64,000 nt of DNA from Ruegeria lacuscaerulensis ITI-1157 (GTDB lineage: Bacteria; Pseudomonadota; Alphaproteobacteria; Rhodobacterales; Rhodobacteraceae). A program made the position numbers and the translations under genes. Location: the NCBI GenBank assembly GCA_000161775.1, contig GG704596.1, positions 1,398,422-1,462,421 on the forward strand. Direction: 5' to 3'. A model generated the notes under the pieces. It worked only from the letters and a program-made list of their open reading frames with translations, did not search any database and had not been told where the DNA came from. Shown piece by piece: positions 1 to 64,000 of the stretch (position 1 is its first letter; each line of letters begins with the position of its first letter).

Positions 1-34
1 TTTTGCGCTGACATGGTGTTTTTCTGACGCAAAA
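1..34. repeat. Inverted repeat upstream of yggS
   Basis: The window opens with TTTTGCG, and the reverse complement CGCAAAA follows at 28-34, so the two arms enclose about 20 bases. It ends 18 bases before the yggS start codon. It could be an operator, an RNA hairpin in the leader, or the end of a terminator of the gene cut off at the left edge. The sequence alone does not decide. Confidence 0.35.
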
Positions 35-52
35 TCGGAACGGGGGAAATCC

Positions 53-712
53 ATGTCGTTGCAGGACATCAAAGATCGCATCGCAAAGGCCGAAGCCGCC
101 GCCGGGCGGTCGCCTGGGTCCGTGACCCTGATCGCCGTATCCAAGGTTCAACCGAATGATCGGGTCGAAGCGGTTCTTGAACAAGGCCACCGCTGTTTCG
201 GAGAAAACCGGGTGCAGGAGGCCGCCGCGAAATGGCCTGCCTTCCGCGAGCGGTTCCCCGGCATCGACCTGCATCTGATCGGCCCGCTGCAGACCAACAA
301 GGCGCGGCAGGCGATGGAGCTGTGCAATGCCATCCATTCAGTGGACCGGCCCAAGCTGGCCAAAACACTGGCGCGGCTGGCGCAGGAGATAGGCACCTGC
401 CCGGATCTGTTCATTCAGGTCAACACCGGAGAGGAACCGCAGAAGGCCGGCGTTCTGCCTGCGGATGCGGATGTCTTCATCGCCGAATGCCGGGACCTGG
501 ACCTGCCGGTGCGCGGCCTGATGTGCATCCCGCCGGTGCACGAGGAACCGGCGCTGCATTTCGCCCTTCTGGCCAAGATCGCCGCGCGAAACGGACTGCA
601 AGGTCTCTCGATGGGCATGAGCGGCGATTTCGAAACCGCGATCGCGTTGGGCGCCACCCATGTTCGGGTCGGGTCGGCGATCTTTGGCGAACGGGTCAAG
701 ACCGGGGAATGA
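53..712 (+). CDS. yggS: YggS family PLP-binding protein (PLP homeostasis)
   Basis: A 219-residue single-domain protein of the YggS/PROSC (PLPBP) family, which binds pyridoxal phosphate in an alanine-racemase-like barrel and buffers cellular PLP; no catalytic reaction is firmly known. The expected PLP lysine is K31 in LIAVSKVQP, followed by the family's HLIGPLQTNKA segment and the C-terminal MGMSGDFETAI phosphate-binding stretch. The start has a purine-rich site (GGGGGAAA) just upstream. Its 3' end overlaps the convergent L,D-transpeptidase gene by 17 bases. Length is normal for the family. Confidence 0.95.
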   Translation: MSLQDIKDRIAKAEAAAGRSPGSVTLIAVSKVQPNDRVEAVLEQGHRCFGENRVQEAAAKWPAFRERFPGIDLHLIGPLQTNKARQAMELCNAIHSVDRPKLAKTLARLAQEIGTCPDLFIQVNTGEEPQKAGVLPADADVFIAECRDLDLPVRGLMCIPPVHEEPALHFALLAKIAARNGLQGLSMGMSGDFETAIALGATHVRVGSAIFGERVKTGE

Positions 713-1196
713 TGACCCGGCTGCCCGGGGCCACCCGCCGCGCGATCCAATGCAGGTGGTCACGGCGGAAGGCCAGGCAGCCCTCGGTCGGATAACCCGG
801 CCGGCGCCATTGGTGGATGAAGATGGCTGATCCGCGTCCCGGCACCGCATCGGGCCAGTTCCAGTCGGTGATCAGAACCAGATCATACAGCGGATCGGCC
901 CGCCGAAGGCTTTCATGGCTGAACCCGTGCGGCGCCCGCACATGCCGGTTGTAGTCCGGGTCGGCGCCGTCATCCGACCACAGGTCGCGCGGCCCGATTG
1001 GCAGGGCCCAGGGGGCGGGTGGCGCGATCCGGTCGGGCCGGTACAGCATACCGACGATCCGCAGAACACCGGTCGGGGTGGCACCGTCGCCTTCGCGTTT
1101 GGCGTTGGTCAGCCCGCCCTTGCCGATCGAGCAGGGGAACGTCTTGCCGCGAAACCGCAGGCCGCGCCGGGACAGGACCAGATCGTTCGGGTTCAC
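696..1196 (-). CDS. L,D-transpeptidase (YkuD domain) protein
   Basis: A 166-residue protein that is almost entirely a YkuD catalytic domain. It carries the family signature with H128 in FIHQW and the nucleophile C140 in PTEGCLAFR. Family members cross-link peptidoglycan stems or attach proteins to them, normally in the periplasm. No signal peptide is visible in this copy: the protein begins MNPNDLVLSRRG, so its route of export is unclear. The start codon overlaps the ribA stop by four bases (ATGA), so the two genes are probably translated together. The real substrate is unknown. Confidence 0.88.
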   Translation of the reverse strand: MNPNDLVLSRRGLRFRGKTFPCSIGKGGLTNAKREGDGATPTGVLRIVGMLYRPDRIAPPAPWALPIGPRDLWSDDGADPDYNRHVRAPHGFSHESLRRADPLYDLVLITDWNWPDAVPGRGSAIFIHQWRRPGYPTEGCLAFRRDHLHWIARRVAPGSRVIIPRS

Positions 1197-2287
1197 AGCA
1201 GATGGCCCGACTTGGCCGCCTTGGTCGCCAGATAGCCGCGATTATGCGCCGTTTCCCCGACCTTGAGCGGCACCCGTTCGGTAACGGCGATCCCGGTGCG
1301 CTCCATCATCGCGATCTTGGCGGGGTTGTTGGTCAGCAGCCGCACCGAACTGAAACCCAGTGACTTCAGGATGTCGGACCCGAGGCGGAAGTCGCGCTCG
1401 TCATCCTCGAACCCAAGCCGGTGGTTGGCCTCGACCGTGTCGAACCCCTGATCCTGCAGGAAATAGGCGCGCATCTTGTTGGCGAGGCCGATCCCGCGGC
1501 CCTCCTGGTTCAGGTACAGCAGAACGCCGTGGCCCTCGGCTCCCATCTGCGCCAGGGCGCCGCGCAGCTGCGGGCCGCAGTCGCATTTCAGGCTGCCCAT
1601 CAGGTCGCCGGTGAAACAGGCCGAATGCAGCCGCGCCAGAACCGGTTTCGAACGGTCCGGCCGACCGATTTCGATGGCATAGTGTTCTTCACCACCGTCC
1701 TCGGGGCGGAACACATGCAGCCGCCCGGCCTCGGAGACCTCCATCGGCAGGCGTGCCGCGACCACCTCGTGCAGGGGGCTGCGATCGGCCAGGTGCGGGG
1801 CGGCGCGGGCATGGTCGATGCAGGTCAGCCCATGGGACGCGGCAAAGGTGCGCCCGTCCTCGACCGGTACGACCACCGCCGCCGGCAGCAGGCGCGCGGT
1901 CTTGGCCAGGGCAATGGCGATTCGGTGCAGGTTGGTATTGCCGCTCCGCTGGGTCATCAGCGGGCCCTTCATCGGTGCGTCAAGATCGTCGGACGGGTCC
2001 GCCACGGCCTGCACCCATGCAAGGTCGGCATCGGCTGGTATGACGACCCGGGCCAGATCGCCGTCATAGGCGCGCGCCTTCAGAGTCTCGGCCCGTCGGT
2101 TGGTGATGGCCACCACAGGTTCACCGCCCAGACCGCGCAGATCAGACAGACGTTGTGGGGTCAGCGTCTCGGCCGCTACGGCGATGATGCCGGAATCGCC
2201 GTCATCAACCAGCACCACGGGAACACCCATCCGCAGATCCGCGCGTGCGCGGGCCAGCAATTCGGTGATGTCGGGAATGAGACTCAT
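1193..2287 (-). CDS. ribA: GTP cyclohydrolase II, riboflavin biosynthesis
   Basis: A 364-residue protein that opens the guanine ring of GTP in the first committed step of riboflavin synthesis. The catalytic domain fills the C-terminal half. The zinc cysteines are C224, C235 and C237 in SACFTGDLMGSLKCDC, and the GTP-binding NQEGRGIGLANKMRAY follows. The first ~170 residues are not the ordinary DHBP synthase of bifunctional RibBA proteins; they look like a diverged relative of unclear role. I chose the ATG at 2287, which opens the protein at MSLIPDITELL. The gene runs into the L,D-transpeptidase with an ATGA overlap. Confidence 0.9.
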   Translation of the reverse strand: MSLIPDITELLARARADLRMGVPVVLVDDGDSGIIAVAAETLTPQRLSDLRGLGGEPVVAITNRRAETLKARAYDGDLARVVIPADADLAWVQAVADPSDDLDAPMKGPLMTQRSGNTNLHRIAIALAKTARLLPAAVVVPVEDGRTFAASHGLTCIDHARAAPHLADRSPLHEVVAARLPMEVSEAGRLHVFRPEDGGEEHYAIEIGRPDRSKPVLARLHSACFTGDLMGSLKCDCGPQLRGALAQMGAEGHGVLLYLNQEGRGIGLANKMRAYFLQDQGFDTVEANHRLGFEDDERDFRLGSDILKSLGFSSVRLLTNNPAKIAMMERTGIAVTERVPLKVGETAHNRGYLATKAAKSGHLL

Positions 2288-2334
2288 TGATGTTATCCTG
2301 TAACGTTTGCCGCTTGTCCTACCCCGTTCGAAAA

Positions 2335-2351
2335 GAAATGTGAAACATTTC
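2335..2351. promoter_or_regulatory. Candidate operator, 7-bp inverted repeat
   Basis: GAAATGT and ACATTTC form perfect 7-base arms around a GAA spacer. The site sits in the 162-base divergent gap between ribA and the response-regulator gene, 48 bases from the ribA start and about 100 from the regulator start. It is a plausible protein-binding site, but the protein is not identified. Confidence 0.4.
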
Positions 2352-2396
2352 CGGCCCATCAGACACGAGGGCGTGAGAGCATTGCAGCAAAACTTG

Positions 2397-2412
2397 TGGA
2401 ATGCATATTCCA
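2397..2412. promoter_or_regulatory. Candidate operator, TGGAATGCATATTCCA palindrome
   Basis: Arms TGGAAT and ATTCCA flank GCAT, 38 bases upstream of the response-regulator start codon. Together with the other inverted repeat in the same gap it suggests regulated, perhaps self-regulated, expression of that gene. This is inferred from symmetry and position only. Confidence 0.35.
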
Positions 2413-2449
2413 AGCTCAAGTGATGAAAAAGCACAAGGAGGACCGGGAC

Positions 2450-3136
2450 ATGGCGCAACTCAAGAAAATCCTGCTGGTCGATGACGATGAGGACCTGCGC
2501 GAAGCGCTGAGCGAACAGCTGGTGATGACCGAAGATTTCGACGTGTTCGAAGCCTCGGACGGTCAGTCGGCTTTGGAACGGGCGCGCGAGGCGATCTATG
2601 ACTTGGTGATTCTGGATGTGGGCCTGCCCGACACCGATGGGCGCGAGCTGTGCCGGCTGATGCGCAAGCAGGGGGTCAAGAGCCCGATCCTGATGCTGAC
2701 CGGCCATGACAGCGATGCCGACACGATTCTGGGGCTGGATGCCGGGGCCAACGATTACGTGTCGAAACCCTTCAAGTTTCCGGTGCTTCTGGCCCGCATC
2801 CGCGCGCAGCTGCGCCAGCATGAACAATCCGAGGATGCGGTTTTTATCCTGGGGCCCTACACTTTCAAGCCGGCGATGAAGATGCTGATCACCGAGGACG
2901 ACCGCAAGATCCGCCTGACCGAAAAGGAAACCAACATTCTCAAGTTCCTGTACCGGTCCACCGACGGCGTCGTGCCGCGCGATGTTCTGCTGCACGAGGT
3001 TTGGGGCTATAACGCGGGTGTCACCACGCATACGCTGGAAACCCACATCTACCGCCTGCGCCAGAAGATCGAGCCCGATCCCTCGAATGCGCGCCTTTTG
3101 GTCACAGAATCCGGCGGATATCGCCTGGTGTCCTAA
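2450..3136 (+). CDS. OmpR/CenR-like response regulator
   Basis: A 228-residue two-component DNA-binding response regulator. The receiver domain (residues 1-115) has the acidic pocket in LLVDDDEDL, the phosphoacceptor D56 in LVILDVGLP, T84 and K106. A winged-helix OmpR-type output domain (about 130-225) follows. I chose the ATG at 2450 over an upstream in-frame start at 2396 because AAGGAGG lies directly before it at 2436-2442. The sequence resembles alphaproteobacterial CenR regulators of envelope integrity, but no partner histidine kinase lies nearby, so that name is only a suggestion. A strong terminator follows. Confidence 0.9.
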   Translation: MAQLKKILLVDDDEDLREALSEQLVMTEDFDVFEASDGQSALERAREAIYDLVILDVGLPDTDGRELCRLMRKQGVKSPILMLTGHDSDADTILGLDAGANDYVSKPFKFPVLLARIRAQLRQHEQSEDAVFILGPYTFKPAMKMLITEDDRKIRLTEKETNILKFLYRSTDGVVPRDVLLHEVWGYNAGVTTHTLETHIYRLRQKIEPDPSNARLLVTESGGYRLVS

Positions 3137-3240
3137 CGATTGGTGGATTGATGTGGATCAAAGTGATACTCTGTAGACATCTTTAGGTTACTCTCAACCC
3201 GCGCATGTCCGGGTCATGACATGTACCTCCCTGTTGGACT

Positions 3241-3266
3241 GCCGGGCCTTTGGCCCGGCTTTTTTT
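3241..3266 (+). terminator. Rho-independent terminator
   Basis: GCCGGGCC and GGCCCGGC form an 8-base perfect stem around a three-base loop, followed by seven T residues. It lies about 100 bases after the response-regulator stop codon and before xthA, so it most likely ends the regulator transcript. Confidence 0.9.
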
Positions 3267-3328
3267 CGGATGGCACCCTGGCACCTGCCGCGCTAGGTTG
3301 CCCCGGTCGCGACAAGGGAACCCCGATC

Positions 3329-4117
3329 ATGCCTTTCACCCTGGCCACCTGGAACATCAACTCCGTCCGCCTGCGCGAGCCGATCGTGCTGAAACTGCTG
3401 CAGGAAGAGTCGCCGGACGTGCTGTGCCTGCAGGAATGCAAGTCGCCGGTCGACAAGATCCCGACCGAGGGATTCGCGGAACTGGGATACACCCACATGA
3501 TCGCCCGCGGGCAAAAGGGCTATAACGGTGTGGCCATCCTGTCGCGCCTGCCGATCACGGATCTGGGTGACCGGGATTTCGCCGGGCTGGGCCATGCCCG
3601 CCATGTGGCGGGGCAACTGGAAAACGGGGTGATCATCCACAATTTCTACGTCCCCGCAGGCGGCGACGTTCCCGACCGCGAGGTGAACGAGAAATTCGGC
3701 CAGAAGCTGGACTATCTGACCGACATGCGTGACTGGTTCCACGCCGAAAAGCCGCAGAAATCCATTCTGGTCGGTGACCTGAACATCGCTCCGCGCGAGG
3801 ATGACGTGTGGTCGCACAAGCAACTGCTCAAGGTCGTGTCGCACACCCCGATCGAGGTCGCGCATCTGGCCGAGACCCAAGATGCGGGCGGCTGGGTTGA
3901 TATCACCCGGCAGGACATCCCCGAGGGACAGCTCTACAGCTGGTGGTCCTATCGCGCCCGCGATTGGGATGCGGCTAACAAGGGGCGGCGCCTCGATCAC
4001 GTCTGGGCCACGCCCGACATCTCGAATGCGGGCCATTCCAGTCGCATCCTGCGCGACGCGCGCGGTTGGGAGAAACCCAGCGACCACGCGCCGGTTTTTG
4101 CGACTTTCGATCTGTGA
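3329..4117 (+). CDS. xthA: Exodeoxyribonuclease III (AP endonuclease)
   Basis: A 262-residue member of the exonuclease III/APE1 family, which cuts DNA at abasic sites and removes 3' blocking groups in base-excision repair. The conserved blocks appear in order: FTLATWNINS at the N-terminus, LQECK with the metal-binding glutamate, GYNGVAIL, GDLNIAPREDDVW with the catalytic Asp/Asn, GRRLDHVW, and the final SDHAPVFA with Asp-His. I chose the ATG at 3329 because the protein then starts directly at the conserved first strand (MPFTLATWN). Confidence 0.95.
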   Translation: MPFTLATWNINSVRLREPIVLKLLQEESPDVLCLQECKSPVDKIPTEGFAELGYTHMIARGQKGYNGVAILSRLPITDLGDRDFAGLGHARHVAGQLENGVIIHNFYVPAGGDVPDREVNEKFGQKLDYLTDMRDWFHAEKPQKSILVGDLNIAPREDDVWSHKQLLKVVSHTPIEVAHLAETQDAGGWVDITRQDIPEGQLYSWWSYRARDWDAANKGRRLDHVWATPDISNAGHSSRILRDARGWEKPSDHAPVFATFDL

Positions 4118-4205
4118 TCCGCATGGATCCGGTGCGACGGCCCTTGGTTTCCGCCGCGTCCGGTTGCATATAAGGGCCAAGACTGAATTCCGGAGAGTGA
4201 ATGCC

Positions 4206-5123
4206 ATGGAACTTCTGAACGGCGCAGGCAACCCCGCCGCCACCGATCTGATCAAGGACGGAACCGAGGCCACGTTCATGGCCGATGTCGTCGAAGCGTC
4301 GCAGGAAACCCCGGTGATCGTGGATTTCTGGGCGCCGTGGTGCGGCCCGTGCAAAACGCTGGGCCCGGCCCTGGAAGAGGCCGTGACCGCCGCCAAAGGC
4401 GCGGTGAAAATGGTCAAGATCAACGTGGACGAGGCGCAGATGATCGCTTCGCAGATGCGCATCCAGTCGATCCCGACCGTCTATGCCTTTTTCAAGGGTC
4501 AACCGATCGACGGGTTTCAGGGCGCGCTGCCCGGCTCCGAGATCAAGGCGTTCATCGACCGCGTGATCGAGGCCGCCGGCGGCCAGAGCCCCGGCGGGCA
4601 GCTGGACGAGGCGGTTGAAGCCGCCGAGGAGATGCTGGCCGAGGGCGCCGCGGTGGATGCCGCCCAGACCTTTGCCGCCATCCTGGGCGAGGACCCGAAC
4701 CATGCCGGGGCCTATGGCGGTTTGGTGCGCGCGCACATCGCGATGGGTGATCTTGACAAGGCCGAGGCGATCCTGAACGGCGCGCCGGCCGAGATTTCGA
4801 CGACGGCCGAGTTGGAAGCCGCCCATGCGCAGCTTGAACTGGCCAAGCAGGCCGCAAATGCCGGCCCGGTGGCCGAACTGATGGCTGCGGTCGAGGCTGA
4901 CCCTGACAACCACCAGGCCCGGTTCGACCTGGCGCAGGCGCTCTATGCCAACGGCAAGGCCGCCGAGGCGGTCGATCACCTGCTGGAACTGTTCCGACGG
5001 GACCGGGAATGGAACGACGGCGCAGCCAAGGCGCAGTTGTTCACGATCTTCGATGCCCTCAAGCCGAATGACCCGATCGTTCTGAACGGACGGCGCAAGC
5101 TGACCTCGATGATATTTGCCTAA
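4206..5123 (+). CDS. Thioredoxin-TPR co-chaperone (YbbN/CnoX-like)
   Basis: A 305-residue protein with an N-terminal thioredoxin fold (about residues 10-120) and a C-terminal helical tetratricopeptide-like region. The redox motif WCGPC is intact at residues 45-49, with C46 and C49 both present; E. coli YbbN has lost this motif, so this copy may still be redox active. Family members protect proteins and hand substrates to chaperones. The start at 4206 opens the protein as MELLNGAGNP; a nearby ATG at 4201 is out of frame. It sits just before the Lon-like gene, 28 bases away, and the two may be cotranscribed. Confidence 0.88.
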   Translation: MELLNGAGNPAATDLIKDGTEATFMADVVEASQETPVIVDFWAPWCGPCKTLGPALEEAVTAAKGAVKMVKINVDEAQMIASQMRIQSIPTVYAFFKGQPIDGFQGALPGSEIKAFIDRVIEAAGGQSPGGQLDEAVEAAEEMLAEGAAVDAAQTFAAILGEDPNHAGAYGGLVRAHIAMGDLDKAEAILNGAPAEISTTAELEAAHAQLELAKQAANAGPVAELMAAVEADPDNHQARFDLAQALYANGKAAEAVDHLLELFRRDREWNDGAAKAQLFTIFDALKPNDPIVLNGRRKLTSMIFA

Positions 5124-5150
5124 CCGCGCATCAGAGCTAGACTCGGGTAC

Positions 5151-5792
5151 ATGATGCATCCCGCCGACCTGCCGGACACGGTGCCCGTGTTCCCGTTGCC
5201 CGGAGCGCTTTTGCTGCCCCGGTCACGCTTGCCGCTGCATATCTTCGAGCCTCGCTACCTGCAGATGCTGGACGATGCCCTGAAAACCAAGGAGCGGCTG
5301 ATCGGCATGGTCCAGCCCAACCCTTGCCGTGGCGATGCTTCCGCGTTGCATCGGATCGGCTGCGCCGGGCGCGTCACCCAGTTTTCCGAAACCGAGGACG
5401 GACGCTATCTGATCACGCTGACCGGCGTGTCGCGGTTTCGCATCCAGTCCGAGGTCGAGGGTTTCACGCCCTATCGCCGTTGTGCCGTCAGCTGGGAGGG
5501 GTTCGACCGCGATCTGGGCAAGGGCGAACAGGATGCGGGGTTCGACCGGGCCGCCTTCCTGCGGCTGCTCGAGAGGTATTTCTCGGCCCGCGCGCTGTCG
5601 ACCGATTGGGAAACGCTGATCGAGGCGGATGACGAATTGCTGGTCAATTCGCTGTCGATGCTTCTGGATTTCGACCCCGAAGACAAGCAGGCCCTGCTTG
5701 AGGCGCCCTGTCTGCGCACCCGGCGCGAAACGCTGGTCACACTGATCGAATTCTCGCTGCGCGGGGGTTCAAACGAGGAACAATTGCAATGA
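5151..5792 (+). CDS. LON peptidase substrate-binding domain protein
   Basis: A 213-residue protein made of the Lon N-terminal substrate-binding domain alone. It opens with the typical [24 protein letters not shown] stretch; no ATPase or protease domain is present, as is normal for this short family. Its function is not established. It overlaps the Trm112-like gene by four bases (ATGA), so the two are translationally coupled. The start is the first of two adjacent ATG codons. Confidence 0.92.
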
Positions 5793-5974
5793 CCGAAACG
5801 GAACCGGGCTTCGACCGCCACATGCTCGAGGCGCTTGTCTGCCCCCAGACTCATACCACGCTGGAATATGACGCCCAGCGTCAGGAACTGATCTCGAAAG
5901 CGGCCGGTCTGGCCTATCCGATCCGCGACGGGATTCCGGTGATGCTGGTGGATGAGGCGCGCAAGCTCGACTAG
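5789..5974 (+). CDS. Trm112 family protein
   Basis: A 61-residue Trm112/YcaR-type protein. It has [16 protein letters not shown] near the start and [15 protein letters not shown] at the end, the two conserved family blocks. Only one of the usual zinc cysteines (in VCPQ) is present. In eukaryotes and archaea Trm112 activates methyltransferases; its bacterial role is less clear. Start codon overlaps the preceding stop. Its own stop codon interlocks with that of the convergent hydroxylase gene. Confidence 0.88.
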
Positions 5975-7197
5975 ATCGGGCGGCCCTGCAGTAGCTTGGG
6001 CAAGTCGCCTGTCAAACCGGCGGCCTCGCGCACGAAGCCGCGGCGCAGGCCGGGCAGGGAGCCCACGATGCCCATTCCGATGTCGCGCCCCAGCCGCAGG
6101 ATCGGATTGTCGTTCGAAAACAGCTTGTTGAACACATCCGTCGCCATTGCCAGGGCCGCCGTGTCAAAGCGGCGCCATTCCTGATAGCGCTCCAGAACCA
6201 GAACCGAGCCGATGTCCTCGCCGCGTCGCCCGGCCAGCGTCAGCACCTCGGCCAGAGCGCCGACGTCGCGCAGCCCGGCGTTCAGCCCCTGACCGGCGAT
6301 CGGATGCATGCCATGGGCGGCATCGCCCACCAGCGCCAGCCGCTCGGCGATGAAGGAATTGGCGATGGTCAGGTTCAGCGGATAGGTGAACCGGTCGCCT
6401 TGCAGGCGGATGTCACCCAGAAAATCGCCGAATCGGGGCCGCAGGACCTGAAGGTACGCGGCCTCGTCCAGCGCGTTGATGCGCTGCGCGGTGTCCGAGC
6501 GTTCGCTCCAGACGATCGAGCTGCGGTTGCCGGTCAGCGGCAGGATCGCCAGCGGTCCGGGGGGCATGAAGAACTGATGTGCGATGCCGTGATGCGGCAG
6601 GTCGTGTTCGATGGCGCAGACCAGCGCGGTCTGGCCGTAGTCCCATCCGGTCCGCTTGATCCCGGCGCGGGCGGCGGTGCCGCTGCGGCGGCCGTCGCAC
6701 CCCACCAGAAGCCGACCGGACAGGGACGATCCGTCATCCAGCGTCACGGTCACGCCACCTGGCCCGGTTTCCTGCGCAACCACGGTTTTGCCGTCGACTA
6801 GGGTGATCGCCGGTTCCGCCTCCATCGCGGCAAGAAATGCGCGCCGCAGGTGGCGGTCCTCGACCATATAGCCCATCGGGCCTTCCTCGATCTCGGCATG
6901 GTCGAAATGCATGAAAAACGGCGACGGGCCTGCGCCCGCATGGCCATCGGTGACCTTGATCTCCAACATCGGCTGGGCGTGGTCCGCGACCCGCTCCCAA
7001 ACGCCGATCGCGGCCAGCAACCGTTGCGAGGCCAGCGCCAGCGCATAGGCACGCCCGTCGAACGCCGCGGTCTTGCGCATCTTCTCGGCCAACGCGTCGA
7101 TCACGGTGACGCTGTGCCCGGTCTGCGCCAGCGCCAGCGCCAGGGCGGGGCCGTTCAGCCCGCCGCCCACGATCAAGATATCGGAAACCTGTGTCAT
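5971..7197 (-). CDS. FAD-dependent UbiH/UbiF-type ubiquinone hydroxylase
   Basis: A 408-residue class A flavin monooxygenase of the Ubi-OH family, which hydroxylates the ubiquinone ring. The N-terminal dinucleotide fold [22 protein letters not shown] and the second FAD motif [22 protein letters not shown] are both intact. Size is normal. Which ring position is modified (UbiH, UbiF, UbiI or the broad UbiL/UbiM types) cannot be told from the sequence alone. I chose the ATG at 7197, starting MTQVSD directly before the FAD fold, over longer in-frame extensions. It is divergent from the amidase gene. Confidence 0.9.
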
Positions 7198-7290
7198 GCG
7201 GTGCAATATGCGCGCCCTTTCGGGATTGTCCATGTGCAGTCCTGTCGCTACCGTCGCCGAAACACGAATTTTTCCGACAAGGGGGCGAAG

Positions 7291-8619
7291 ATGCAGGACT
7301 GGCTGACCATGACGGCATGTGACCTGGGCCGGGGGATCGGCATGGGTCAGATCGATCCCGAGGAACTGACCGAGGTCTATCTGGCCGCCATCGACGCCCA
7401 TCCGCACCGCGACCGCATCTATGCCCGCGTCACGCATGACCGCGCCCGCGCTGAAGCCCGCGCAGCCAAGGAACGGGCCGCCCAAGGTCTGCGCCGGTCC
7501 CTGCTGGATGGGGTGCCGATCAGCTGGAAGGATCTGTTCGACACCGCCGGGGTCGGAACCGAGGCAGGATCGGCCCTGCTGCGCGGGCGGGTGCCTGACC
7601 ATGACGCAACCGTTCTGCGCAACGCGACGGCCATGGGCGCGGTCTGTCTGGGCAAGACGCATATGAGCGAGCTGGCCTTCTCGGGGCTTGGTCTGAACCC
7701 CGTCACCGCGACGCCGCCCTGCGTGAATGACGAAAAGGCGGTTCCGGGCGGGTCGTCTTCGGGCGCAGCGGCGTCGGTTGCCTTTGGTCTGGCGGCCTGC
7801 GGAATCGGCTCGGACACGGGCGGATCGGTGCGCATTCCGGCCGCGTGGAACGATCTGGTGGGGCTGAAAACCACCTCGGGACGGCTGAGCCTTGAGGGCG
7901 TGGTGCCCCTGTGCCTGCGGTTCGACACGGTCGGCCCGCTGACTCGGTCGGTCGAGGATGCGGCGCAGATGCTGGCGCTGCTGGAGGGCGGAACGCAGGC
8001 CGATCTGCGGGGCGCCAGCCTGAAGGGGCGGCGGTTTGCCGATCTGCAGACCATCGCGCAGGACGATCTGCGCGACGCGCCGCGCCAGGCCTATGCCGAG
8101 GCGCTGGACCGCCTGCGCGATGCAGGGGCCGAGATCGTGCCGCTGGAGGTGCCGGAACTGGCCGAGGCGATGGGCCTGTCCGGTGTCCTTTATACCACCG
8201 AAGCCTATGGGCTGTGGCGCGACGTGATCGAGGCCAACCCCGAGGCGATGTATCCCGAGATCCTTGAACGGTTCCGCGCGGGCAAGGGACATTCCGGCCC
8301 GGATTACGTGGCCGCGTGGTCGCGGTTGAAGGCCTGCCGGTCGGCCTGGGACGCCGCCACCGCCGGATTCGACGCGGTTCTGGCGCCGACGGCCCCGATC
8401 CTGCCGCCGGATCTGGATCGGCTGATGAACGACCACGACTATTACGTCACCGAGAACCTTCTGGCCCTGCGCAACACCCGGATCGGCAACCTGATGGGGC
8501 TGGCGGCGCTGTCGCTGCCCACCTCGACACCGTCCTGCGGGCTGATGATGCTGGGCTATCCGGGCTCGGAGGAGGCGCTTTTGCGGTTGGGCGCGGCGGC
8601 CGAGGCGGTTCTGACCTGA
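7291..8619 (+). CDS. Amidase signature family protein
   Basis: A 442-residue amidase-signature hydrolase. The Ser-cisSer-Lys triad is visible: K80 in PISWKDLF, the serine cluster in GGSSSGAAAS (about 155-157) and nucleophile S179 in GSDTGGSVR. The family hydrolyses amide bonds in substrates from small amides to glutamyl-tRNA. No gatB or gatC is nearby, and length and context argue against GatA, so the substrate is unknown. The ATG at 7291 follows GGGGGCG. Confidence 0.88.
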   Translation: MQDWLTMTACDLGRGIGMGQIDPEELTEVYLAAIDAHPHRDRIYARVTHDRARAEARAAKERAAQGLRRSLLDGVPISWKDLFDTAGVGTEAGSALLRGRVPDHDATVLRNATAMGAVCLGKTHMSELAFSGLGLNPVTATPPCVNDEKAVPGGSSSGAAASVAFGLAACGIGSDTGGSVRIPAAWNDLVGLKTTSGRLSLEGVVPLCLRFDTVGPLTRSVEDAAQMLALLEGGTQADLRGASLKGRRFADLQTIAQDDLRDAPRQAYAEALDRLRDAGAEIVPLEVPELAEAMGLSGVLYTTEAYGLWRDVIEANPEAMYPEILERFRAGKGHSGPDYVAAWSRLKACRSAWDAATAGFDAVLAPTAPILPPDLDRLMNDHDYYVTENLLALRNTRIGNLMGLAALSLPTSTPSCGLMMLGYPGSEEALLRLGAAAEAVLT

Positions 8620-8728
8620 ATGCCACAATCCCCTGATTCGGAACCTCTTTGTCTGGACGCGCGGGGGTTCGGCCTGTAGTCTGCTGGAAAACCGGGGCGC
8701 CAATGATCCCGGTATAGAGGCAGCAATC

Positions 8729-9910
8729 ATGAATTACCCCGAGCGGTTTTCGAACCTACCGGCCTATGCTTTTCCGCGTCTCCGCGCCCTGCTCGACCAT
8801 CACGCGCCGGGTGGCGATGTCGTGCATATGACGATTGGCGAGCCCAAGCATGACTTTCCGCCTTGGGTGACCGATGTCATCGTGGAAAATGCCGCCGGAT
8901 TTCAGAAATACCCGCCGAACGAGGGGTCGGACGCGCTGCGCGGGGCCATCGCCGACTGGATCGACCGCCGCTATGGCGTGCGGATGGACCCCGAAACCAA
9001 CATCATGGCGCTGAACGGCACGCGCGAGGGGTTGTACAACGCCGCCATGGCGCTCTGCCCCGAGCAGAAGAACGGCCAGCAGCCGATCGTGCTGTGCCCC
9101 AACCCGTTCTATCAGGTCTACATGGTGGCCTCGATCTCGGTCGGGGCGCAGCCGTATTTCGTTCCGGCCACCGCGGCCACCGGGCACTTGCCGGACTATG
9201 CCGGCCTGCCAGAGGATGTGCTGAACCGCACCGCCGTGGCCTATATCTGTTCGCCCGCCAACCCGCAGGGTGCCGTCGCCTCGCGCGACTACTGGGCCGA
9301 GCTGATCCGGCTGGCCGAGCAGTATGACTTCCGCATCTTCGCCGACGAGTGCTATTCCGAGATCTACCGCGACGCGCCGCCCACCGGCATCCTGACCGTC
9401 GCGCAGGAGCTGGGCGCCGACCCCGAGCGGATCACGCTGTTCAACTCGCTGTCGAAACGGTCGAACCTGGCGGGGCTGCGGTCGGGGCTGATCGCGGGCG
9501 GGCCGGAAAGCATCAAGCGGGTCAAGCAGTTGCGCGCCTATGCCGGGGCGCCCTTGCCGTCGCCGTTGCAGGCCGCCGCGGCCAGGGTCTGGGCCGATGA
9601 GGCGCATGTTCAGGAAAACCGCGCGCTGTATCAGGAAAAATACGCCATCGCCGACCAGGTGTTTGCGGGCGTTCAGGGCTATATGCCGCCCGAGGCGGGG
9701 TTCTTTCTTTGGCTGCCCGTCGAGGATGGCGAGCAGGCCGCATTGAAGCTGTGGCGGGAAACCGGGGTTCGGGTCCTGCCGGGCGCCTATCTTTCACAAG
9801 GGGATCCGGGGCAGAACCCGGGCAAAGGATTTATCAGGGTCGCGTTGGTGGCCCCAAAAACACAGATGCAGCGCGGGCTGATCACGCTCCGCGACTGCAT
9901 TTATTCGTGA
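8729..9910 (+). CDS. Class I/II aminotransferase, DapC-like
   Basis: A 393-residue fold-type I PLP aminotransferase. The Schiff-base lysine is in the segment [16 protein letters not shown], preceded by [10 protein letters not shown] with the PLP-ring aspartate. It resembles the aminotransferases often annotated as succinyldiaminopimelate aminotransferase (DapC) in lysine and peptidoglycan synthesis, but substrate specificity in this family is not readable from sequence. dapA lies far away at 39.7 kb, so context does not settle it. ftsK follows after 13 bases and could be on the same transcript. Confidence 0.85.
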
Positions 9911-9923
9911 GGTACGAGGGCAC

Positions 9924-12827
9924 ATGGCATCTTACAACGCGCGCAACCGCGACCCATTGTTGGACAGCACCACTCAGGCCGCGATCGAGCGGCGAAGCAA
10001 GGAACTGATCGGGATCGCCCTGATTCTGGCCGGCTTGGCCGCCGCGGCGATGATCTGGTCCTACACGCCGGATGATCCCAACTGGATGGTCTCGACCGAC
10101 GCGCCGGTGCAGAACTGGCTGGGGCGGTTCGGCGCTTCGATCGCCGCGCCGTTGTTCATGATTGTGGGCTGGGGCAGCTTTGGCATCGCGCTGGTGCTGG
10201 TCGGCTGGGGCGTGCGCTTTGCCGGCCATTTCGGCGAGGATCGCGCCGTGGCCCGCCTGATTTTCGCGCCGATCTGGATCGCCGTTCTTTCGGTCTATGC
10301 CGCAACGCTGGTGCCCGGCGCAGAATGGCGCGCGACGCACAGCTTTGGCCTGGGCGGTCTGTTCGGCGATACGATGATGGGCGCGCTGCTGACGCTGTTG
10401 CCGATTTCGTCGCATTTCATGGTCAAGCTGATGTCGCTGGCCATGGCGGCCGGCATGCTGGCATTGGGCGTTTTCGTGCTGGGCTTCTCCAAGTCGGATG
10501 TCCGGCGCGGGTTCCGGGCTTTCCTGCTGGGTCTGGTGATGGCCTATGACATGGCGTTGACCGCGCTGGGGCAGGGGGCCTCGGCCACGGCCCGTGCCGC
10601 GCAGGCGCGCCGGGAAAAGTGGCAGGAACGCACGGCAACCCAAGCCGCCGGTGCCGAGTTCGGGGATGAGCTGGCCTATACCGACCCGGTCTTTGAAGAA
10701 CCCGAGTTCGCAGCCCCCGAACCCGCCAGGACCGGCCTGCTTGCGCGCATGCCAAGCCTGATCCGCCGCCCCGAGCCGATGCCCGAACCCGAACTGGTCG
10801 ATCCGGACCCCGTCTCCGGTTACGACGAGATGCCGGGAGAGGACCGGATCCGCTCGAAGATTTCCGCGGTCATCCGCAACCGCAAGGTCGCCACCGGTGA
10901 AATGGCGCCAGAGCCTGATCCGAACCGCCCGCTGACCAAGGGGCGCGGTCGTGGCCCGGACCCGCTGATCCTGAACGCGCCGCGTGCGGGCAACCTGCCG
11001 CCCGAGCCTCCGCTGACCGCCACCGGGCTTTCACCCGAGCCGCCCGTGACAGGCCACCCGGCGCAGCCTCATGCGGAGATGGACACACACGCCGACGCGC
11101 CGCCTTCTGACTATGCGCCGTTGGATGCAGCCGACGACGAGGTGTTCGAGGGCGACCAGGAACCGGTCGCCCCGCCGCGCCCGGCGATGAAGATCCCGGT
11201 TGCCGAGCCACGCAAACCTGTTGTCGCACAGCCTGTCCGGCGCAACGTCCTGCCGTCGCGCCGCGCTCAGGCCGAGGCCCAGCCCAGCCTGTCCTTCGAA
11301 GAGCGGCATTCGGATTTCGAACTGCCGCCGCTGAGCCTGCTGACCAACCCGGCCGGCATCCCGCGCCATCACCTGAGCGACGAGGCGCTGGAGGAAAACG
11401 CGCGGATGCTGGAAAACGTGCTGGATGACTATGGCGTCAAGGGCGAGATCGTCAGTGTCCGCCCCGGCCCCGTCGTCACCATGTACGAACTGGAACCCGC
11501 GCCGGGCCTGAAGGCCAGCCGCGTGATCGGGCTGGCGGATGATATCGCCCGGTCGATGTCGGCGCTGTCCGCGCGGGTCTCGACCCTGCCGGGGCGGTCG
11601 GTGATCGGCATCGAGTTGCCCAACGAAAACCGCGAGATGGTGGTCCTGCGCGAAATCCTGGCCAGCCGCGATTTCGGCGACGGCACCCATGCGCTGCCGC
11701 TGGCGCTGGGCAAGGATATCGGCGGCGACTCGGTCGTGGCCAACCTGGCCAAGATGCCTCACCTGCTGATCGCCGGGACGACCGGTTCGGGTAAGTCGGT
11801 GGCAATCAACACGATGATCCTGTCGCTGCTGTACAAGCTGACACCGGACGAGTGCCGCCTGATCATGATCGACCCCAAGATGCTGGAACTGTCGGTCTAT
11901 GACGGCATCCCGCACCTGCTGTCGCCGGTCGTGACCGACCCGAAAAAGGCGGTGGTCGCCCTGAAATGGGTCGTGGGCGAGATGGAGGACCGCTATCGCA
12001 AGATGTCCAAGATGGGCGTGCGCAACATCGCCGGCTACAACGGCCGGGTGAAGGACGCGCTGGCCAAGGGCGAAATGTTCAGCCGCACGGTCCAGACCGG
12101 GTTCGATGACGAAACCGGAGAGCCGATCTTCGAGACCGAAGAGTTCGAGCCCAAGGCCATGCCCTATATCGTCGTCATCGTCGACGAGATGGCCGACCTG
12201 ATGATGGTTGCAGGCAAGGAGATCGAGGCCTGCATCCAGCGTCTGGCGCAGATGGCGCGGGCTTCGGGCATCCACCTGATCATGGCCACGCAGCGGCCCT
12301 CGGTTGATGTCATCACCGGCACGATCAAGGCCAACTTCCCGACCCGGATCTCGTTCCAGGTGACCTCGAAGGTCGACAGCCGCACCATCCTGGGCGAAAT
12401 GGGCGCCGAGCAGCTGCTGGGCATGGGCGACATGCTGTACATGGCCGGCGGAGCCAAGATCACGCGCTGCCACGGCCCCTTCGTGTCGGATGAAGAGGTT
12501 GAAGAGGTGGTGAACCACCTCAAGCAGTTCGGTCCGCCCGACTATGTCGGCAGCGTGCTGGACGGCCCGTCCGAGGACAAGGCCGACAACATCGACGCGG
12601 TTCTGGGCCTGAACACCGGCGGCAACACCAATGGCGAGGATGCGCTGTACGATCAGGCGGTCGCCATCGTGATCAAGGATCGCAAGTGTTCGACCTCGTA
12701 CATCCAGCGGAAACTTGCCATCGGCTACAACAAGGCCGCGCGGCTGGTCGAGCAGATGGAGGAGGAAGGCGTTGTTTCGGCAGCAAATCACGTGGGCAAA
12801 CGCGAAATCCTCGTCCCCGAGCAGTAG
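9924..12827 (+). CDS. ftsK: DNA translocase FtsK
   Basis: A 967-residue septum-bound DNA pump that clears chromosome ends at division. The order is: an N-terminal membrane domain with about four hydrophobic helices within residues 25-190, a long proline- and acid-rich linker (about 230-480), and the RecA-like motor. Walker A GTTGSGKS is near residue 617 and Walker [14 protein letters not shown] near 750. The C-terminal ~65 residues form the winged-helix gamma domain that reads KOPS, ending in KREILVPEQ. The short linker is usual for alphaproteobacteria. lolA follows by 39 bases. Confidence 0.97.
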
Positions 12828-12866
12828 GATATTTAATAACAAGGGCAAAGCGCATATCTGAGTGTC

Positions 12867-13463
12867 ATGAAACAGATTGCCTTTGCCCTTGCTTTTGCCC
12901 TGGCTGCCCCGGCGGCCTGGGCCGCCGAGAAACTGCCCCTGTCGCAGATCTCGAACTATCTGAACGGTCTGAAAACCGTTCAGACGACGTTTACCCAGAT
13001 CAACGATGACGGATCGCTGAGCACCGGCAAGCTGTGGCTGCAGCGCCCCGGCAAGATGCGGTTCGAATACGACCCGCCCAACAGCGCGGTGGTGCTGGCG
13101 AATGCCGGCACCGTGATGGTGTTCGACCCCAAGTCGAACCAGCCGCCCGAGCAGTATCCGCTGAAGCGGACGCCGCTGTCGCTGGTTCTTGCGCGTAACG
13201 TGAACCTGTCTCAGGCCGATATGGTGGTGGGGCATACGTTCGACGGCACGGCCACTGTCGTCACTGCGCAGGACCCGAAGAACCCCGACTCGGGTCGGAT
13301 CGAACTGATGTTCACCAGCGACCCGATCGAGCTGCGGAAATGGGTCATCTACGACAATACCGGGGGCCAGACCACCGTGTTGCTTGGGTCGCTCGACGGC
13401 AATGTGCGGGTCGACAGCGACCTGTTCACGAACAAGGCGCGGCGCGGGTCAGACAACCGCTGA
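12867..13463 (+). CDS. lolA: Outer-membrane lipoprotein carrier protein LolA
   Basis: A 198-residue periplasmic carrier that takes lipoproteins from LolCDE to the outer membrane. A signal peptide is visible (MKQIAFALAFALAAPAAWA, cleaved before AEK). The mature part begins with the typical ISNYLNGLKTVQTTFTQI and has the GKLWLQRPGKMRFEY strand pair. The position directly behind ftsK matches the arrangement in many proteobacteria, including E. coli. Confidence 0.92.
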   Translation: MKQIAFALAFALAAPAAWAAEKLPLSQISNYLNGLKTVQTTFTQINDDGSLSTGKLWLQRPGKMRFEYDPPNSAVVLANAGTVMVFDPKSNQPPEQYPLKRTPLSLVLARNVNLSQADMVVGHTFDGTATVVTAQDPKNPDSGRIELMFTSDPIELRKWVIYDNTGGQTTVLLGSLDGNVRVDSDLFTNKARRGSDNR

Positions 13464-13476
13464 CCCGCGGCGAGGT

Positions 13477-14055
13477 TCAGTAGCGGCAGTTCGCCAATTG
13501 CGCCTGGTACATCTTTGCCCGCGCGTCGACTTTGTCGGCGACGTTCAACAGCCACGTCTTGCCATAGTGGCTTCCGCGGGCGTATCCGGTGTGCCCTTCG
13601 TGATAGGCAAGGTACTGGTTGCGCGCGTCGGCGGGTGAAATCCCGTTCCGTTCGCGGCTTTTGTTCATGTACCAGCCCACGAAATCCGACGCGTCGCGGA
13701 TGCGGTCGCGCTTGGCGCGGCGTTTGCCGGTTTCGCGTTGGTACTCTTCCCAAGTGCCATCCAGCGCCTGGCTGTAGCCATAGGCGCTGCTCTGGCGGCC
13801 CATCGGGATCACGCCCAGCACATATTTGTGCGGCGTCCGTGCGTCGTGGCGATAGCGGCTTTCCTGATAGATGGTCGCCATCTGCACATGAACGGGCACG
13901 CCCCATTTGCGTTCGGTGCTTTTGAATGCCTTGATCATGTCGGGCCGCTCGCGCGCGATGGCGCAGGCGTCGTTCAGTTTACTGGGCGGGCGCTGCCCCC
14001 CACCGCAGGATGCCAAAAGCAGCACCCCAAGGAGTACGAGAAATATTCTGCTCAT
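13477..14055 (-). CDS. Lipoprotein with transglycosylase SLT domain
   Basis: A 192-residue predicted lipoprotein. The signal peptide ends in the lipobox LLLASC with the lipidated cysteine at residue 17. The rest is a lysozyme-like lytic transglycosylase fold, with the probable catalytic glutamate E65 in TIYQESRYRHDA and the later SAYGYSQALDGTWEEY and YLAYHEGHTGY blocks. It should cleave peptidoglycan glycan strands. It converges on lolA with 13 bases between the stops. The start at 14055 is the only one giving a clean lipoprotein signal. Confidence 0.88.
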   Translation of the reverse strand: MSRIFLVLLGVLLLASCGGGQRPPSKLNDACAIARERPDMIKAFKSTERKWGVPVHVQMATIYQESRYRHDARTPHKYVLGVIPMGRQSSAYGYSQALDGTWEEYQRETGKRRAKRDRIRDASDFVGWYMNKSRERNGISPADARNQYLAYHEGHTGYARGSHYGKTWLLNVADKVDARAKMYQAQLANCRY

Positions 14056-14410
14056 GTGCCTCGTGCCTTTTTTTCTGCATTTTAGCGCAGATTGATGATT
14101 GAGGAAATCACATTTGTTGCGACGGCAGCGCCAGATTCGCACGCAGGGCAACTCCGCGCAGCGACGTTGAAGGCATCCCTTTCCGAATCCTGCCGGTGCG
14201 CTCATGGTGGCGCTCAACATCACCCTTGGTAAAATCGCTGCAACCGATTTGCCCCACGCCGTGTTTGAAGCGCAAGGTTGAACGTCTTGCATAGACCCTG
14301 AGTGCCGGGGACTGTTACAAGGGGCAGCACAGACTGTTTCCCTTGAAATCGGATCAATGATTGGCATTTTCCACCAAAAAGCTGTAGTAAGAGGTTTGGG
14401 GGCAAGGACA
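14056..14410. other. Intergenic region upstream of hspQ
   Basis: A 355-base gap, noticeably more AT-rich than its surroundings, between two divergently transcribed genes. I find no convincing reading frame. At 14342 there is CTTGAAATC, which resembles the -35 element of heat-shock (RpoH) promoters, and it stands about 60 bases before the hspQ start. No clean -10 element follows, so this is a weak call. Confidence 0.3.
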
Positions 14411-14737
14411 ATGTTGAAGACACAAGCCAAGTACTGCCTGGGACAGGTGGTTCGTCATAAGAAGCATCCCTTCCGAGGGGTGATTTTTGACGTGGACCCG
14501 GAATTTTCGAATACCGAGGAATGGTATCAAGCCATCCCCGAGGACAGCCGCCCGATCAAGGATCAGCCGTTTTATCACCTGCTGGCAGAAAACGATCAAT
14601 CCTTCTATGTTGCTTATGTTTCAGAGCAAAATCTGGTCGAGGATCGGTCGGGAGAGCCGGTGGATCACCCCGATATTCCCAACATGTTCGGGCCATTTCA
14701 GGATGGGGCCTACCCGCTGCACTTTCAGCTGAACTGA
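14411..14737 (+). CDS. hspQ: Heat shock protein HspQ
   Basis: A 108-residue protein of the HspQ (YccV-like) family. It has KYCLGQVVRHKKHPFRGVIFDVDPEF at the N-terminus and the C-terminal FGPFQDGAYPLHFQLN. In enterobacteria HspQ is a heat-shock-induced specificity factor for the Lon protease and binds hemimethylated oriC DNA. I chose ATG 14411 because it starts directly before the conserved core and follows GGGGGCAAGGA; an upstream start at 14357 adds an unconserved tail. Base composition is lower in GC than most of the window. Confidence 0.88.
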   Translation: MLKTQAKYCLGQVVRHKKHPFRGVIFDVDPEFSNTEEWYQAIPEDSRPIKDQPFYHLLAENDQSFYVAYVSEQNLVEDRSGEPVDHPDIPNMFGPFQDGAYPLHFQLN

Positions 14738-14751
14738 GCGGCCCCGGCCAC

Positions 14752-16329
14752 TCAGTATCCCAGCGCACATCCGTCTTTTCGCGGATCGCTGGCGCCCTCC
14801 AGAACTCCGTCGTCCCGAATTCTGATCGCCTGGGCGCCCCCAAGGGGGGTTTCCGCTATTTCGACGATGTGGCCCATTTCCGACAATTGTTTCCGGACCT
14901 TGGCTGAATACCCGCGTTCAATCCGCAGTATTCCTCCGTCTGCAAAGGCTCGTGGCGCGTCAATGCTGTGTTGCAGCTCTAGGCCAAAGTCGCGCAGATT
15001 TGACAGAAGACGCGCATGCCCGGTGGGTTGGTAGGCCCCGCCCATTACTCCAAACGGCATCAGGATGCGCCCGTTGTCCCGCAGCATTGCAGGAATGATC
15101 GTGTGCATCGGACGCTTGCCTCCGCCCAATTCATTTGGGTGACCCGGTTCCAGATTGAAGCCGCTGCCTCGGTTCTGGAGCAGTATGCCGAATTTTTCTG
15201 ACGCGATCCCGGAACCGAAACTGCTGAAGATTGAATAGATCAGCGAAACGGCCATGCGATCGCGGTCAACGACGGTGACATAGACCGTATCCTTGTGAAC
15301 CGCTTCGGTCAGCGGCGCCGCAGCCGGCATCGCGCGCGAAGGATCAATGAGGGATGCCAGTTTTTCGGCCGTCTCCGGTGCCAGGAACCGGTCCAGGCCT
15401 GCGGTGTGGTCAGGATCGGCGATAAAGCGATTTCGGGCGTCATAGGCCAATTTGGTGGCCTCGGCCTCCAGATGCAGGCGCTGGGCACCCCACGGGTCCA
15501 TGTTCGGGATGTCGAAGTGTTTCAAAATGTTCAGCAGCAGAATGGCAGTCGCGCCCTGTCCGTTTGGCGGGTGTTCAAGAAGTTCCACGCCCTTGTAGGT
15601 GCCGCTGACCGGTTCGGTGGGGGTGGACGCTGTTTGCTCAAAGTCCTCGGCCGTATGGACGCCCCCGAGACCGTTCAGGGTTGCCAGCATATCTTCGGCA
15701 ACCTCACCGTGGTAGAAAGCGTCGCGGCCATCGCGGGCCAGTCGGCGCAGCACCTCGGCCTGCCCTGGTGAGCGGAACAGCTGGCCCACTTTCGGAACCT
15801 GTCCATCGATCAAGTAGTATTCTCGCGCCGCACCTTGAAGCGTATCGGCCGCAATTTCCCAGTCAAAAGCAACTCGCGGCGCTATCGGCACACCCGTCTC
15901 GGCATATCGGATCGCAGGCTGCAGGATCGTGTCCAGACCCAAGCGGCCTTCGGACTCGGCCAGTCGGCAAAACGCATCCACTGCGCCGGGAATCGTAACT
16001 GACTCGGGCCCGGTCTTCGGAACAATCGTGTGACCGAGGGCCCGCAGGCGATCCGCCGATGCGGCGGCCGGGGATCGCCCCGACCCGTTCAACGCGTTCA
16101 CCTTGTCCTCGCCCGCCCGGTTGTACAGAACGAAGCAGTCACCGCCCAATCCGGTCATCTGGGGTTCGCAGATGCCCAATAGAACGCCCGCCGCGATCGC
16201 TGCATCCATCGCGTTCCCGCCTTGGCCCAATATGTCCATTGCAACCTTGGCTGCCAGCGGATGTGACGTTGCACACATGCCCTCGGTCGACAAGACTTCG
16301 GATCGACCCGGGAATTGAAAGTCGCGCAT
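14752..16329 (-). CDS. Gamma-glutamyltransferase family protein
   Basis: A 525-residue Ntn-hydrolase of the gamma-glutamyltranspeptidase family, normally autocleaved into two subunits. The nucleophile threonine is T348, in KDTVYVTVVDRD, at the start of the small subunit. GNAMDAAIAAG near residue 40 and the FGVMGGAYQPTGHARL block near the end are typical. No signal peptide is seen, unlike periplasmic E. coli Ggt, so this may be a cytoplasmic member acting on other gamma-glutamyl or acyl substrates. The TVYVT stretch differs from the common TTHLS form. Confidence 0.87.
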   Translation of the reverse strand: MRDFQFPGRSEVLSTEGMCATSHPLAAKVAMDILGQGGNAMDAAIAAGVLLGICEPQMTGLGGDCFVLYNRAGEDKVNALNGSGRSPAAASADRLRALGHTIVPKTGPESVTIPGAVDAFCRLAESEGRLGLDTILQPAIRYAETGVPIAPRVAFDWEIAADTLQGAAREYYLIDGQVPKVGQLFRSPGQAEVLRRLARDGRDAFYHGEVAEDMLATLNGLGGVHTAEDFEQTASTPTEPVSGTYKGVELLEHPPNGQGATAILLLNILKHFDIPNMDPWGAQRLHLEAEATKLAYDARNRFIADPDHTAGLDRFLAPETAEKLASLIDPSRAMPAAAPLTEAVHKDTVYVTVVDRDRMAVSLIYSIFSSFGSGIASEKFGILLQNRGSGFNLEPGHPNELGGGKRPMHTIIPAMLRDNGRILMPFGVMGGAYQPTGHARLLSNLRDFGLELQHSIDAPRAFADGGILRIERGYSAKVRKQLSEMGHIVEIAETPLGGAQAIRIRDDGVLEGASDPRKDGCALGY

Positions 16330-16402
16330 GATTTGAAACCCTTGTTGGACATCGCGACAGTAGTGTCCCGTCGGCGTTTGTCCAGATTTGAGAGGGGGAG
16401 GT

Positions 16403-16449
16403 CCTCGGCGCCGTTCACTGGGTGGGGGCTGTGACACTTGGCGCCGAGG
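16403..16449. repeat. Inverted repeat in the ggt upstream gap
   Basis: CCTCGGCGCC at 16403-16412 and GGCGCCGAGG at 16440-16449 form perfect 10-base arms around 27 bases. It lies in the 190-base gap between the anti-sigma kinase stop and the gamma-glutamyltransferase start, both on the minus strand. There is no T run, so it is not an ordinary terminator. It may be a leader hairpin or operator for the downstream gene. Confidence 0.4.
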
Positions 16450-16519
16450 GAAGCTATCTGAGCTACACTTGTTTTTTGCGCGACGTTTGCGGCGCGACAA
16501 TGGTCCGATATGGGCGTTA

Positions 16520-16978
16520 TTATGGCACTTCTTCCGGAGCGGGGAAATAAAACCACAGGCTCAACCGATTTTGCCCGCTTCTTCGCTCGTATTGAATATC
16601 GTCGCTGAGCTTGCGGATCATGAACCAGCCAAAACCGCCCTCGGGCAGGTTGCCGATGCTGGTGTCGACGCTGGCCGGAATGCCATCCGGAACCCGCAGC
16701 CCCGGCAGTGGTTTTCCGCTGTCCAGAATTCTGATCTCCAACCCTCGGATATCCGCGAAACCCTGAAGCTGCACCTGGCCCGGCGGAAGCCCTGCATACG
16801 CGTGTTCGACAACGTTGTTGACTGCTTCGGCAATGGCGATCTTGGCGTCACCATGCCGGTCTGCAGGCAGCCCCAGCTTCATCAAGCTATGGTGCACGGC
16901 AGCTATGGCGCGACTGGCTTCGGATTCACTGGCCTCAAAGCTCAGATCCAGCCTGCAGTTTTGGAAGTTGGTTGTCAC
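16520..16978 (-). CDS. RsbW-like anti-sigma regulatory factor kinase
   Basis: A 152-residue protein that is a single HATPase_c domain of the RsbW/SpoIIAB type. It has the N-box AIAEAVNNVVEHAY, a G1-like RILDSGKPLP and the G2-like GGFGWFMIRKLSDDI. Such proteins bind or phosphorylate partners in partner-switching circuits. It follows the STAS protein gene by 22 bases on the same strand, as expected for a kinase-antagonist pair. No PP2C phosphatase or sigma factor gene is in the window, so the output of the switch is unknown. Confidence 0.85.
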   Translation of the reverse strand: MTTNFQNCRLDLSFEASESEASRAIAAVHHSLMKLGLPADRHGDAKIAIAEAVNNVVEHAYAGLPPGQVQLQGFADIRGLEIRILDSGKPLPGLRVPDGIPASVDTSIGNLPEGGFGWFMIRKLSDDIQYERRSGQNRLSLWFYFPAPEEVP

Positions 16979-17000
16979 GCCATCTCATCCTTGTGCCGCG

Positions 17001-17339
17001 TTACTCCGCCTTCCAAGCCAGTGCGTCGTCCAAATCGTCGAAAAGACGAAATACTGTGTCCATGCGAGTCAGGCGAAAGACCTTTTCGACCACGGGTTGA
17101 AGGCCCGCCAGGTCCAGGCGGCGCCCGTCGCCGAGTTGCTTCATTGATGCGACGATTGCGCCAAGCCCGCTTGAATCGATGAATTCGACGGACGACAGAT
17201 CAAGAATCAGGCGTGGGGCGCCTTGCTGCGTGACGGTGCGCATGTCCTCCTTGAACTGGATGGCCATGGCTGCATCAATTCGGTCTGCCTCGACCTTGAT
17301 CACTTGTGTTTCGCCATGCGTGCTAATGCTCAACGCCAA
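17001..17339 (-). CDS. STAS-domain anti-sigma factor antagonist
   Basis: A 112-residue STAS protein of the RsbV/SpoIIAA type. The phosphorylatable serine lies in VEFIDSSGLGAIVASMKQL. I place the start at the TTG at 17339: a strong GGAGG at 17348-17352 stands eight bases upstream, there is no suitable ATG, and further upstream the frame would run into the divergent thiolase gene. The product then opens (M)ALSISTHGETQVI. It is the first gene of a two-gene unit with the anti-sigma kinase. Confidence 0.82.
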   Translation of the reverse strand: MALSISTHGETQVIKVEADRIDAAMAIQFKEDMRTVTQQGAPRLILDLSSVEFIDSSGLGAIVASMKQLGDGRRLDLAGLQPVVEKVFRLTRMDTVFRLFDDLDDALAWKAE

Positions 17340-17436
17340 CAGGCCGCCCTCCGGAATTGATTGTTGATCGTAGAAATACGCTAGACGGCAAATCTTACCA
17401 TTCTGTATCCAAGGACTGAAAATCAGGAGGAGTCGC

Positions 17437-18609
17437 ATGAAAGAGGTCGTGATCGCCGGGGCCGCCCGGACCCCGATGGGTGGTTTCCAGGGAATGTTTG
17501 ACGGGGTTCCCGCGGCCGAGCTGGGCGGCGTTGCCATCCGCGCTGCGTTGGATAACGCCAACACGCAGACCGTGGACGAGGTTCTGATGGGCTGCGTCCT
17601 GCCCGCCGGGCAGGGCCAGGCGCCGGCGCGTCAGGCCGGGTTCGCGGCGGGGCTGGGCGAAGAGGTTCCGGCCACGACGCTGAACAAGATGTGTGGGTCG
17701 GGCATGAAAGCCGCGATGATGGCGTTCGACCAGATCGCGCTGGGTCATGCCGACCTCATGGTCGCCGGCGGCATGGAGAGCATGACCAACGCGCCCTACC
17801 TGCTGCCCAAGATGCGCGGCGGCGCGCGGATCGGGCATTCCCAGGTGATCGACCACATGTTTCTGGACGGGCTCGAGGACGCCTATGACAAGGGTCGCCT
17901 GATGGGCACCTTCGCCGAGGATTGCGCCGAAGCCTATCAGTTCACCCGCGAGGCGCAGGACGAATACGCGCTGAAATCGCTGTCGAACGCGCTTCAGGCG
18001 CAGGCCAGCGGTGCGTTTGACGGTGAAATCGCGGCGGTGACGGTCAAGACCCGCAAGGGCGAGGTCACTCAGGACGCGGATGAACAGCCCAAATCGGCCC
18101 GCCCCGAGAAAATCCCGACGCTCAAGCCCGCCTTCCGCAAGGACGGTACCGTGACGGCGGCCAACTCCTCGTCGATCTCGGACGGCGCCGCGGCCTTGGT
18201 TCTGGCGTCGGCGGATGTGGCCGAGGCTCGCGGCCTGAACGTGCGCGCGCGTATTCTGGGCCATGCCAGCCACGCCCAGGCGCCGGGCCTGTTCACGACC
18301 GCCCCGGTTCCGGCCGCGCAGAAGCTGCTGGAGCGGATCGGCTGGAGCAAGGATGACGTGGACCTGTGGGAGGTGAACGAGGCCTTTGCCGTCGTTCCCA
18401 TGGCCTTCATGCACGAAATGGGGCTGCCACGCGACAAGGTGAACGTGAATGGCGGGGCCTGTGCTCTGGGTCACCCCATCGGAGCGTCGGGCGCGCGAAT
18501 CATGGTCACGCTGCTCAACGCCTTGGAAAAACGCGGCCTGCGGCGCGGTGTGGCGGCCATCTGCATCGGCGGGGGCGAAGGCACCGCGATTGCCATCGAA
18601 CGGGTTTGA
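17437..18609 (+). CDS. Acetyl-CoA C-acyltransferase (thiolase)
   Basis: A 390-residue thiolase. The acylated cysteine is C86 in TLNKMCGSGMKA, and the C-terminal CALGHPIGASGARI block supplies the catalytic His and Cys region. Size and motifs fit biosynthetic acetoacetyl-CoA thiolase (PhaA/AtoB) or a degradative thiolase; the two are hard to tell apart. No phaB or phaC neighbours help. AGGAGG stands at the usual spacing before ATG 17437. Confidence 0.9.
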   Translation: MKEVVIAGAARTPMGGFQGMFDGVPAAELGGVAIRAALDNANTQTVDEVLMGCVLPAGQGQAPARQAGFAAGLGEEVPATTLNKMCGSGMKAAMMAFDQIALGHADLMVAGGMESMTNAPYLLPKMRGGARIGHSQVIDHMFLDGLEDAYDKGRLMGTFAEDCAEAYQFTREAQDEYALKSLSNALQAQASGAFDGEIAAVTVKTRKGEVTQDADEQPKSARPEKIPTLKPAFRKDGTVTAANSSSISDGAAALVLASADVAEARGLNVRARILGHASHAQAPGLFTTAPVPAAQKLLERIGWSKDDVDLWEVNEAFAVVPMAFMHEMGLPRDKVNVNGGACALGHPIGASGARIMVTLLNALEKRGLRRGVAAICIGGGEGTAIAIERV

Positions 18610-18639
18610 CCCTTCGCCGGTTTGCAAATAGTTCATAGG

Positions 18640-18695
18640 TGATTTGAGCCGCAGGCTCGGCAGGGGGGCGGCGCCCCTCTGCACTTCGTTTACGA
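18640..18695. repeat. Intergenic repeat family, copy A (degenerate)
   Basis: In reverse complement this segment matches the repeat at 42,304-42,380. Both run GAAGTG, then a GGGGC/GCCCC hairpin, then GAGCCTG.CGGCTCAA and TCAC. The CCCCCGGGATATTT and GGCCAGATGAAG tail is missing here. It lies between the thiolase stop and the methionine-sulfoxide reductase start and could fold as two hairpins. Confidence 0.6.
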
Positions 18696-18706
18696 CAGGC
18701 CCGACC

Positions 18707-19162
18707 ATGACCGCAGACTATGACACGCTTGCCAAGACCATCGCCGCGCTGACCGAAGGCGAGACCGATCCGATCGCGCTGATGGCCACGGTCACCTGCG
18801 AGGTGCACCATGCCGATGACCGCTTTGACTGGACCGGTTTCTACCGCGTCACCGAACCCGGAGTGCTGAAGATCGGCCCCTATCAGGGCGGCCACGGATG
18901 CCTGGTGATCCCGTTTTCGCGCGGGGTCTGCGGGGCCGCGGCGCGCACCGGCGAGGTGCAGCTGGTGCCGGATGTGGATGCGTTTGACGGGCATATCGCC
19001 TGTGCGTCATCGACCCGGTCGGAACTGGTTTTGCCGGTGCGGGACGGCGCGGGCCGGATCATCGCCGTGTTCGACATCGACAGCGACCAGCCCGATGCGT
19101 TCACCCAGGCCGATGCGGATGCGCTGTCGCAAATCCTGGCGCAGGTCTTCGGGCGGATCTGA
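18707..19162 (+). CDS. msrC: Free methionine-(R)-sulfoxide reductase (GAF)
   Basis: A 151-residue GAF-domain protein that reduces free methionine-R-sulfoxide, part of oxidative repair. The three cysteines of the family are present as C65, C75 and C99, spaced 10 and 24 residues apart as in E. coli fRMsr (C84, C94, C118). They lie in GHGCLVIPFSRGVCG and HIACASSTRSE. The ATG at 18707 gives the standard length; the upstream stretch is the repeat element. Confidence 0.92.
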   Translation: MTADYDTLAKTIAALTEGETDPIALMATVTCEVHHADDRFDWTGFYRVTEPGVLKIGPYQGGHGCLVIPFSRGVCGAAARTGEVQLVPDVDAFDGHIACASSTRSELVLPVRDGAGRIIAVFDIDSDQPDAFTQADADALSQILAQVFGRI

Positions 19163-19165
19163 GGC

Positions 19166-20062
19166 TTATTCCGGCTCGATGCCGGTCGCTTCCAGCTTGG
19201 TGTCCGGCTCCACGTGGATGATGGTGCGCGCCTCGGGCAGCTTCTCGGCGATGGCGTCCTCGATCGCGTCGCAGATGTCATGCGCCTCGCCAACCGACAT
19301 GTTGCGATCCACCACCAGGTGAAATTCGATGAACACCGCCTTGCCGGCCCGGCGCGTGCGCAGGTCGTGGATCTGCAACGCGCCTTGGGACGAGTTGCGC
19401 ACGGCCTCTTCGATGATCTCCGTGTCGTCGCTGTGCGCGGCCGAATCCATCAGGTCGCCGGCCGAATGGAAGATGACCTTCCAGCCCTCGCGCAGGATGT
19501 TTGCGGCGACCACGATGGCCAGCAGCGGATCGAGAACGGCCCAACCGGTCAGCAGCACCAGCACAAGCCCCAGCAAGACCCCGGCCGAGGTCCAGACATC
19601 GGTCATCAGGTGGCGTCCGTTGGCTGTCATGGCCGGTGAGCGCCGCTGCCCGCCCGCCGCGATCAGAACCCGCGCCCAGATCAGGTTCAACACCATGGCC
19701 GCGGCGTTGACGGCCAACCCGACCGGACCAAGCTGATCGAGATGCGGGGCGAACAGCGCGCCCCAGGCCTCTTGCAGGATCAGGATCGCGGCCAGCACGA
19801 TCAGGGTGCCCTCGGCGATGGCCGAGAAATTCTCGGCCTTGTGGTGCCCGAACGGGTGGTTGGTGTCGGCCGGGCGCTCGGCCATGCGGATGGCAAACCA
19901 CGCCAGCAGTGCCGCCACGACATTGACCAGGGACTCCATCGCGTCGGAATACAGCGCGACCGATCCGGTCAGCCGCCAGGCCCAGATCTTGAGCGCCAGC
20001 ACCAGCAACGCGACGGCCACCGACCCGACGGCCAGCGATTGAGAGGAAGTTCTGTCGATCAT
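19166..20062 (-). CDS. Cation diffusion facilitator transporter
   Basis: A 298-residue CDF metal exporter with about six membrane helices and a cytoplasmic C-terminal domain. Metal-site motifs are visible: SDAMESLVN in helix 2, HPFGHHKAENFSA in the loop after it, and HLMTDVWTSAG in helix 5 (His and Asp). The C-terminal part has HDLRTRRAGKAVFIEFHLVVD. Probable substrates are zinc, iron or manganese; helix 2 lacks the HxxxD pair typical of zinc exporters, so iron or manganese is possible. Confidence 0.9.
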   Translation of the reverse strand: MIDRTSSQSLAVGSVAVALLVLALKIWAWRLTGSVALYSDAMESLVNVVAALLAWFAIRMAERPADTNHPFGHHKAENFSAIAEGTLIVLAAILILQEAWGALFAPHLDQLGPVGLAVNAAAMVLNLIWARVLIAAGGQRRSPAMTANGRHLMTDVWTSAGVLLGLVLVLLTGWAVLDPLLAIVVAANILREGWKVIFHSAGDLMDSAAHSDDTEIIEEAVRNSSQGALQIHDLRTRRAGKAVFIEFHLVVDRNMSVGEAHDICDAIEDAIAEKLPEARTIIHVEPDTKLEATGIEPE

Positions 20063-20099
20063 GCCGCAGCTTTGCCCGATCCGGCCCGCGATTGCCAGT

Positions 20100-20372
20100 T
20101 CAAGCCGCGCCCTGCGTCAGATACAGCCACGCTGCGGCGACCTGCAGCAACGCGATGGCGTACAGGCTAATCCTGATCCGCGATTTGCGGGTCTTGTGGT
20201 TGAACACCCAACTGCCCAGCAGCGCGCCGGGGCTGCCGCCCAGCAGGGCCAGCCGCAGCAGCCACCGCTCGGGCACGCGCCGCCTGCGCCGGCGCGCCTG
20301 CAGCTTGTCCCAGCCGAAAACCACCAAGGTCAGCCCGTTGATGGCCCAAAGATATGCTATGGCGATCCACAT
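20100..20372 (-). CDS. DUF1294 membrane protein
   Basis: A 90-residue small membrane protein of the DUF1294 family. It has an N-terminal helix (AIAYLWAINGLTLVVFGWDKLQA), a basic RRRRRRVPE stretch, LLGGSPGALLGSWVFNHKTRK and a C-terminal helix. Function unknown. Its start is 108 bases from the XRE-cupin start, divergently transcribed, so the palindromes in that gap could affect both genes. Confidence 0.85.
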   Translation of the reverse strand: MWIAIAYLWAINGLTLVVFGWDKLQARRRRRRVPERWLLRLALLGGSPGALLGSWVFNHKTRKSRIRISLYAIALLQVAAAWLYLTQGAA

Positions 20373-20407
20373 GTCCGCGCCTTACCCGAGTGGCCCATTG
20401 ATCGGAA

Positions 20408-20432
20408 GTGAAAAATCTCTTGGTTTTTTCAC
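20408..20432. promoter_or_regulatory. Operator candidate 1 of the XRE-cupin gene
   Basis: A 25-base imperfect palindrome with arms GTGAAAAA and TTTTTCAC. It lies in the divergent gap between the DUF1294 gene and the XRE-cupin gene. An identically sized site with the same outer arms follows 39 bases downstream, which argues for two copies of one binding site. Confidence 0.6.
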
Positions 20433-20446
20433 CGATTCGACGCATC

Positions 20447-20471
20447 GTGAAAATTGGTACAAAAATTTCAC
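20447..20471. promoter_or_regulatory. Operator candidate 2 of the XRE-cupin gene
   Basis: A second 25-base palindrome with arms GTGAAAAT and ATTTCAC, ending nine bases before the GTG start codon. Its position over the likely transcription or translation start suggests repression, most simply by the encoded XRE-cupin protein itself. Confidence 0.6.
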
Positions 20472-20480
20472 GAGGGCGAC

Positions 20481-21050
20481 GTGGACGATCAGGGTCAGAC
20501 CGGGGCGACACTGGGGGCCGACATCCGGGCCTTGCGCAAATCGCGCGGGCTGACGCTGACGGATGTGGCCAGGCGGCTGGATCGGTCGGTGGGCTGGCTC
20601 AGCCAGGTCGAGCGCGATCTGTCCGAGCCGTCGATTTCCGACCTGCGCCAGATTGCGGAATGCCTGGGCGTGCCGATGTCGATGCTGTTTGCCCATACCG
20701 GCGTGACGCCCGACGAGCAGGGCTATGTCGTACGCGCCGGATCGCGCCGCCCGATGGGCTCGGGCGAGGAAGGTCTGGTCGAGGAGCTGCTCTCGCCCGA
20801 TCTCACCGACGATTTCGAGATGGTGCATTCGACCTTTCAGCCGCACTCGTGGATGCAGACCCCGGCCGATCGACCCACGCAGGAGGTCGGTTACATGATC
20901 TCGGGCCGCCTCGATCTGACGATCGGCGGGCGCAGCTTCACCGTCGGGCCGGGCGACAGCTTCCGCATCAAGCACGAACCCTATCACTGGGCGAACCCCT
21001 ATGACGAACCCGCCGTGGCCATCTGGGTCATCGCCCCGCCGGTGTACTGA
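20481..21050 (+). CDS. XRE-family regulator with cupin domain
   Basis: A 189-residue regulator with an N-terminal helix-turn-helix (about residues 12-70, IRALRKSRGLTLTDVARRL) and a C-terminal cupin sensor domain (about 110-185). Proteins of this type control amino-acid, polyamine and betaine genes. I chose the GTG at 20481, with GAGGG just before it; an upstream TTG lies inside a palindrome and is unlikely. The stop overlaps the LysE start (ATGA), so the regulator and an exporter are made together, and the exported compound or a relative may be the effector. Confidence 0.87.
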   Translation: MDDQGQTGATLGADIRALRKSRGLTLTDVARRLDRSVGWLSQVERDLSEPSISDLRQIAECLGVPMSMLFAHTGVTPDEQGYVVRAGSRRPMGSGEEGLVEELLSPDLTDDFEMVHSTFQPHSWMQTPADRPTQEVGYMISGRLDLTIGGRSFTVGPGDSFRIKHEPYHWANPYDEPAVAIWVIAPPVY

Positions 21051-21673
21051 TGAGCCTTGAGGCCTGGACCATATTCGCGCTGTTCTGGGTGGTGTTCGTG
21101 ACCACGCCGGGGCCGAACGCGGTCAACTGCATCTCGAACGGGATGAGCCTGCCCTTTCCCAAGGCGATGCTGGGGGTGCTGGCGATCCTGACGCAGGCCA
21201 GCGCCTTCCTGATCCTCTCGGCGCTGGGGGTGACGGCGCTGATTGCGGCCTCGCCCACCGGATTCTTCATCGCCAAGCTGATCGGCGCGGGGTTCCTGAT
21301 CTATGTCGGTGTGCGCGGCTGGATCAACGCCGGGCAGCCCGCGCCCGCCGCCGAACGTCCCGCGCGGCATGTCTATCTGCACGCGCTGGCGGTGGCGACG
21401 ATCAACCCCAAAAGCGTCGCGGGCTATCTGGCCGCCTTTTCGCAATTCGTGCAGCCGGACGTGCCGATCTGGCAGCAGATGGCCGTGATCGTGCCGACCG
21501 CGCTGACCATCACCACGCTCAGCTATACGGGCTTCACCCTGCTGGGTGCGCTGATGGGCAAGGCGGCGCTGGGGGCGGTGTTCAACACATGGGTGCGCCG
21601 GGTCATGGCCACCTGTTTCATCATCTACGGGGTCTTGCTGGGCACCAGCACGACCCCGGCGGGAAAAACGTGA
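21050..21673 (+). CDS. LysE/RhtB family exporter
   Basis: A 207-residue membrane protein of the LysE/RhtB amino-acid exporter family with about six helices. It has the typical FWVVFVTTPGPNAVNCISNG opening, KLIGAGFLIYVGVRGW in the middle and ATINPKSVAGYLAAF. Start overlaps the XRE-cupin stop. Substrate is not readable; the surrounding methylamine genes suggest a small zwitterion or amino acid. Confidence 0.9.
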   Translation: MSLEAWTIFALFWVVFVTTPGPNAVNCISNGMSLPFPKAMLGVLAILTQASAFLILSALGVTALIAASPTGFFIAKLIGAGFLIYVGVRGWINAGQPAPAAERPARHVYLHALAVATINPKSVAGYLAAFSQFVQPDVPIWQQMAVIVPTALTITTLSYTGFTLLGALMGKAALGAVFNTWVRRVMATCFIIYGVLLGTSTTPAGKT

Positions 21674-21709
21674 TGCCGGTCGCGGCAAACTGACAGGGAG
21701 CAAAGACCT

Positions 21710-24157
21710 ATGAGTGATTTTCCGACAAAGGCCCGCGTGGTCATCATTGGCGGCGGCGTGGTGGGGGCCTCGTCGCTGTATCATCTGGCCAAGAAGGGCT
21801 GGACCGACTGCGTTCTGCTGGAAAAGAACGAGCTGACCGCCGGCTCGACCTGGCACGCGGCCGGCAACGTGCCGACCTTCTCGACCTCGTGGGCGATCAT
21901 GAACATGCAGCGCTATTCGACCGAGCTGTATTCGCGCCTGGGCGACGAGGTCGATTACCCGATGAACTACCACGTCACCGGCTCGATCCGGCTGGCCCAC
22001 AGCAAAGAGCGGATGCAGGAATTCGAACGCGCCGCAGCCATGGGCCGCTATCAGGGCATCCCGATGGAGATATGGACGCCGGAACAGGCCAAGGAGCGGT
22101 ACCCGTTCCTGGAACTGCACGATCTGGTCGGGGTTCTGTATGACCCGACCGACGGCGACATCGACCCGGCGCAGCTGACCCAGGCGCTGGCCAAGGGCGC
22201 GCGCGACATGGGGCAGAAGATCATCCGGTTCTGCCCGGCCACCGGCGTGACCCAGCATGACGACGGCACCTGGACCGTGCATACCGAGAAGGGCGATATC
22301 GACTGTGACTATGTGGTCAACGCCGCCGGCTACTACGCGCAGCGCGTGGGCGAATGGTTCAAACCCTTCGGCGGCCGCACCGTGCCGGCGATGGTCATGA
22401 GCCACCAGTATCTGCTGACCGAGGAAATCCCTGAAATCGAGGCCTGGTCCAAGGAAAACGGCGGCAAGCTGCCGCTGCTGCGGGATGTGGATGTCTCCTA
22501 TTATCTGCGGCAGGAGAAAAACGGCTTCAACCTCGGCCCCTACGAGCCCAACTGCAAGGGCCACTGGATGACCGAGGACGACCCGATGCCCGAGGATTTC
22601 AGCTTCCAGCTGTGGAACGACGATCTGGACCGGATCGAGGATATCGTCACCGACGCGATGGAGCGTGTGCCGCTGATGGCGACCTCGGGCGTGGGGCGGG
22701 TGATCAACGGGCCGATCCCCTATGCGCCCGACGGCCTGCCGCTGATCGGGCCGATGCCCGGCGTCAAGAACGCCTTCGAGGCGCATACCTTCACCTTCGG
22801 CATCGCCCAGGGCGGCGGCGCGGGCAAGGTGCTGGCCGAATGGATCGTGGATGGCGGCACCGAATGGGACATGTGGGCCGTCGATCCGCGCCGCTATACC
22901 GACTACACCGATCAGGACTACTGCAACCAGAAGGGGATGGAGGTCTACGGCAACGAATACGCCATGCACTTCCCCCGTCACGAATGGCCCGCCGCGCGCG
23001 ACAAGAAGCTGTCGCCGGTTCACGCCAAGGTCAAGGAACTGGGCGGCGTCATGGGGGCCTACAACGGCTGGGAGCGCGCCAACTGGTTCGCGCAGCCGGG
23101 GGATGACACCTCCGAGGAAAGCACCCACACCTGGGGCCGCTCGGGCCCGTGGGAGCAGCGGATCAAGGAAGAGTGCGAGGCCGTGCGCGACCATTGCGGC
23201 GTGCTCGACCTGCCGGGTTTCTCGCGGTTCGTCGTCAAGGGCGAAGGCGCGGCCGAGGCACTTCGCGGGCTGGTCACCGGCGGCCTGCCCAAGGTGGGGC
23301 GGATCAACCTGGTCTACATCGCCGACGATCGCGGCCGCATCCTGACCGAGATGTCCTGCATGCGCCTGGGCGAGGATGACTTCGTGATGATCACCGCCGC
23401 CACCGCGCAATGGCACGACCGCGACATCCTTGTGAACGCGATGCCTGCGGGCGTCACGGTCGAGGACGTGACCACCACCCGCGACACACTGATCGTGACC
23501 GGCCCGAAATCGCGCGAGATCCTGTCGGGCCTGACCGATGCCGACCTCTCGCTGGGCTGGCTGACCCATCAGGCGACCACCGTGGCCGGACAACCCGCCC
23601 ACCTGATCCGCGTCTCTTTCGCCGGTGAACTGGGCTGGGAGGTACACGCCCTGAACAAGCACATGCCCGCGATCTATGACGCGATCCTCGCCGCCGGGGC
23701 CAAGCCGTTCGGCATGTATGCGCTGAACAGCCTGCGCATCGAAAAGGGATACCGCGCCTGGAAGGGTGATCTGAGCACCGATTACTCGCTGCTCGAAGGC
23801 GGACTGGAGCGTTTCGTCAAGTTCGACAAGCCGCAGGATTTCCCGGGCAAGGCCGCGTTGCTGGCGGAAAAGCAGCAGGGCGTCAAGAAACGCTTCGTCA
23901 CCCTGATCGTCGAGGCCGGCGACTGCGACGCGCCCTACATGTCCTGCATCTGGAAGGATGGCGAGATCGTGGGCGAGACCACCTCGGGCGACTGGGGCTA
24001 TCGCGTGAACGCCTCGATCGCGCTGGGCATGGTCCGCAGCGACCTGGCGGTGCCGGGCACCGAGCTCGAGGTCGAAATCTATGGTCAGAAGTGCCGCGCC
24101 GTGGTTCAAGAGGACAAACCCCTCTGGGATCCCGAGAACGAACGCCTGCGGGCCTGA
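21710..24157 (+). CDS. FAD/GcvT-type oxidoreductase (DMGDH/SARDH-like)
   Basis: An 815-residue protein with an N-terminal D-amino-acid-oxidase-type FAD domain (VVIIGGGVVGASSLYHLAKKG, about residues 8-380) and C-terminal GcvT folate-binding domains (about 420-810). The segment GSTWHAAG carries the histidine that binds FAD covalently in dimethylglycine dehydrogenase. The family oxidatively demethylates N-methyl compounds and passes the one-carbon unit to tetrahydrofolate. Substrate could be dimethylglycine, sarcosine or a related methylamine. It begins a run of five same-strand genes. Confidence 0.88.
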   Translation: MSDFPTKARVVIIGGGVVGASSLYHLAKKGWTDCVLLEKNELTAGSTWHAAGNVPTFSTSWAIMNMQRYSTELYSRLGDEVDYPMNYHVTGSIRLAHSKERMQEFERAAAMGRYQGIPMEIWTPEQAKERYPFLELHDLVGVLYDPTDGDIDPAQLTQALAKGARDMGQKIIRFCPATGVTQHDDGTWTVHTEKGDIDCDYVVNAAGYYAQRVGEWFKPFGGRTVPAMVMSHQYLLTEEIPEIEAWSKENGGKLPLLRDVDVSYYLRQEKNGFNLGPYEPNCKGHWMTEDDPMPEDFSFQLWNDDLDRIEDIVTDAMERVPLMATSGVGRVINGPIPYAPDGLPLIGPMPGVKNAFEAHTFTFGIAQGGGAGKVLAEWIVDGGTEWDMWAVDPRRYTDYTDQDYCNQKGMEVYGNEYAMHFPRHEWPAARDKKLSPVHAKVKELGGVMGAYNGWERANWFAQPGDDTSEESTHTWGRSGPWEQRIKEECEAVRDHCGVLDLPGFSRFVVKGEGAAEALRGLVTGGLPKVGRINLVYIADDRGRILTEMSCMRLGEDDFVMITAATAQWHDRDILVNAMPAGVTVEDVTTTRDTLIVTGPKSREILSGLTDADLSLGWLTHQATTVAGQPAHLIRVSFAGELGWEVHALNKHMPAIYDAILAAGAKPFGMYALNSLRIEKGYRAWKGDLSTDYSLLEGGLERFVKFDKPQDFPGKAALLAEKQQGVKKRFVTLIVEAGDCDAPYMSCIWKDGEIVGETTSGDWGYRVNASIALGMVRSDLAVPGTELEVEIYGQKCRAVVQEDKPLWDPENERLRA

Positions 24158-24196
24158 CCTGAAACCCGGCCCGCCATTGCTGAAAGGACAAGACCG

Positions 24197-25243
24197 ATGA
24201 GCAAGACCATGCATGGAGTCTATCTGACCCGGCACGGTGGGCCCGAGGCGCTGGAGTGGCGCGAAGACATCCCCGTTCCGGCCCCCGGGCCGGGGCAGGT
24301 GCTGGTCCGCGTGGCTGCGGCCGGCGTCAACAACACCGACATCAACACCCGCATCGGCTGGTATGCCCCCGAGGTGACCGATGCGACCGATGCGGTGGAC
24401 CAGGATGTTCAGGCCGGAGGCTGGGGCGGTGCCCTCTCGTTCCCGCGCATTCAGGGCGGAGACCTGTGCGGCATCGTCGAACAGGTCGGCCCCGGCGTCG
24501 CCTTCAAACCGGGCCAGCGCGTGACCTGCCCGATCAACCTGCCGCGTCCGCGCCCCGGCAACCCGACCGGCTTCATCGCGCTGGGCTCGGAAATCGACGG
24601 GGCCTTTGCCCAATATTGCCTGCTCGAGGCCGACGACCTCTATGACGTCACCGCCTCGCCCCTGTCGGACGTGGAAATCGCCGCCATCCCTTGCGCGTTT
24701 GGAACGGCCGAAAACCTGCTGACCCGCGCGGGCGTGACCGCCGGGCATAAGGTACTGATCACCGGCGCCTCGGGCGGGGTCGGGCTGGCGGCGGTGCAAC
24801 TGGCCGCCCTGCGTGGGGCCTCGGTCGCGGGCGTCACAAGCGCCGCCAAGGCCGACGTGGTGCAGGCACAGGGGGCCTCGGAAACCTTCGAGCGCAACGC
24901 GTCGCTGCCGCGCGACGCTTTTGACGTGGTGATCGACGTGGTCGGCGGCCCGGCCTTTCCCGGCCTGATCCGGGCGCTGAAACCGGGCGGCCACTATGCC
25001 GTCTCGGGTGCCATCGCCGGGCCGATCGTGCAGGCTGACCTGCGCGAGATCTACCTGCGCGACATCACCATCCACGGCTGCACCCATCAGGCCTTCGAGG
25101 TCTTCGGCCGGCTGGTCGAACTGATCAACGCAGGCCGGATCCGGCCGCTGGTGTCGAAGACCTACCCCCTGCGCGACATCGCCAAGGCGCAGGAGGATTT
25201 CCAGTCCAAGGCCTTTCCCGGCAAGCTGGTTCTGATCCCCTAA
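24197..25243 (+). CDS. Zinc-binding-type MDR oxidoreductase
   Basis: A 348-residue medium-chain dehydrogenase/reductase. The GroES-like domain is at the N-terminus (GGPEALEWREDIPVPAPGPGQVLVRV) and the Rossmann domain carries ITGASGGVGLAAVQLAA. No classical structural-zinc cysteine set is present, so it groups with quinone-oxidoreductase-like MDR proteins using NADPH. Its role in the methylamine block is unknown. AAGGAC precedes the ATG. Confidence 0.85.
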   Translation: MSKTMHGVYLTRHGGPEALEWREDIPVPAPGPGQVLVRVAAAGVNNTDINTRIGWYAPEVTDATDAVDQDVQAGGWGGALSFPRIQGGDLCGIVEQVGPGVAFKPGQRVTCPINLPRPRPGNPTGFIALGSEIDGAFAQYCLLEADDLYDVTASPLSDVEIAAIPCAFGTAENLLTRAGVTAGHKVLITGASGGVGLAAVQLAALRGASVAGVTSAAKADVVQAQGASETFERNASLPRDAFDVVIDVVGGPAFPGLIRALKPGGHYAVSGAIAGPIVQADLREIYLRDITIHGCTHQAFEVFGRLVELINAGRIRPLVSKTYPLRDIAKAQEDFQSKAFPGKLVLIP

Positions 25244-25253
25244 GGAGGTGCGC

Positions 25254-26150
25254 ATGACCGATATCACGCTGATGGATGGCTCGATCGGGCAGGAACTGGT
25301 GAAACGCAGCGGCGACCGGGCGACGCCGCTCTGGTCCACGCGGGTGATGATCGACCACCCCGATCTGGTGGGCGAGGTTCACGCGGATTACTTCCGGCGC
25401 GGGGCCACAATTGCGACCACCAACACTTACGCCGTGCACCGCTCGCGCCTTGCCCGGGTGGGCATGGAAGACCAGCTGCCCGCCCTGATCGACACCGCGC
25501 TGGCGCAGGCCGAACGCGCCCGCGCCCAGTTCCCGCAGGGCCGCATCGCGGGCGCTCTCGGGCCCCTGCTGGCCTCCTACCGCCCGGACCTGAGCCCCGA
25601 CCCGACCGAGGCGGCGGAAAAGTTCCGCGAGCTCGTGCAGATGATGGCCGACCGCGTCGATCTGTTCCTGATCGAAACCGTGTCCTCGGTGCAAGAGGCC
25701 GAGGGCGCGCTACGCGGCACCCAAGGCTGCGGCAAGCCGGCCTGGCTGGCGCTGACCGTGATGGACGATGACGGCACCCGCCTGCGCTCGGGCGAGGCGC
25801 TGGGCGACATCGCGCCCCTGGTGGACCGCTTCGGCCCCGAGGCGGTTCTGATCAACTGTTCCCGCCCCGAGGCGATCCCGGCGGCGCTTGGGATCATCAA
25901 GGGGCTGGGGCGGCCTTTCGGCGCCTATGCCAACGGCTTCACCTGCATCTCCGAGGGCTTTCTGCAGGACGCGCCCACCGTGGACGCGCTGGAACAGCGG
26001 CAGGACCTGGGGCCTGACGCCTATGCCGATCACGCGATGGGCTGGGTGGCGCAGGGGGCCACGATCGTCGGCGGTTGCTGCGAGGTCGGCCCCGATCACA
26101 TCGAGGCACTGGCGGGCCGCCTGCGCGCGGCGGGGCACCGGATCGTCTGA
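25254..26150 (+). CDS. Homocysteine S-methyltransferase family protein (BHMT-like)
   Basis: A 298-residue barrel enzyme of the homocysteine methyltransferase family. The zinc ligands are C202 in LINCSRPEA and the pair C275-C276 in VGGCCEVGPDHI. Family members move a methyl group from betaine, S-methylmethionine or another donor to homocysteine. I chose ATG 25254 because AAGGAGG (25242-25248) is five bases away; a GTG six bases earlier lies inside that site. Placed between two demethylating flavoproteins, betaine is the likeliest donor, but this is inference. Confidence 0.85.
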   Translation: MTDITLMDGSIGQELVKRSGDRATPLWSTRVMIDHPDLVGEVHADYFRRGATIATTNTYAVHRSRLARVGMEDQLPALIDTALAQAERARAQFPQGRIAGALGPLLASYRPDLSPDPTEAAEKFRELVQMMADRVDLFLIETVSSVQEAEGALRGTQGCGKPAWLALTVMDDDGTRLRSGEALGDIAPLVDRFGPEAVLINCSRPEAIPAALGIIKGLGRPFGAYANGFTCISEGFLQDAPTVDALEQRQDLGPDAYADHAMGWVAQGATIVGGCCEVGPDHIEALAGRLRAAGHRIV

Positions 26151-26161
26151 GGAGGAAGGGC

Positions 26162-27133
26162 TTGGCAGAGCGGACGGCACCCTATCCCGAACGGCAATGG
26201 CAGGTGGACATCCTCGTCGCCGACGGGTTCATTCTGACCGAAGTGGCCGGGGTGGCCGACGTGCTGCGCATCGCCAACCGGGTCTGCCCGGTGCCGCCCT
26301 TCACCTATACCTACCGCTCGCTCAGGGGCGGCACGGTCGCCTGCCGCGCCGGGGCTTATGTCGAGACCGAACCGGTAATCCGGCAGCCATGGGCGGACTA
26401 CCTCTTCGTCATCGGCAACACCGACCCCGACCACCCCGACCTGTCGCTGGCGCGGGTGATCTCGGACTATACCCATCGCGGCGCGCAGGTGTTCCTGCTG
26501 GCCGAGGCCGCCAGCCGCTATATCAAGGACAAGGGCGCCGAGGATCACGCGACGCACTGGGAAAACGCCTCGTTCCTGCGCGAGCGCGGGGCGGGGTTCG
26601 ACGCCAAGTTCTCGATCGCGACCGAACATGGCCCCGTCGTCACCTGCGCCGGGATGGGCGCGACCGTTGACGTGACGCTGGCGCTGATCGGCCGGCATGT
26701 CTCGGGCGCGGCCAAGATGACCGTCGCCGACATCATGCTGCACGAAAACATCCGGGATTTCGGCTCGATGCAGCCCTTCTCGGGCGTCAAGGCGACCACC
26801 ACCGGCGACGACAAGCTGGACCAGTGCATCAAGATCATGCAGGCCAATATCGAAGACCCGGTGCCGATCAACGAGATCGTCGCCGCCCTCGGCCTGTCGA
26901 ACCGCTCGCTCGAGCGCAAGTTCAAGACCTATCTGGGCGCCACGCCCAACGGTTTCTACCGCGAAATGCGCCTGGCCAAGGCCAACAACCTGCTGCTGAA
27001 CACCACCCTGAGCGTGCGCGAGATCGGGCTGGCCTGCGGGTTCCCGAACGGGTTCTCGACCATCTACAAAAGCGTCTACGGCGTCACCCCCTTCGCCACG
27101 CGCCGCCAGAGGCGATCGCCCGGCTCACGGTGA
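26162..27133 (+). CDS. GlxA/GbdR-like AraC-family regulator
   Basis: A 323-residue regulator with an N-terminal DJ-1/PfpI (GATase1-like) sensor domain (about residues 15-200) and a C-terminal AraC helix-turn-helix pair (about 220-320; INEIVAALGLSNRSLERKF and VREIGLACGFPNGFSTIY). GbdR, the Pseudomonas activator of glycine betaine catabolism, has the same architecture. The start is a TTG at 26162: GGAGGAAGG ends just before it and there is no in-frame ATG near. It follows the methyltransferase stop by 11 bases. Confidence 0.85.
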   Translation: MAERTAPYPERQWQVDILVADGFILTEVAGVADVLRIANRVCPVPPFTYTYRSLRGGTVACRAGAYVETEPVIRQPWADYLFVIGNTDPDHPDLSLARVISDYTHRGAQVFLLAEAASRYIKDKGAEDHATHWENASFLRERGAGFDAKFSIATEHGPVVTCAGMGATVDVTLALIGRHVSGAAKMTVADIMLHENIRDFGSMQPFSGVKATTTGDDKLDQCIKIMQANIEDPVPINEIVAALGLSNRSLERKFKTYLGATPNGFYREMRLAKANNLLLNTTLSVREIGLACGFPNGFSTIYKSVYGVTPFATRRQRRSPGSR

Positions 27134-27223
27134 TTATCGCTGGTTTCGTGACGTTTTTGATGGATTTCCTGCCGCCTTCCCGTGGCAGACTGCGCGCAAG
27201 ACCCAAGATTCGGAGACATCGGA

Positions 27224-29677
27224 ATGGTTGATCTTCCCAGCAAGGCCCGCGTGGTCATCATCGGCGGCGGCGTGATCGGATGCTCGGTCGCCTATCACCT
27301 GACCAAGAAAGGGTGGAAAGACGTGGTGTTGCTGGAACGCAAGCAGCTCACCTCGGGCACCACTTGGCATGCGGCCGGACTGATCGCCCAGCTGCGCGCC
27401 ACCGCCAACATGACCAAGCTGGCGAAATACAGCCAGGAACTCTATGGCGCGCTCGAAGAGGAAACCGGCGTTGCCACCGGGTTCAAACGCTGCGGCTCGA
27501 TCACCGTGGCGCTGACGGAAGAGCGCAAGGAGGAGATCTATCGCCAGGCCGCCATGGCCCGCGCCTTCGGGGTCGAGGTCGAGGAGATCTCGAACGAACG
27601 CGTGGCCGAGCTGTATCCGCATCTGAATCTGGATGGCGTCAAGGGCGCGGTCTATCTGCCGCTGGACGGGCAGGGCGACCCGGCCAACATCGCGCTGGCG
27701 CTGGCCAAGGGCGCGCGTCAGCGCGGGGCCATCATCAAGGAACGAGTGAAGGTCACCGACATCGCCAAACAGGGCCGCCGCGTGACTGGCGTTGACTGGG
27801 TTGCCGATGACGGCAGCGCCTCGGGGCATATCGAGTGCGACATGGTGGTGAACTGTGCCGGCATGTGGGGGCATCAGGTGGGCCGCATGGCGGGCGTGAA
27901 CGTTCCGCTGCACGCCTGTGAGCACTTCTACATCGTGACCGAGAACATCGACGGCCTGACCCAGCTGCCGGTGCTGCGGGTGCCGGACGAATGCGCCTAT
28001 TACAAGGAGGATGCGGGTAAGATCCTGCTGGGTGCCTTCGAGCCCAATGCCAAGCCCTGGGCGATGGACGGCATCCCCGACAGTTTCGAGTTCGACCAGC
28101 TGCCCGAGGATTTCGACCATTTCGAACCGATCCTCGAGGCCGCCTGCAACCGCATGCCGATACTGGCCGAGGCGGGGATCCACACCTTCTTCAACGGTCC
28201 TGAATCCTTCACGCCCGACGATGCCTATCACCTGGGCCTGGCCCCCGAGATTGACAATGTCTGGGTCGCCGCCGGCTTCAACTCGATCGGGATCCAGTCG
28301 GCGGGCGGCGCGGGCATGGCGCTGGCCGAATGGATGGACGCGGGGGAAAAACCCTTTGATCTGGGCGATGTGGACATCAGCCGAATGCAGCCCTTCCAGG
28401 GCAACAGGAAATACCTGTTCGAACGCTCCAAGGAAACGCTGGGCCTGCTCTATGCCGACCACTACCCCTATCGCCAGAAGGCCACGGCGCGCGGCGTGCG
28501 CCGGACGCCGTTCCACCACCACCTGAAAGAACACGGGGCCGTGTTCGGCGAACTGGCCGGGTGGGAGCGCGCCAACTGGTTCGCCAACGAAGGGCAGGAG
28601 CGCGAATACCGCTACAGCTGGAAGCGCCAAAACTGGTTCGAGAACTCGGCCGCCGAACACCGTGCGGTGCGCGAGAACGTGGGCATGTATGACATGTCCT
28701 CCTTCGGCAAGATCCGGGTCGAGGGCCCTGATGCCGAAAAGTTCATGAATTATGTCGGCGGCGGCGACTATGCCGTGCCGGTGGGCAAGATCGTCTATAC
28801 CCAGTTCCTCAATCGCCGCGGCGGGATCGAAGCCGACGTGACCGTCACCCGCCTTTCCGAGACCGCCTACCTGGTGGTCACTCCGGCGGCGACGCGCCTG
28901 GCGGACCAGACGTGGATGATGCGCCACGCGGGGAACTTCAACGTGGTCATCACCGATGTCACGGCGGCCGAAGGCGTTCTGGCGGTGATGGGGCCGAACT
29001 CGCGGGCCTTGCTGGAAAAGGTATCGCCCGACGACTTCTCGAACGCGGCAAACCCCTTCGGCACCGCGCAGGAGATCGAGATCGGCATGGGCCTCGCCCG
29101 CGCGCATCGTGTGACCTATGTAGGCGAGCTGGGCTGGGAGATCTACGTCTCCTCCGACATGGCGGGCCATGTCTTTGAAACGCTGCACGAGGCGGGGCAG
29201 GACATGGGGCTGAAGCTGTGCGGCTTGCACATGATGGACAGCTGCCGGATCGAAAAGGGCTTCCGCCATTTCGGCCACGACATCACCTGCGAGGATCACG
29301 TGGTGGATGCCGGGCTGGGCTTTGCCGTCAAGGTGGACAAGGGCTGCGACTTCATCGGCCGCGAGGCGGTGATCGCGCGCAAGGAAAGCGGGCCGAAATC
29401 GCGACTTGTTCAATTCCGCCTGACCGACCCCGAGCCGCTGCTGTTCCACAACGAGCCGATCATCCGGGACGGTGAATACGTGGGCTATCTCAGTTCGGGC
29501 AATTATGGCCACATGCTGGGCGGCGCCATCGGTTTGGGTTATGTGCCCTGCGAGGGGGAAAGGGCCGCGGACGTGCTGGCCTCGACCTACGAGATCGACG
29601 TGTGTGGAGCGAAAGTCCGGGCCGAGGCGTCGCTCAAGCCGATGTATGACCCCAAATCCGAACGGGTGAAGGTGTGA
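27224..29677 (+). CDS. FAD/GcvT-type oxidoreductase, second paralogue
   Basis: An 817-residue protein with the same layout as the first: FAD fold VVIIGGGVIGCSVAYHLTKKG, covalent-FAD motif TTWHAAGL, then GcvT domains with YVGELGWEIYVSS. It ends ASLKPMYDPKSERVKV. The two paralogues are clearly diverged, so they may act on successive substrates (for example dimethylglycine then sarcosine) or on different methylamines. ATG 27224 follows CGGAGACATCGG. It is the last gene of the block; an intergenic repeat lies just after the stop. Confidence 0.88.
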   Translation: MVDLPSKARVVIIGGGVIGCSVAYHLTKKGWKDVVLLERKQLTSGTTWHAAGLIAQLRATANMTKLAKYSQELYGALEEETGVATGFKRCGSITVALTEERKEEIYRQAAMARAFGVEVEEISNERVAELYPHLNLDGVKGAVYLPLDGQGDPANIALALAKGARQRGAIIKERVKVTDIAKQGRRVTGVDWVADDGSASGHIECDMVVNCAGMWGHQVGRMAGVNVPLHACEHFYIVTENIDGLTQLPVLRVPDECAYYKEDAGKILLGAFEPNAKPWAMDGIPDSFEFDQLPEDFDHFEPILEAACNRMPILAEAGIHTFFNGPESFTPDDAYHLGLAPEIDNVWVAAGFNSIGIQSAGGAGMALAEWMDAGEKPFDLGDVDISRMQPFQGNRKYLFERSKETLGLLYADHYPYRQKATARGVRRTPFHHHLKEHGAVFGELAGWERANWFANEGQEREYRYSWKRQNWFENSAAEHRAVRENVGMYDMSSFGKIRVEGPDAEKFMNYVGGGDYAVPVGKIVYTQFLNRRGGIEADVTVTRLSETAYLVVTPAATRLADQTWMMRHAGNFNVVITDVTAAEGVLAVMGPNSRALLEKVSPDDFSNAANPFGTAQEIEIGMGLARAHRVTYVGELGWEIYVSSDMAGHVFETLHEAGQDMGLKLCGLHMMDSCRIEKGFRHFGHDITCEDHVVDAGLGFAVKVDKGCDFIGREAVIARKESGPKSRLVQFRLTDPEPLLFHNEPIIRDGEYVGYLSSGNYGHMLGGAIGLGYVPCEGERAADVLASTYEIDVCGAKVRAEASLKPMYDPKSERVKV

Positions 29678-29687
29678 CAAGGGGGTT

Positions 29688-29790
29688 CGGTGGGGCTCTG
29701 CCCCCGCCGCCTTCGGCTGCTCCCCCGGGATATTTTTTGGCCAGATGAAGAGTGAGTGGCCTTCTTCATCTGGCCCCAAATATTCCGGAG
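29688..29790. repeat. Intergenic repeat family, copy B (palindromic)
   Basis: A hairpin GGGGCTCTGCCCC leads into TGCTCCCCCGGGATATTT and GGCCAGATGAAG. After eight bases the sequence returns as CTTCATCTGGCC and an AAATATTCC stretch, so the tail is an almost perfect inverted repeat. It is the longest of three related copies in the window. It follows directly on the second GcvT oxidoreductase and could act as a transcription terminator or RNA-stabilising hairpin. Confidence 0.75.
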
Positions 29791-29935
29791 CGCGAGGCAG
29801 AGCCTCGCAGAACCCGCCATCCACACGCCGCCGGGTTTCGAACATCATGGATCGCTATGGGATACGTCACAGAAATCACGGTTTCCGTCGCTTCGGGTTC
29901 TGCTAAAGAAGGCGGGCAACAGTTGGATGCCTTCA

Positions 29936-30841
29936 ATGTCTGCTTCGACGACCTGCTCACAAAACGCGGATACGCCCAAAGGCCTTGCGCTAGCTGTGTT
30001 GGCCTATGTGTTATGGGGATTTCTGCCGCTCTACATGAAGGCCATGGCGCATATTGGCCCGGTTGAAATCGTGGCCCATCGGATCATCTGGTCGGTTCCC
30101 GTGGCGGGGCTACTACTGATCGCGTTGGGGCGAACGGGTGATCTGAAGGCCGCGCTGCGTGATCCGGGTATGTTGGGTATGGCGTGCGTTACGGCCGCGC
30201 TGATCTCGGTGAACTGGGCGATCTATGTCTGGGCGATTGCCAGCGGGAACGCGCTGGATGCAGCGCTGGGGTATTACATCAACCCTTTGTTCAGCATTGC
30301 CTTGGGCGCGATCCTTCTGCGCGAGTCGCTGAGCCGTACTCAAATCGTCGCCGTCGGTTTGGCGGGTTTGGGCGTTTTGGTGCTGATTTTCGAGGCGGGG
30401 CGACTGCCGTGGGCAGCTTTGGGGCTTATGGTGAGCTGGGGATTCTATGCTTTCTTCAAGCGGTCCTTGCCCATCGGCCCGAACCAGGGGTTCTTGCTAG
30501 AAGTCCTGATCTTGCTGGTGCCGGCGCTGGCCTATGTGACCTGGCTGGGTGCGTCAGGCGAGGGGCATTTCGGTTTGGCGGTCAGCGATACATTGCTGCT
30601 TGCGGGCGCGGGAATAGTCACTGCCGTGCCGCTTCTTGTTTATGCAAACGGTGCGAAGCTGGTGCGACTTTCGACCATGGGCATCCTGCAATATATTGCA
30701 CCGACGATGATTTTCATCACTGCGATCGCCGTTTTCGGAGAGCAGGTCGATCGGGGGCGGATGATCGCCTTTCCGCTGATCTGGGCGGCGCTGATAGTAT
30801 ATTCTGTGCCGATGATCCGGCAGGTACGCGGTCAAGCCTGA
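29936..30841 (+). CDS. rarD: RarD/EamA-type membrane transporter
   Basis: A 301-residue DMT-superfamily protein of the RarD group with about ten membrane helices. It has LAVLAYVLWGFLPLYMKAM at the N-terminus and INPLFSIALGAILLRESLS in the middle, both typical of RarD. Substrate unknown; E. coli RarD was linked to chloramphenicol resistance. The start is uncertain between ATG 29927 and ATG 29936, as neither has a strong ribosome site. Codon use is less GC-rich than its neighbours. Confidence 0.87.
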   Translation: MSASTTCSQNADTPKGLALAVLAYVLWGFLPLYMKAMAHIGPVEIVAHRIIWSVPVAGLLLIALGRTGDLKAALRDPGMLGMACVTAALISVNWAIYVWAIASGNALDAALGYYINPLFSIALGAILLRESLSRTQIVAVGLAGLGVLVLIFEAGRLPWAALGLMVSWGFYAFFKRSLPIGPNQGFLLEVLILLVPALAYVTWLGASGEGHFGLAVSDTLLLAGAGIVTAVPLLVYANGAKLVRLSTMGILQYIAPTMIFITAIAVFGEQVDRGRMIAFPLIWAALIVYSVPMIRQVRGQA

Positions 30842-31539
30842 TCCAGGATCATCCCTGCCAATTTCTGCGCCCAGTGGGCATAGGCCAAGGGGCTGGGGTG
30901 ATACCCGTCCGGTGCCGCCAAGGCTGGGTCGTCCGGCAGGTCGAGCGCCAGATGGCGCGCTTGGGGAAATTGTTTCACGACCTGCTGCAGCCCTTCGTCC
31001 AGTCGGGCTGCCTGCCGACCCAAAACCCAGGCCAAAGGCTGAGGCAGGGCTGGGAAACGCTCCATCTGCGGAACGCCGGTCGCGGCTATTTGGCGGACAC
31101 CCAATTCGCGCGCGAGCAGTTGAAACAGTTCCGATTGGCGTTCCCGAAACCGTGTGGCCGTCACGCCGCGGGTCACGTCATTCACCCCAAGTGCCGTCAC
31201 CGCGACGTCGAAGCGTTCGGCAACTTGGCGCAGGTCATTGATCGCGTCCAGCGTCGTATGGCCGGTGGTGGCGACAAGACGCCACTCGACGCAGAAATGC
31301 GGTGCCAGCTGCCGGACCAGTTGCCCCGAGAGCGCCTGTTCCTAGGTGCCGGCTCCGACGCCCGCAGCCGAGCTGTCGCCCACGATCAGCAGCCGCAGTC
31401 GGGGGCCTCGTCCCTGGCGTCCCTCGCGCGGGCCGGATGGCTCGGGCAGGCGCAGCGCGCGCTGGCGCACCATCAGGGCCTGTGCCGCCAGAAGCGGAAG
31501 CAAGGGCAACCTGACGATTTGGTCGACCGCAACGGGCAT
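30832..31539 (-). pseudogene. SGNH/GDSL hydrolase interrupted by TAG
   Basis: The gene reads as a 235-codon SGNH esterase in one frame but has an in-frame TAG at codon 67 (31339-31341). Before it stands the nucleophile block LLIVGDSSAAGVGAGT. After it the frame continues without loss (EQALSGQLV, then TALGVNDVTRG with the Gly-Asn block, and DGYHPSPLAYAHWAQ with the catalytic Asp-His). All catalytic blocks survive. A single base change from a sense codon such as CAG explains it. It is a very recent pseudogene, a sequencing error, or an unusual readthrough. The N-terminus carries a membrane-like helix. Confidence 0.85.
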
Positions 31540-31547
31540 GGGTGACC

Positions 31548-31958
31548 TCAGCCCAGGGCGGACTTGAATTCCAGGAACCGGGGGTCGGTCATCACCCGTG
31601 CCATCATCGCCTCGCGCAGCGCGCCGATGGTCTTGTAGGGGCGCATGACCACTTCGAAGATCTGGATCAGCCCGTCATCGTTCAGCGTGATCAGATCCAC
31701 GCCCACCGCGTCGAGATCGCCGACCTTGCACTGGAACTCCAGCGCCCAGTCTTTGTCCGCGCCCATGATCCGGCGATAGCGGAACTCGGAGAACACCTGG
31801 CCCACATGCCCCAGCACCGCCGCCACCGGCGTGCGTCCGGTCCAGGTGCTGTAATAGGTCGGCGGCATGAACCGCACGTCCTCGGCCAGCAACTCGTGGA
31901 TCAGGCTCTCGTCGCCCTTGGCGACCACCTCCTGCATGCGTTCGATCGTCGGGTGCAT
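31548..31958 (-). CDS. NTF2-like (SnoaL-type) protein
   Basis: A 136-residue small alpha/beta protein with an NTF2-like cone fold: EVVAKGDESLIHELLAEDVRFMPPTYYSTWTGRTPV at the start and a C-terminal EVVMRPYKTIGALREAM. Such proteins are isomerases, dehydratases or ligand binders; function cannot be assigned. GGAGGAGACGAA precedes the ATG at 31958. It is immediately upstream of the broken SGNH hydrolase gene (eight bases), so they probably share a transcript. Confidence 0.8.
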   Translation of the reverse strand: MHPTIERMQEVVAKGDESLIHELLAEDVRFMPPTYYSTWTGRTPVAAVLGHVGQVFSEFRYRRIMGADKDWALEFQCKVGDLDAVGVDLITLNDDGLIQIFEVVMRPYKTIGALREAMMARVMTDPRFLEFKSALG

Positions 31959-32054
31959 TTCGTCTCCTCCGCTTGGCGGCGAGAGTTGCGCAAACCACGC
32001 TCCCTGTGCAAGGACGACGTTGCGAGACCCTACGCCCTGCGATAGGCAGCGCGC

Positions 32055-32702
32055 ATGAGCGATACATATAATCCGCCCCGAACCCCGCTGGACGTGCTGC
32101 ACGAGGACGCGCAGGTGATCGTCGTGAACAAGCCGGCGGGCCTGCTGTCCGTGCCGGGGCGCGGGGCGCATCTGGCCGACTGCCTGCTGACGCGGGTTCA
32201 GGCTGCCTTTCCCCAGGCGCTGCTGGTGCATCGGCTGGACCGCGACACATCGGGGGTGATGATCTTTGCCCAGACGCCACATGCGCAGAAATACCTGGGC
32301 CAGCAGTTCGAGAACCGGCTGGCCCGCAAGACATATGTCGCGCGGGTCTGGGGCCGGGTTGAGCCCAAGACCGGAACCGTCGATCTGCCATTGATCGTGG
32401 ACTGGCCGAACCGGCCGCGGCAGATGGTCTGCCATGACACCGGCAAGCCCGCAGTGACCGATTGGCGCGTGGTCCGGCACGAAGGTGACACGACCCGAGT
32501 CCGCCTGTTTCCCAAGACTGGCCGGTCGCACCAGCTGCGCGTTCACATGCAGGCGCTGGGGCATCCGATTCTGGGCGATCCGTTTTATGCCGAAGGGCCC
32601 GCGCGGGATTTTCCGCGCCTGATGCTGCATTCCGAGGAACTGCGCATCAAGCACCCCGAGGATGGGGTTTCGATGAAGTTCCGGGCGGCGCCTGAGTTTT
32701 GA
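32055..32702 (+). CDS. RluA-family pseudouridine synthase
   Basis: A 215-residue pseudouridine synthase. The catalytic aspartate D62 is in VHRLDRDTSGVMIF, and the late GRSHQLRVHMQALGHPILGDPFY block is typical. It lacks the N-terminal S4 RNA-binding domain, like RluA itself, which modifies 23S rRNA position 746 and tRNA position 32. Whether this copy has exactly that target is not certain. The HEDAQVIVVNKPAGLLSVPG opening is intact. Confidence 0.9.
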   Translation: MSDTYNPPRTPLDVLHEDAQVIVVNKPAGLLSVPGRGAHLADCLLTRVQAAFPQALLVHRLDRDTSGVMIFAQTPHAQKYLGQQFENRLARKTYVARVWGRVEPKTGTVDLPLIVDWPNRPRQMVCHDTGKPAVTDWRVVRHEGDTTRVRLFPKTGRSHQLRVHMQALGHPILGDPFYAEGPARDFPRLMLHSEELRIKHPEDGVSMKFRAAPEF

Positions 32703-32842
32703 CGGGGCGAACGCGCTGCAGTTAGGCAGGTATTCGCCGACATCACTTTTTTGTCGCTTGAGCCTGCGCGTGGCCAGCATGTTATATTCGGCGCAAACAC
32801 GTCACCCGACAAACGGGTACAGGAGCAGAAGGTGAATTTTCC

Positions 32843-33514
32843 ATGACGATTTCCAGATATGCGCTGCCGCTGGGGCTGAGCGCCGCCCTTGTCCTGGGTG
32901 CTTGTACCGATCCGGGAACCCTGCGGGTGCAGGACGACCCGAACCAGAACGCCAAGCAGGGCGCCATTCTGGGCGGGCTGATCGGTGCCGGCGTGGGGGC
33001 CATCGCCAATGATTCCGATCCCGGGTTGGGCGCGTTGGCCGGGGCGGCCATCGGTGCCGCGGGCGGCGGGCTGATCGGCAACCAGTTGGACAGACAGGCC
33101 GCCGAGCTGCGTCAGCAACTGGCCAATGACGGCATCACCATCGTGAATGCCGGCGACCGGCTGATCGTCACGGTGCCCAACGACATCACCTTCGACACCG
33201 ACAGCGCCACCGTCCGGCCGGCATTGCGGGCCGATCTGGTGCGGGTCGGGCAGAACCTTGTCAACTATCCCAAGTCCAATGTGCAGATCATCGGCCATAC
33301 CGACAGTGATGGCGACGCGGGCTACAACCAGGCCCTGTCGGAACGCCGCGCCAGCGCGGTGGCCGACATTCTGCACGCCAACGGGGTCAGCTATGCGCGC
33401 ATCACCACCATCGGTCGGGGTGAGAACCAGCCGATCGCCTCGAACCTGACGCCCGAGGGCAAGGCCCAGAACCGGCGGGTCGAGATCGTGATCGTGCCCA
33501 GCGGAAACACCTGA
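32843..33514 (+). CDS. OmpA-family outer-membrane lipoprotein
   Basis: A 223-residue protein with a lipoprotein signal (lipobox LVLGAC, lipidated C21), a glycine-zipper stretch (about residues 42-84, GAILGGLIGAGVGA and GALAGAAIGAAGGG) and a C-terminal OmpA peptidoglycan-binding domain (about 105-220, IIGHTDSDGD and NQALSERRA). This is the YiaD-type layout. It anchors the outer membrane to the wall or modulates envelope stability. A terminator follows 20 bases after the stop. Confidence 0.9.
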   Translation: MTISRYALPLGLSAALVLGACTDPGTLRVQDDPNQNAKQGAILGGLIGAGVGAIANDSDPGLGALAGAAIGAAGGGLIGNQLDRQAAELRQQLANDGITIVNAGDRLIVTVPNDITFDTDSATVRPALRADLVRVGQNLVNYPKSNVQIIGHTDSDGDAGYNQALSERRASAVADILHANGVSYARITTIGRGENQPIASNLTPEGKAQNRRVEIVIVPSGNT

Positions 33515-33533
33515 GATCGGCCAGTTGCCAGAG

Positions 33534-33561
33534 GGGCCGCCGCGCGCGGCCCTTTCTTTTT
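33534..33561 (+). terminator. Rho-independent terminator after the OmpA lipoprotein
   Basis: GGGCCGC and GCGGCCC form a seven-base stem with a five-base loop, followed by TTTCTTTTT. It is 20 bases after the lipoprotein stop codon. Confidence 0.75.
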
Positions 33562-33644
33562 GCACATTGACTGCGCGTCAGTCGAGCTATGGTTAGCGGC
33601 TGGAATAGCTAATCTGCAACCAGACACGATGACGGAGTTTCCCC

Positions 33645-34187
33645 ATGTCCCACCCTATCCTTCTGGGCCTGTCCGGCTCGTTGCGGCAGAACGCCACGAA
33701 CCGCAGGCTGCTGCGCGAGGCCGCCCGCCTGTTCAACCCCGGCACGTTCATCGAGGCGGATCTGAACCTGCCGCTCTATGATGGCGACCTCGAAGACAGC
33801 GCAGGGATACCGGACAAGGTGCAATTGCTGGCGGATCAGATCGCCCAGGCGCATGCGGTGGTCATCTCGACGCCCGAATACAACAAAGGACCGTCGGGCG
33901 TGCTGAAGAACGCGCTGGACTGGGTCAGCCGCACCAAGGGGCGCCCCTGGGCCGACAAGCCGGTGGCGGTGATGTCGGCGGCGGCGGGTCGGGCCGGGGG
34001 CGAACGGGCGCAGATGATCCTGCGGTCGTTCATGGTGCCGTTTCAGCCGCGCGTTCTGGCAGGGCCGGAACTGCACCTGGCCGACAGTTCGAACGAATTC
34101 GACGATCAGGGACGACTGATCAGCGACCGGTACGAGGCCACGCTGCGCGAGTTGATGCAGAAGTTGCGGGCCGAAGCCGGGTTCTAG
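33645..34187 (+). CDS. NADPH-dependent FMN reductase
   Basis: A 180-residue flavodoxin-like reductase. It has the phosphate-binding GLSGSLRQNATNRRLLREA and the flavin-contact PEYNKGPSGVLKNALDWVSR. Members reduce FMN, quinones, azo dyes or chromate with NAD(P)H. It precedes the MaoC-type hydratase by 49 bases on the same strand; no specific link is evident. Confidence 0.9.
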   Translation: MSHPILLGLSGSLRQNATNRRLLREAARLFNPGTFIEADLNLPLYDGDLEDSAGIPDKVQLLADQIAQAHAVVISTPEYNKGPSGVLKNALDWVSRTKGRPWADKPVAVMSAAAGRAGGERAQMILRSFMVPFQPRVLAGPELHLADSSNEFDDQGRLISDRYEATLRELMQKLRAEAGF

Positions 34188-34236
34188 GCCAAAGGGCCAT
34201 CTTGCCGGCCGGATGGGCGCGGCCTAGGGTGCTGCC

Positions 34237-35046
34237 ATGACAGACCGTTCCGCCGAAACCCGAACCGACGTTATGGACCCTGCTCGCGCCGCGGCCTTGC
34301 AGATTGCGTTGGGCCAGGCCGCATCGATCGAGGCCGGCTCGGCGCTGCCGCCCTTTTTTCACCAACTGTATTTCTGGTCCCCGCGCCCGCCGGCCGAACT
34401 TGGGCGCGACGGGCACCCGGCCGTGGGTGGTGGGCTGATCCCCGATCTTGGGCTGCCGCGCCGGATGTGGGCGGGCGGGCGGCTGCGTTTTCACGCGCCG
34501 CTGCGCGCAGGCGTCATGGCCGAGCGCCGATCGGTGTGCGAGCAGGTCACCACGAAAATCGGCCGCAGCGGGCCTTTGGGCTTTGTCACCCTGCGCCACG
34601 AGATCCGGCAGGGTGGAACCCTGTGCCTGACCGAATGGCAGGATCTGGTCTATCGCGAAGACCCCGCGGCGGACGCGCGCAAGCCGATCCCGCCCGTCGC
34701 GCGAACCGACGAGACCGATGCGCGCACCGTCACGTTCGATTCGACGCTGCTGTTCCGCTACTCGGCGCTCACCTTCAACGGCCACCGCATTCACTATGAC
34801 CTGGATTATGCCCGCGATGTCGAGGGCTATGCCGGGCTGGTCGTGCATGGCCCGTTGCTGGCGCAGCATTTGATGCTGCTGGCGACCGATCAGCTGGGAC
34901 CGCTGGCCGAGTTCTCGTTTCGGGCCTCGTCGCCGCTGATGCATTTCGAACGGGCCATGTTGTGCGGCAACGGGGACGATCTGTGGGTGCGCGGGCCGGA
35001 CGGGCGGCAGTGCATGCAGGCCCGGGCCGTCGCGCGGTCAGAGTGA
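34237..35046 (+). CDS. MaoC/HTD2-type acyl-CoA hydratase
   Basis: A 269-residue protein with a hot-dog-type hydratase fold in two halves. The C-terminal half contains the hydratase-2 motif FRYSALTFNGHRIHYDLDYA followed by GLVVHGPLLAQ. Homologues include mesaconyl-C4-CoA hydratase and fungal HTD2. A place in acyl-CoA or dicarboxylic acid metabolism is likely, but the substrate is unknown. It converges on the FAD oxidase gene with a nine-base overlap. Confidence 0.85.
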   Translation: MTDRSAETRTDVMDPARAAALQIALGQAASIEAGSALPPFFHQLYFWSPRPPAELGRDGHPAVGGGLIPDLGLPRRMWAGGRLRFHAPLRAGVMAERRSVCEQVTTKIGRSGPLGFVTLRHEIRQGGTLCLTEWQDLVYREDPAADARKPIPPVARTDETDARTVTFDSTLLFRYSALTFNGHRIHYDLDYARDVEGYAGLVVHGPLLAQHLMLLATDQLGPLAEFSFRASSPLMHFERAMLCGNGDDLWVRGPDGRQCMQARAVARSE

Positions 35047-36078
35047 CGCCTCGGGGCGGAAACCCTCGGGGATGGTGTCGCGGTCTTCCAGGACTAGATC
35101 GGCCATGACTTCGGCCACTTTGGGGGCCATGCCGAACCCGATCTTGAACCCGCCATTGGCGATGAACTGACCCTTGTGCAGTGGATGCGCGCCCAGCATC
35201 GGCGCGCGGCTTTTGCTGCGGGGGCGCACACCGGCCCAGCGTTCGATCACCTCGGCCCCGTGCAGCACCGGAACCGCGCGCAGGGCGCGTTCGATCACGT
35301 CGTCCAGGGCGGCATCGGTTCCGGTGGGGTCGTCATAGTCTCGCTCGGACGTCGATCCGATTGCCAGCGTCCCGTCGGCATGGGGCACGATGTGGATCGC
35401 ATCGGCAAACAGTTGCGGCACGTCGCCCGCGTTGAAGCGCAGCAAGGCGGCCTGCCCCTTGACGCCGGATCCGACGGTCTTGCCGAAGGCCTGCGACAGC
35501 TCAAGCAGCCCGGCCACGCCGGTGGCATGGATCACCCGGCCCCGGTCGGGCGCATCGGCCGCCACCTCGATCCCCATCGTGGACAGCGCCGCCACCAGCG
35601 CGGCACAGGCCCGGCGCGGGTGCATCCGCGCGCTGAGCGTGTCGTGGATGACAAATCCGGTGGGGCTGGGCGGACACCAGGCGCCGACCTCCTCGACCCG
35701 CCGCACCGTCCAATCGGCGCGGCCCTGCCAAAGGGTGCGGGCGGTTTCGGCGCGTTGATGCGCCAGGTCCAGTCCGCGCTGGTCGGCAATCGGCTGCAGC
35801 CGCCCCAACCGGGCATAGCCGGGTGACACGCCGCCGGTGGCCTCGACCTGTCTCCAGAAGGGTTCGGCCATCAGCAGGCTTTCGAACTGAAACGCCTTTT
35901 TGTCGTTCCAGTTTTCCGGCACATGTGGCGCTAGCGCCCCGACCAGCCCGCCGCTGGAGCCGGCGCCCGGGCCGAACGGGTCAACGACCTGAACCCTGGC
36001 TCCGCGCCGGGCGCAGGTCCAAGCAATGGACAGGCCGAAAATCCCGGCGCCGCGGATCGTCACATCGACCATTGCCAA
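35038..36078 (-). CDS. FAD oxidase, probable MnmC1-like
   Basis: A 346-residue D-amino-acid-oxidase-family flavoprotein with VDVTIRGAGIFGLSIAWTCARRGARVQVVD at the N-terminus and KGQFIANGGFKIGFGMAPKVAEVMADL at the end. In E. coli the oxidase half of the bifunctional MnmC removes carboxymethyl from cmnm5s2U34 of tRNA; its methyltransferase half is the neighbouring mnmD here. The 49-base divergent pairing suggests a split MnmC. A simple amino-acid or amine oxidase is the alternative. Confidence 0.8.
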   Translation of the reverse strand: MAMVDVTIRGAGIFGLSIAWTCARRGARVQVVDPFGPGAGSSGGLVGALAPHVPENWNDKKAFQFESLLMAEPFWRQVEATGGVSPGYARLGRLQPIADQRGLDLAHQRAETARTLWQGRADWTVRRVEEVGAWCPPSPTGFVIHDTLSARMHPRRACAALVAALSTMGIEVAADAPDRGRVIHATGVAGLLELSQAFGKTVGSGVKGQAALLRFNAGDVPQLFADAIHIVPHADGTLAIGSTSERDYDDPTGTDAALDDVIERALRAVPVLHGAEVIERWAGVRPRSKSRAPMLGAHPLHKGQFIANGGFKIGFGMAPKVAEVMADLVLEDRDTIPEGFRPEASL

Positions 36079-36127
36079 ACCTCTTTCCCTTGTTCAGTGT
36101 CGCGCCGCTTAGCTACAGGATTCCCTC

Positions 36128-36793
36128 ATGGCAGACCAGCGCGCCGAATTGTCGTGGACGGACGAAACCATTCCGGTGTCGAACCGGTTCGACGACCCGT
36201 ATTTCAGCCTGCAGAACGGGCTGGAGGAGACCCACCACGTCTTTCTGGCGGGCAATGACCTGCCGGCCCGGTTCGCCCCCGGCTTTCACATCGCCGAGCT
36301 GGGCTTTGGCACCGGTCTGAACATGCTGACGGCCTGGGCCGCGTGGGAGACCTCGGGGCAGAACGGCCCGCTGACCTTCACCAGTTTCGAGGCGTTTCCG
36401 ATGGAGCCATCCGACATGGCGCGCGCGCTGGCGGCTTTTCCCCGGATCGCGCCTTGGGCAGGCCGGTTTCTGGATGCGTGGCAGGGTGGGAGCTGTGACC
36501 TGGGCTCCCTGCACCTGACGGTGATCGAAGGGGATGCCCGCCAGACGCTTCCGGGGTGGACCGGCCGGGCGGATGCGTGGTTTCTCGACGGGTTTTCGCC
36601 GGCCAAGAACCCCGAGTTGTGGCAACCGGACCTGATGCGGCAGGTGGCCGATCACACCGCCCCCGGAGGCACGGCGGCCACCTATACGGCGGCTGGTTTC
36701 GTGCGCCGCGGCCTGCAGGAGGCCGGGTTCGAAGTTGCCCGCGCGCCGGGCTATGGCCGCAAGCGGCACATGACCCGGGCGGTGAAACCATGA
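36128..36793 (+). CDS. mnmD: tRNA 5-methylaminomethyl-2-thiouridine methyltransferase
   Basis: A 221-residue SAM-dependent methyltransferase of the MnmD type. The N-terminal SNRFDDPYFSLQNGLEETHHVF is typical, the SAM motif is IAELGFGTGLNMLTAW, and the catalytic region has DAWFLDGFSPAKNPELW. It should make mnm5s2U from nm5s2U at the wobble position. The stop overlaps the DMT transporter start (ATGA), so the transporter is in the same transcript. Confidence 0.92.
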   Translation: MADQRAELSWTDETIPVSNRFDDPYFSLQNGLEETHHVFLAGNDLPARFAPGFHIAELGFGTGLNMLTAWAAWETSGQNGPLTFTSFEAFPMEPSDMARALAAFPRIAPWAGRFLDAWQGGSCDLGSLHLTVIEGDARQTLPGWTGRADAWFLDGFSPAKNPELWQPDLMRQVADHTAPGGTAATYTAAGFVRRGLQEAGFEVARAPGYGRKRHMTRAVKP

Positions 36794-37659
36794 GCCAGCA
36801 GAACAACGTGAAGGCCGGCATTGCCCTGATGGTCGGCGCGACCATCGTGTTCGCCCTGCAGGACGGGATCTCGCGCCACCTGGCGGGCACCTACAACACC
36901 TACATGGTGGTGATGATCCGATACTGGTTCTTCGCGCTTTTCGTGCTGGCGCTTGCGGCGCGGGCGCCGGGCGGTCTGGCCGCTGCGGCGCGGACCCGTC
37001 AGCCGGGGTTGCAGATCCTGCGCGGCCTGCTGCTGGTGGGCGAGATCTGCGTGGCGGTCTATGGGTTCACCATTCTGGGCCTGATCGAAAGCCAGGCGGT
37101 GTTCATCTGTTATCCGCTTCTGGTGGCCGCGCTCAGCGGCCCGGTTCTGGGCGAGACGGTCGGCTGGCGCCGGTGGGCCGCGATCGGGGTGGGATGCATC
37201 GGCGTACTGATCATCCTTCAGCCGGGGATGGGCGTGTTCAACCCCTGGGCGGTGATCCCGCTGATCTCGGCGTTGATGTTCGCGGTCTACGGGTTGCTGA
37301 CGCGCTATGTCGCCCGTCAGGACAGCACCGCCACCAGCTTTTTCTGGACCGGCGTGGTGGGCGCCGTATTCATGACCGCAATCGGCCTGTGGTTCTGGGA
37401 GCCGATGGTGCCCCGTGATTGGCTGTGGATGGGCCTGCTGTGCGTGACCGGGGTTCTGGGGCACTGGTTGCTGATCAAGTGCTATGAGATGGCCGAGGCC
37501 AGCGCGGTGCAGCCCTTTGCCTATTTCCACCTGATGTGGAGCGCCATCCTGGGGATCACGATCTTCGACGAAACCCTGCGCCCTGCCGTGGTGGCGGGCG
37601 CTGCGTTGGTGGTGGCCGCGGGGCTGTTCACCCTATGGCGCGAACGCCGCCAGGGTTGA
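36790..37659 (+). CDS. DMT-family (EamA) transporter
   Basis: A 289-residue ten-helix permease with two EamA repeats. It begins KAGIALMVGATIVFALQDGISRHLAG, and the second half has LKWMS-like helices ending in a basic tail LWRERRQG. Substrate unknown. It overlaps mnmD by four bases, and its 3' end overlaps the convergent transglycosylase gene by 27 bases. Confidence 0.88.
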   Translation: MSQQNNVKAGIALMVGATIVFALQDGISRHLAGTYNTYMVVMIRYWFFALFVLALAARAPGGLAAAARTRQPGLQILRGLLLVGEICVAVYGFTILGLIESQAVFICYPLLVAALSGPVLGETVGWRRWAAIGVGCIGVLIILQPGMGVFNPWAVIPLISALMFAVYGLLTRYVARQDSTATSFFWTGVVGAVFMTAIGLWFWEPMVPRDWLWMGLLCVTGVLGHWLLIKCYEMAEASAVQPFAYFHLMWSAILGITIFDETLRPAVVAGAALVVAAGLFTLWRERRQG

Positions 37660-39606
37660 TCCGGTCAGTTCCCGCGAGAACGGGATCGGCAGCGCCGGCT
37701 TGCCCAGCCGCGCACGATAGACGGGCAGGCTTTCCGTCACCCGCATCACATAGTTGCGGGTCTCGGAAAACGGAATGGTCTCGATCCAGTCGACCATGTC
37801 CACCTCGCCGCGCAGCGGATTGCCATAGCGCTCCATCCACGAGATCGGCCGGTTCGGCCCGGCATTGTAGCCGGCCGCCATCATCACGACGTTTCCGTCG
37901 AAATCGGCCGCCAGTTTGGCAAGGTAGTTGGCCCCCAGCTTGGCGTTGTACTGCCAGTCTGCGGTCAGCCGAGGGGTCTTGTGCCCGCCCAGGATGCCCA
38001 GTTCCTGCGCCACCAGTTTCGCCGTGGCGGGCATCACCTGCATCAGGCCCCGTGCACCCGCGCCGCTGACCACCACAGGGTCGAACTCGCTTTCGCGGCG
38101 GGCGATGGCCAGAACCATCTCTTCGGCCATCGGCAGGCGCATGTCGGCCACGGGGTGCATCGGGTAATAGGCCGCAGGCAGAACGACCCCTTCGGTCGCC
38201 GCGCGCTTGGCGATCATCACGGCCAGGTGCGGCTCGTTCAACTCGATCGCCAGGTCGCCCAACTGGCTGGCCTGTACCGGGTCCAGCCCCTCGACCAGAT
38301 GGGTCAGGAACCGTTCGGCAAGGTCGCGTTCGCCCGCGCGCAGCAGCAGCAACCCGGCCTGCAGAACGCTGGAATTGGCGAAATCGGCCTGTTTCCAATG
38401 CGGCGCCCGGCGCGGGTTGGCCAGATCGTCGTCGAACGGGCGGCCGATCTGTTCGGCCGCCAGCAGCCCGTAGAACGATGTCTGATAGTCAGCGCCCAGG
38501 GCAAAGGCTTCATAGGCTTTCTCGGCGTTGCCCTGCGCGGCATAGGCTCGGCCCAGCCAATACCCGCCCCGGCCCATCGAGATCGGCGATTGAACCGCGC
38601 CGAGGAAATTCCGGAAATGCCGCACCGCCGTGTCGGGATCGTTCAGCCTGCGCAGGGCCAGGAACCCCGACAGCCACTCAAGATCGGCATAGCCATCGCC
38701 CATCTCGGGGGTCATGTGGTGGTTGGCGGCGATGGCATAGGCACGGTTCGCGTCGCCCTGACGCATTTCCAGCCGTGCCAGCCTGCGCCGCCCTTCGGCC
38801 CATTTGTCGGGCTCGCCCAGGGCCTCGGGGCTGGTCGAGCGGGCCAGCATCAGGTCGATCGCGCTGTCGTCCAGTTCCTTGCGGTCACGCCACACGAACC
38901 GGTCGAAGGCCAGCCCCGGATCATCGGCCAGCGCCTTGGGCACTGCGGTGATCTTGGCATCCACGCCGGGCGCGCGCTTTTGCAGGGCGATACGGGCCTC
39001 GGCCAGTTTGCGATAGTCGCTGTCCACCAGCGGCAGCATCTGAGCCGCGCTGATCAGGTGCCCGTCCCACAGCATCCGGTCCAGCCGGGCCTGATGGTGC
39101 GGTTTCAGCAGTTTGCCGAAGTTTTCAACGTAGTCCTTTTGCAGGCCCTCTCCCATCGGCATGGTACGCCACGCGGTCACGATATCGGCCTGCGCGTCGC
39201 CGTCCCGTCCCTTTGCCATCAACGCGATGGCATGGTTCAGGGCGCCTTCGGCCGTTTGCGGAGGGGTGTCCCGGTAGAATTTCAGAACCCTGTCGGGGTC
39301 GGCGCCGGTGAAGGTCGGCTCGCTTTTGCGGCGCAGCCAGGCCAGTCCGGGCCAGTCGGGCCGCCGGTCAAGAAACACCAGAACGTCGCCCGAACTGCCA
39401 AACCCCTGCCGCAGCCAGTGCCAGACGATGATGTCGCGCGAAACCGAACCACGCGCGCCTGCGACGCGCAGGGCTTCGTTCCAATCTCCCTTGCGCATTT
39501 CCGCCAGTCCGGCCCGCAGATCGGCAACGCTGTCGGCACGCGCGTTTCCGATCTGCATCGTCATCGCCAGAATCGTCATGGCGATCAACGCCAGAATCCG
39601 TGTCAT
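37633..39606 (-). CDS. Soluble lytic murein transglycosylase (Slt70-like)
   Basis: A 657-residue periplasmic protein with a helical superhelix (about residues 30-470) and a C-terminal lysozyme-like domain. The catalytic glutamate is in AIARRESEFDPVVVSGAGARGLMQV. It cleaves peptidoglycan strands to anhydromuropeptides. I prefer the ATG at 39606, which begins the signal peptide MTRILALIAMTILAM and ends in NARA before DS. Longer starts at 39615 and 39642 are possible, the last having a weak AAGG upstream. Confidence 0.9.
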   Translation of the reverse strand: MTRILALIAMTILAMTMQIGNARADSVADLRAGLAEMRKGDWNEALRVAGARGSVSRDIIVWHWLRQGFGSSGDVLVFLDRRPDWPGLAWLRRKSEPTFTGADPDRVLKFYRDTPPQTAEGALNHAIALMAKGRDGDAQADIVTAWRTMPMGEGLQKDYVENFGKLLKPHHQARLDRMLWDGHLISAAQMLPLVDSDYRKLAEARIALQKRAPGVDAKITAVPKALADDPGLAFDRFVWRDRKELDDSAIDLMLARSTSPEALGEPDKWAEGRRRLARLEMRQGDANRAYAIAANHHMTPEMGDGYADLEWLSGFLALRRLNDPDTAVRHFRNFLGAVQSPISMGRGGYWLGRAYAAQGNAEKAYEAFALGADYQTSFYGLLAAEQIGRPFDDDLANPRRAPHWKQADFANSSVLQAGLLLLRAGERDLAERFLTHLVEGLDPVQASQLGDLAIELNEPHLAVMIAKRAATEGVVLPAAYYPMHPVADMRLPMAEEMVLAIARRESEFDPVVVSGAGARGLMQVMPATAKLVAQELGILGGHKTPRLTADWQYNAKLGANYLAKLAADFDGNVVMMAAGYNAGPNRPISWMERYGNPLRGEVDMVDWIETIPFSETRNYVMRVTESLPVYRARLGKPALPIPFSRELTGSTLAAFAP

Positions 39607-39738
39607 CCCTTGCATTTCCCGACCAACCGTGGATACAGCCATTCAGGATAAACCTTGCGCCGCCGGGATCAACTCCAGAAACTCCGTTTCGGGGGCCAGC
39701 GGCGTGAATACAGACATATGCACCTCAAGGAGCGTTTC

Positions 39739-40611
39739 ATGTTCAAAGGCTCGATGCCCGCACTCGTCACCCCGTTCCGCAACGGCGAGTTGGACCTGGA
39801 TACGCTCAAACGTCTGGTGGAGTGGCAGATTCAGGAAGGCTCGACCGGGCTGGTGCCAGTGGGCACCACGGGCGAGAGCCCGACGCTGAGCCACGAGGAA
39901 CACGAAACCGTGGTGGCCGAGGTGGTCAAGGCCGCCGCGGGGCGCGTGCCGGTAATTGCCGGGGCCGGGTCGAACAACACGGTCGAGGCGATCCGCTTCG
40001 TGCGATTCGCGCAGAAGGTCGGCGCCGATGCCGCCTTGGTCGTGACGCCCTATTACAACAAGCCCACCCAACGGGGGCTGTTGACCCATTTCCGCGCCCT
40101 GCACGACTGCGCCGACATCCCGATCATCATCTACAACATCCCCGGCCGGTCGGTCATCGACATGACCCCGCAGACGATGGGTGAACTGGCCCAGCTGCCG
40201 CGGATCGTCGGGGTCAAGGACGCCACCGGCGATCTGGCCCGGGTCAGCCAGCAGCGCGCCACCTGCGGCACCGATTTCATCCAACTGTCGGGCGAGGACG
40301 CGACGGCGCTGGGCTTCAACGCCCATGGTGGCGTCGGCTGCATCTCGGTCACGGCGAACGTGGCGCCGAAACTGTGTGCCGAGTTCCAGCAGGCGACACT
40401 GGCCGGCGATTACGCCACGGCGCTGGAGTACCAGGACCGCCTGATGCCGCTGCACGAGGCGATCTTCATCGAACCGGGCCTCGTCGGGGCCAAATATGCG
40501 CTCAGCAAGCTGGGCCTGTGCTCGGAAGAGGTGCGCTCGCCGCTGACGACGCTGGAGGACAGTACGAAGCAAGCCATCGACGCGGCGATGCGTCACGCGG
40601 GCCTTCTCTGA
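39739..40611 (+). CDS. dapA: 4-hydroxy-tetrahydrodipicolinate synthase
   Basis: A 290-residue class I aldolase-type enzyme that condenses pyruvate and aspartate semialdehyde in lysine/diaminopimelate synthesis. The Schiff-base lysine is K160 in [10 protein letters not shown], with Y132 in IYNIPGRS and the substrate-binding GTTGESPTL near residue 45. AAGGAG sits eight bases upstream of the ATG. It converges on soeC, from which it is separated by 42 bases. Confidence 0.96.
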
Positions 40612-40617
40612 TCCGGC

Positions 40618-40634
40618 GCGGGCGGTCTGCCCGC
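40618..40634. terminator. Weak hairpin between convergent dapA and soeC
   Basis: GCGGGC and GCCCGC pair around a GGTCT loop just after the dapA stop and about 20 bases after the soeC stop in the other direction. No T run follows in either direction, so it may only slow transcription. This is a low-confidence call. Confidence 0.3.
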
Positions 40635-40653
40635 CTGCATCCGGAATCTCTGG

Positions 40654-41526
40654 TCAGCGCTTGCCGTAGTACAGGCCGACCACGTGCTCGGCCTGGGCGA
40701 AGAACAGCCATCGGGAAACGGCCACACCGGCAAGGTGCGACAGCACCGCCAATGCCGCGAATAGGTGGTTGAACGGCAGCACCAGCAGCAGCACGGGCAG
40801 CACGAAGGCCAGGCCAAAGGAAATCACCCGCAGCTTTTCGGCATGTTTGCGTCCGACGACGTGCACGAATTCCCGCAGCAGGTAGTTGGTGCCCGTATGC
40901 GGAGGCTCGAAGGCGCGCACGGTGCCGCGGTCGCCCAGACCGGTGGCCGTGGCGAGCGTGGTGCCGGCGTTCGCGAAGGCCTGATCGCCCTGACGCCAGT
41001 ACAGGATCTGGACCAGGGCCGCGATCAGCAGCAGCGGAATGGCCAGCGTCGTCTGCCCCGCCAAAAGCGCCCCGCCCGCCAGGCTGAAACTGAGAAACAT
41101 GGCCGGGGTCAGCTTCATGTTCCAGCGCGGGATCGTCTTGAGCTGCGTGTAGATCATCGAGGTCGTGAATACGGTCGCCAGCGACAGCAGCGATCCCAGC
41201 AGGCCCAGCCCGGCCCAACGCTGGCCGAGGAAAATCACGCCGATGGCATAAAGCCCCGTGACCATCAGGGCCAGAACCGCGCACCAGCCCTCGCGGCTGA
41301 GCCAGCTGGTTTTCCACTGGGTGAACGCCTTGAGCGCGCGTTCGGGATGGCCGAGGTGAAAGGTCGAGGCCAGAAGCCCGCCCACCGCCAGCGCATAGGC
41401 GACGGCGAAGAACACGAACGCCACCCAGCCGGACACATCCGGCAAGCCCAGGCCCAGGAAAAACATCAGGCCGAAGCCCAGCCCCGACAGGGTTGTGAAC
41501 ACAATAACGGAAGGTGCGGGATGCAT
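40654..41526 (-). CDS. soeC: Sulfite dehydrogenase membrane anchor SoeC
   Basis: A 290-residue DmsC/NrfD-type membrane anchor with about eight helices, starting MHPAPSVIVFTTLSGLGFGLMF. In the Soe complex it links the cytoplasmic molybdenum and iron-sulfur subunits to the quinone pool. It begins one base after the soeB stop, which implies tight coupling. The alternative annotation, DMSO reductase anchor, is less likely given the xsc-pta context. Confidence 0.85.
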   Translation of the reverse strand: MHPAPSVIVFTTLSGLGFGLMFFLGLGLPDVSGWVAFVFFAVAYALAVGGLLASTFHLGHPERALKAFTQWKTSWLSREGWCAVLALMVTGLYAIGVIFLGQRWAGLGLLGSLLSLATVFTTSMIYTQLKTIPRWNMKLTPAMFLSFSLAGGALLAGQTTLAIPLLLIAALVQILYWRQGDQAFANAGTTLATATGLGDRGTVRAFEPPHTGTNYLLREFVHVVGRKHAEKLRVISFGLAFVLPVLLLVLPFNHLFAALAVLSHLAGVAVSRWLFFAQAEHVVGLYYGKR

Positions 41527-41527
41527 G

Positions 41528-42277
41528 TCAGAGCTTCTCCAATGCCTTGTCCAGCCAGCCAAGGAAGCCTTTGGGTTCTTCGGCGACGGGCGCCAGCAGG
41601 GGCGCCAGGATGTCGATCTGGTCCTCGATCGTATCCTTGGGGCGGGGTGGCAGGTATTTGTTGACGGGTTTGGTACCCAATTCGGGCATCAGATCCATGC
41701 CGCCGCGCTCGGCCACCAGTTGGCTGACCGCGCTGTCGGGGTCGCCCAGGTCGCCGAAATGGCGGGCGCCCGCGGGGCAGGTCCGCACGCAGGCGGGGAC
41801 GCGGTCTTCCTCGGGCAGGTTGTCGTTGTAGATGCGATCGACGCATAGGGTGCATTTCTTCATCACGCCCGCCGCGGCATCCAGTTCGCGCGCGCCGTAG
41901 GGACAGGCCCAAGCGCACAGGCCGCAGCCGATGCAGTCGCTTTCATTGACCAGCACGATCCCGTCCTCGACCCGCTTGTAGCTGGCGCCGGTTGGGCAGA
42001 CGGTGACGCAAGGGGCATCCTCGCAATGCAGGCAGGATTTCGGGAAATGGATCAGCTGGGCGGCACCTTCGGCCGGCTGCACCTCGTAGGAGTGCACCCG
42101 GTTCAGGAAGGTGCCCGAGGGGTTGGCGCCATAGGCGTCCTGATCGGACAGGGGAGCGCCGTAGTTCTCGGTGTTCCAGCCCTTGCAGGAGATCACGCAG
42201 GCGTGGCAGCCGACGCAGGTATCCAGGTCGATGACCAGGCCCATCTTTCGTTCGGTGGATTGGGGGAGTTGGGTCAT
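41528..42277 (-). CDS. soeB: Sulfite dehydrogenase iron-sulfur subunit SoeB
   Basis: A 249-residue ferredoxin-like protein with four [4Fe-4S] cysteine clusters: CVGCHACVISC near the start, CLHCEDAPCVTVC, CIGCGLCAWAC, and CTLCVDRI with CVRTC. Each is a complete set. It should carry electrons from SoeA to SoeC. It lies between soeA (112 bases upstream) and soeC, and an intergenic repeat sits in the soeA-soeB gap. Confidence 0.88.
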   Translation of the reverse strand: MTQLPQSTERKMGLVIDLDTCVGCHACVISCKGWNTENYGAPLSDQDAYGANPSGTFLNRVHSYEVQPAEGAAQLIHFPKSCLHCEDAPCVTVCPTGASYKRVEDGIVLVNESDCIGCGLCAWACPYGARELDAAAGVMKKCTLCVDRIYNDNLPEEDRVPACVRTCPAGARHFGDLGDPDSAVSQLVAERGGMDLMPELGTKPVNKYLPPRPKDTIEDQIDILAPLLAPVAEEPKGFLGWLDKALEKL

Positions 42278-42303
42278 GGTGTCTGCTCGTGTTCCGGGCC
42301 GGA

Positions 42304-42380
42304 GGAAGTGAGGGGGCCAGCCCCCTCTTGAGCCTGGCGGCTCAATTCACCCCCGGGATATTTCGGGCCAGATGAAGGAT
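42304..42380. repeat. Intergenic repeat family, copy C within the soe operon
   Basis: The sequence runs GAAGTG, the GGGGGCCAGCCCCC hairpin, GAGCCTGGCGGCTC, then CACCCCCGGGATATTT and GGCCAGATGAAG. It shares its right half with copy B and its left half with copy A, which links the three copies. It fills most of the soeA-soeB spacer and may be a processing or attenuation hairpin between the two cistrons. Confidence 0.75.
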
Positions 42381-42389
42381 GGGGCAGGG

Positions 42390-45209
42390 TCATTTGCCGA
42401 CCTTCCACGCGAGATCCCTGGGGCCGGTGCCGACCGGAGACTTGATTGGCGGGAATTCCGGTTTGCTTTGGGCATCTGCCGGTGCTTCGGCTTTTTCGAT
42501 CTTGACCTTCAGGTCGAACCAGGCGGCCTGTCCCGTGATCGGGTCGGAATTGGCCCAGCGCAGGCCATCGCCCTTGGGGGGCAGCAGTTCGTGGATCAGG
42601 TGGTTGAGCAGGAAGCCCTTGGTTGCCTCGGGCGCGTCGGGCTGCAGGGCCCAGGCGCCCTTGCGTTTGCCGATGGCGTTCCATGTCCAGGCGGTGTTGT
42701 CGTTGAGCGCGGCCATCTCCATGACCGGCACGACGATTTCGCCGTGTGGAGAGGTGACGCGGGCCCAGTCGCCGTCTTTCAGCCCGTGCTCTCGCATCAG
42801 TTTGGTGGGCACGTAGAGCGGGTTGCGCCCATGCAGTTGGCGCAGCCAGGCGTTCTGGCTGCCCCAGCTGTGATACATGGCCATCGGTCGTTGAGTCAGG
42901 GCGTTGACGGTAAAGCCTTCGTTTCCGGTCTGGTCGGTTTCGTACCAGATCGGAAGCGGGTCCATGGTTTCCATTATGCGGCCGCGCAGGTGGTCGGGCG
43001 GCTGGCGGTCGCCGTGGCCTTCGGCCGCCAGCTGGAACTTGCGCATCGGTTCGGAATAGAGCTGAAACAGGTAGGGTTGAGGGCTGTCATAAAGGCCCAT
43101 TCCCACGGCCCAGTCCTGATATGCCGTGTTCCAGGGTTTGTAGAACAGGGCCTCGTCCGGGATGTGTTCCAGGTAGAAGCCACCATTCTCGATGTAGCGG
43201 TCCAGCTGGTTCGGGTTCACCTCGCCGCGCCCGACCTTTGAGCCATCCGCGCCACGGAAGCCGGCCAGCGGGCCGATCCCGGGCTTGCGCTGGTGGTTGA
43301 CCATGTAGTCGGCGTAGTCCGTGTATTTGGCCGAGCCGTCCTGGTTGGTGAAGCCCGGCAGGCCCAGCTTGTTGGCCAGCTGGATCAGCACCGTCTGAAA
43401 TCCGCGCACGTCGCGATCGGGTTCGATCACGGGCCAGCGGATCGCATCTGCGGCGCCGTCGGCCTCGCAGATCGGGCGATCGAGGAGCGAGATACAGTCA
43501 TGCCGCTCCAGATAGGTGGTGTCGGGCAGGATCAGGTCGGCATAGGCCACCATTTCTGAGGAATAGGCGTCGGAATAGATGATCCGCGGGATCACGTAGT
43601 CTCCGTTGTCATCCTTGTCCGTCAGCATCTCGATCACGCCCTTTGTGTTCATGGTCGAGTTCCAGGACATGTTGGCCATGTACATGAACAGCGTGTCGAT
43701 CTTGTAGGGATCGCCCGCGTGAGCGTTCGAGATCACCATGTGCATCAGCCCGTGGCTGGACATCGGGTTTTCCCAGGTAAAGGCCTTGTCGATGCGCGCC
43801 GGGCTGCCATCGGCCTTCAGGGCCAGATCTTCGGGGCCGCGCACGAAACCCAGATGCGGGCCGTCCAGGGGCGAGTTTGGCGTGACCTTGCAATGGGGGG
43901 TCGGATGCGCCTCGACCGGCTTCGGATAGGGCGGCTTGAAGCGGAACCCACCCGGGACTTCGACCGTGCCAAGCAGGATCTGCAGCACGTGCAAAGCGCG
44001 GCAGGTCTGGAATCCGTTGGCATGGGCCGAAACGCCGCGCATCGCGTGCATGGCCACCGGCCGGCCGATCATCTTGCTGTGCTTTTCTCCCCGGAAGTCA
44101 GTCCATTCCTGGTTCAGCTCGAAGGCCTCGTCAAAAGCGACGCGCGCCAGCTCACCTGCGATGGCGCGGATCCGGCTGGCGGGTACGCCGCATTTCTCGG
44201 CCACCGCTTCGGGGGCGTATTCGTCGCTGAGGTATTTTTCCGCCATCAGGTGGAAGACGGGCCGGTGGGTGACGCCATCCTTGTCATAGGTGGCGGTCAG
44301 GTCAGGCCGGACGCCCGGTTTGTCGAAAGCCGTCGGTTGCCCCGTGACCCGGTCGATCACCAGCGGCTTGCCGTCCGCGTCCCGCAGGAACAGGCCCTGT
44401 TCGGGGCCTTCCGCGGCATTCACCAGGACAGCGGCGTTGGTATAGCGGCTGAGGTAATCCAGGTCGATCTTGCCGGCCTTCATCAACACATGGATCAGCG
44501 ACAGGATGAACAGCCCGTCGGTGCCGGGCGTGATGCCGACCCAATCATCGGCCACCGCGTTGTAGCCCGTGCGGATCGGGTTCACCCCGATCACGCGGGC
44601 ACCGCGCGCCTTGATCTTGCCGATGCCCATCTTGATCGGGTTGCTGTCATGGTCCTCGGCCACGCCGAACAGCATGAACAGCTTGGTGCGGTCCCAATCG
44701 GGCTGGCCGAATTCCCAGAACGCGCCGCCCATCGTGTAGATGCCGCCGGCCGCCATGTTGACCGAGCAGAAACCGCCATGAGCCGCATAGTTGCAAGTGC
44801 CGAAATTCTGGGCCCAGAAGCTGGTGAAGGATTGCGACTGGTCGCGGCCGGTGAAAAAGGCCAGTTTCTCGGGGTTGTCCTCGCGCAACGGTTTGAGCCA
44901 GCCGACCGCGATGTCCAACGCTTCGTCCCAGCTGATTTCCTCGAACTCACCCGACCCGCGCGGACCCACCCGCTTGAGCGGGGCGCGCAGGCGTGACGGG
45001 GCGTTGACCTGCATGATGCCCGCGCTGCCCTTGGCGCACAGTACGCCCTTGTTCACCGGGTGGTTGCGGTTGCCTTCGATATAGGCAACCTTGCCATCCT
45101 TAATGTGAACATTGATCCCGCAGCGGCAGGCGCACATGTAGCAGGTCGTGCGACGGATTTCGTCCGAGACCCTGGGTGATGTGTCGAGCTTTGGCTGGTT
45201 CATTGTCAT
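42390..45209 (-). CDS. soeA: Sulfite dehydrogenase molybdenum subunit SoeA
   Basis: A 939-residue molybdopterin oxidoreductase. The N-terminal [4Fe-4S] site is C23, C26, C30 and C58 (TCYMCACRC and GVLCAKG). A cysteine in HGGFCSVNMAAG is the probable Mo ligand. No twin-arginine signal is seen, which fits the cytoplasmic sulfite-oxidising SoeABC enzyme known from Allochromatium and proposed for roseobacters. It should oxidise the sulfite released by Xsc to sulfate. It lies 54 bases after pta. The start may be 45209 or 45203. Confidence 0.87.
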   Translation of the reverse strand: MTMNQPKLDTSPRVSDEIRRTTCYMCACRCGINVHIKDGKVAYIEGNRNHPVNKGVLCAKGSAGIMQVNAPSRLRAPLKRVGPRGSGEFEEISWDEALDIAVGWLKPLREDNPEKLAFFTGRDQSQSFTSFWAQNFGTCNYAAHGGFCSVNMAAGGIYTMGGAFWEFGQPDWDRTKLFMLFGVAEDHDSNPIKMGIGKIKARGARVIGVNPIRTGYNAVADDWVGITPGTDGLFILSLIHVLMKAGKIDLDYLSRYTNAAVLVNAAEGPEQGLFLRDADGKPLVIDRVTGQPTAFDKPGVRPDLTATYDKDGVTHRPVFHLMAEKYLSDEYAPEAVAEKCGVPASRIRAIAGELARVAFDEAFELNQEWTDFRGEKHSKMIGRPVAMHAMRGVSAHANGFQTCRALHVLQILLGTVEVPGGFRFKPPYPKPVEAHPTPHCKVTPNSPLDGPHLGFVRGPEDLALKADGSPARIDKAFTWENPMSSHGLMHMVISNAHAGDPYKIDTLFMYMANMSWNSTMNTKGVIEMLTDKDDNGDYVIPRIIYSDAYSSEMVAYADLILPDTTYLERHDCISLLDRPICEADGAADAIRWPVIEPDRDVRGFQTVLIQLANKLGLPGFTNQDGSAKYTDYADYMVNHQRKPGIGPLAGFRGADGSKVGRGEVNPNQLDRYIENGGFYLEHIPDEALFYKPWNTAYQDWAVGMGLYDSPQPYLFQLYSEPMRKFQLAAEGHGDRQPPDHLRGRIMETMDPLPIWYETDQTGNEGFTVNALTQRPMAMYHSWGSQNAWLRQLHGRNPLYVPTKLMREHGLKDGDWARVTSPHGEIVVPVMEMAALNDNTAWTWNAIGKRKGAWALQPDAPEATKGFLLNHLIHELLPPKGDGLRWANSDPITGQAAWFDLKVKIEKAEAPADAQSKPEFPPIKSPVGTGPRDLAWKVGK

Positions 45210-45263
45210 CCCTGTGGTTCAGCGCCGCCGCCTTGGTTTCGGCCGGTTTTCTTTTTGCCCAAT

Positions 45264-46286
45264 CTAGGGTTTTTTGGTGCCGGGGCCAGACACTTGTGCC
45301 TGTACCGCCGTCACGGCGATCATGTGCAGCACGTCTTCGGCCGAACAGCCCCGAGACAGGTCGTTGGCCGGTTTGGCCAATCCCTGCAACACAGGGCCAA
45401 TGGCTTCGGCGCCACCAATGCGCTGGGCGATCTTGTAGCCCAGGTTGCCCGCATTGAGGCTGGGAAAGACGAATACGTTGGCCCGGCCCTGCAACGGGGA
45501 ATTGGCGGCTTTCTGGGCCGCCACTTCCGGGACGAACGCCGCGTCGAACTGCAACTCGCCGTCGATCAGCAGATCCGGATCGGCCGCCTTTGCGATCCGG
45601 GTCGCCTCGACGACCTTGGACACTTTCGGATGGTTGGCACTTCCCGAGGTCGAGAAGGACAGCATCGCAACGCGCGGAGTTTTGTTGGTCAGCGCTTTGT
45701 AGGACGCGGCAGAGGCGCGGGCGATTTCCGCCATCTCTTGCGCGCTCGGATCGACGACCATGCCGCAATCGGCGAACAGGTGAGCGCCTTTGAAATCATG
45801 GTGTTCTCGGCAATACAGCATCAGAAAGAAGCTCGAGACCATTGCTGCCTCCGGGGCCTTTCCGATGATCTGCAGCGCCGTGCGGACCGTGTCGGATGTG
45901 GTCTCGACGGCGCCCCCCACCGTGCCGTCGGCAATCCCCAGTCGGACCAGCATCGCGGCAAAGACAAGTCGGTTGCGGACCTGTTCCTGTGCGGCTTCTT
46001 TAGTCATGCCCTTGTGACGGCGCAGGGCCCAAAGGGCCTCGGCGAACGGCTCGGAGAGGTCCGAGTCGGCAGGGTCGTGGATTTCGATCCCGTCTGTTTG
46101 CGCACCGCCCAAATCGGACAAAAGCGTGCCGATCCGTTCCCGGTCGCCAACCAGAATGATCCGTGCGACCCGCTCGGCACGGGCCCTGAGAGCGCCTTCC
46201 AAGACGCGCGGATCATCGCCCTCGGCCAGGGCGATGATCTTGTCGGAACAGCTTGCCGCTCCGAGAATGGCGCGCAGGGGCTTCAC
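45264..46286 (-). CDS. pta: Phosphate acetyltransferase (Pta)
   Basis: A 340-residue single-domain Pta that turns acetyl phosphate into acetyl-CoA. It carries the family stretch PSLNAGNLGYKIAQRIGGAEAIGPVLQG. It is shorter than E. coli Pta (714), as is normal for the PtaA type found next to xsc. It starts four bases after the xsc stop, and with Xsc it channels the carbon of sulfoacetaldehyde into central metabolism. Confidence 0.93.
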   Translation of the reverse strand: MKPLRAILGAASCSDKIIALAEGDDPRVLEGALRARAERVARIILVGDRERIGTLLSDLGGAQTDGIEIHDPADSDLSEPFAEALWALRRHKGMTKEAAQEQVRNRLVFAAMLVRLGIADGTVGGAVETTSDTVRTALQIIGKAPEAAMVSSFFLMLYCREHHDFKGAHLFADCGMVVDPSAQEMAEIARASAASYKALTNKTPRVAMLSFSTSGSANHPKVSKVVEATRIAKAADPDLLIDGELQFDAAFVPEVAAQKAANSPLQGRANVFVFPSLNAGNLGYKIAQRIGGAEAIGPVLQGLAKPANDLSRGCSAEDVLHMIAVTAVQAQVSGPGTKKP

Positions 46287-46290
46287 CGGT

Positions 46291-48069
46291 TCAGGCTCCG
46301 CGTTGCGGTCTCATGTCAGCGGCGCTGATACCGGCCACGGCGACGGGTTTCTTCATCGCGTCGCGGCGGAACGGTTCGCCCAGTTCCTGGTTGATCAGGG
46401 CTTCGATCAGGGTGGTGATGCCGTTCTTCTGATCCTCGATCGCCTGCGCCAGGGCCGCGGTCAGCTCGTCCATGGTGCGGGCCACCACACCTTTCAGGCC
46501 GCAAGCCTTCGCGATGCCGGCATAGGACACGTCGGTATCCAGCTCGGTGCCCACGAAATTGTCGTCGAACCACAGGGTCGAGTTGCGCTTTTCCGCGCCC
46601 CACTGATAATTGCGGAACACGATTTGGGTGATGGCGGGCCATTCTTCGCGGCCGATGGCGGTCAGCTCGTTCACCGCGATGCCGAATGCGCCGTCGCCGG
46701 CGAAACCCACGACCGGCACGTCCGGGCAACCGATCTTGGCGCCGACGATGGCCGGCAGGCCATAGCCACAGGGGCCGAACAGGCCCGGCGCCAGGTATTT
46801 GCGGCCCGCTTCGAAAGACGGATAGGCGTTGCCGATGGCGCAGTTGTTGCCGATATCCGAGCTGATGATCGCCTCTTTCGGCAGGGCGGCCTGAATGGCG
46901 CGCCAGGCCATGCGGGGGCTCATCCAGTCGGGTTTGTCTGCACGGGCGCGCTGGTTCCAGGTGGTGCCCGGATCGTCTTCCTCGTGGTCCATGCTGCTGA
47001 GTTGCTGGGCCCAGCGCGATTTCTTTTCGGCGATTTTCGCCTTGCGTTCTTCGCGGCCTTCGTCGCCCGCGGTGTCGCTCAGTTGGCTCAGGATGCCGTT
47101 TGCCACCTTGGCCGCGTCACCCACGATGCCCACGCTGACCTTCTTGGTCAGGCCGATCCGGTCGGGGTTGATGTCGACCTGGATGATCTTGGCGTCGGCG
47201 GGCCAGTATTCCATGCCATAGCCCGGCAGGGTCGAGAACGGGTTCAGCCGGGTGCCGAGGCACAGCACCACGTCGGCCTCCTTGATCAGCTCCATCGCCG
47301 CCTTGGACCCGTTGTAGCCCAGCGGGCCGGCGAACAGAGGGTGGCTGCCGGGGAAGGCATCGTTGTGCTGGTAGCCCACGCAGACCGGCGCATCCAGACG
47401 CTCGGCCAGCGCCTTCGAGGCCTCGATCCCGCCCTTGGACAGCACCACGCCGGCGCCGTTCAGGATCACCGGGTTCTTGGCGTTCGACAGCAGCTCGGCC
47501 GCCTGCGCCACGGCGGTTTCACCGCCAGCGGGGCGCTCGAACTCGACGATGGCGGGCAGTTCGATGTCGATCACCTGCGTCCAGTAGTCACGCGGGATGT
47601 TGATCTGGGCCGGGGCGCTGGCGCGCCGGGCCTTCATGATCACGCGGTTCAGAACCTCGGCCACGCGCGACGGATCGCGGACTTCTTCCTGATAGGCCAC
47701 CATGTCCTCGAACAGTTTCATCTGCTCGACTTCCTGGAAGCCGCCCTGACCGATGGTCTTGTTCGCGGCCTGCGGGGTGACCAGCAGCAGCGGCGTGTGG
47801 TTCCAATAGGCGGTTTTCACGGCAGTGACGAAGTTGGTGATGCCGGGACCGTTCTGCGCGATCATCATCGACATCTTGCCGGTGGCGCGGGTATAGCCAT
47901 CGGCCATCATGCCGGCGCTGCCTTCATGGGCGCAGTCCCAGAACGTGATCCCGGCCTTGGGGAACAGGTCCGAGATCGGCATCATGGCCGAGCCGATGAT
48001 CCCGAACGCATGTTCGATCCCGTGCATCTGAAGGGTTTTTACAAAGGCCTCTTCCGTGGTCATTTTCAT
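46291..48069 (-). CDS. xsc: Sulfoacetaldehyde acetyltransferase Xsc
   Basis: A 592-residue thiamine-diphosphate enzyme. It cleaves sulfoacetaldehyde with phosphate to acetyl phosphate and sulfite, the desulfonation step for taurine, isethionate and related sulfonates. The ThDP motif GDGAFGIAVNEL...NYQWG is intact, and the activating glutamate lies in DCAHEGSAGMMADGY. I chose ATG 48069 (MKMTTEEAF), which matches the family N-terminus. The gap to tauR holds a pair of TauR-box-like sites. Confidence 0.95.
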   Translation of the reverse strand: MKMTTEEAFVKTLQMHGIEHAFGIIGSAMMPISDLFPKAGITFWDCAHEGSAGMMADGYTRATGKMSMMIAQNGPGITNFVTAVKTAYWNHTPLLLVTPQAANKTIGQGGFQEVEQMKLFEDMVAYQEEVRDPSRVAEVLNRVIMKARRASAPAQINIPRDYWTQVIDIELPAIVEFERPAGGETAVAQAAELLSNAKNPVILNGAGVVLSKGGIEASKALAERLDAPVCVGYQHNDAFPGSHPLFAGPLGYNGSKAAMELIKEADVVLCLGTRLNPFSTLPGYGMEYWPADAKIIQVDINPDRIGLTKKVSVGIVGDAAKVANGILSQLSDTAGDEGREERKAKIAEKKSRWAQQLSSMDHEEDDPGTTWNQRARADKPDWMSPRMAWRAIQAALPKEAIISSDIGNNCAIGNAYPSFEAGRKYLAPGLFGPCGYGLPAIVGAKIGCPDVPVVGFAGDGAFGIAVNELTAIGREEWPAITQIVFRNYQWGAEKRNSTLWFDDNFVGTELDTDVSYAGIAKACGLKGVVARTMDELTAALAQAIEDQKNGITTLIEALINQELGEPFRRDAMKKPVAVAGISAADMRPQRGA

Positions 48070-48152
48070 CTGGGCGATCTCCGAACAGGGGTGAAACAGG
48101 CAGCCGTGCTGCCTGGGTTGCCATTGGTTTTGGCGCAATGCAGGTCGCCGGG

Positions 48153-48185
48153 TTAGGGCCAGTCTGGAGATCGGCTTAGGTCCAG
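48153..48185 (-). promoter_or_regulatory. TauR-box pair upstream of xsc
   Basis: On the minus strand, CTGGACCTAA (48176-48185) and CTGGCCCTAA (48153-48162) are direct repeats 23 bases apart. They match the CTGGACYTAA box reported for TauR of Rhodobacter capsulatus. They sit about 85-115 bases before the xsc start, between xsc and tauR, and fit TauR control of the xsc-pta-soe transcript. Confidence 0.7.
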
Positions 48186-48192
48186 AGAGCTG

Positions 48193-49653
48193 TCAGGCCG
48201 CCTGGATGGCCGCTGCGATCTGTGCAATTCCCTCGGGGATGCGATCGGACGAGATCGAGGAGTAGCCCAGCCTGTAGAAGTTGCGCGGACGGTTCGGCCC
48301 GGAAAAGAACGGCGCGCCGGGCTCGATATGGACGCTCTGTTGCTGAAGCTGTCGGGCCAGATCGACCGTGTCCACATGATCGGGCGCCCGCATCCATATC
48401 GACGAACCGCCGAACACCCCGCGCCCGGCCACGGTCAGCCCGCACTGCTCGATGGCCTCTTCCATCGCCTCCCGCCGACGCAGCAGGGTCTTGGACATGC
48501 GACGGATCTGCGCGTCGTAGTGCCCCAGCGACAGGAAATAGGCCGCGGTGCGTTGGATGTGGCCCGGCGGATGCCGGAACACCAGCGACCGAAGGGCGCG
48601 CGCCTCGCGGATGAAGGCCTCGGACCCGACCATGTAGCCCAGACGCAGGCCCGGAAACAACGATTTGGAAAAACTGCCGACATAGATCACGCGACCGTCC
48701 TTGTCCAAGGACTTGAGCGCCGGGGATGGGGCGCCCAGAAAGGCCATTTCGAATTCATAGTCGTCTTCGACGATCATCGCGTTCAGCGCGCGGGCGCGCT
48801 CCAGCAGGTCGTGGCGTCGCGCCACGGGCATGGTCGCCGTGGTGGGGCATTGGTGGCTGGGCGTGGTGTAGATCACGTCTGTGTCATCAGGGATGGCGTC
48901 GGGCGGCAGCCCGTCCTGATCGACGCGCAGCGCGGTCATGGTGGCGTCCGAGCAGCGCAGCAATTCGTGCAGCGCGTAATAGCTGGGGTCTTCGATCGCG
49001 GCCTTGCGCCCATGCCCCAGCAGGATGCGTGAGGTCAGCCACAGCGCGTTCTGCGCGCCCAGCGTGATCAGGATTTCCTCGGGCCGGGCTGCGATGCCAC
49101 GGCGCGGCAGCGTATGGCGGGCGATGAATTCGACCAGCAGTGGGTCGTCCTGATCCACATAGTCGCCGGTCAGGGAATCGAAATCCTTGTGCCCCAGCGC
49201 CCGCACCGCGCAAAGCCGCCAGTTGGCGTGGTCGAACAGGGTGCGGTCGGGCTGACCGTAGATGAACGGATAGCGGTAGTCCCGCCAGTCCTGCGGTTTG
49301 GTCAGAACGTCGCCGTCCGAAAACCGGCGGGCCAGCGCCCTGTCCCAGTCGACGGTCTCGGTGCTGCGCTGGACGGGCGTGTATTTCGGCGGCACCGGAG
49401 CGTTCTCGGACACATAGTAGCCCGATCGCCCCCGGGCCGTCAGATAGTCATTCGCCAGCAGCTCGGTATAGGCCAGCGTCACGGTAATGCGGCTGACGCC
49501 CAGATGGGCAGCCAGCTTGCGCGACGAGGGCAGCTTTTCGCCTACGTGAAACCGCCCCGACAGGATGCCTTCGGCGATCATCTGCTGGATCTGCGCCTGC
49601 AGCGTGCCTTGCCCGTCCGGTTTCAGAAAGAAGGTATCAACCGAAATCCCCAT
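48193..49653 (-). CDS. tauR: MocR/GntR-type regulator TauR
   Basis: A 486-residue regulator with an N-terminal winged helix (about residues 15-85, SSRKLAAHLGVSRITVTLAYTEL) and a C-terminal aminotransferase-like PLP domain. The Schiff-base lysine is in VIYVGSFSKSLFPGLRLGYMV. TauR is the PLP-dependent activator of taurine genes. It precedes xsc on the same strand by 123 bases. A TauR-box pair lies in front of its own start, so self-control is likely. Confidence 0.9.
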   Translation of the reverse strand: MGISVDTFFLKPDGQGTLQAQIQQMIAEGILSGRFHVGEKLPSSRKLAAHLGVSRITVTLAYTELLANDYLTARGRSGYYVSENAPVPPKYTPVQRSTETVDWDRALARRFSDGDVLTKPQDWRDYRYPFIYGQPDRTLFDHANWRLCAVRALGHKDFDSLTGDYVDQDDPLLVEFIARHTLPRRGIAARPEEILITLGAQNALWLTSRILLGHGRKAAIEDPSYYALHELLRCSDATMTALRVDQDGLPPDAIPDDTDVIYTTPSHQCPTTATMPVARRHDLLERARALNAMIVEDDYEFEMAFLGAPSPALKSLDKDGRVIYVGSFSKSLFPGLRLGYMVGSEAFIREARALRSLVFRHPPGHIQRTAAYFLSLGHYDAQIRRMSKTLLRRREAMEEAIEQCGLTVAGRGVFGGSSIWMRAPDHVDTVDLARQLQQQSVHIEPGAPFFSGPNRPRNFYRLGYSSISSDRIPEGIAQIAAAIQAA

Positions 49654-49666
49654 GCCTCGTTATAGA

Positions 49667-49698
49667 TTGGACCTAAGTTGGGGGCAATCTGGACTTAT
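49667..49698 (+). promoter_or_regulatory. TauR-box pair upstream of tauR
   Basis: TTGGACCTAA (49667-49676) and CTGGACTTAT (49689-49698) are direct repeats 22 bases apart on the plus strand, 14-45 bases before the tauR start. They match the known TauR box and are in the opposite orientation to the pair at xsc. Spacing and position close to the start fit autoregulation. Confidence 0.7.
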
Positions 49699-49750
49699 TG
49701 CCGATTGGCAATCTTTTGATGTTGACATGGTTCAGATGAGGAGACTATTA

Positions 49751-49766
49751 AACTAGATAACTAGTT
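49751..49766. promoter_or_regulatory. Candidate ArsR operator
   Basis: AACTAG and CTAGTT flank ATAA in an AT-rich stretch 16 bases before the ArsR-type start codon. The position would let the regulator block its own promoter. The sequence differs from known ArsR operators, so this is symmetry and position only. Confidence 0.4.
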
Positions 49767-49781
49767 ATGTAGAGTGGATGA

Positions 49782-50090
49782 ATGTGGGAAAAAGCGGCCG
49801 CAGGGTTCTCGGCCATGGGTTCCGAAGCCCGTCTGCAGGTGCTCAAGACCCTGGTGCGGGCGGGCAGCGACGGTTTGACCGTCGGAGAAATCCAGAGCCG
49901 GACCGGTATCGCCCCGTCGACCCTGGCCCATCACCTGAGGTTTCTGGCGGCCGGTGGCGTCGTGGAACAGGAAAAGGTGGGGCGCACCACGATCAACCGG
50001 GCGTGTTTTGACGAGTTGAAAAACCTCGCGCAGTTCATTCTCAGCGAATGCTGCGCGGACCAGAAGGGAAGGGCCGCCAACGATGGCTGA
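49782..50090 (+). CDS. ArsR-family transcriptional regulator
   Basis: A 102-residue winged-helix repressor of the ArsR/SmtB type: FSAMGSEARLQVLKTLVRAG, GEIQSRTGIAPSTLAHHLRFL as recognition region, and VVEQEKVGRTTINRACF. A Cys-Cys pair near the C-terminus (SECCADQ) could bind a metal or arsenite. It overlaps the permease gene by eight bases. The effector is therefore likely to be the exported ion. Confidence 0.88.
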   Translation: MWEKAAAGFSAMGSEARLQVLKTLVRAGSDGLTVGEIQSRTGIAPSTLAHHLRFLAAGGVVEQEKVGRTTINRACFDELKNLAQFILSECCADQKGRAANDG

Positions 50091-51114
50091 CTTGACGCAA
50101 ACCCCCAAGGTGGTGGGCAGGAGCCTGACCGAATATGTGAAAACCCCGTGGGCGCTGATCGTGGCGATCCTGGCCTTGGTTGCCGTGCTGGACCCGGGCA
50201 ATTGGGTCAACGTGGTCAGCTTTGCGGGCAAGGCGCTGGCGCATACTGGGCAGTATATCCTGTTCGCGGTGCTGCTGCTGTCGTATCTCAAGGCGACGGG
50301 GGCGGAAACGATGGTGGCCCGCGCCTTCGAGGGGCGTGAAACCCGGATGATCTTTCTGGCCGCCCTGTTCGGCGGGCTGGCGCCGTTCTGTTCCTGCGAG
50401 GTGATCCCCTTCATCGCAGGGCTTCTGGCGCTGGGCGCGCCCTTGTCGGCGGTGATGGCCTTCTGGCTCAGCTCGCCTCTGATCGACCCGCCGACCCTGC
50501 TGATCACCGCCGGTGCGCTGGGTTGGCCTTTTGCCATCGGCAAGGCCGTGGCGGCCGTGGCCCTGGGCCTGTTCGGAGGCTTCGCCGTGCGCTTTGCGAT
50601 GCGCCGGGGGGCGTTCGCCCGGCCGCTGCGCCGCTACGAGCCCGCAGGGTGCTGCGGCTGCAGACCCAAGCAGGACGAAAAGCCCGTGTGGAAGTTCTGG
50701 CAAGTGCCCGAGCGCCGCGCCCGGTTCCGGGCCGAGTTCGTGCAGAATGCCCTGTTCCTTCTGAAATGGATGGCCTTTGCCTATGTGCTCGAGGCGCTGC
50801 TGGTCAGCTATGTTCCGGCGGACCTGATCGCGCGCGCGGTCGGGGGCGAGGGCGTGGTTCCGATCGTGATCGCGGCTTTCGTGGGCATGCCGGCCTATCT
50901 GAACTCGTATGTCGCGCCGCCGCTGCTGGCCGGGCTGATGGATCAAGGGATGAGCGCAGGCGCGGCCATGTCGTTCATGATCGCGGGGGCCGTCAGCTCG
51001 ATCCCGGCCATGGCGGCGGTCTGGTCGCTGGTCAAGCCGCGTGTTTTCGCGGCCTATCTGGGCCTTGGCATCAGCGGCGCAATCGCGGCCGGCATCCTGT
51101 TCCAGATGATGTGA
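50083..51114 (+). CDS. Permease of the ArsP/SO_0444 (DUF318) type
   Basis: A 343-residue permease with about eight helices. It has the two conserved segments FGGLAPFCSCEVIPFIAGLLALGAP and GMPAYLNSYVAPPLLAGLMDQG, plus a cysteine-rich cytoplasmic loop (GCCGCRPKQ). Members export organoarsenicals, copper or zinc. Overlapping an ArsR-type regulator makes metal or metalloid efflux likely; the exact ion is not known. Confidence 0.87.
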   Translation: MADLTQTPKVVGRSLTEYVKTPWALIVAILALVAVLDPGNWVNVVSFAGKALAHTGQYILFAVLLLSYLKATGAETMVARAFEGRETRMIFLAALFGGLAPFCSCEVIPFIAGLLALGAPLSAVMAFWLSSPLIDPPTLLITAGALGWPFAIGKAVAAVALGLFGGFAVRFAMRRGAFARPLRRYEPAGCCGCRPKQDEKPVWKFWQVPERRARFRAEFVQNALFLLKWMAFAYVLEALLVSYVPADLIARAVGGEGVVPIVIAAFVGMPAYLNSYVAPPLLAGLMDQGMSAGAAMSFMIAGAVSSIPAMAAVWSLVKPRVFAAYLGLGISGAIAAGILFQMM

Positions 51115-51162
51115 AACACATGCCACCCGGCGATTGTACGGGTGGCATGCCCCGCTGGCGGA

Positions 51163-51552
51163 TCAGCTGCCCGCGCAATATTTCGGCAGCTTGAACCGGT
51201 AACGCGGTTCGCCGGTATCGACGTAGACGCGCTTTTCGATGCAGGCGGTCGTGCCGACGGTCTGAGCGATCGGGGCCTCGGTCGCCGTGATCGAGGCGGC
51301 AGACCCATCCGGCAGGCGCACCGAAGCAATCACCCCGTTCTTCAGGTTCCCGTTGATCGGTGTGGCCGACAGGACCGGCACGGTCAGGAAGGCCTCGTGT
51401 TCATGCCTGCCGTCACCGTTCAGCAACAGCAAGGCCGCCGCCACTCCGATGACGCCGACGCCGCCAAGAATGACCAGCCCCTTGGTTTTCATGAAAGCGT
51501 AGATCGAAACCGCGCGATGCGGCCCAACGACTTTGGACAGTATGTTCAGCAT
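51163..51552 (-). CDS. Membrane-anchored hypothetical protein
   Basis: A 129-residue protein with one membrane helix (KTKGLVILGGVGVIGVAAALLLL, about residues 22-44) and a small soluble C-terminal domain containing two cysteines (TTACIEK and KYCAGS). I do not recognise a family. ATG 51552 follows GGAACGGAT; an internal ATG at 51492 has no ribosome site. The region faces outward if the helix is a signal anchor. Confidence 0.65.
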   Translation of the reverse strand: MLNILSKVVGPHRAVSIYAFMKTKGLVILGGVGVIGVAAALLLLNGDGRHEHEAFLTVPVLSATPINGNLKNGVIASVRLPDGSAASITATEAPIAQTVGTTACIEKRVYVDTGEPRYRFKLPKYCAGS

Positions 51553-51606
51553 GATCCGTTCCGATGAAAAAGGCCCCGTACCTGCGCGGTCGGGGCCCAA
51601 GCCAGC

Positions 51607-52362
51607 TTAACTGCGAAGATCGTCCTCTTCGTCTTCTTCGGCGCCCCCTTTGGGCAGGTTGAAGAAGCTGTCGGCATCGACGATCGGCTCGGCGTCTTTC
51701 TCGTCGTCATCGGACAGCGAGAAGGTTTCCAGCCCCTCGATCGCCGTGGGGATCTTGGGCGCGGCGTCCATTTCCAGCGACTGTTCGGTCGAGACCAGCT
51801 TGCGGCGCTCGTCATCGCTCATCACGCCGCCTTCGGCAGCCTTCTTGGCGGCGGCCTTCTGAACGGCGGCATCCAGTTCGGACTGTTTGCACAGGCCCAG
51901 TGCCACCGGATCGATCGGCTGCATGTTGGCGATGTTCCAGTGGGTGCGCTCGCGGATCGACTGGATCGTGGGCTTGGTGGTGCCGACCAGCTTGGCGATC
52001 TGACCGTCGGAAAGCTCGGGGTGGAACTTGACCAGCCACAGGATCGCGTTGGGCCGGTCCTGACGCTTGGACAGCGGGGTATAGCGCGGGCCGCGGCGTT
52101 TTTCCTCGCCGGCGGCGGCAGGGTTGAACTTCAGCTTCAGCTTGTGCAGCGGATCCTTCTCGGCCTTGTCGATCTCTTCCTGGGTCAGCTGGTTGTTGGC
52201 GATCGGGTCGAACCCTTTGACGCCCACGGCCACGTCGCCATCGGCAATGCCCTGAATTTCCAGCTCGTGCATGCCCACGAAATCCGCGATCTGCTTGAAG
52301 CTGATCGTGGTATTGTCCACCAGCCAAACGGCGGTCGCCTTTGCCATCAACGGTTTTGCCAT
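51607..52362 (-). CDS. trcR: TrcR/DUF1013 cell-cycle regulator
   Basis: A 251-residue protein of the DUF1013 family, present in nearly all alphaproteobacteria and known as TrcR. It has the N-terminal MAKATAVWLVDNTTISFKQIADFVGMHELEIQGIADG, a helix-turn-helix-like SDGQIAKLVGTTKPTIQSIR and an acidic C-terminal tail (EEDEEDDLRS). It is thought to link to the CtrA/GcrA cell-cycle network; its exact action is not established. Confidence 0.87.
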   Translation of the reverse strand: MAKPLMAKATAVWLVDNTTISFKQIADFVGMHELEIQGIADGDVAVGVKGFDPIANNQLTQEEIDKAEKDPLHKLKLKFNPAAAGEEKRRGPRYTPLSKRQDRPNAILWLVKFHPELSDGQIAKLVGTTKPTIQSIRERTHWNIANMQPIDPVALGLCKQSELDAAVQKAAAKKAAEGGVMSDDERRKLVSTEQSLEMDAAPKIPTAIEGLETFSLSDDDEKDAEPIVDADSFFNLPKGGAEEDEEDDLRS

Positions 52363-52492
52363 CAGCCCGTCTCCTTTGAATACATCTGTCCCGTCGCCGG
52401 AATTCGGCGGCCCCGAGATCTTGGGGCAGGTTTCCGTTGTCGGGGAACTTGGGGCGTATATAGTCTCGCGAAAGCCAGAAGGGAAGAGGCGA

Positions 52493-53134
52493 ATGCGTCG
52501 GGCGGTTTTGGGGTTGATTGTGTGGATCTGCGGCGCCGGGGCTGCGCTGGCCGATGGCGAAAAGCCGGGCGCGTTCGACTATTACGTGTTGTCGCTCAGT
52601 TGGTCGCCCAACTGGTGCGCCCGCGAGGGCGACGCGCGCCGATCGGATCAATGCGATGCCCGCCATGATCACGGCTGGATTCTGCACGGGTTGTGGCCGC
52701 AGTATCATCGGGGCTGGCCCTCTTACTGCCCGACCCCCAAGGCACCGCCCTCCCGCGGCATGACCCGGCAAATGCAAGATATTCAGGGAAGTTCCGGCCT
52801 GGCCTGGCACCAATGGAAGAAACATGGCACCTGTTCGGGCCTGTCTGCAGCGGATTATTTTGCGCTGTCTCGGCAGGCGTATGAAAGGATTGCCCGACCG
52901 CCGGTGTTCCGCAAGCTGGGCAAGACGGTGAAGCTGCCGGCGCGCGTGGTCGAGGACGCCTTCATCCAGGCCAATCCCGGGCTGGAGCCTGACATGATCA
53001 CGGTCACCTGCCGCGACGGGTACATCGAAGAGGTGCGCATCTGCCTGTCACGGGATCTGGACCCGGTTCCCTGCGGACAGGACGTGATCCGGGACTGCGC
53101 CGCGTCGGACGCAGTGTTCGATCCGATTCGCTAG
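52493..53134 (+). CDS. Ribonuclease T2 family protein
   Basis: A 213-residue secreted RNase with a signal peptide (cleaved after GAALA, residue 20). Both catalytic blocks are present: GWILHGLWPQ with H65 and WHQWKKHGTCSG with H106, K110 and H111. Disulfide cysteines are plausible at residues 42, 54, 79 and 114. It probably degrades RNA outside the cytoplasm, for nutrients. The ATG at 52493 follows GGGAAGAGGC. Confidence 0.92.
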   Translation: MRRAVLGLIVWICGAGAALADGEKPGAFDYYVLSLSWSPNWCAREGDARRSDQCDARHDHGWILHGLWPQYHRGWPSYCPTPKAPPSRGMTRQMQDIQGSSGLAWHQWKKHGTCSGLSAADYFALSRQAYERIARPPVFRKLGKTVKLPARVVEDAFIQANPGLEPDMITVTCRDGYIEEVRICLSRDLDPVPCGQDVIRDCAASDAVFDPIR

Positions 53135-53514
53135 AGCGTCTTGTTCTGGCAGTCCCGTGCATAGTCCAGCGCCTTGGCGGTGCCGTTCAGGCCGATCGCC
53201 AGAACCTGCTGGCCCGCCGGGTTATACACCGTCAACGTCTTGTTCCGGGCGATGGCATTGACGAAGTCCGGGTCGGTGAAGAACACGGTCGCGCCCGGCA
53301 CCCGATCCTGCTCGAACCCGATGGCGGCGGCGTCAAAGCTCTTGCCGTCCAGCTCGAACCTGATCGGATAGGATTTGCCGGGCTCGATGTCGCCCCAACC
53401 CTTGTGGAAAACGGTGAAATAGCCCCGATTGTCCAGCGCGTCATAGCCCAGCCGCACCACGGATAGATCCTGCTGGGTTTTGCCAGCGGAGAGTGTCGCG
53501 CTATGTGCGAGCAT
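53131..53514 (-). CDS. Periplasmic-type protein, probably 5' truncated
   Basis: A 127-residue frame starting at ATG 53514. The body (VRLGYDALDNRGYFTVFHKGW and PGKSYPIRFELDGKSF) resembles a secreted beta-rich hypothetical protein family of Rhodobacteraceae whose members normally begin with a signal peptide and a longer N-terminus. Here the frame closes with a stop about 20 bases upstream of the ATG, and the neighbouring VOC gene differs in composition. I infer that the 5' end was lost when that segment was acquired. It may be a pseudogene. Confidence 0.5.
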   Translation of the reverse strand: MLAHSATLSAGKTQQDLSVVRLGYDALDNRGYFTVFHKGWGDIEPGKSYPIRFELDGKSFDAAAIGFEQDRVPGATVFFTDPDFVNAIARNKTLTVYNPAGQQVLAIGLNGTAKALDYARDCQNKTL

Positions 53515-53599
53515 CAAACCGGCTCTGGCTTTTCAAGCCGGCGCTTGTAATTCGGATGCCGCTAAATACCTTCCGCCCCACAGACCAAGGAGCTAAACA

Positions 53600-54097
53600 A
53601 TGCCTCAACATCCAAGAACGTTCTCTCACATCGGTTTGTCCGTTCCAAACGTTGACGAAGCCGTGAAGTTCTATTCCGAAGTCATGGGTTTCTACGTGAT
53701 CATGCCGCCAACCGACGTGGTCGAGGATGACACGGACATTGGCGTGATGTGCACTGACGTTTTTGGCCCGAACTGGAAAAAACTGCGTATCGCGCATCTT
53801 GCAACCGCCGACCGGATTGGCTTCGAGCTTTTTGAGTTTGACGGGAACCACGCGCCGGACAACAATATCGACTTTCGCAAGCATGGTACGTTCCATTTCT
53901 GCGTTCAGGATCCTGACGTCGAAGGCTTGGTGGAAAAAATCGTGGCGGCCGGCGGAAAACAACGCATGCCTATCCGATACTACTACCCCGGCGAGAAACC
54001 CTACCGCATGGTTTATGTCGAAGATCCCTTTGGCATCGTCTTCGAGATCTACAGCCATTCTTACGAATTGACCTACTCGTCGGGTGCCTACACCTGA
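53600..54097 (+). CDS. VOC-superfamily (glyoxalase-like) protein
   Basis: A 165-residue member of the vicinal-oxygen-chelate superfamily, with FSHIGLSVPNVDEAVKFYSEVMGFYV at the start and YRMVYVEDPFGIVFEIYSHSYEL near the end. It could be a lyase, dioxygenase or resistance protein; I cannot tell. AAGGAG stands seven bases before the ATG. Third-base composition is distinctly lower in GC than that of the neighbours, which suggests recent transfer. Confidence 0.85.
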   Translation: MPQHPRTFSHIGLSVPNVDEAVKFYSEVMGFYVIMPPTDVVEDDTDIGVMCTDVFGPNWKKLRIAHLATADRIGFELFEFDGNHAPDNNIDFRKHGTFHFCVQDPDVEGLVEKIVAAGGKQRMPIRYYYPGEKPYRMVYVEDPFGIVFEIYSHSYELTYSSGAYT

Positions 54098-54166
54098 CCG
54101 GTCGAGTACAGTCAGTTTGAGTCGGGGGGAGGCGAAAGCGTTCTGCGTGCAGGCCGATTGCTGCGG

Positions 54167-54760
54167 CTACAGTTCTTTCCGCGCTCGCAGCGCCGCGGTG
54201 ATCGTCCCGTCGTCCAGGTAATCCAGCTCTCCCCCGATCGGCACACCCTGCGCCAGCGAGGTCAGGCGGACCTGTCCCTCCAGTTGGTCTGCGATGTAGT
54301 GGGCCGTGGTCTGGCCGTCGACCGTGGCGTTCAGGGCCAGGATCACCTCGGTGATGTTTTCGGCGGTCACGCGGTCGCGCAGGCGGGGGATGCGCAGGTC
54401 TTCCGGGCCGACGCCGTCCAGCGCCGAGAGCGTTCCGCCCAGCACGTGGTAGCGGCCCTTGAACACACCTGCGCGCTCCATCGCCCACAGGTCGGCCACG
54501 TCTTCGACCACGCACAGCTCACCGGTGGCGCGGTCTTCGGAATTGCAGATGTCGCAGATGTCGGTGGTGCCTACGTTGCCGCAGTTCAGGCATTCGCGCG
54601 CGGTGGCGGCGACCTGCTGCATGGCGTCCGCCAAAGGCGTCAGCAGCAGGGCGCGTTTGCGGATCAGGTGCAGCACCGCCCGCCGGGCCGAGCGCGGCCC
54701 CAGCCCCGGCAATTTGGCCATCAGGTCGATCAGGGCGTCGATGTCACTGTTCGAACTCAT
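54167..54760 (-). CDS. recR: Recombination protein RecR
   Basis: A 197-residue RecR, which acts with RecF and RecO in loading RecA at gaps. It has the helix-hairpin-helix [24 protein letters not shown], the zinc finger [16 protein letters not shown] and a Toprim domain with [14 protein letters not shown]. It belongs to a dnaX-ybaB-recR cluster in the same order as many bacteria, 40 bases after ybaB. Confidence 0.96.
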
Positions 54761-54800
54761 GGCCTGTCCTGCGTGGCTTTGGCGGGGGGAGGGAGAGAGA

Positions 54801-55145
54801 TCAGAACGGCAGCTTGATGTCCGCCGGCAGGCCCATGCTTTCGGTCAGCTTGGCCATTTCTTCCTGCGACCGCTCGGCCGCTTTGGTCTGCGCATCCTTG
54901 ATGGCGGCCAGGATCAGGTCCTCGACCACTTCCTTGTCGTCGCTGTTGAAGATCGACGGATCGATGTCCAGACCTTTCAGTTCGCCCTTGGCCGAGGCTG
55001 TGGCCTTGACCAGGCCCGCGCCGGATTCGCCGACGACCATGATGGTGTTCAGCTCTTCCTGCATCTGCGCCATTTTGGTCTGCAGCTCCTGCGCGGATTT
55101 CATCATCTTGGCCATGTCGCCCAGACCGCCGAGTCCTTTGAGCAT
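54801..55145 (-). CDS. ybaB: YbaB/EbfC nucleoid-associated protein
   Basis: A 114-residue DNA-binding protein with [32 protein letters not shown] and a [20 protein letters not shown] tail helix. It is placed between dnaX and recR as expected. I chose the ATG at 55145 because AGGAGA lies seven bases upstream; an in-frame start at 55163 overlaps that site. Confidence 0.95.
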
Positions 55146-55231
55146 CTGTATGTCTCCTGTCATTCGATTTGCGGCCTAAATACGGGCCGTCTGCGTCCTT
55201 CACAAGGGCAGCGCGCCTTCTGCGCGGATGA

Positions 55232-56986
55232 TCAGTCTTCCTCGAACGGATCCCATTCGTCTTCGACCTCGGGCAGGGCTTCGGTTTCGACCTTGGCGGC
55301 CCGTTCTTCCGGAGTTTCGATCCGGGTGATACGGGCCTTGGGGAATTGTGTCAGAACCGCCTGTACCAGAGGGTGTTCTTCGGCCTTGGCCTTCAGCGCC
55401 AGCTCGGCCGCGTCGCGCAGTTCGGCGATGGTGGGGGCGTCGCCGTCCGAGACGATCGAGACCGCCCAGCGATTGCCGGTCCAGCGCTGCAGCGCCGACC
55501 CGAGCCGCGCGGCCAGGTCGGTAGGCGCCTTTTCGGTGGGCGTGAACTCGATCCGGCCCGGCTGGTACGAGACAAGGCGGACGCCGTTCTCGACCTCGAC
55601 CAGCAGTTTCACGTCACGGTTGGCGCGGATCAGCTCGACCACATGCTCGAACGTTGGATAACGCGCCAGCGCGGTCTGCACGTCCTGAGCCAACGCCGCC
55701 GTCGGCGCCCCGCCCGCACCGCGCGGGGCCGGCGCATGGGCCGAGGCCGTCGCGGTCACGGGCGGGGCGCTGTTTCCGGCGACCGGAACGCCGCCCCCCG
55801 GCCCGCCGACGGGCGGCGGAGGGCTGTCCTGAAGGCGCTTGATCAACTCTTCCGGGCTGGGCAGATCGGCCACATGGGTCAGGCGGATCACCGCCATTTC
55901 CGCGGCCATCATTGCGTTGGGGGCGGCCGAGACTTCCTCGAGCGCCTTCAGCAGCATCTGCCACATCCGGGTCAGCACCCGCATCGGCAGCGCCTCGGCC
56001 ATCTGCTGGCCGCGGGTGCGCTCATCGGGTGATACGGTCGGGTCTTCGGCCGCGTCGGGGGTGATCTTCACCACCGAGACCCAATGCGTGATTTCGGCCA
56101 GATCGCGCAGCACCGCCAGCGGGTCGGCGCCCTCAGCATATTGCGCGCCCAGTTCGGTCAGGGCCCCGGCCGCATCGCCGCGCAGGATCATGTCCATCAG
56201 GTCCAGAACGCGGCCCCGGTCGGCCAGTCCCAGCATTGCGCGCACCTGATCGGCAGTGGTTTCTCCGGCACCATGGCTGATCGCCTGATCCAGCAGCGAG
56301 GTCGCATCCCGGGCCGAGCCTTCGGCGGCGCGGGTGATCAGGGCCAGCGCGTCATCCGAGATTTCCGCGCCCTCGGCGGTGGCGATCTTGCGCAGCAGGC
56401 CGATCATCACCTCGGGCTCGATCCGGCGCAGGTCGAACCGTTGGCAGCGCGACAGCACGGTGACCGGAACCTTGCGAATTTCGGTCGTGGCGAAGATGAA
56501 TTTCACATGCTCGGGCGGCTCTTCCAACGTTTTCAGCAGCGCGTTGAAGGCGCTGGTCGACAGCATGTGAACTTCGTCGATGATGTAGATCTTGTACCGC
56601 GCGCTGGCGGCGCGATAGCGCACGCTGTCGATGATCTCGCGGATGTCGCCCACGCCGGTGCGGCTGGCGGCGTCCATTTCCAGCACGTCCACATGGCGAC
56701 CTTCCATGATGGCCACGCAATGCTCGCACTGGCCGCAGGGTTCGGTCGTTGGGCCGCCATTGCCGTCGGGGCCGATGCAGTTCATGCCCTTGGCGATGAT
56801 CCGGGCCGTGGTCGTCTTGCCGGTGCCGCGGATGCCGGTCATGATGAAGGCCTGCGCGATCCGGTCCGCCTCGAACGCGTTTTTCAGCGTGCGCACCATG
56901 GCATCCTGACCGACCAGGTCGGCAAAGGTTTCCGGGCGGTATTTTCGGGCGAGAACCTGATAGGCGGGGCTGGACTGTGTGGTCAT
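55232..56986 (-). CDS. dnaX: DNA polymerase III subunit gamma/tau
   Basis: A 584-residue clamp-loader ATPase. It begins YQVLARKYRPETFADLVGQD, then Walker A GIRGTGKTTTARIIAKGMN, a zinc-binding stretch with four cysteines (C, CGQCEHC), Walker B YIIDEVHMLS and SRC box LSRCQRFDLRR. The proline-rich linker (about residues 390-425) separates the ATPase from the tau C-terminal domain. It is the first gene of the dnaX-ybaB-recR unit. Confidence 0.96.
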   Translation of the reverse strand: MTTQSSPAYQVLARKYRPETFADLVGQDAMVRTLKNAFEADRIAQAFIMTGIRGTGKTTTARIIAKGMNCIGPDGNGGPTTEPCGQCEHCVAIMEGRHVDVLEMDAASRTGVGDIREIIDSVRYRAASARYKIYIIDEVHMLSTSAFNALLKTLEEPPEHVKFIFATTEIRKVPVTVLSRCQRFDLRRIEPEVMIGLLRKIATAEGAEISDDALALITRAAEGSARDATSLLDQAISHGAGETTADQVRAMLGLADRGRVLDLMDMILRGDAAGALTELGAQYAEGADPLAVLRDLAEITHWVSVVKITPDAAEDPTVSPDERTRGQQMAEALPMRVLTRMWQMLLKALEEVSAAPNAMMAAEMAVIRLTHVADLPSPEELIKRLQDSPPPPVGGPGGGVPVAGNSAPPVTATASAHAPAPRGAGGAPTAALAQDVQTALARYPTFEHVVELIRANRDVKLLVEVENGVRLVSYQPGRIEFTPTEKAPTDLAARLGSALQRWTGNRWAVSIVSDGDAPTIAELRDAAELALKAKAEEHPLVQAVLTQFPKARITRIETPEERAAKVETEALPEVEDEWDPFEED

Positions 56987-57140
56987 GTCTGCTCTGACGG
57001 ATTCGTACTGACGATGCAGGGTAGAGTTCCCGGTGCCCCGCGTCCACAGCGCCGGTGCAGGTTTTTCGCTTTGGCGGTGGCGCGGGTTGGGTCATACTGG
57101 CGGGATAGTTTCAGTCTTGCGATTTTGAAGGGTGATTTTG

Positions 57141-57644
57141 ATGCCCAATTTGGTTGTGCATGCGTTGCAGGTCGGGGGCGGAACCCTCGCTCTGACCTCG
57201 GTTCCGGGTGGCGGAGGTGACTATTCCGGGGATCTGGACCTGATCGCCGACTGGGCGCCGGGGCTGGTGATCTCGATGACGACCCTTGCCGAGCTGGTGG
57301 CCGTGGGTGCGGGAGACTTCGGGTCCGACATCCAGGGGCGCGCCAGCCGCTGGGCGCATTTGCCGGTTGATGATTTCTCGGCGCCGGGCGGGGACTTTGA
57401 CGAGCAATGGAAAGTGGTCAGCGCCACAGCCCGGCACGCACTGAGCGGCGGAGGGCGGGTTCTGGTGCATTGCCGCGGCGGCTGTGGCCGGTCCGGCATG
57501 GCCGTTCTGCGCCTGATGATCGAATGTCGAGAGCCGCCGGAGACCGCTCTCAAACGTCTGCGCGCCATCCGCCCTTGCGCCGTGGAGACCGAGGCGCAGA
57601 TGCTCTGGGCCGTTTCGCCGGCCCAGAGCCATATTGCCGACTGA
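57141..57644 (+). CDS. Cysteine-based protein tyrosine/dual-specificity phosphatase
   Basis: A 167-residue phosphatase-like protein. The P-loop VHCRGGCGRSGMAVLRL contains the HCxxGxxRSG signature, and the general-acid aspartate is probably in HLPVDDFSAPGGDF. Substrate unknown. I chose ATG 57141 because GAAGGG lies eight bases before; an upstream GTG is less likely. It is divergent from dnaX. Confidence 0.85.
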   Translation: MPNLVVHALQVGGGTLALTSVPGGGGDYSGDLDLIADWAPGLVISMTTLAELVAVGAGDFGSDIQGRASRWAHLPVDDFSAPGGDFDEQWKVVSATARHALSGGGRVLVHCRGGCGRSGMAVLRLMIECREPPETALKRLRAIRPCAVETEAQMLWAVSPAQSHIAD

Positions 57645-57646
57645 CG

Positions 57647-58054
57647 TCAGAAGGCCGCCGAAAGCGGATGGTCCACGGGGGCCGCCGGCGCAAGCGCGAC
57701 CGCCTGCAGCATCGCGCAGGGCGAGGTGTCCAGGCCGTGAGCAGGGCAGGCACCGGCCAGGTCATCGAACATCAGGTCTGCATAGGCACCCAAGCTTTCC
57801 GCATCGGCTTCGGGACGCGCGCCGCAAAACACGCGGATCAGATCGGCGCGCGCGTCAAAGCGGGCGATGCAGCCCGGACCGCAATGAGTCAGTTCGCTGC
57901 TGCCTTCCACCCGGAAATCGGGCGAGGTTGCCGGGCCGGCCGTTGTGACCGCCTGCGCGATCGACCGAGCCAGATGCGCCAGCCCCGGGCAGGTCTTGCC
58001 CGTGCGTTGGCAGACGGTTGCGGAAAATTCATGTGTGCTTGTCTTCCAGATCAT
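57647..58054 (-). CDS. Cysteine-rich protein under cobalamin control (DUF1636-like?)
   Basis: A 135-residue protein with cysteines in CQRTGKTCPG, HCGPGCIA, FCGARPE, GACPAHG and PCAM. The layout resembles the short DUF1636 metal-binding proteins found with cobalamin genes, but I am not certain. Its start at 58054 follows GGAGG by seven bases. It is the only gene between the cobalamin riboswitch and the phosphatase, so a role in cobalt or cobalamin handling is likely. No cobalamin biosynthesis or transport gene is in the window. Confidence 0.7.
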   Translation of the reverse strand: MIWKTSTHEFSATVCQRTGKTCPGLAHLARSIAQAVTTAGPATSPDFRVEGSSELTHCGPGCIARFDARADLIRVFCGARPEADAESLGAYADLMFDDLAGACPAHGLDTSPCAMLQAVALAPAAPVDHPLSAAF

Positions 58055-58157
58055 GTAGCGCCCTCCGCGCGCTGGGCGGGGCGGATCAGGACAGACAGCC
58101 GGCTTCCAAGCCAGACCCTGCCCGGACACCCCTTCCGAGTTTCGGTTTCACGTTTGA

Positions 58158-58342
58158 TGGCAGGTCTCCTGACTTGCGGGTCGTTGCTTTGCCGACCTTC
58201 CCAACCTTGCGGTCAGTGGCATCTCGGCATCGCTCTCCGCCTACAGTTGCGGGGGCAGTCCCGGCATTGGCCCGCTCCGGAGTTCCGGGTCGGACCGCAC
58301 CGTGTTCCCTTTTCATCCCGGCCATAGGCACGGGAACCATCA
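58158..58342 (-). ncRNA. Cobalamin (B12) riboswitch
   Basis: Read on the minus strand, the conserved blocks appear in order: GATGAAAAGGGAACACGGTG, GGGACTGCCCCCGCAACTGT, GATGCCACTG, GGGAAGG, and finally CAAGTCAGGAGACCTGCC, which closes the B12 box. All are the standard cobalamin aptamer elements. It lies 104 bases upstream of the cysteine-rich gene at 57,647-58,054 and on its strand, so it should turn that gene off when cobalamin is plentiful. Confidence 0.95.
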
Positions 58343-58384
58343 TCCAATCGCTAGCGGTGCGGCTCGGTTCGAGTCAAGCCGCAT

Positions 58385-58957
58385 TCAGTCTTGATGCTGA
58401 AACCGATCCCACGGAACATGATCCGGCAGCCGGCGCAGCACGTTCGAATCCCGTCTTGCGCGCGCCAGTTGCCAGCCGCCCTGCATCACGATGAACAGCG
58501 TGTCGGCCGCCATGTCCGGCTGCGGAATACCGAACCGTTTGGCGTGGTCGCGCACCTCGTCGATCCAGCTTTCATAGAGCCGGTCGGCGTGGTCGCGGAA
58601 GGCCCGGTTGTCGGGGCTTTCGAAAAGGGTGGCGGCGATCGGACAGGTCTCCCACTGGGGCGAGGAGTCGAACAGTTTCGCGATCCTGTGGCACAGGGTG
58701 GTGACCCCGGCGCGGAAATCCTGCGCGTCGTTGAACGCCGCCGCGATCATGTCGCGCATCCCGTCCGAAGCCCAGCTGGCCGCGGCCAGGGCAAGATCCT
58801 GCTTTCCCTTTGGGAAATGGTGATACAGCGAGCCTTTCGGAGCCTGAGCCTCGGTCAGGATCTCGGTCAGGCCGACACCGTTGTAGCCCGATCGCTGGAA
58901 CAGTCGGGCAGCGGTCTGGGTCAGGCGATCGCGGGTGTTTTGCGGACGTCGGGTCAT
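58385..58957 (-). CDS. TetR/AcrR-family regulator
   Basis: A 190-residue TetR-type repressor with an N-terminal helix-turn-helix (TAARLFQRSGYNGVGLTEILTEAQAPKGSLYHHFP). The C-terminal domain resembles the LfrA/AcrR-type ligand pocket (FDSSPQWETCPIAATLFESPDNRAF). The start faces the alpha/beta hydrolase gene, with two near-identical palindromes between them, so it probably represses that gene and itself. Confidence 0.9.
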   Translation of the reverse strand: MTRRPQNTRDRLTQTAARLFQRSGYNGVGLTEILTEAQAPKGSLYHHFPKGKQDLALAAASWASDGMRDMIAAAFNDAQDFRAGVTTLCHRIAKLFDSSPQWETCPIAATLFESPDNRAFRDHADRLYESWIDEVRDHAKRFGIPQPDMAADTLFIVMQGGWQLARARRDSNVLRRLPDHVPWDRFQHQD

Positions 58958-58979
58958 CTTGCGCGCATCTTGACAGGAC

Positions 58980-58995
58980 TGGACCGATCGGTCCA
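58980..58995. promoter_or_regulatory. TetR operator 1 (TGGACCGATCGGTCCA)
   Basis: A perfect 16-base palindrome 22 bases from the TetR start codon. A second, imperfect copy of the same size follows 27 bases further on. Their place in the 83-base divergent gap makes them the likely binding sites of the TetR protein. Confidence 0.8.
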
Positions 58996-59006
58996 GATGA
59001 AATGAT

Positions 59007-59022
59007 TAGACCGACTGGTCCA
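59007..59022. promoter_or_regulatory. TetR operator 2 (TAGACCGACTGGTCCA)
   Basis: This 16-base site matches operator 1 at 14 of 16 positions. It lies 19 bases before the alpha/beta hydrolase start, so binding here would block that gene. Confidence 0.7.
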
Positions 59023-59040
59023 GAGCGCTTGGAGACATGG

Positions 59041-59898
59041 ATGTTGGATTCGCAGCAGACCGTGAAAGTCGAGGATTTCGAGTTTTCGGCGGGCAAGGCA
59101 AACCTGTCGGCGCGGCTCTATGCGCCGATGGCCCGGCCGGAAATCGCCGTCGTGCTGAACGGGGCGACCGGCGTGCCGCGGGACTATTACCAGCATTTCG
59201 CGCGCTGGCTGGCCGCCGACCGGGGCATGGCCTGCATGACCTATGACTATCGCGACTTCGAGACATCGCTGAAAGGCCGTCTGAAGGATTCAGACGCCAC
59301 CATGGCCGATTGGGCGTTGAAGGACATGCCGGCGGCACAGGCCGAGATGCGCCGGCGCTATCCGAATGCAAAGCTTTGGGTCATCGGCCACTCGGTCGGC
59401 GGAATGCTGGGGCCGCTTCAACCCGGGATCGAACGGATCGACCGGATGATCTGCGTCTGTTCGGGGCTGGTGACGTTGTCCGATCACCCGTGGCCCTACA
59501 AAGGGCTGGCGGCGCTGTTCTGGTATGGCCATGTGCCGCCTCTGGTGCGTCTGTTGGGCTATCTGCCGGGGCGGATGCTTGGCTTCGGGTCTGATCTGCC
59601 TGCCGGGGCGTATTGGCAATGGCGACGGTGGTGCACGTCGCCCCGCAGCTATCTTCCCGAACTGGGTGACTCGCTGCCACAGGCCGATTGGGGCCGATCC
59701 AGCGCCCCGGTGGAGATCATCGCGCTCGAGGATGACCAGACGGTTCCGCCCCCGGCGGTCTGGCGGCTCGCCGACCTGTACGGGGCTGCGGCACGGCGTC
59801 ATCTGTTGGTCCCCGCCGATTTCGGGCTGCGCGAGGTCGGCCATATCGGTGCCTTCGCCCGCCGCAACCGCGCGATCTGGCCGCGCCTCGTGGCCTGA
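59041..59898 (+). CDS. Alpha/beta hydrolase
   Basis: A 285-residue alpha/beta hydrolase. The nucleophile serine is in WVIGHSVGGMLGP, the acid is likely in LEDDQTVPPP, and the histidine in EVGHIGAFAR. The oxyanion stretch may be VVLNGATGVPRDYYQHFARWL. Substrate unknown. ATG 59041 follows GGAG by six bases. It is divergent from its probable TetR repressor. Confidence 0.85.
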   Translation: MLDSQQTVKVEDFEFSAGKANLSARLYAPMARPEIAVVLNGATGVPRDYYQHFARWLAADRGMACMTYDYRDFETSLKGRLKDSDATMADWALKDMPAAQAEMRRRYPNAKLWVIGHSVGGMLGPLQPGIERIDRMICVCSGLVTLSDHPWPYKGLAALFWYGHVPPLVRLLGYLPGRMLGFGSDLPAGAYWQWRRWCTSPRSYLPELGDSLPQADWGRSSAPVEIIALEDDQTVPPPAVWRLADLYGAAARRHLLVPADFGLREVGHIGAFARRNRAIWPRLVA

Positions 59899-59970
59899 CG
59901 GATGCTTTGCACCTTGCAGGCGCCTGTGGGGGAAGGATGGGAATGACCCGCCGACTACACGGGTTGAAGT

Positions 59971-60064
59971 GAGAGGTTGGACAGCGACCCAAGCGGGGCT
60001 CGTTGTGGCTGCTTCCTTCCGGACCTGACCAGGTTGGCGAGGCGCTTGCCCGCGCCAACCTCTC
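59971..60064 (-). ncRNA. ffs: Signal recognition particle RNA (4.5S)
   Basis: On the minus strand the sequence starts GAGAGGTTGG and ends CCAACCTCTC, so the ends pair. The apical domain AGGTCCGGAAGGAAGCAGCC is the universally conserved SRP Alu-less domain that binds Ffh. The size of about 94 bases is typical of the small bacterial form. The exact 5' and 3' ends are estimated from the closing helix. Confidence 0.95.
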
Positions 60065-60594
60065 GACCGCCGATATAGGCATGGAATGACCGGTTGGCAA
60101 CCCGTCACGATCACAGGCAAACCTTCCGGAAGTCAGTCGTCCGGCATACGCGCAAGACCGACCGCGACGGGTTGGGAATTGGCAGACGCGCGTGTCCGGT
60201 ACATGGCGGGTCGTGGTGGCGATGACGGGAATATCGGCAAGAAAAACGCGGTCCGGGCCATTCTCCGATCCCGGCTGCGCAGGGGGCGGCCATCCGGCAC
60301 CGCGCCCGGCGACGATGCGCCATTGCCGCACACCAACACCTCCGTTCCTGTTCGGGCGGCCTCGTTGCGGGTGGCTCGAATCAAGCTGGCCTTGCGTGCA
60401 TGGCCAATGATCGACACGGGGCATTTGGCGTCTGTTCCTTTCGTCTGCGCGCTGTTTCTTGTTTGGGTGGAATATGAGCTGTCTCCGCGTTGCCATGCGT
60501 CCTTTTTCGGCCAGGGAATTGCTTGGTTCGCCGGTTTGCCATTGCGCCCGAGGACCAGTCGTGTCAGCCCTTGAGGCAAATTCGGGGCACAGGC
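60065..60594. other. Intergenic region between ffs and nudC
   Basis: A 530-base gap. Open frames on both strands are low in recognisable sequence and lack good ribosome sites, and I find no domain. The minus-strand promoter of the SRP RNA should lie at its left end and the nudC promoter at its right end. I see no repeat or structured RNA. Confidence 0.4.
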
Positions 60595-61578
60595 ATGAAA
60601 CGTGCGGAACAGGTTACATTCGGAGGGTCGGGTCTGGATCGGGCGGCGCATGTGCGCTCTGATCCGGCCCGGCTGGCCGCCGCGCAAAATGACCCGTCGG
60701 CGCGGTGCCTTCTGCTCTGGCGGGGCAAGCCACTGGTTCAGGGCGAGGCCCTGGATCGACTCGCGCTGGTGCCGCTGGCTCATGACATGGTCCGGGACGG
60801 GCCAGGCGGTTCGATCGAGGTGCCAGTATTTTTGGGATGTTCCGACGGCGGGGTGCCGCTGTTTGCGATGGATGTCTCGAACTGGTCCGCCGACGGGCTG
60901 GACATTTCGGGTGTCGGCGCCTTCGTGGATCGCACCGAACAGCAACATCCGCACCTTCCAAACGGGCATGTCTTTGCGGAACTGCGTCGGATCATGACCC
61001 GCCTTTCGCCGCGGGATGCCGAACTGGCAGCCACTGCGAAGGCGGTGATTGGTTGGCACGAAACGCATCGGTTCTGCGCTCGCTGCGGCGCGCGCACGCA
61101 GATCGCTCAGGCCGGCTGGCAGCGCGCATGCGGCGATTGCGGCGGCCAGCATTTTCCACGCACCGACCCGGTGGTGATCATGCTGGTGACTCATGGCGAT
61201 TGCGTCCTCATGGGGCGGTCGCCAGGCTGGCCCGATGGGATGTATTCCCTGTTGGCGGGGTTTGTAGAACCTGGCGAAACGCTCGAGGCGGCCGTGCGCC
61301 GCGAAGTCATGGAGGAAGCCGGAATCCAGGTGGGCGCGGTCGGCTACCTGGCCAGTCAGCCTTGGCCATTTCCGGCGTCTTTGATGTTCGGATGCACCGC
61401 TCGGGCCTTGTCGCGCAAGATCGAGATCGACCCGGTCGAGATCGAAGACGCGCTCTGGGTCACCCGGTCCGAGATGATGCAGGCCTTCGCCGGTGAACAC
61501 CCCCGGTTGTTGCCGGCCCGCAAGGGCGCGATCGCGCATTTTCTTTTGCGCAACTGGCTTGCCGATACGCTCGACTGA
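60595..61578 (+). CDS. nudC: NAD(+) diphosphatase NudC
   Basis: A 327-residue Nudix hydrolase of the NudC type, which hydrolyses NADH/NAD and removes NAD caps from RNA. A zinc ribbon (CARCGAR and CGDCGG) precedes the Nudix box GFVEPGETLEAAVRREVMEEAG, and SQPWPFPASLMFG is the NADH-pyrophosphatase SQPWPFPxS motif. I chose ATG 60595 (MKRAEQVTF), which matches the usual length. Confidence 0.94.
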   Translation: MKRAEQVTFGGSGLDRAAHVRSDPARLAAAQNDPSARCLLLWRGKPLVQGEALDRLALVPLAHDMVRDGPGGSIEVPVFLGCSDGGVPLFAMDVSNWSADGLDISGVGAFVDRTEQQHPHLPNGHVFAELRRIMTRLSPRDAELAATAKAVIGWHETHRFCARCGARTQIAQAGWQRACGDCGGQHFPRTDPVVIMLVTHGDCVLMGRSPGWPDGMYSLLAGFVEPGETLEAAVRREVMEEAGIQVGAVGYLASQPWPFPASLMFGCTARALSRKIEIDPVEIEDALWVTRSEMMQAFAGEHPRLLPARKGAIAHFLLRNWLADTLD

Positions 61579-61615
61579 CGTGACAATCACAGCCGAAGGA
61601 AACAAAAAGGCCTAA

Positions 61616-62083
61616 ATGCAGTTTTCAGCGAAAGAAGATATTCAGGCACCGATCACGGCTGTCTTCGACATGGTCGCCGATTTCGAGCGGTTCGAGCGCA
61701 TGGCCATGCGCCGCGGAGTCGACGTGCGTCGCGTCGTCGAGCCGAATGAACCCGGAGCAGGTGCATGTTGGGATATAGAGTTCAAGGTGCGCGGCAAGCC
61801 TCGCCGGGTCTCGGTGGAGTTGGCGGAGTTCGAGCGACCGACGCAGATGCAATTCGTCTTTGCCGGGAAGGGTATGACCGGCATGACCGCGATCGAGCTC
61901 TTGCCCCTGTCCCAGCGCCACACCCGGTTAGGTATCGAGATTTCGCTGACGGCTCAGACCCTGCCGGCACGTCTTCTGCTGCAGTCGTTCAAGCTGGGCC
62001 GATCGCGGTTCCGGCGGCAATTTCAACTGCGCCTGAACGAATTTGCGCGCGAGCTTGAAGAACGTTACCTGCACGGGGCTTGA
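61616..62083 (+). CDS. SRPBCC-family protein
   Basis: A 155-residue START/SRPBCC-type protein. It begins FSAKEDIQAPITAVFDMVADFERFERMAMRRG, the usual opening strand and helix, and ends with an amphipathic helix RRQFQLRLNEFARELEERY. Lipid or ligand binding is likely; function unknown. It is 37 bases behind nudC on the same strand. Confidence 0.85.
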   Translation: MQFSAKEDIQAPITAVFDMVADFERFERMAMRRGVDVRRVVEPNEPGAGACWDIEFKVRGKPRRVSVELAEFERPTQMQFVFAGKGMTGMTAIELLPLSQRHTRLGIEISLTAQTLPARLLLQSFKLGRSRFRRQFQLRLNEFARELEERYLHGA

Positions 62084-62115
62084 GCCCGGCCGACTGCGTT
62101 GGTTCCTCATTCGGG

Positions 62116-62592
62116 AAAGCGGTGAAACTCATTCTGGGCAAGGTGCGCCCTGATGACGCAATCGGAATGGCTGCGGTTCTGGCTGACCGCGTTGTCGTGG
62201 AAAAACGCCGCAAGAACGGGAAAGCTCGGTTCGTGTTGCACCTCTACATCGCGCATCCGCGCCCGATACGCTGTATGGTCGCATCCACGCATAGGTCAGG
62301 TTCTTGGGGGCCAGTCGATGAGTACTGAATGGGCCGGAACACCATATAAGGTCGCCGTCGGGTGAGATGTCACCCGAAAGCAAATCCGGCCATCCGCGGC
62401 CTGAGAACGCATCGGCCGAGCGCTGTTTCAGGCGACTCTGGACGCGGCGCGTCGCCACGGCTTGGATGCAATTGACGCCACCATCGGCGTCAGCAATGCC
62501 GAAGGGTTGAGGTATTATTGTGCGAAGGTGTTTCTATCCAGCCGCCGCCCGGATGGCGCAATATCAAAAGTCCACGTGTGAAATAACCCCTG
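62116..62592 (+). pseudogene. GNAT acetyltransferase remnant
   Basis: Two disconnected stretches look like one decayed acetyltransferase. An N-terminal piece (LILGKVRPDDAIGMAAVLAD, from about 62,119) is followed by unrelated, stop-containing sequence. A C-terminal piece in another frame from about 62,405 reads RIGRALFQATLDAARRHGL, then DATIGVSNAEGLRYYCAKVF. That is the acetyl-CoA loop and last strands of a GNAT fold. The middle appears deleted or scrambled and the frame is broken. No functional product is expected. Confidence 0.6.
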
Positions 62593-62691
62593 GCGCCGGG
62601 CGCGCCCATGCCACCGGCAAGGGGGTGGGGCCTCGGCATGCCGTTCTCCTAAGCGTCGTACAGCGGGGAAACGGCCATTTCCCGGTTCGGA

Positions 62692-63525
62692 CTATCCGCG
62701 CGGGCGTGCCGCCGGATAGACCCCCAGAATTTCCACATTCGTGGTGAAATGCTGCAACTCGTCCATCGCCAGCTGCACGTTGCGGTCGTCCGGATGGCCG
62801 ACGATGTCGGCATAGAACTGCGTCGCCGTGAACGAGCCGTCGACCATGTAGCTTTCCAGCTTGGTCATGTTGATGCCGTTCGTCGCGAACCCGCCAAGCG
62901 CCTTGTAGAGCGCCGCCGGGATGTTGCGGACCTGGAAGACGAAGCTGGTGATCATGCCGTGCGCGCCCCGGCGCGTCTGGTCCTCCTCGCGCGACATGAC
63001 CAGGAACCGGGTGGTGTTGTTGTCGTTGTCCTCGATATGGCGGGCCAGAACGTTCAGGCCGTAAATCTCGCCCGCCAGTTCACTCGCTAGCGCCGCCGAG
63101 TGCTTGTCACCGGCCTCGGCAACCTCGCGTGCGGCGCGGGCGTTGTCGGGGCTGACCCGGCCGCGGATGCCGTGTTCCTGAAGAAAGCCCGCGCATTGCG
63201 GCAGCAGAACCAGATGCGAATGCGCCTCGGTAATGTCGTCAAGCGTTGCGCCGGGGACCGCCAGCAGGTTGATGTGCACACGCACGAAGGCCTCGTCGAT
63301 GATGTGCAGCCCGCTGTGCGGCAGCAGACGGTGGATGTCGGCGACGCGGCCATAGGTGGTGTTCTCGACCGGCAGCATCGCCAGGTCGGCCTGGCCCGAG
63401 CGGACCGATTCGATCACGTCCTCGAAGGTGCGGCAGGGCAGCGGCTCCATGTCGGGGCGGGCCATGCGGCAGGCTTCGTGGCTGTAGGCGCCGGGTTCGC
63501 CCTGAAATGCGATGCGATTGGTCAT
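62692..63525 (-). CDS. pheA: Prephenate dehydratase
   Basis: A 277-residue enzyme making phenylpyruvate from prephenate. The catalytic TTRF motif appears as NNTTRFLVM, and an ACT domain follows ([33 protein letters not shown]) with the usual [17 protein letters not shown]. This is the single-function alphaproteobacterial form, without a chorismate mutase domain. I chose ATG 63525 ([15 protein letters not shown]). Confidence 0.95.
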
Positions 63526-63644
63526 ATGGTCGATTCCGTGCAACAAGTTACAGAATTGGGCGTTTGGTCGCGGTGTCTATACCTTGCCTCTTGCAAGGGG
63601 AAGCCTTAGACACCCCGCAGACAGCTGAAATGGACTCGCGATCA

Positions 63645-64000
63645 ATGTTTGACACGATGACAGTTACCAAGGCCGCAGCCGGCCTGTTTGGTGCCTTTCT
63701 TGTTTTCCTCCTGGCGAAATGGGGGGCCGACGTTCTGTATAGCACGGACGCACATGGCGAAACGGCCGCCTATGTGATCGAAACGGAAAGCACCGGCGAA
63801 AGCGCTGACGGCGAAGAAGTGGTCTTTGCCGATCTGCTGGCCGCGGCCGACCCTGAAAAGGGCGCCAAGGTGTTCCGCAAATGCTCGGCCTGCCACAAGC
63901 TGGAAAAGGGCGCGAACGGCACCGGCCCGTACCTGTACGGCGTCGTGAATCGTCCGGTCGCATCGGCCGAAGGGTTCGGCGGGTATTCCGCCGCGATGCA
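63645..64000 (+). CDS. Membrane-anchored cytochrome c (partial)
   Basis: The frame runs off the right edge. After an N-terminal membrane helix (about residues 11-30, [20 protein letters not shown]) comes an acidic linker and a class I cytochrome c domain with the haem site CSACHK at residues 80-85, followed by [16 protein letters not shown]. This fits the CycM/c552-type membrane cytochromes that pass electrons from complex III to oxidases. The start could be 63,630, 63,645 or 63,657. Confidence 0.85.

Follow-up and report, generated by a model that had tools for sequence, protein, structure and literature searches.

A cobalamin riboswitch and the small cysteine protein family it precedes in Ruegeria lacuscaerulensis: candidates for a part in corrinoid processing

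Introduction

In known cobalamin riboswitches, binding of B12 docks the loop L13 onto the loop L5 in a kissing interaction. A cobalamin riboswitch is reported for Ruegeria pomeroyi in PMC4809877. Among the proteins encountered behind these elements in the present work are members of DUF1636 (PF07845), a family mentioned in PMC12828279. No paper found in the open-licence literature gives DUF1636, COG5469, ORF378/9JN8 or DUF1289 a function in B12 metabolism.

The locus described here lies in a stretch of 64,000 nucleotides of Ruegeria lacuscaerulensis ITI-1157 (contig GG704596.1, positions 1,398,422 to 1,462,421), which is called the window. Its riboswitch is of a known kind, and the proteins of the clade to which its gene belongs, here named W, are unrecognised by Pfam and NCBIfam at their thresholds in the members scanned.

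The locus and its riboswitch

The cobalamin riboswitch aptamer (RF00174) occupies positions 58142-58356 of the minus strand. The cmscan match of 123.2 bits (E 1.9e-30; gathering score 31.5 bits) is strongly significant and full length, covering model positions 1-189 of 189. A preliminary description made from the letters of the DNA had called the aptamer complete and proposed this search; the aptamer is indeed complete, and it extends 14 nt past the end at 58342 given there. There is no visible difference between it and other RF00174 riboswitches; it is the target gene that is uncharacterised.

This gene (57647-58054, minus strand) encodes a protein of 135 aa with cysteines C15, C22, C58 and C62, invariant in the clade, as delimited from the open reading frame, alignments and a tree. 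The ATG lies 7 nt downstream of a GGAGG. An alternative GTG start further upstream would give a product of 160 aa; the ATG is favoured because homologues align from it. Downstream, after a gap of 2 nt, is a convergent phosphatase-like gene (57132-57644, plus strand) and then dnaX, named by reading. Upstream of the riboswitch are a TetR gene, a hydrolase-like gene (by reading) and an SRP RNA (59968-60064, minus strand), the last from an RNA family scan of the window. As the preliminary description had it, no gene for cobalamin synthesis or transport is found among these neighbours. Comparison with Ruegeria intermedia gives a dN of 0.113 and a dS of 0.433, with 15 changes at first, 14 at second and 37 at third codon positions, and on these figures the gene is judged to be under purifying selection.

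An SRP RNA upstream of the switch is seen in the window and at the loci L006, L015, L016, L099 and L146, most other loci having been scanned 1.5 kb out. The window also holds a SorX small RNA (RF02784) at 3196-3266 of the plus strand, with 79.8 bits.

Three RF00174 elements are present in the genome. The second heads cbtB-cbtA, and the third heads DUF1636-cobW-cobN-cobG-like-cobH, where the cobG-like gene encodes a half domain of nitrite/sulphite-reductase type and was taken for cobG by reading, and cobH is the precorrin-8X methylmutase gene. Genes for B12 synthesis are thus present in this organism, and for two of the three switches the target is a textbook one. A second DUF1636 gene of Pfam level (L007 4666-5007, plus strand, 62.7 bits) is convergent to cbtB-cbtA and has no riboswitch of its own within the stretch fetched.

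The W clade and its relation to DUF1636

When compared with Pfam, the window protein matches DUF1636 alone, at 14.4 bits (E 0.051) for a cut-off of 31.6, and it has no match in NCBIfam or the PDB. The pointer to DUF1636 in the preliminary description was thus a good one, the protein being a distant relative below the Pfam threshold. None of ten further W members passes the PF07845 gathering score either; the protein of L120 comes to 24.5 bits (E 3.7e-5) and that of L143 also remains below the cut-off.

The preliminary description had placed the protein in an uncharacterised step, either of cobalt or cobalamin handling or of a B12-replacing pathway. B12-independent isozymes form a known class among the targets of cobalamin riboswitches (PMC3766115), and a W protein could in principle be a substitute of this kind for a B12-dependent enzyme. 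Against this, the window protein has only 135 residues, no catalytic family was found at curated Pfam and NCBIfam thresholds in the W members scanned, and the DUF1636 relatives sit in B12 operons. A B12-independent substitute is accordingly very improbable, and the B12-replacing pathway found no support; the part of the claim that concerned cobalamin handling finds support in the gene neighbourhoods of other genomes.

W was sampled in several searches. A sequence search of 198 genomes of the family gave matches in 24, of which 13 belong to the W clade, 8 are of DUF1636 type, one is G118 and two were set aside. These two, G094 with a stop inside the match and G130 with a frame of 1063 aa, were dropped as chance matches, and neither locus has a riboswitch. 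G118 (L029) encodes a riboswitch-led protein of 93 aa with the W spacing C-x6-C and C-x3-C, and stands outside the tree described below. A W profile matched 66 of 394 genomes, with 20 assigned to W in 19 genera; several of the other matches were read and are DUF1636-type, the rest being unread. At the level of the class, 3 of 289 genomes matched: the window's own, G294 (also among the matches of the 394-genome search, and with a riboswitch at its W locus) and G540, from another alphaproteobacterial family. The W relatives L143 (of G540) and L146 (on a plasmid of Tritonibacter mobilis) lie outside the tree. The L143 protein (1501-1887, minus strand) weakly matches the C-terminal part of CobG, at 17.4 bits (E 0.0017) for a cut-off of 234.8.

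In a tree of 45 proteins the 21 W rows (15 core, 6 divergent) form one branch, at 100/100, apart from the 24 DUF1636 rows, with the bootstrap incompletely settled and two of the divergent W rows being long branches. Homology between W and DUF1636 in the cysteine region is indicated by hhalign (E 1e-5, probability 82, for the single pair compared), and the W profile recovers DUF1636 genes with E values down to 2.2e-21 (G035). Judged from sequence, W is distantly but truly related to DUF1636 and forms a separate branch. The two share, besides this distant homology, control by B12 riboswitches and the Shine-Dalgarno hairpin of the riboswitch-led genes. W differs from canonical DUF1636 in lacking the latter's C15 and C55, in having C22, and in scoring below the Pfam cut-off.

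Association with riboswitches is nearly complete. RF00174 lies directly upstream of 20 of the 21 W rows, which passes the check, proposed in the preliminary description, of whether homologues follow B12 riboswitches; the exception is L052/L031 of G040, with none within 1.5 kb. The element is also upstream of the W relatives L143 and L146 and of the G118 gene. The listed genomes have from one to eight RF00174 elements, mostly one to four. Because these are so few and 20 of 21 rows have one, the association is not attributable to chance, although the genera concerned are related. At L017 (G091), cobalamin riboswitches at 1252-1445 and 1949-2151 (minus strand) flank the W gene, the second heading ABC transporter genes (by reading). 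At L040, BtuF-like, permease and ATPase genes, also by reading, follow a second riboswitch.

The cysteine site

In W, C15, C22, C58 and C62 are invariant in both alignments made (14/14 and 15/15 rows). In 19 rows of canonical DUF1636 the invariant cysteines are C15, C18, C55 and C59, and C63 is almost invariant. The W cysteines are equivalents of only C18, C59 and C63, with C22 in addition.

A relation of DUF1636 to ferredoxins was proposed earlier, in PMC4520260. A DUF1636 profile gave eight PDB matches up to E 10. The best, 9jn8 (ORF378; E 1.4e-43), is the family's own structure, and all seven others are thioredoxin-like [2Fe-2S] ferredoxins, with E values of 0.028-1.3; a narrower profile returned a similar list. 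DUF1636, noted at L008 (6152-6532, minus strand), is thus a family with a structure in the PDB, 9jn8 'ORF378', for which the open-licence literature searched yielded no paper. In the alignments to the 24 kDa subunit, cysteines fall on the DUF1636 columns C15, C18, C55 and C59, and in the Aquifex ferredoxin (1f37/1m2a) the C18 column is not a cysteine. The cysteines of the 24 kDa subunit (NuoE) so aligned are presumably the ligands of its [2Fe-2S] cluster.

DUF1636 profiles thus match the thioredoxin-like [2Fe-2S] ferredoxins (NuoE 24 kDa, Aquifex 1f37/1m2a), if weakly. Of the four positions aligned with NuoE-type ligands, two persist in W, the equivalents of C18 and C59, and since only these two are kept the W metal site looks remodelled. 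With W in the profile, the ferredoxin signal in the PDB was lost: a mixed W/DUF1636 profile added only the RNA-polymerase M subunit (E 1.4), and a profile of W alone added ubiquilin (E 0.67). Two AlphaFold models (pLDDT 85.9 and 88.9) were compared with the PDB by Foldseek and VIA-align, and no row stands out; thioredoxin-like ferredoxins and 9jn8 are absent among the matches listed (50 each). The missing fold match is no evidence of a new fold. W may act like a relative of the [2Fe-2S] ferredoxins, and is not classed as one.

The leader as a switch

The elements of a conserved expression platform can be followed along the minus strand. Within the aptamer, the L5 loop region TGCCCCCGC (58249-58257) is, by its sequence, a possible kissing partner of L13; TGCCCCC is present in all 15 core leaders. 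An L13-type hairpin, CGGA-AGGGGTG-TCCG, follows at 58123-58137, and its GGGG could pair either with L5 or with a downstream C-rich strand. The modelled partner on that side is the segment CCGCCCCGCCC (58074-58084), which, once its pairing with L13 is blocked, may become available for pairing near the Shine-Dalgarno sequence. The last element is the hairpin GCGC-GGAGG-GCGC (58058-58070), identified by comparison of leaders, with the Shine-Dalgarno sequence in its loop.

All 15 core leaders are built in this way: an L13-like hairpin with GGGG, then a middle that varies, then a terminal hairpin with a GGAGG loop, which reads GCGC-GGAGG-GCGC in 14 of them. Riboswitch-led DUF1636 genes have the same Shine-Dalgarno hairpin in other letters, with compensatory changes. 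Its alignment comprised 34 sequences (8 distinct), taken from 15 core W leaders, 5 from divergent W genes, 13 of DUF1636 type and that of G118; two of 36 were excluded, L026 having no GGAGG site by pattern and L052 no assigned start. The covariation score was 0.42, where shuffles gave 0.18 and 1 of 500 came as high. Of the cells, 78.1% pair (6 of 500 shuffles as high). Less telling are the counts of pairs altered at both positions (49 of 500 shuffles) and of further pair types (112 of 500).

Folding calculations on the core leaders paired the L13 GGGG with the downstream strand in 15 of 15. When the GGGG was held unpaired, to mimic a kiss with L5, mean pairing of the Shine-Dalgarno sequence rose from 0.22 to 0.82, with a rise greater than 0.05 in 13 of 15 leaders. 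With the middle shuffled the change was 0.14 (sd 0.07), and none of 40 sets reached the observed 0.60. The model shows no switching for two leaders, L016 and L099, whose site is paired in both states, and L098 fits in part (0.59 to 0.79).

Folding therefore supports a translational OFF switch at the W leaders. In the model, without ligand, the G-run of L13 would pair with the downstream C-rich strand and so keep the Shine-Dalgarno sequence accessible. Once L13 is engaged, as we infer by L5 when the aptamer has bound B12, pairing would close the Shine-Dalgarno sequence and translation would stop.

Gene neighbourhoods and genome content

The W gene stands alone, as far as read, in 14 of the 15 core loci, and DnaX and phosphatase signatures lie beside it in 14 of 15, the exception being L120 of G350. 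The 'lone' protein of the preliminary description is therefore lone in the window and, as far as read, in most of the core; in several other W branches it is not. In G350 a BtuF-like Peripla_BP_2 gene (144.2 bits) begins 3 nt after W, and in G125 a BtuF-like protein 77% identical to it is encoded behind a riboswitch-led DUF1636 gene, so that either W or DUF1636 can take this position in one type of unit. Behind the W gene of G194 come DUF1289-DUF6925, ExbB and TonB genes, and FecCD, BtuF-like and ABC genes lie convergent to them. A DUF1289-DUF6925 gene likewise comes after the W relative of G540, with FecCD and CbiZ genes nearby. The DUF1289-DUF6925 fusion (L042 5297-6280 and L143 257-1159, both minus strand) is found behind riboswitch-led W genes in two families, and may be taken as another uncharacterised candidate for B12 uptake.

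Neighbours of this kind would suit a factor that regulates corrinoid transport or assists its assembly, for instance in the control of a TonB/ABC importer, and has no chemistry of its own. The small size of the protein and the ExbB, TonB, FecCD and BtuF-like genes of some branches agree with such a part, whereas no transporter gene adjoins W, as far as read, in 14 of 15 core loci and the four invariant cysteines suggest a metal site; this explanation is considered improbable. A pure uptake role is also weakened in the window organism itself, where no relative of either of two BtuF-like queries was found at the limits used; the genome has only one Peripla_BP_2 gene, and that without a riboswitch.

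The DUF1636 genes give a related picture. The riboswitch-led genes of L044, L048 and L051 each share 4 nt with an ABC ATPase gene (with Pfam names for L051 only). The ABC proteins of L051 (group I) score best against F420-0 transporter models, below the cut-offs, and since these are the best-scoring models it is the riboswitch that points to a corrinoid as the substrate. In G200 and G075 a W gene coexists with a riboswitch-led DUF1636-ABC operon (by reading), so neither simply takes the other's place.

CobK was used as the marker of B12 synthesis. CobN (PF02514) was rejected for this purpose, many of its matches appearing to resemble magnesium-chelatase subunits. A CobK match is present in 26 of the 28 genomes tested, including all 14 core W genomes tested. 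The two with no CobK match, G153 and G040, both have W genes. G153 is also absent from the 167 CobN-positive genomes, its W protein nests within the core of the W tree, and one of its riboswitches leads a receptor gene that matches TonB-B12 best (208 bits, below the cut-off). G040 is a weak case: the 1.5 kb scanned around its W gene hold no riboswitch, and a stop codon interrupts the matched stretch.

These observations bear on whether W serves metal rather than corrinoid. As a cobalt (or zinc/cobalt) metallochaperone or buffer under B12 shortage, W would act with CobW in supplying cobalt for corrin synthesis. The four invariant cysteines fit this, as do the DUF1636 gene of the same genome that heads the riboswitch-led cobW-cobN unit, the other convergent with cbtB-cbtA, and the CobK of the 14 core genomes. 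ZnuA-type metal ABC genes near W in two genera (L041 9332-10273, minus strand, in G186; L120 4626-5582, plus strand, in G350) fit a metal role as well as a corrinoid one. On the other side are the W genes of G153 and G040, with their missing CobK match, and the close functional neighbours of W, which are mostly corrinoid-type uptake and salvage genes. A metallochaperone is on this evidence unlikely, if still to be reckoned with.

The same corrinoid-type neighbours and the W copies in two genomes lacking a CobK match favour corrinoid uptake or processing over cobalt insertion alone; the presence of CobK in every core W genome tested speaks against it and keeps a biosynthetic or cobalt role in view. 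On balance, gene context favours the acquisition and processing of corrinoids, not corrin-ring synthesis alone, as the common denominator of W and its relatives.

A possible role for W

The reading to which we lean, with some reserve, is that the W gene belongs to the cobalamin regulon and is repressed by B12, and that its product is a cytosolic cysteine-ligated metalloprotein aiding the uptake or processing of corrinoids. The protein, in which no signal peptide was seen by reading, would be made when B12 is scarce, and may help corrinoids to be taken up or processed towards the active coenzyme.

What it would do there can be proposed tentatively. CobR-like reductases, according to the review PMC8123684, are possibly non-specific flavoenzymes. 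The foremost suggestion for W is that of a redox or metal-site partner in the reduction of corrinoid cobalt before adenosylation, a suggestion that is by itself less likely than not to be right. A fuller and similarly speculative picture is that W is an unrecognised B12-repressed corrinoid-processing family, with a metal site remade from that of a thioredoxin-like [2Fe-2S] ancestor. It might then be the missing reductant or ligand-removal partner that prepares corrinoids, imported or new, for adenosylation.

Significance

A family below the Pfam threshold can be placed in B12 metabolism by way of its RNA switch. As a protein encoded by a single riboswitch-controlled gene, W is a clean target for study. 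The reduction and trafficking of corrinoids are incompletely assigned, and it is on this gap that W may bear.
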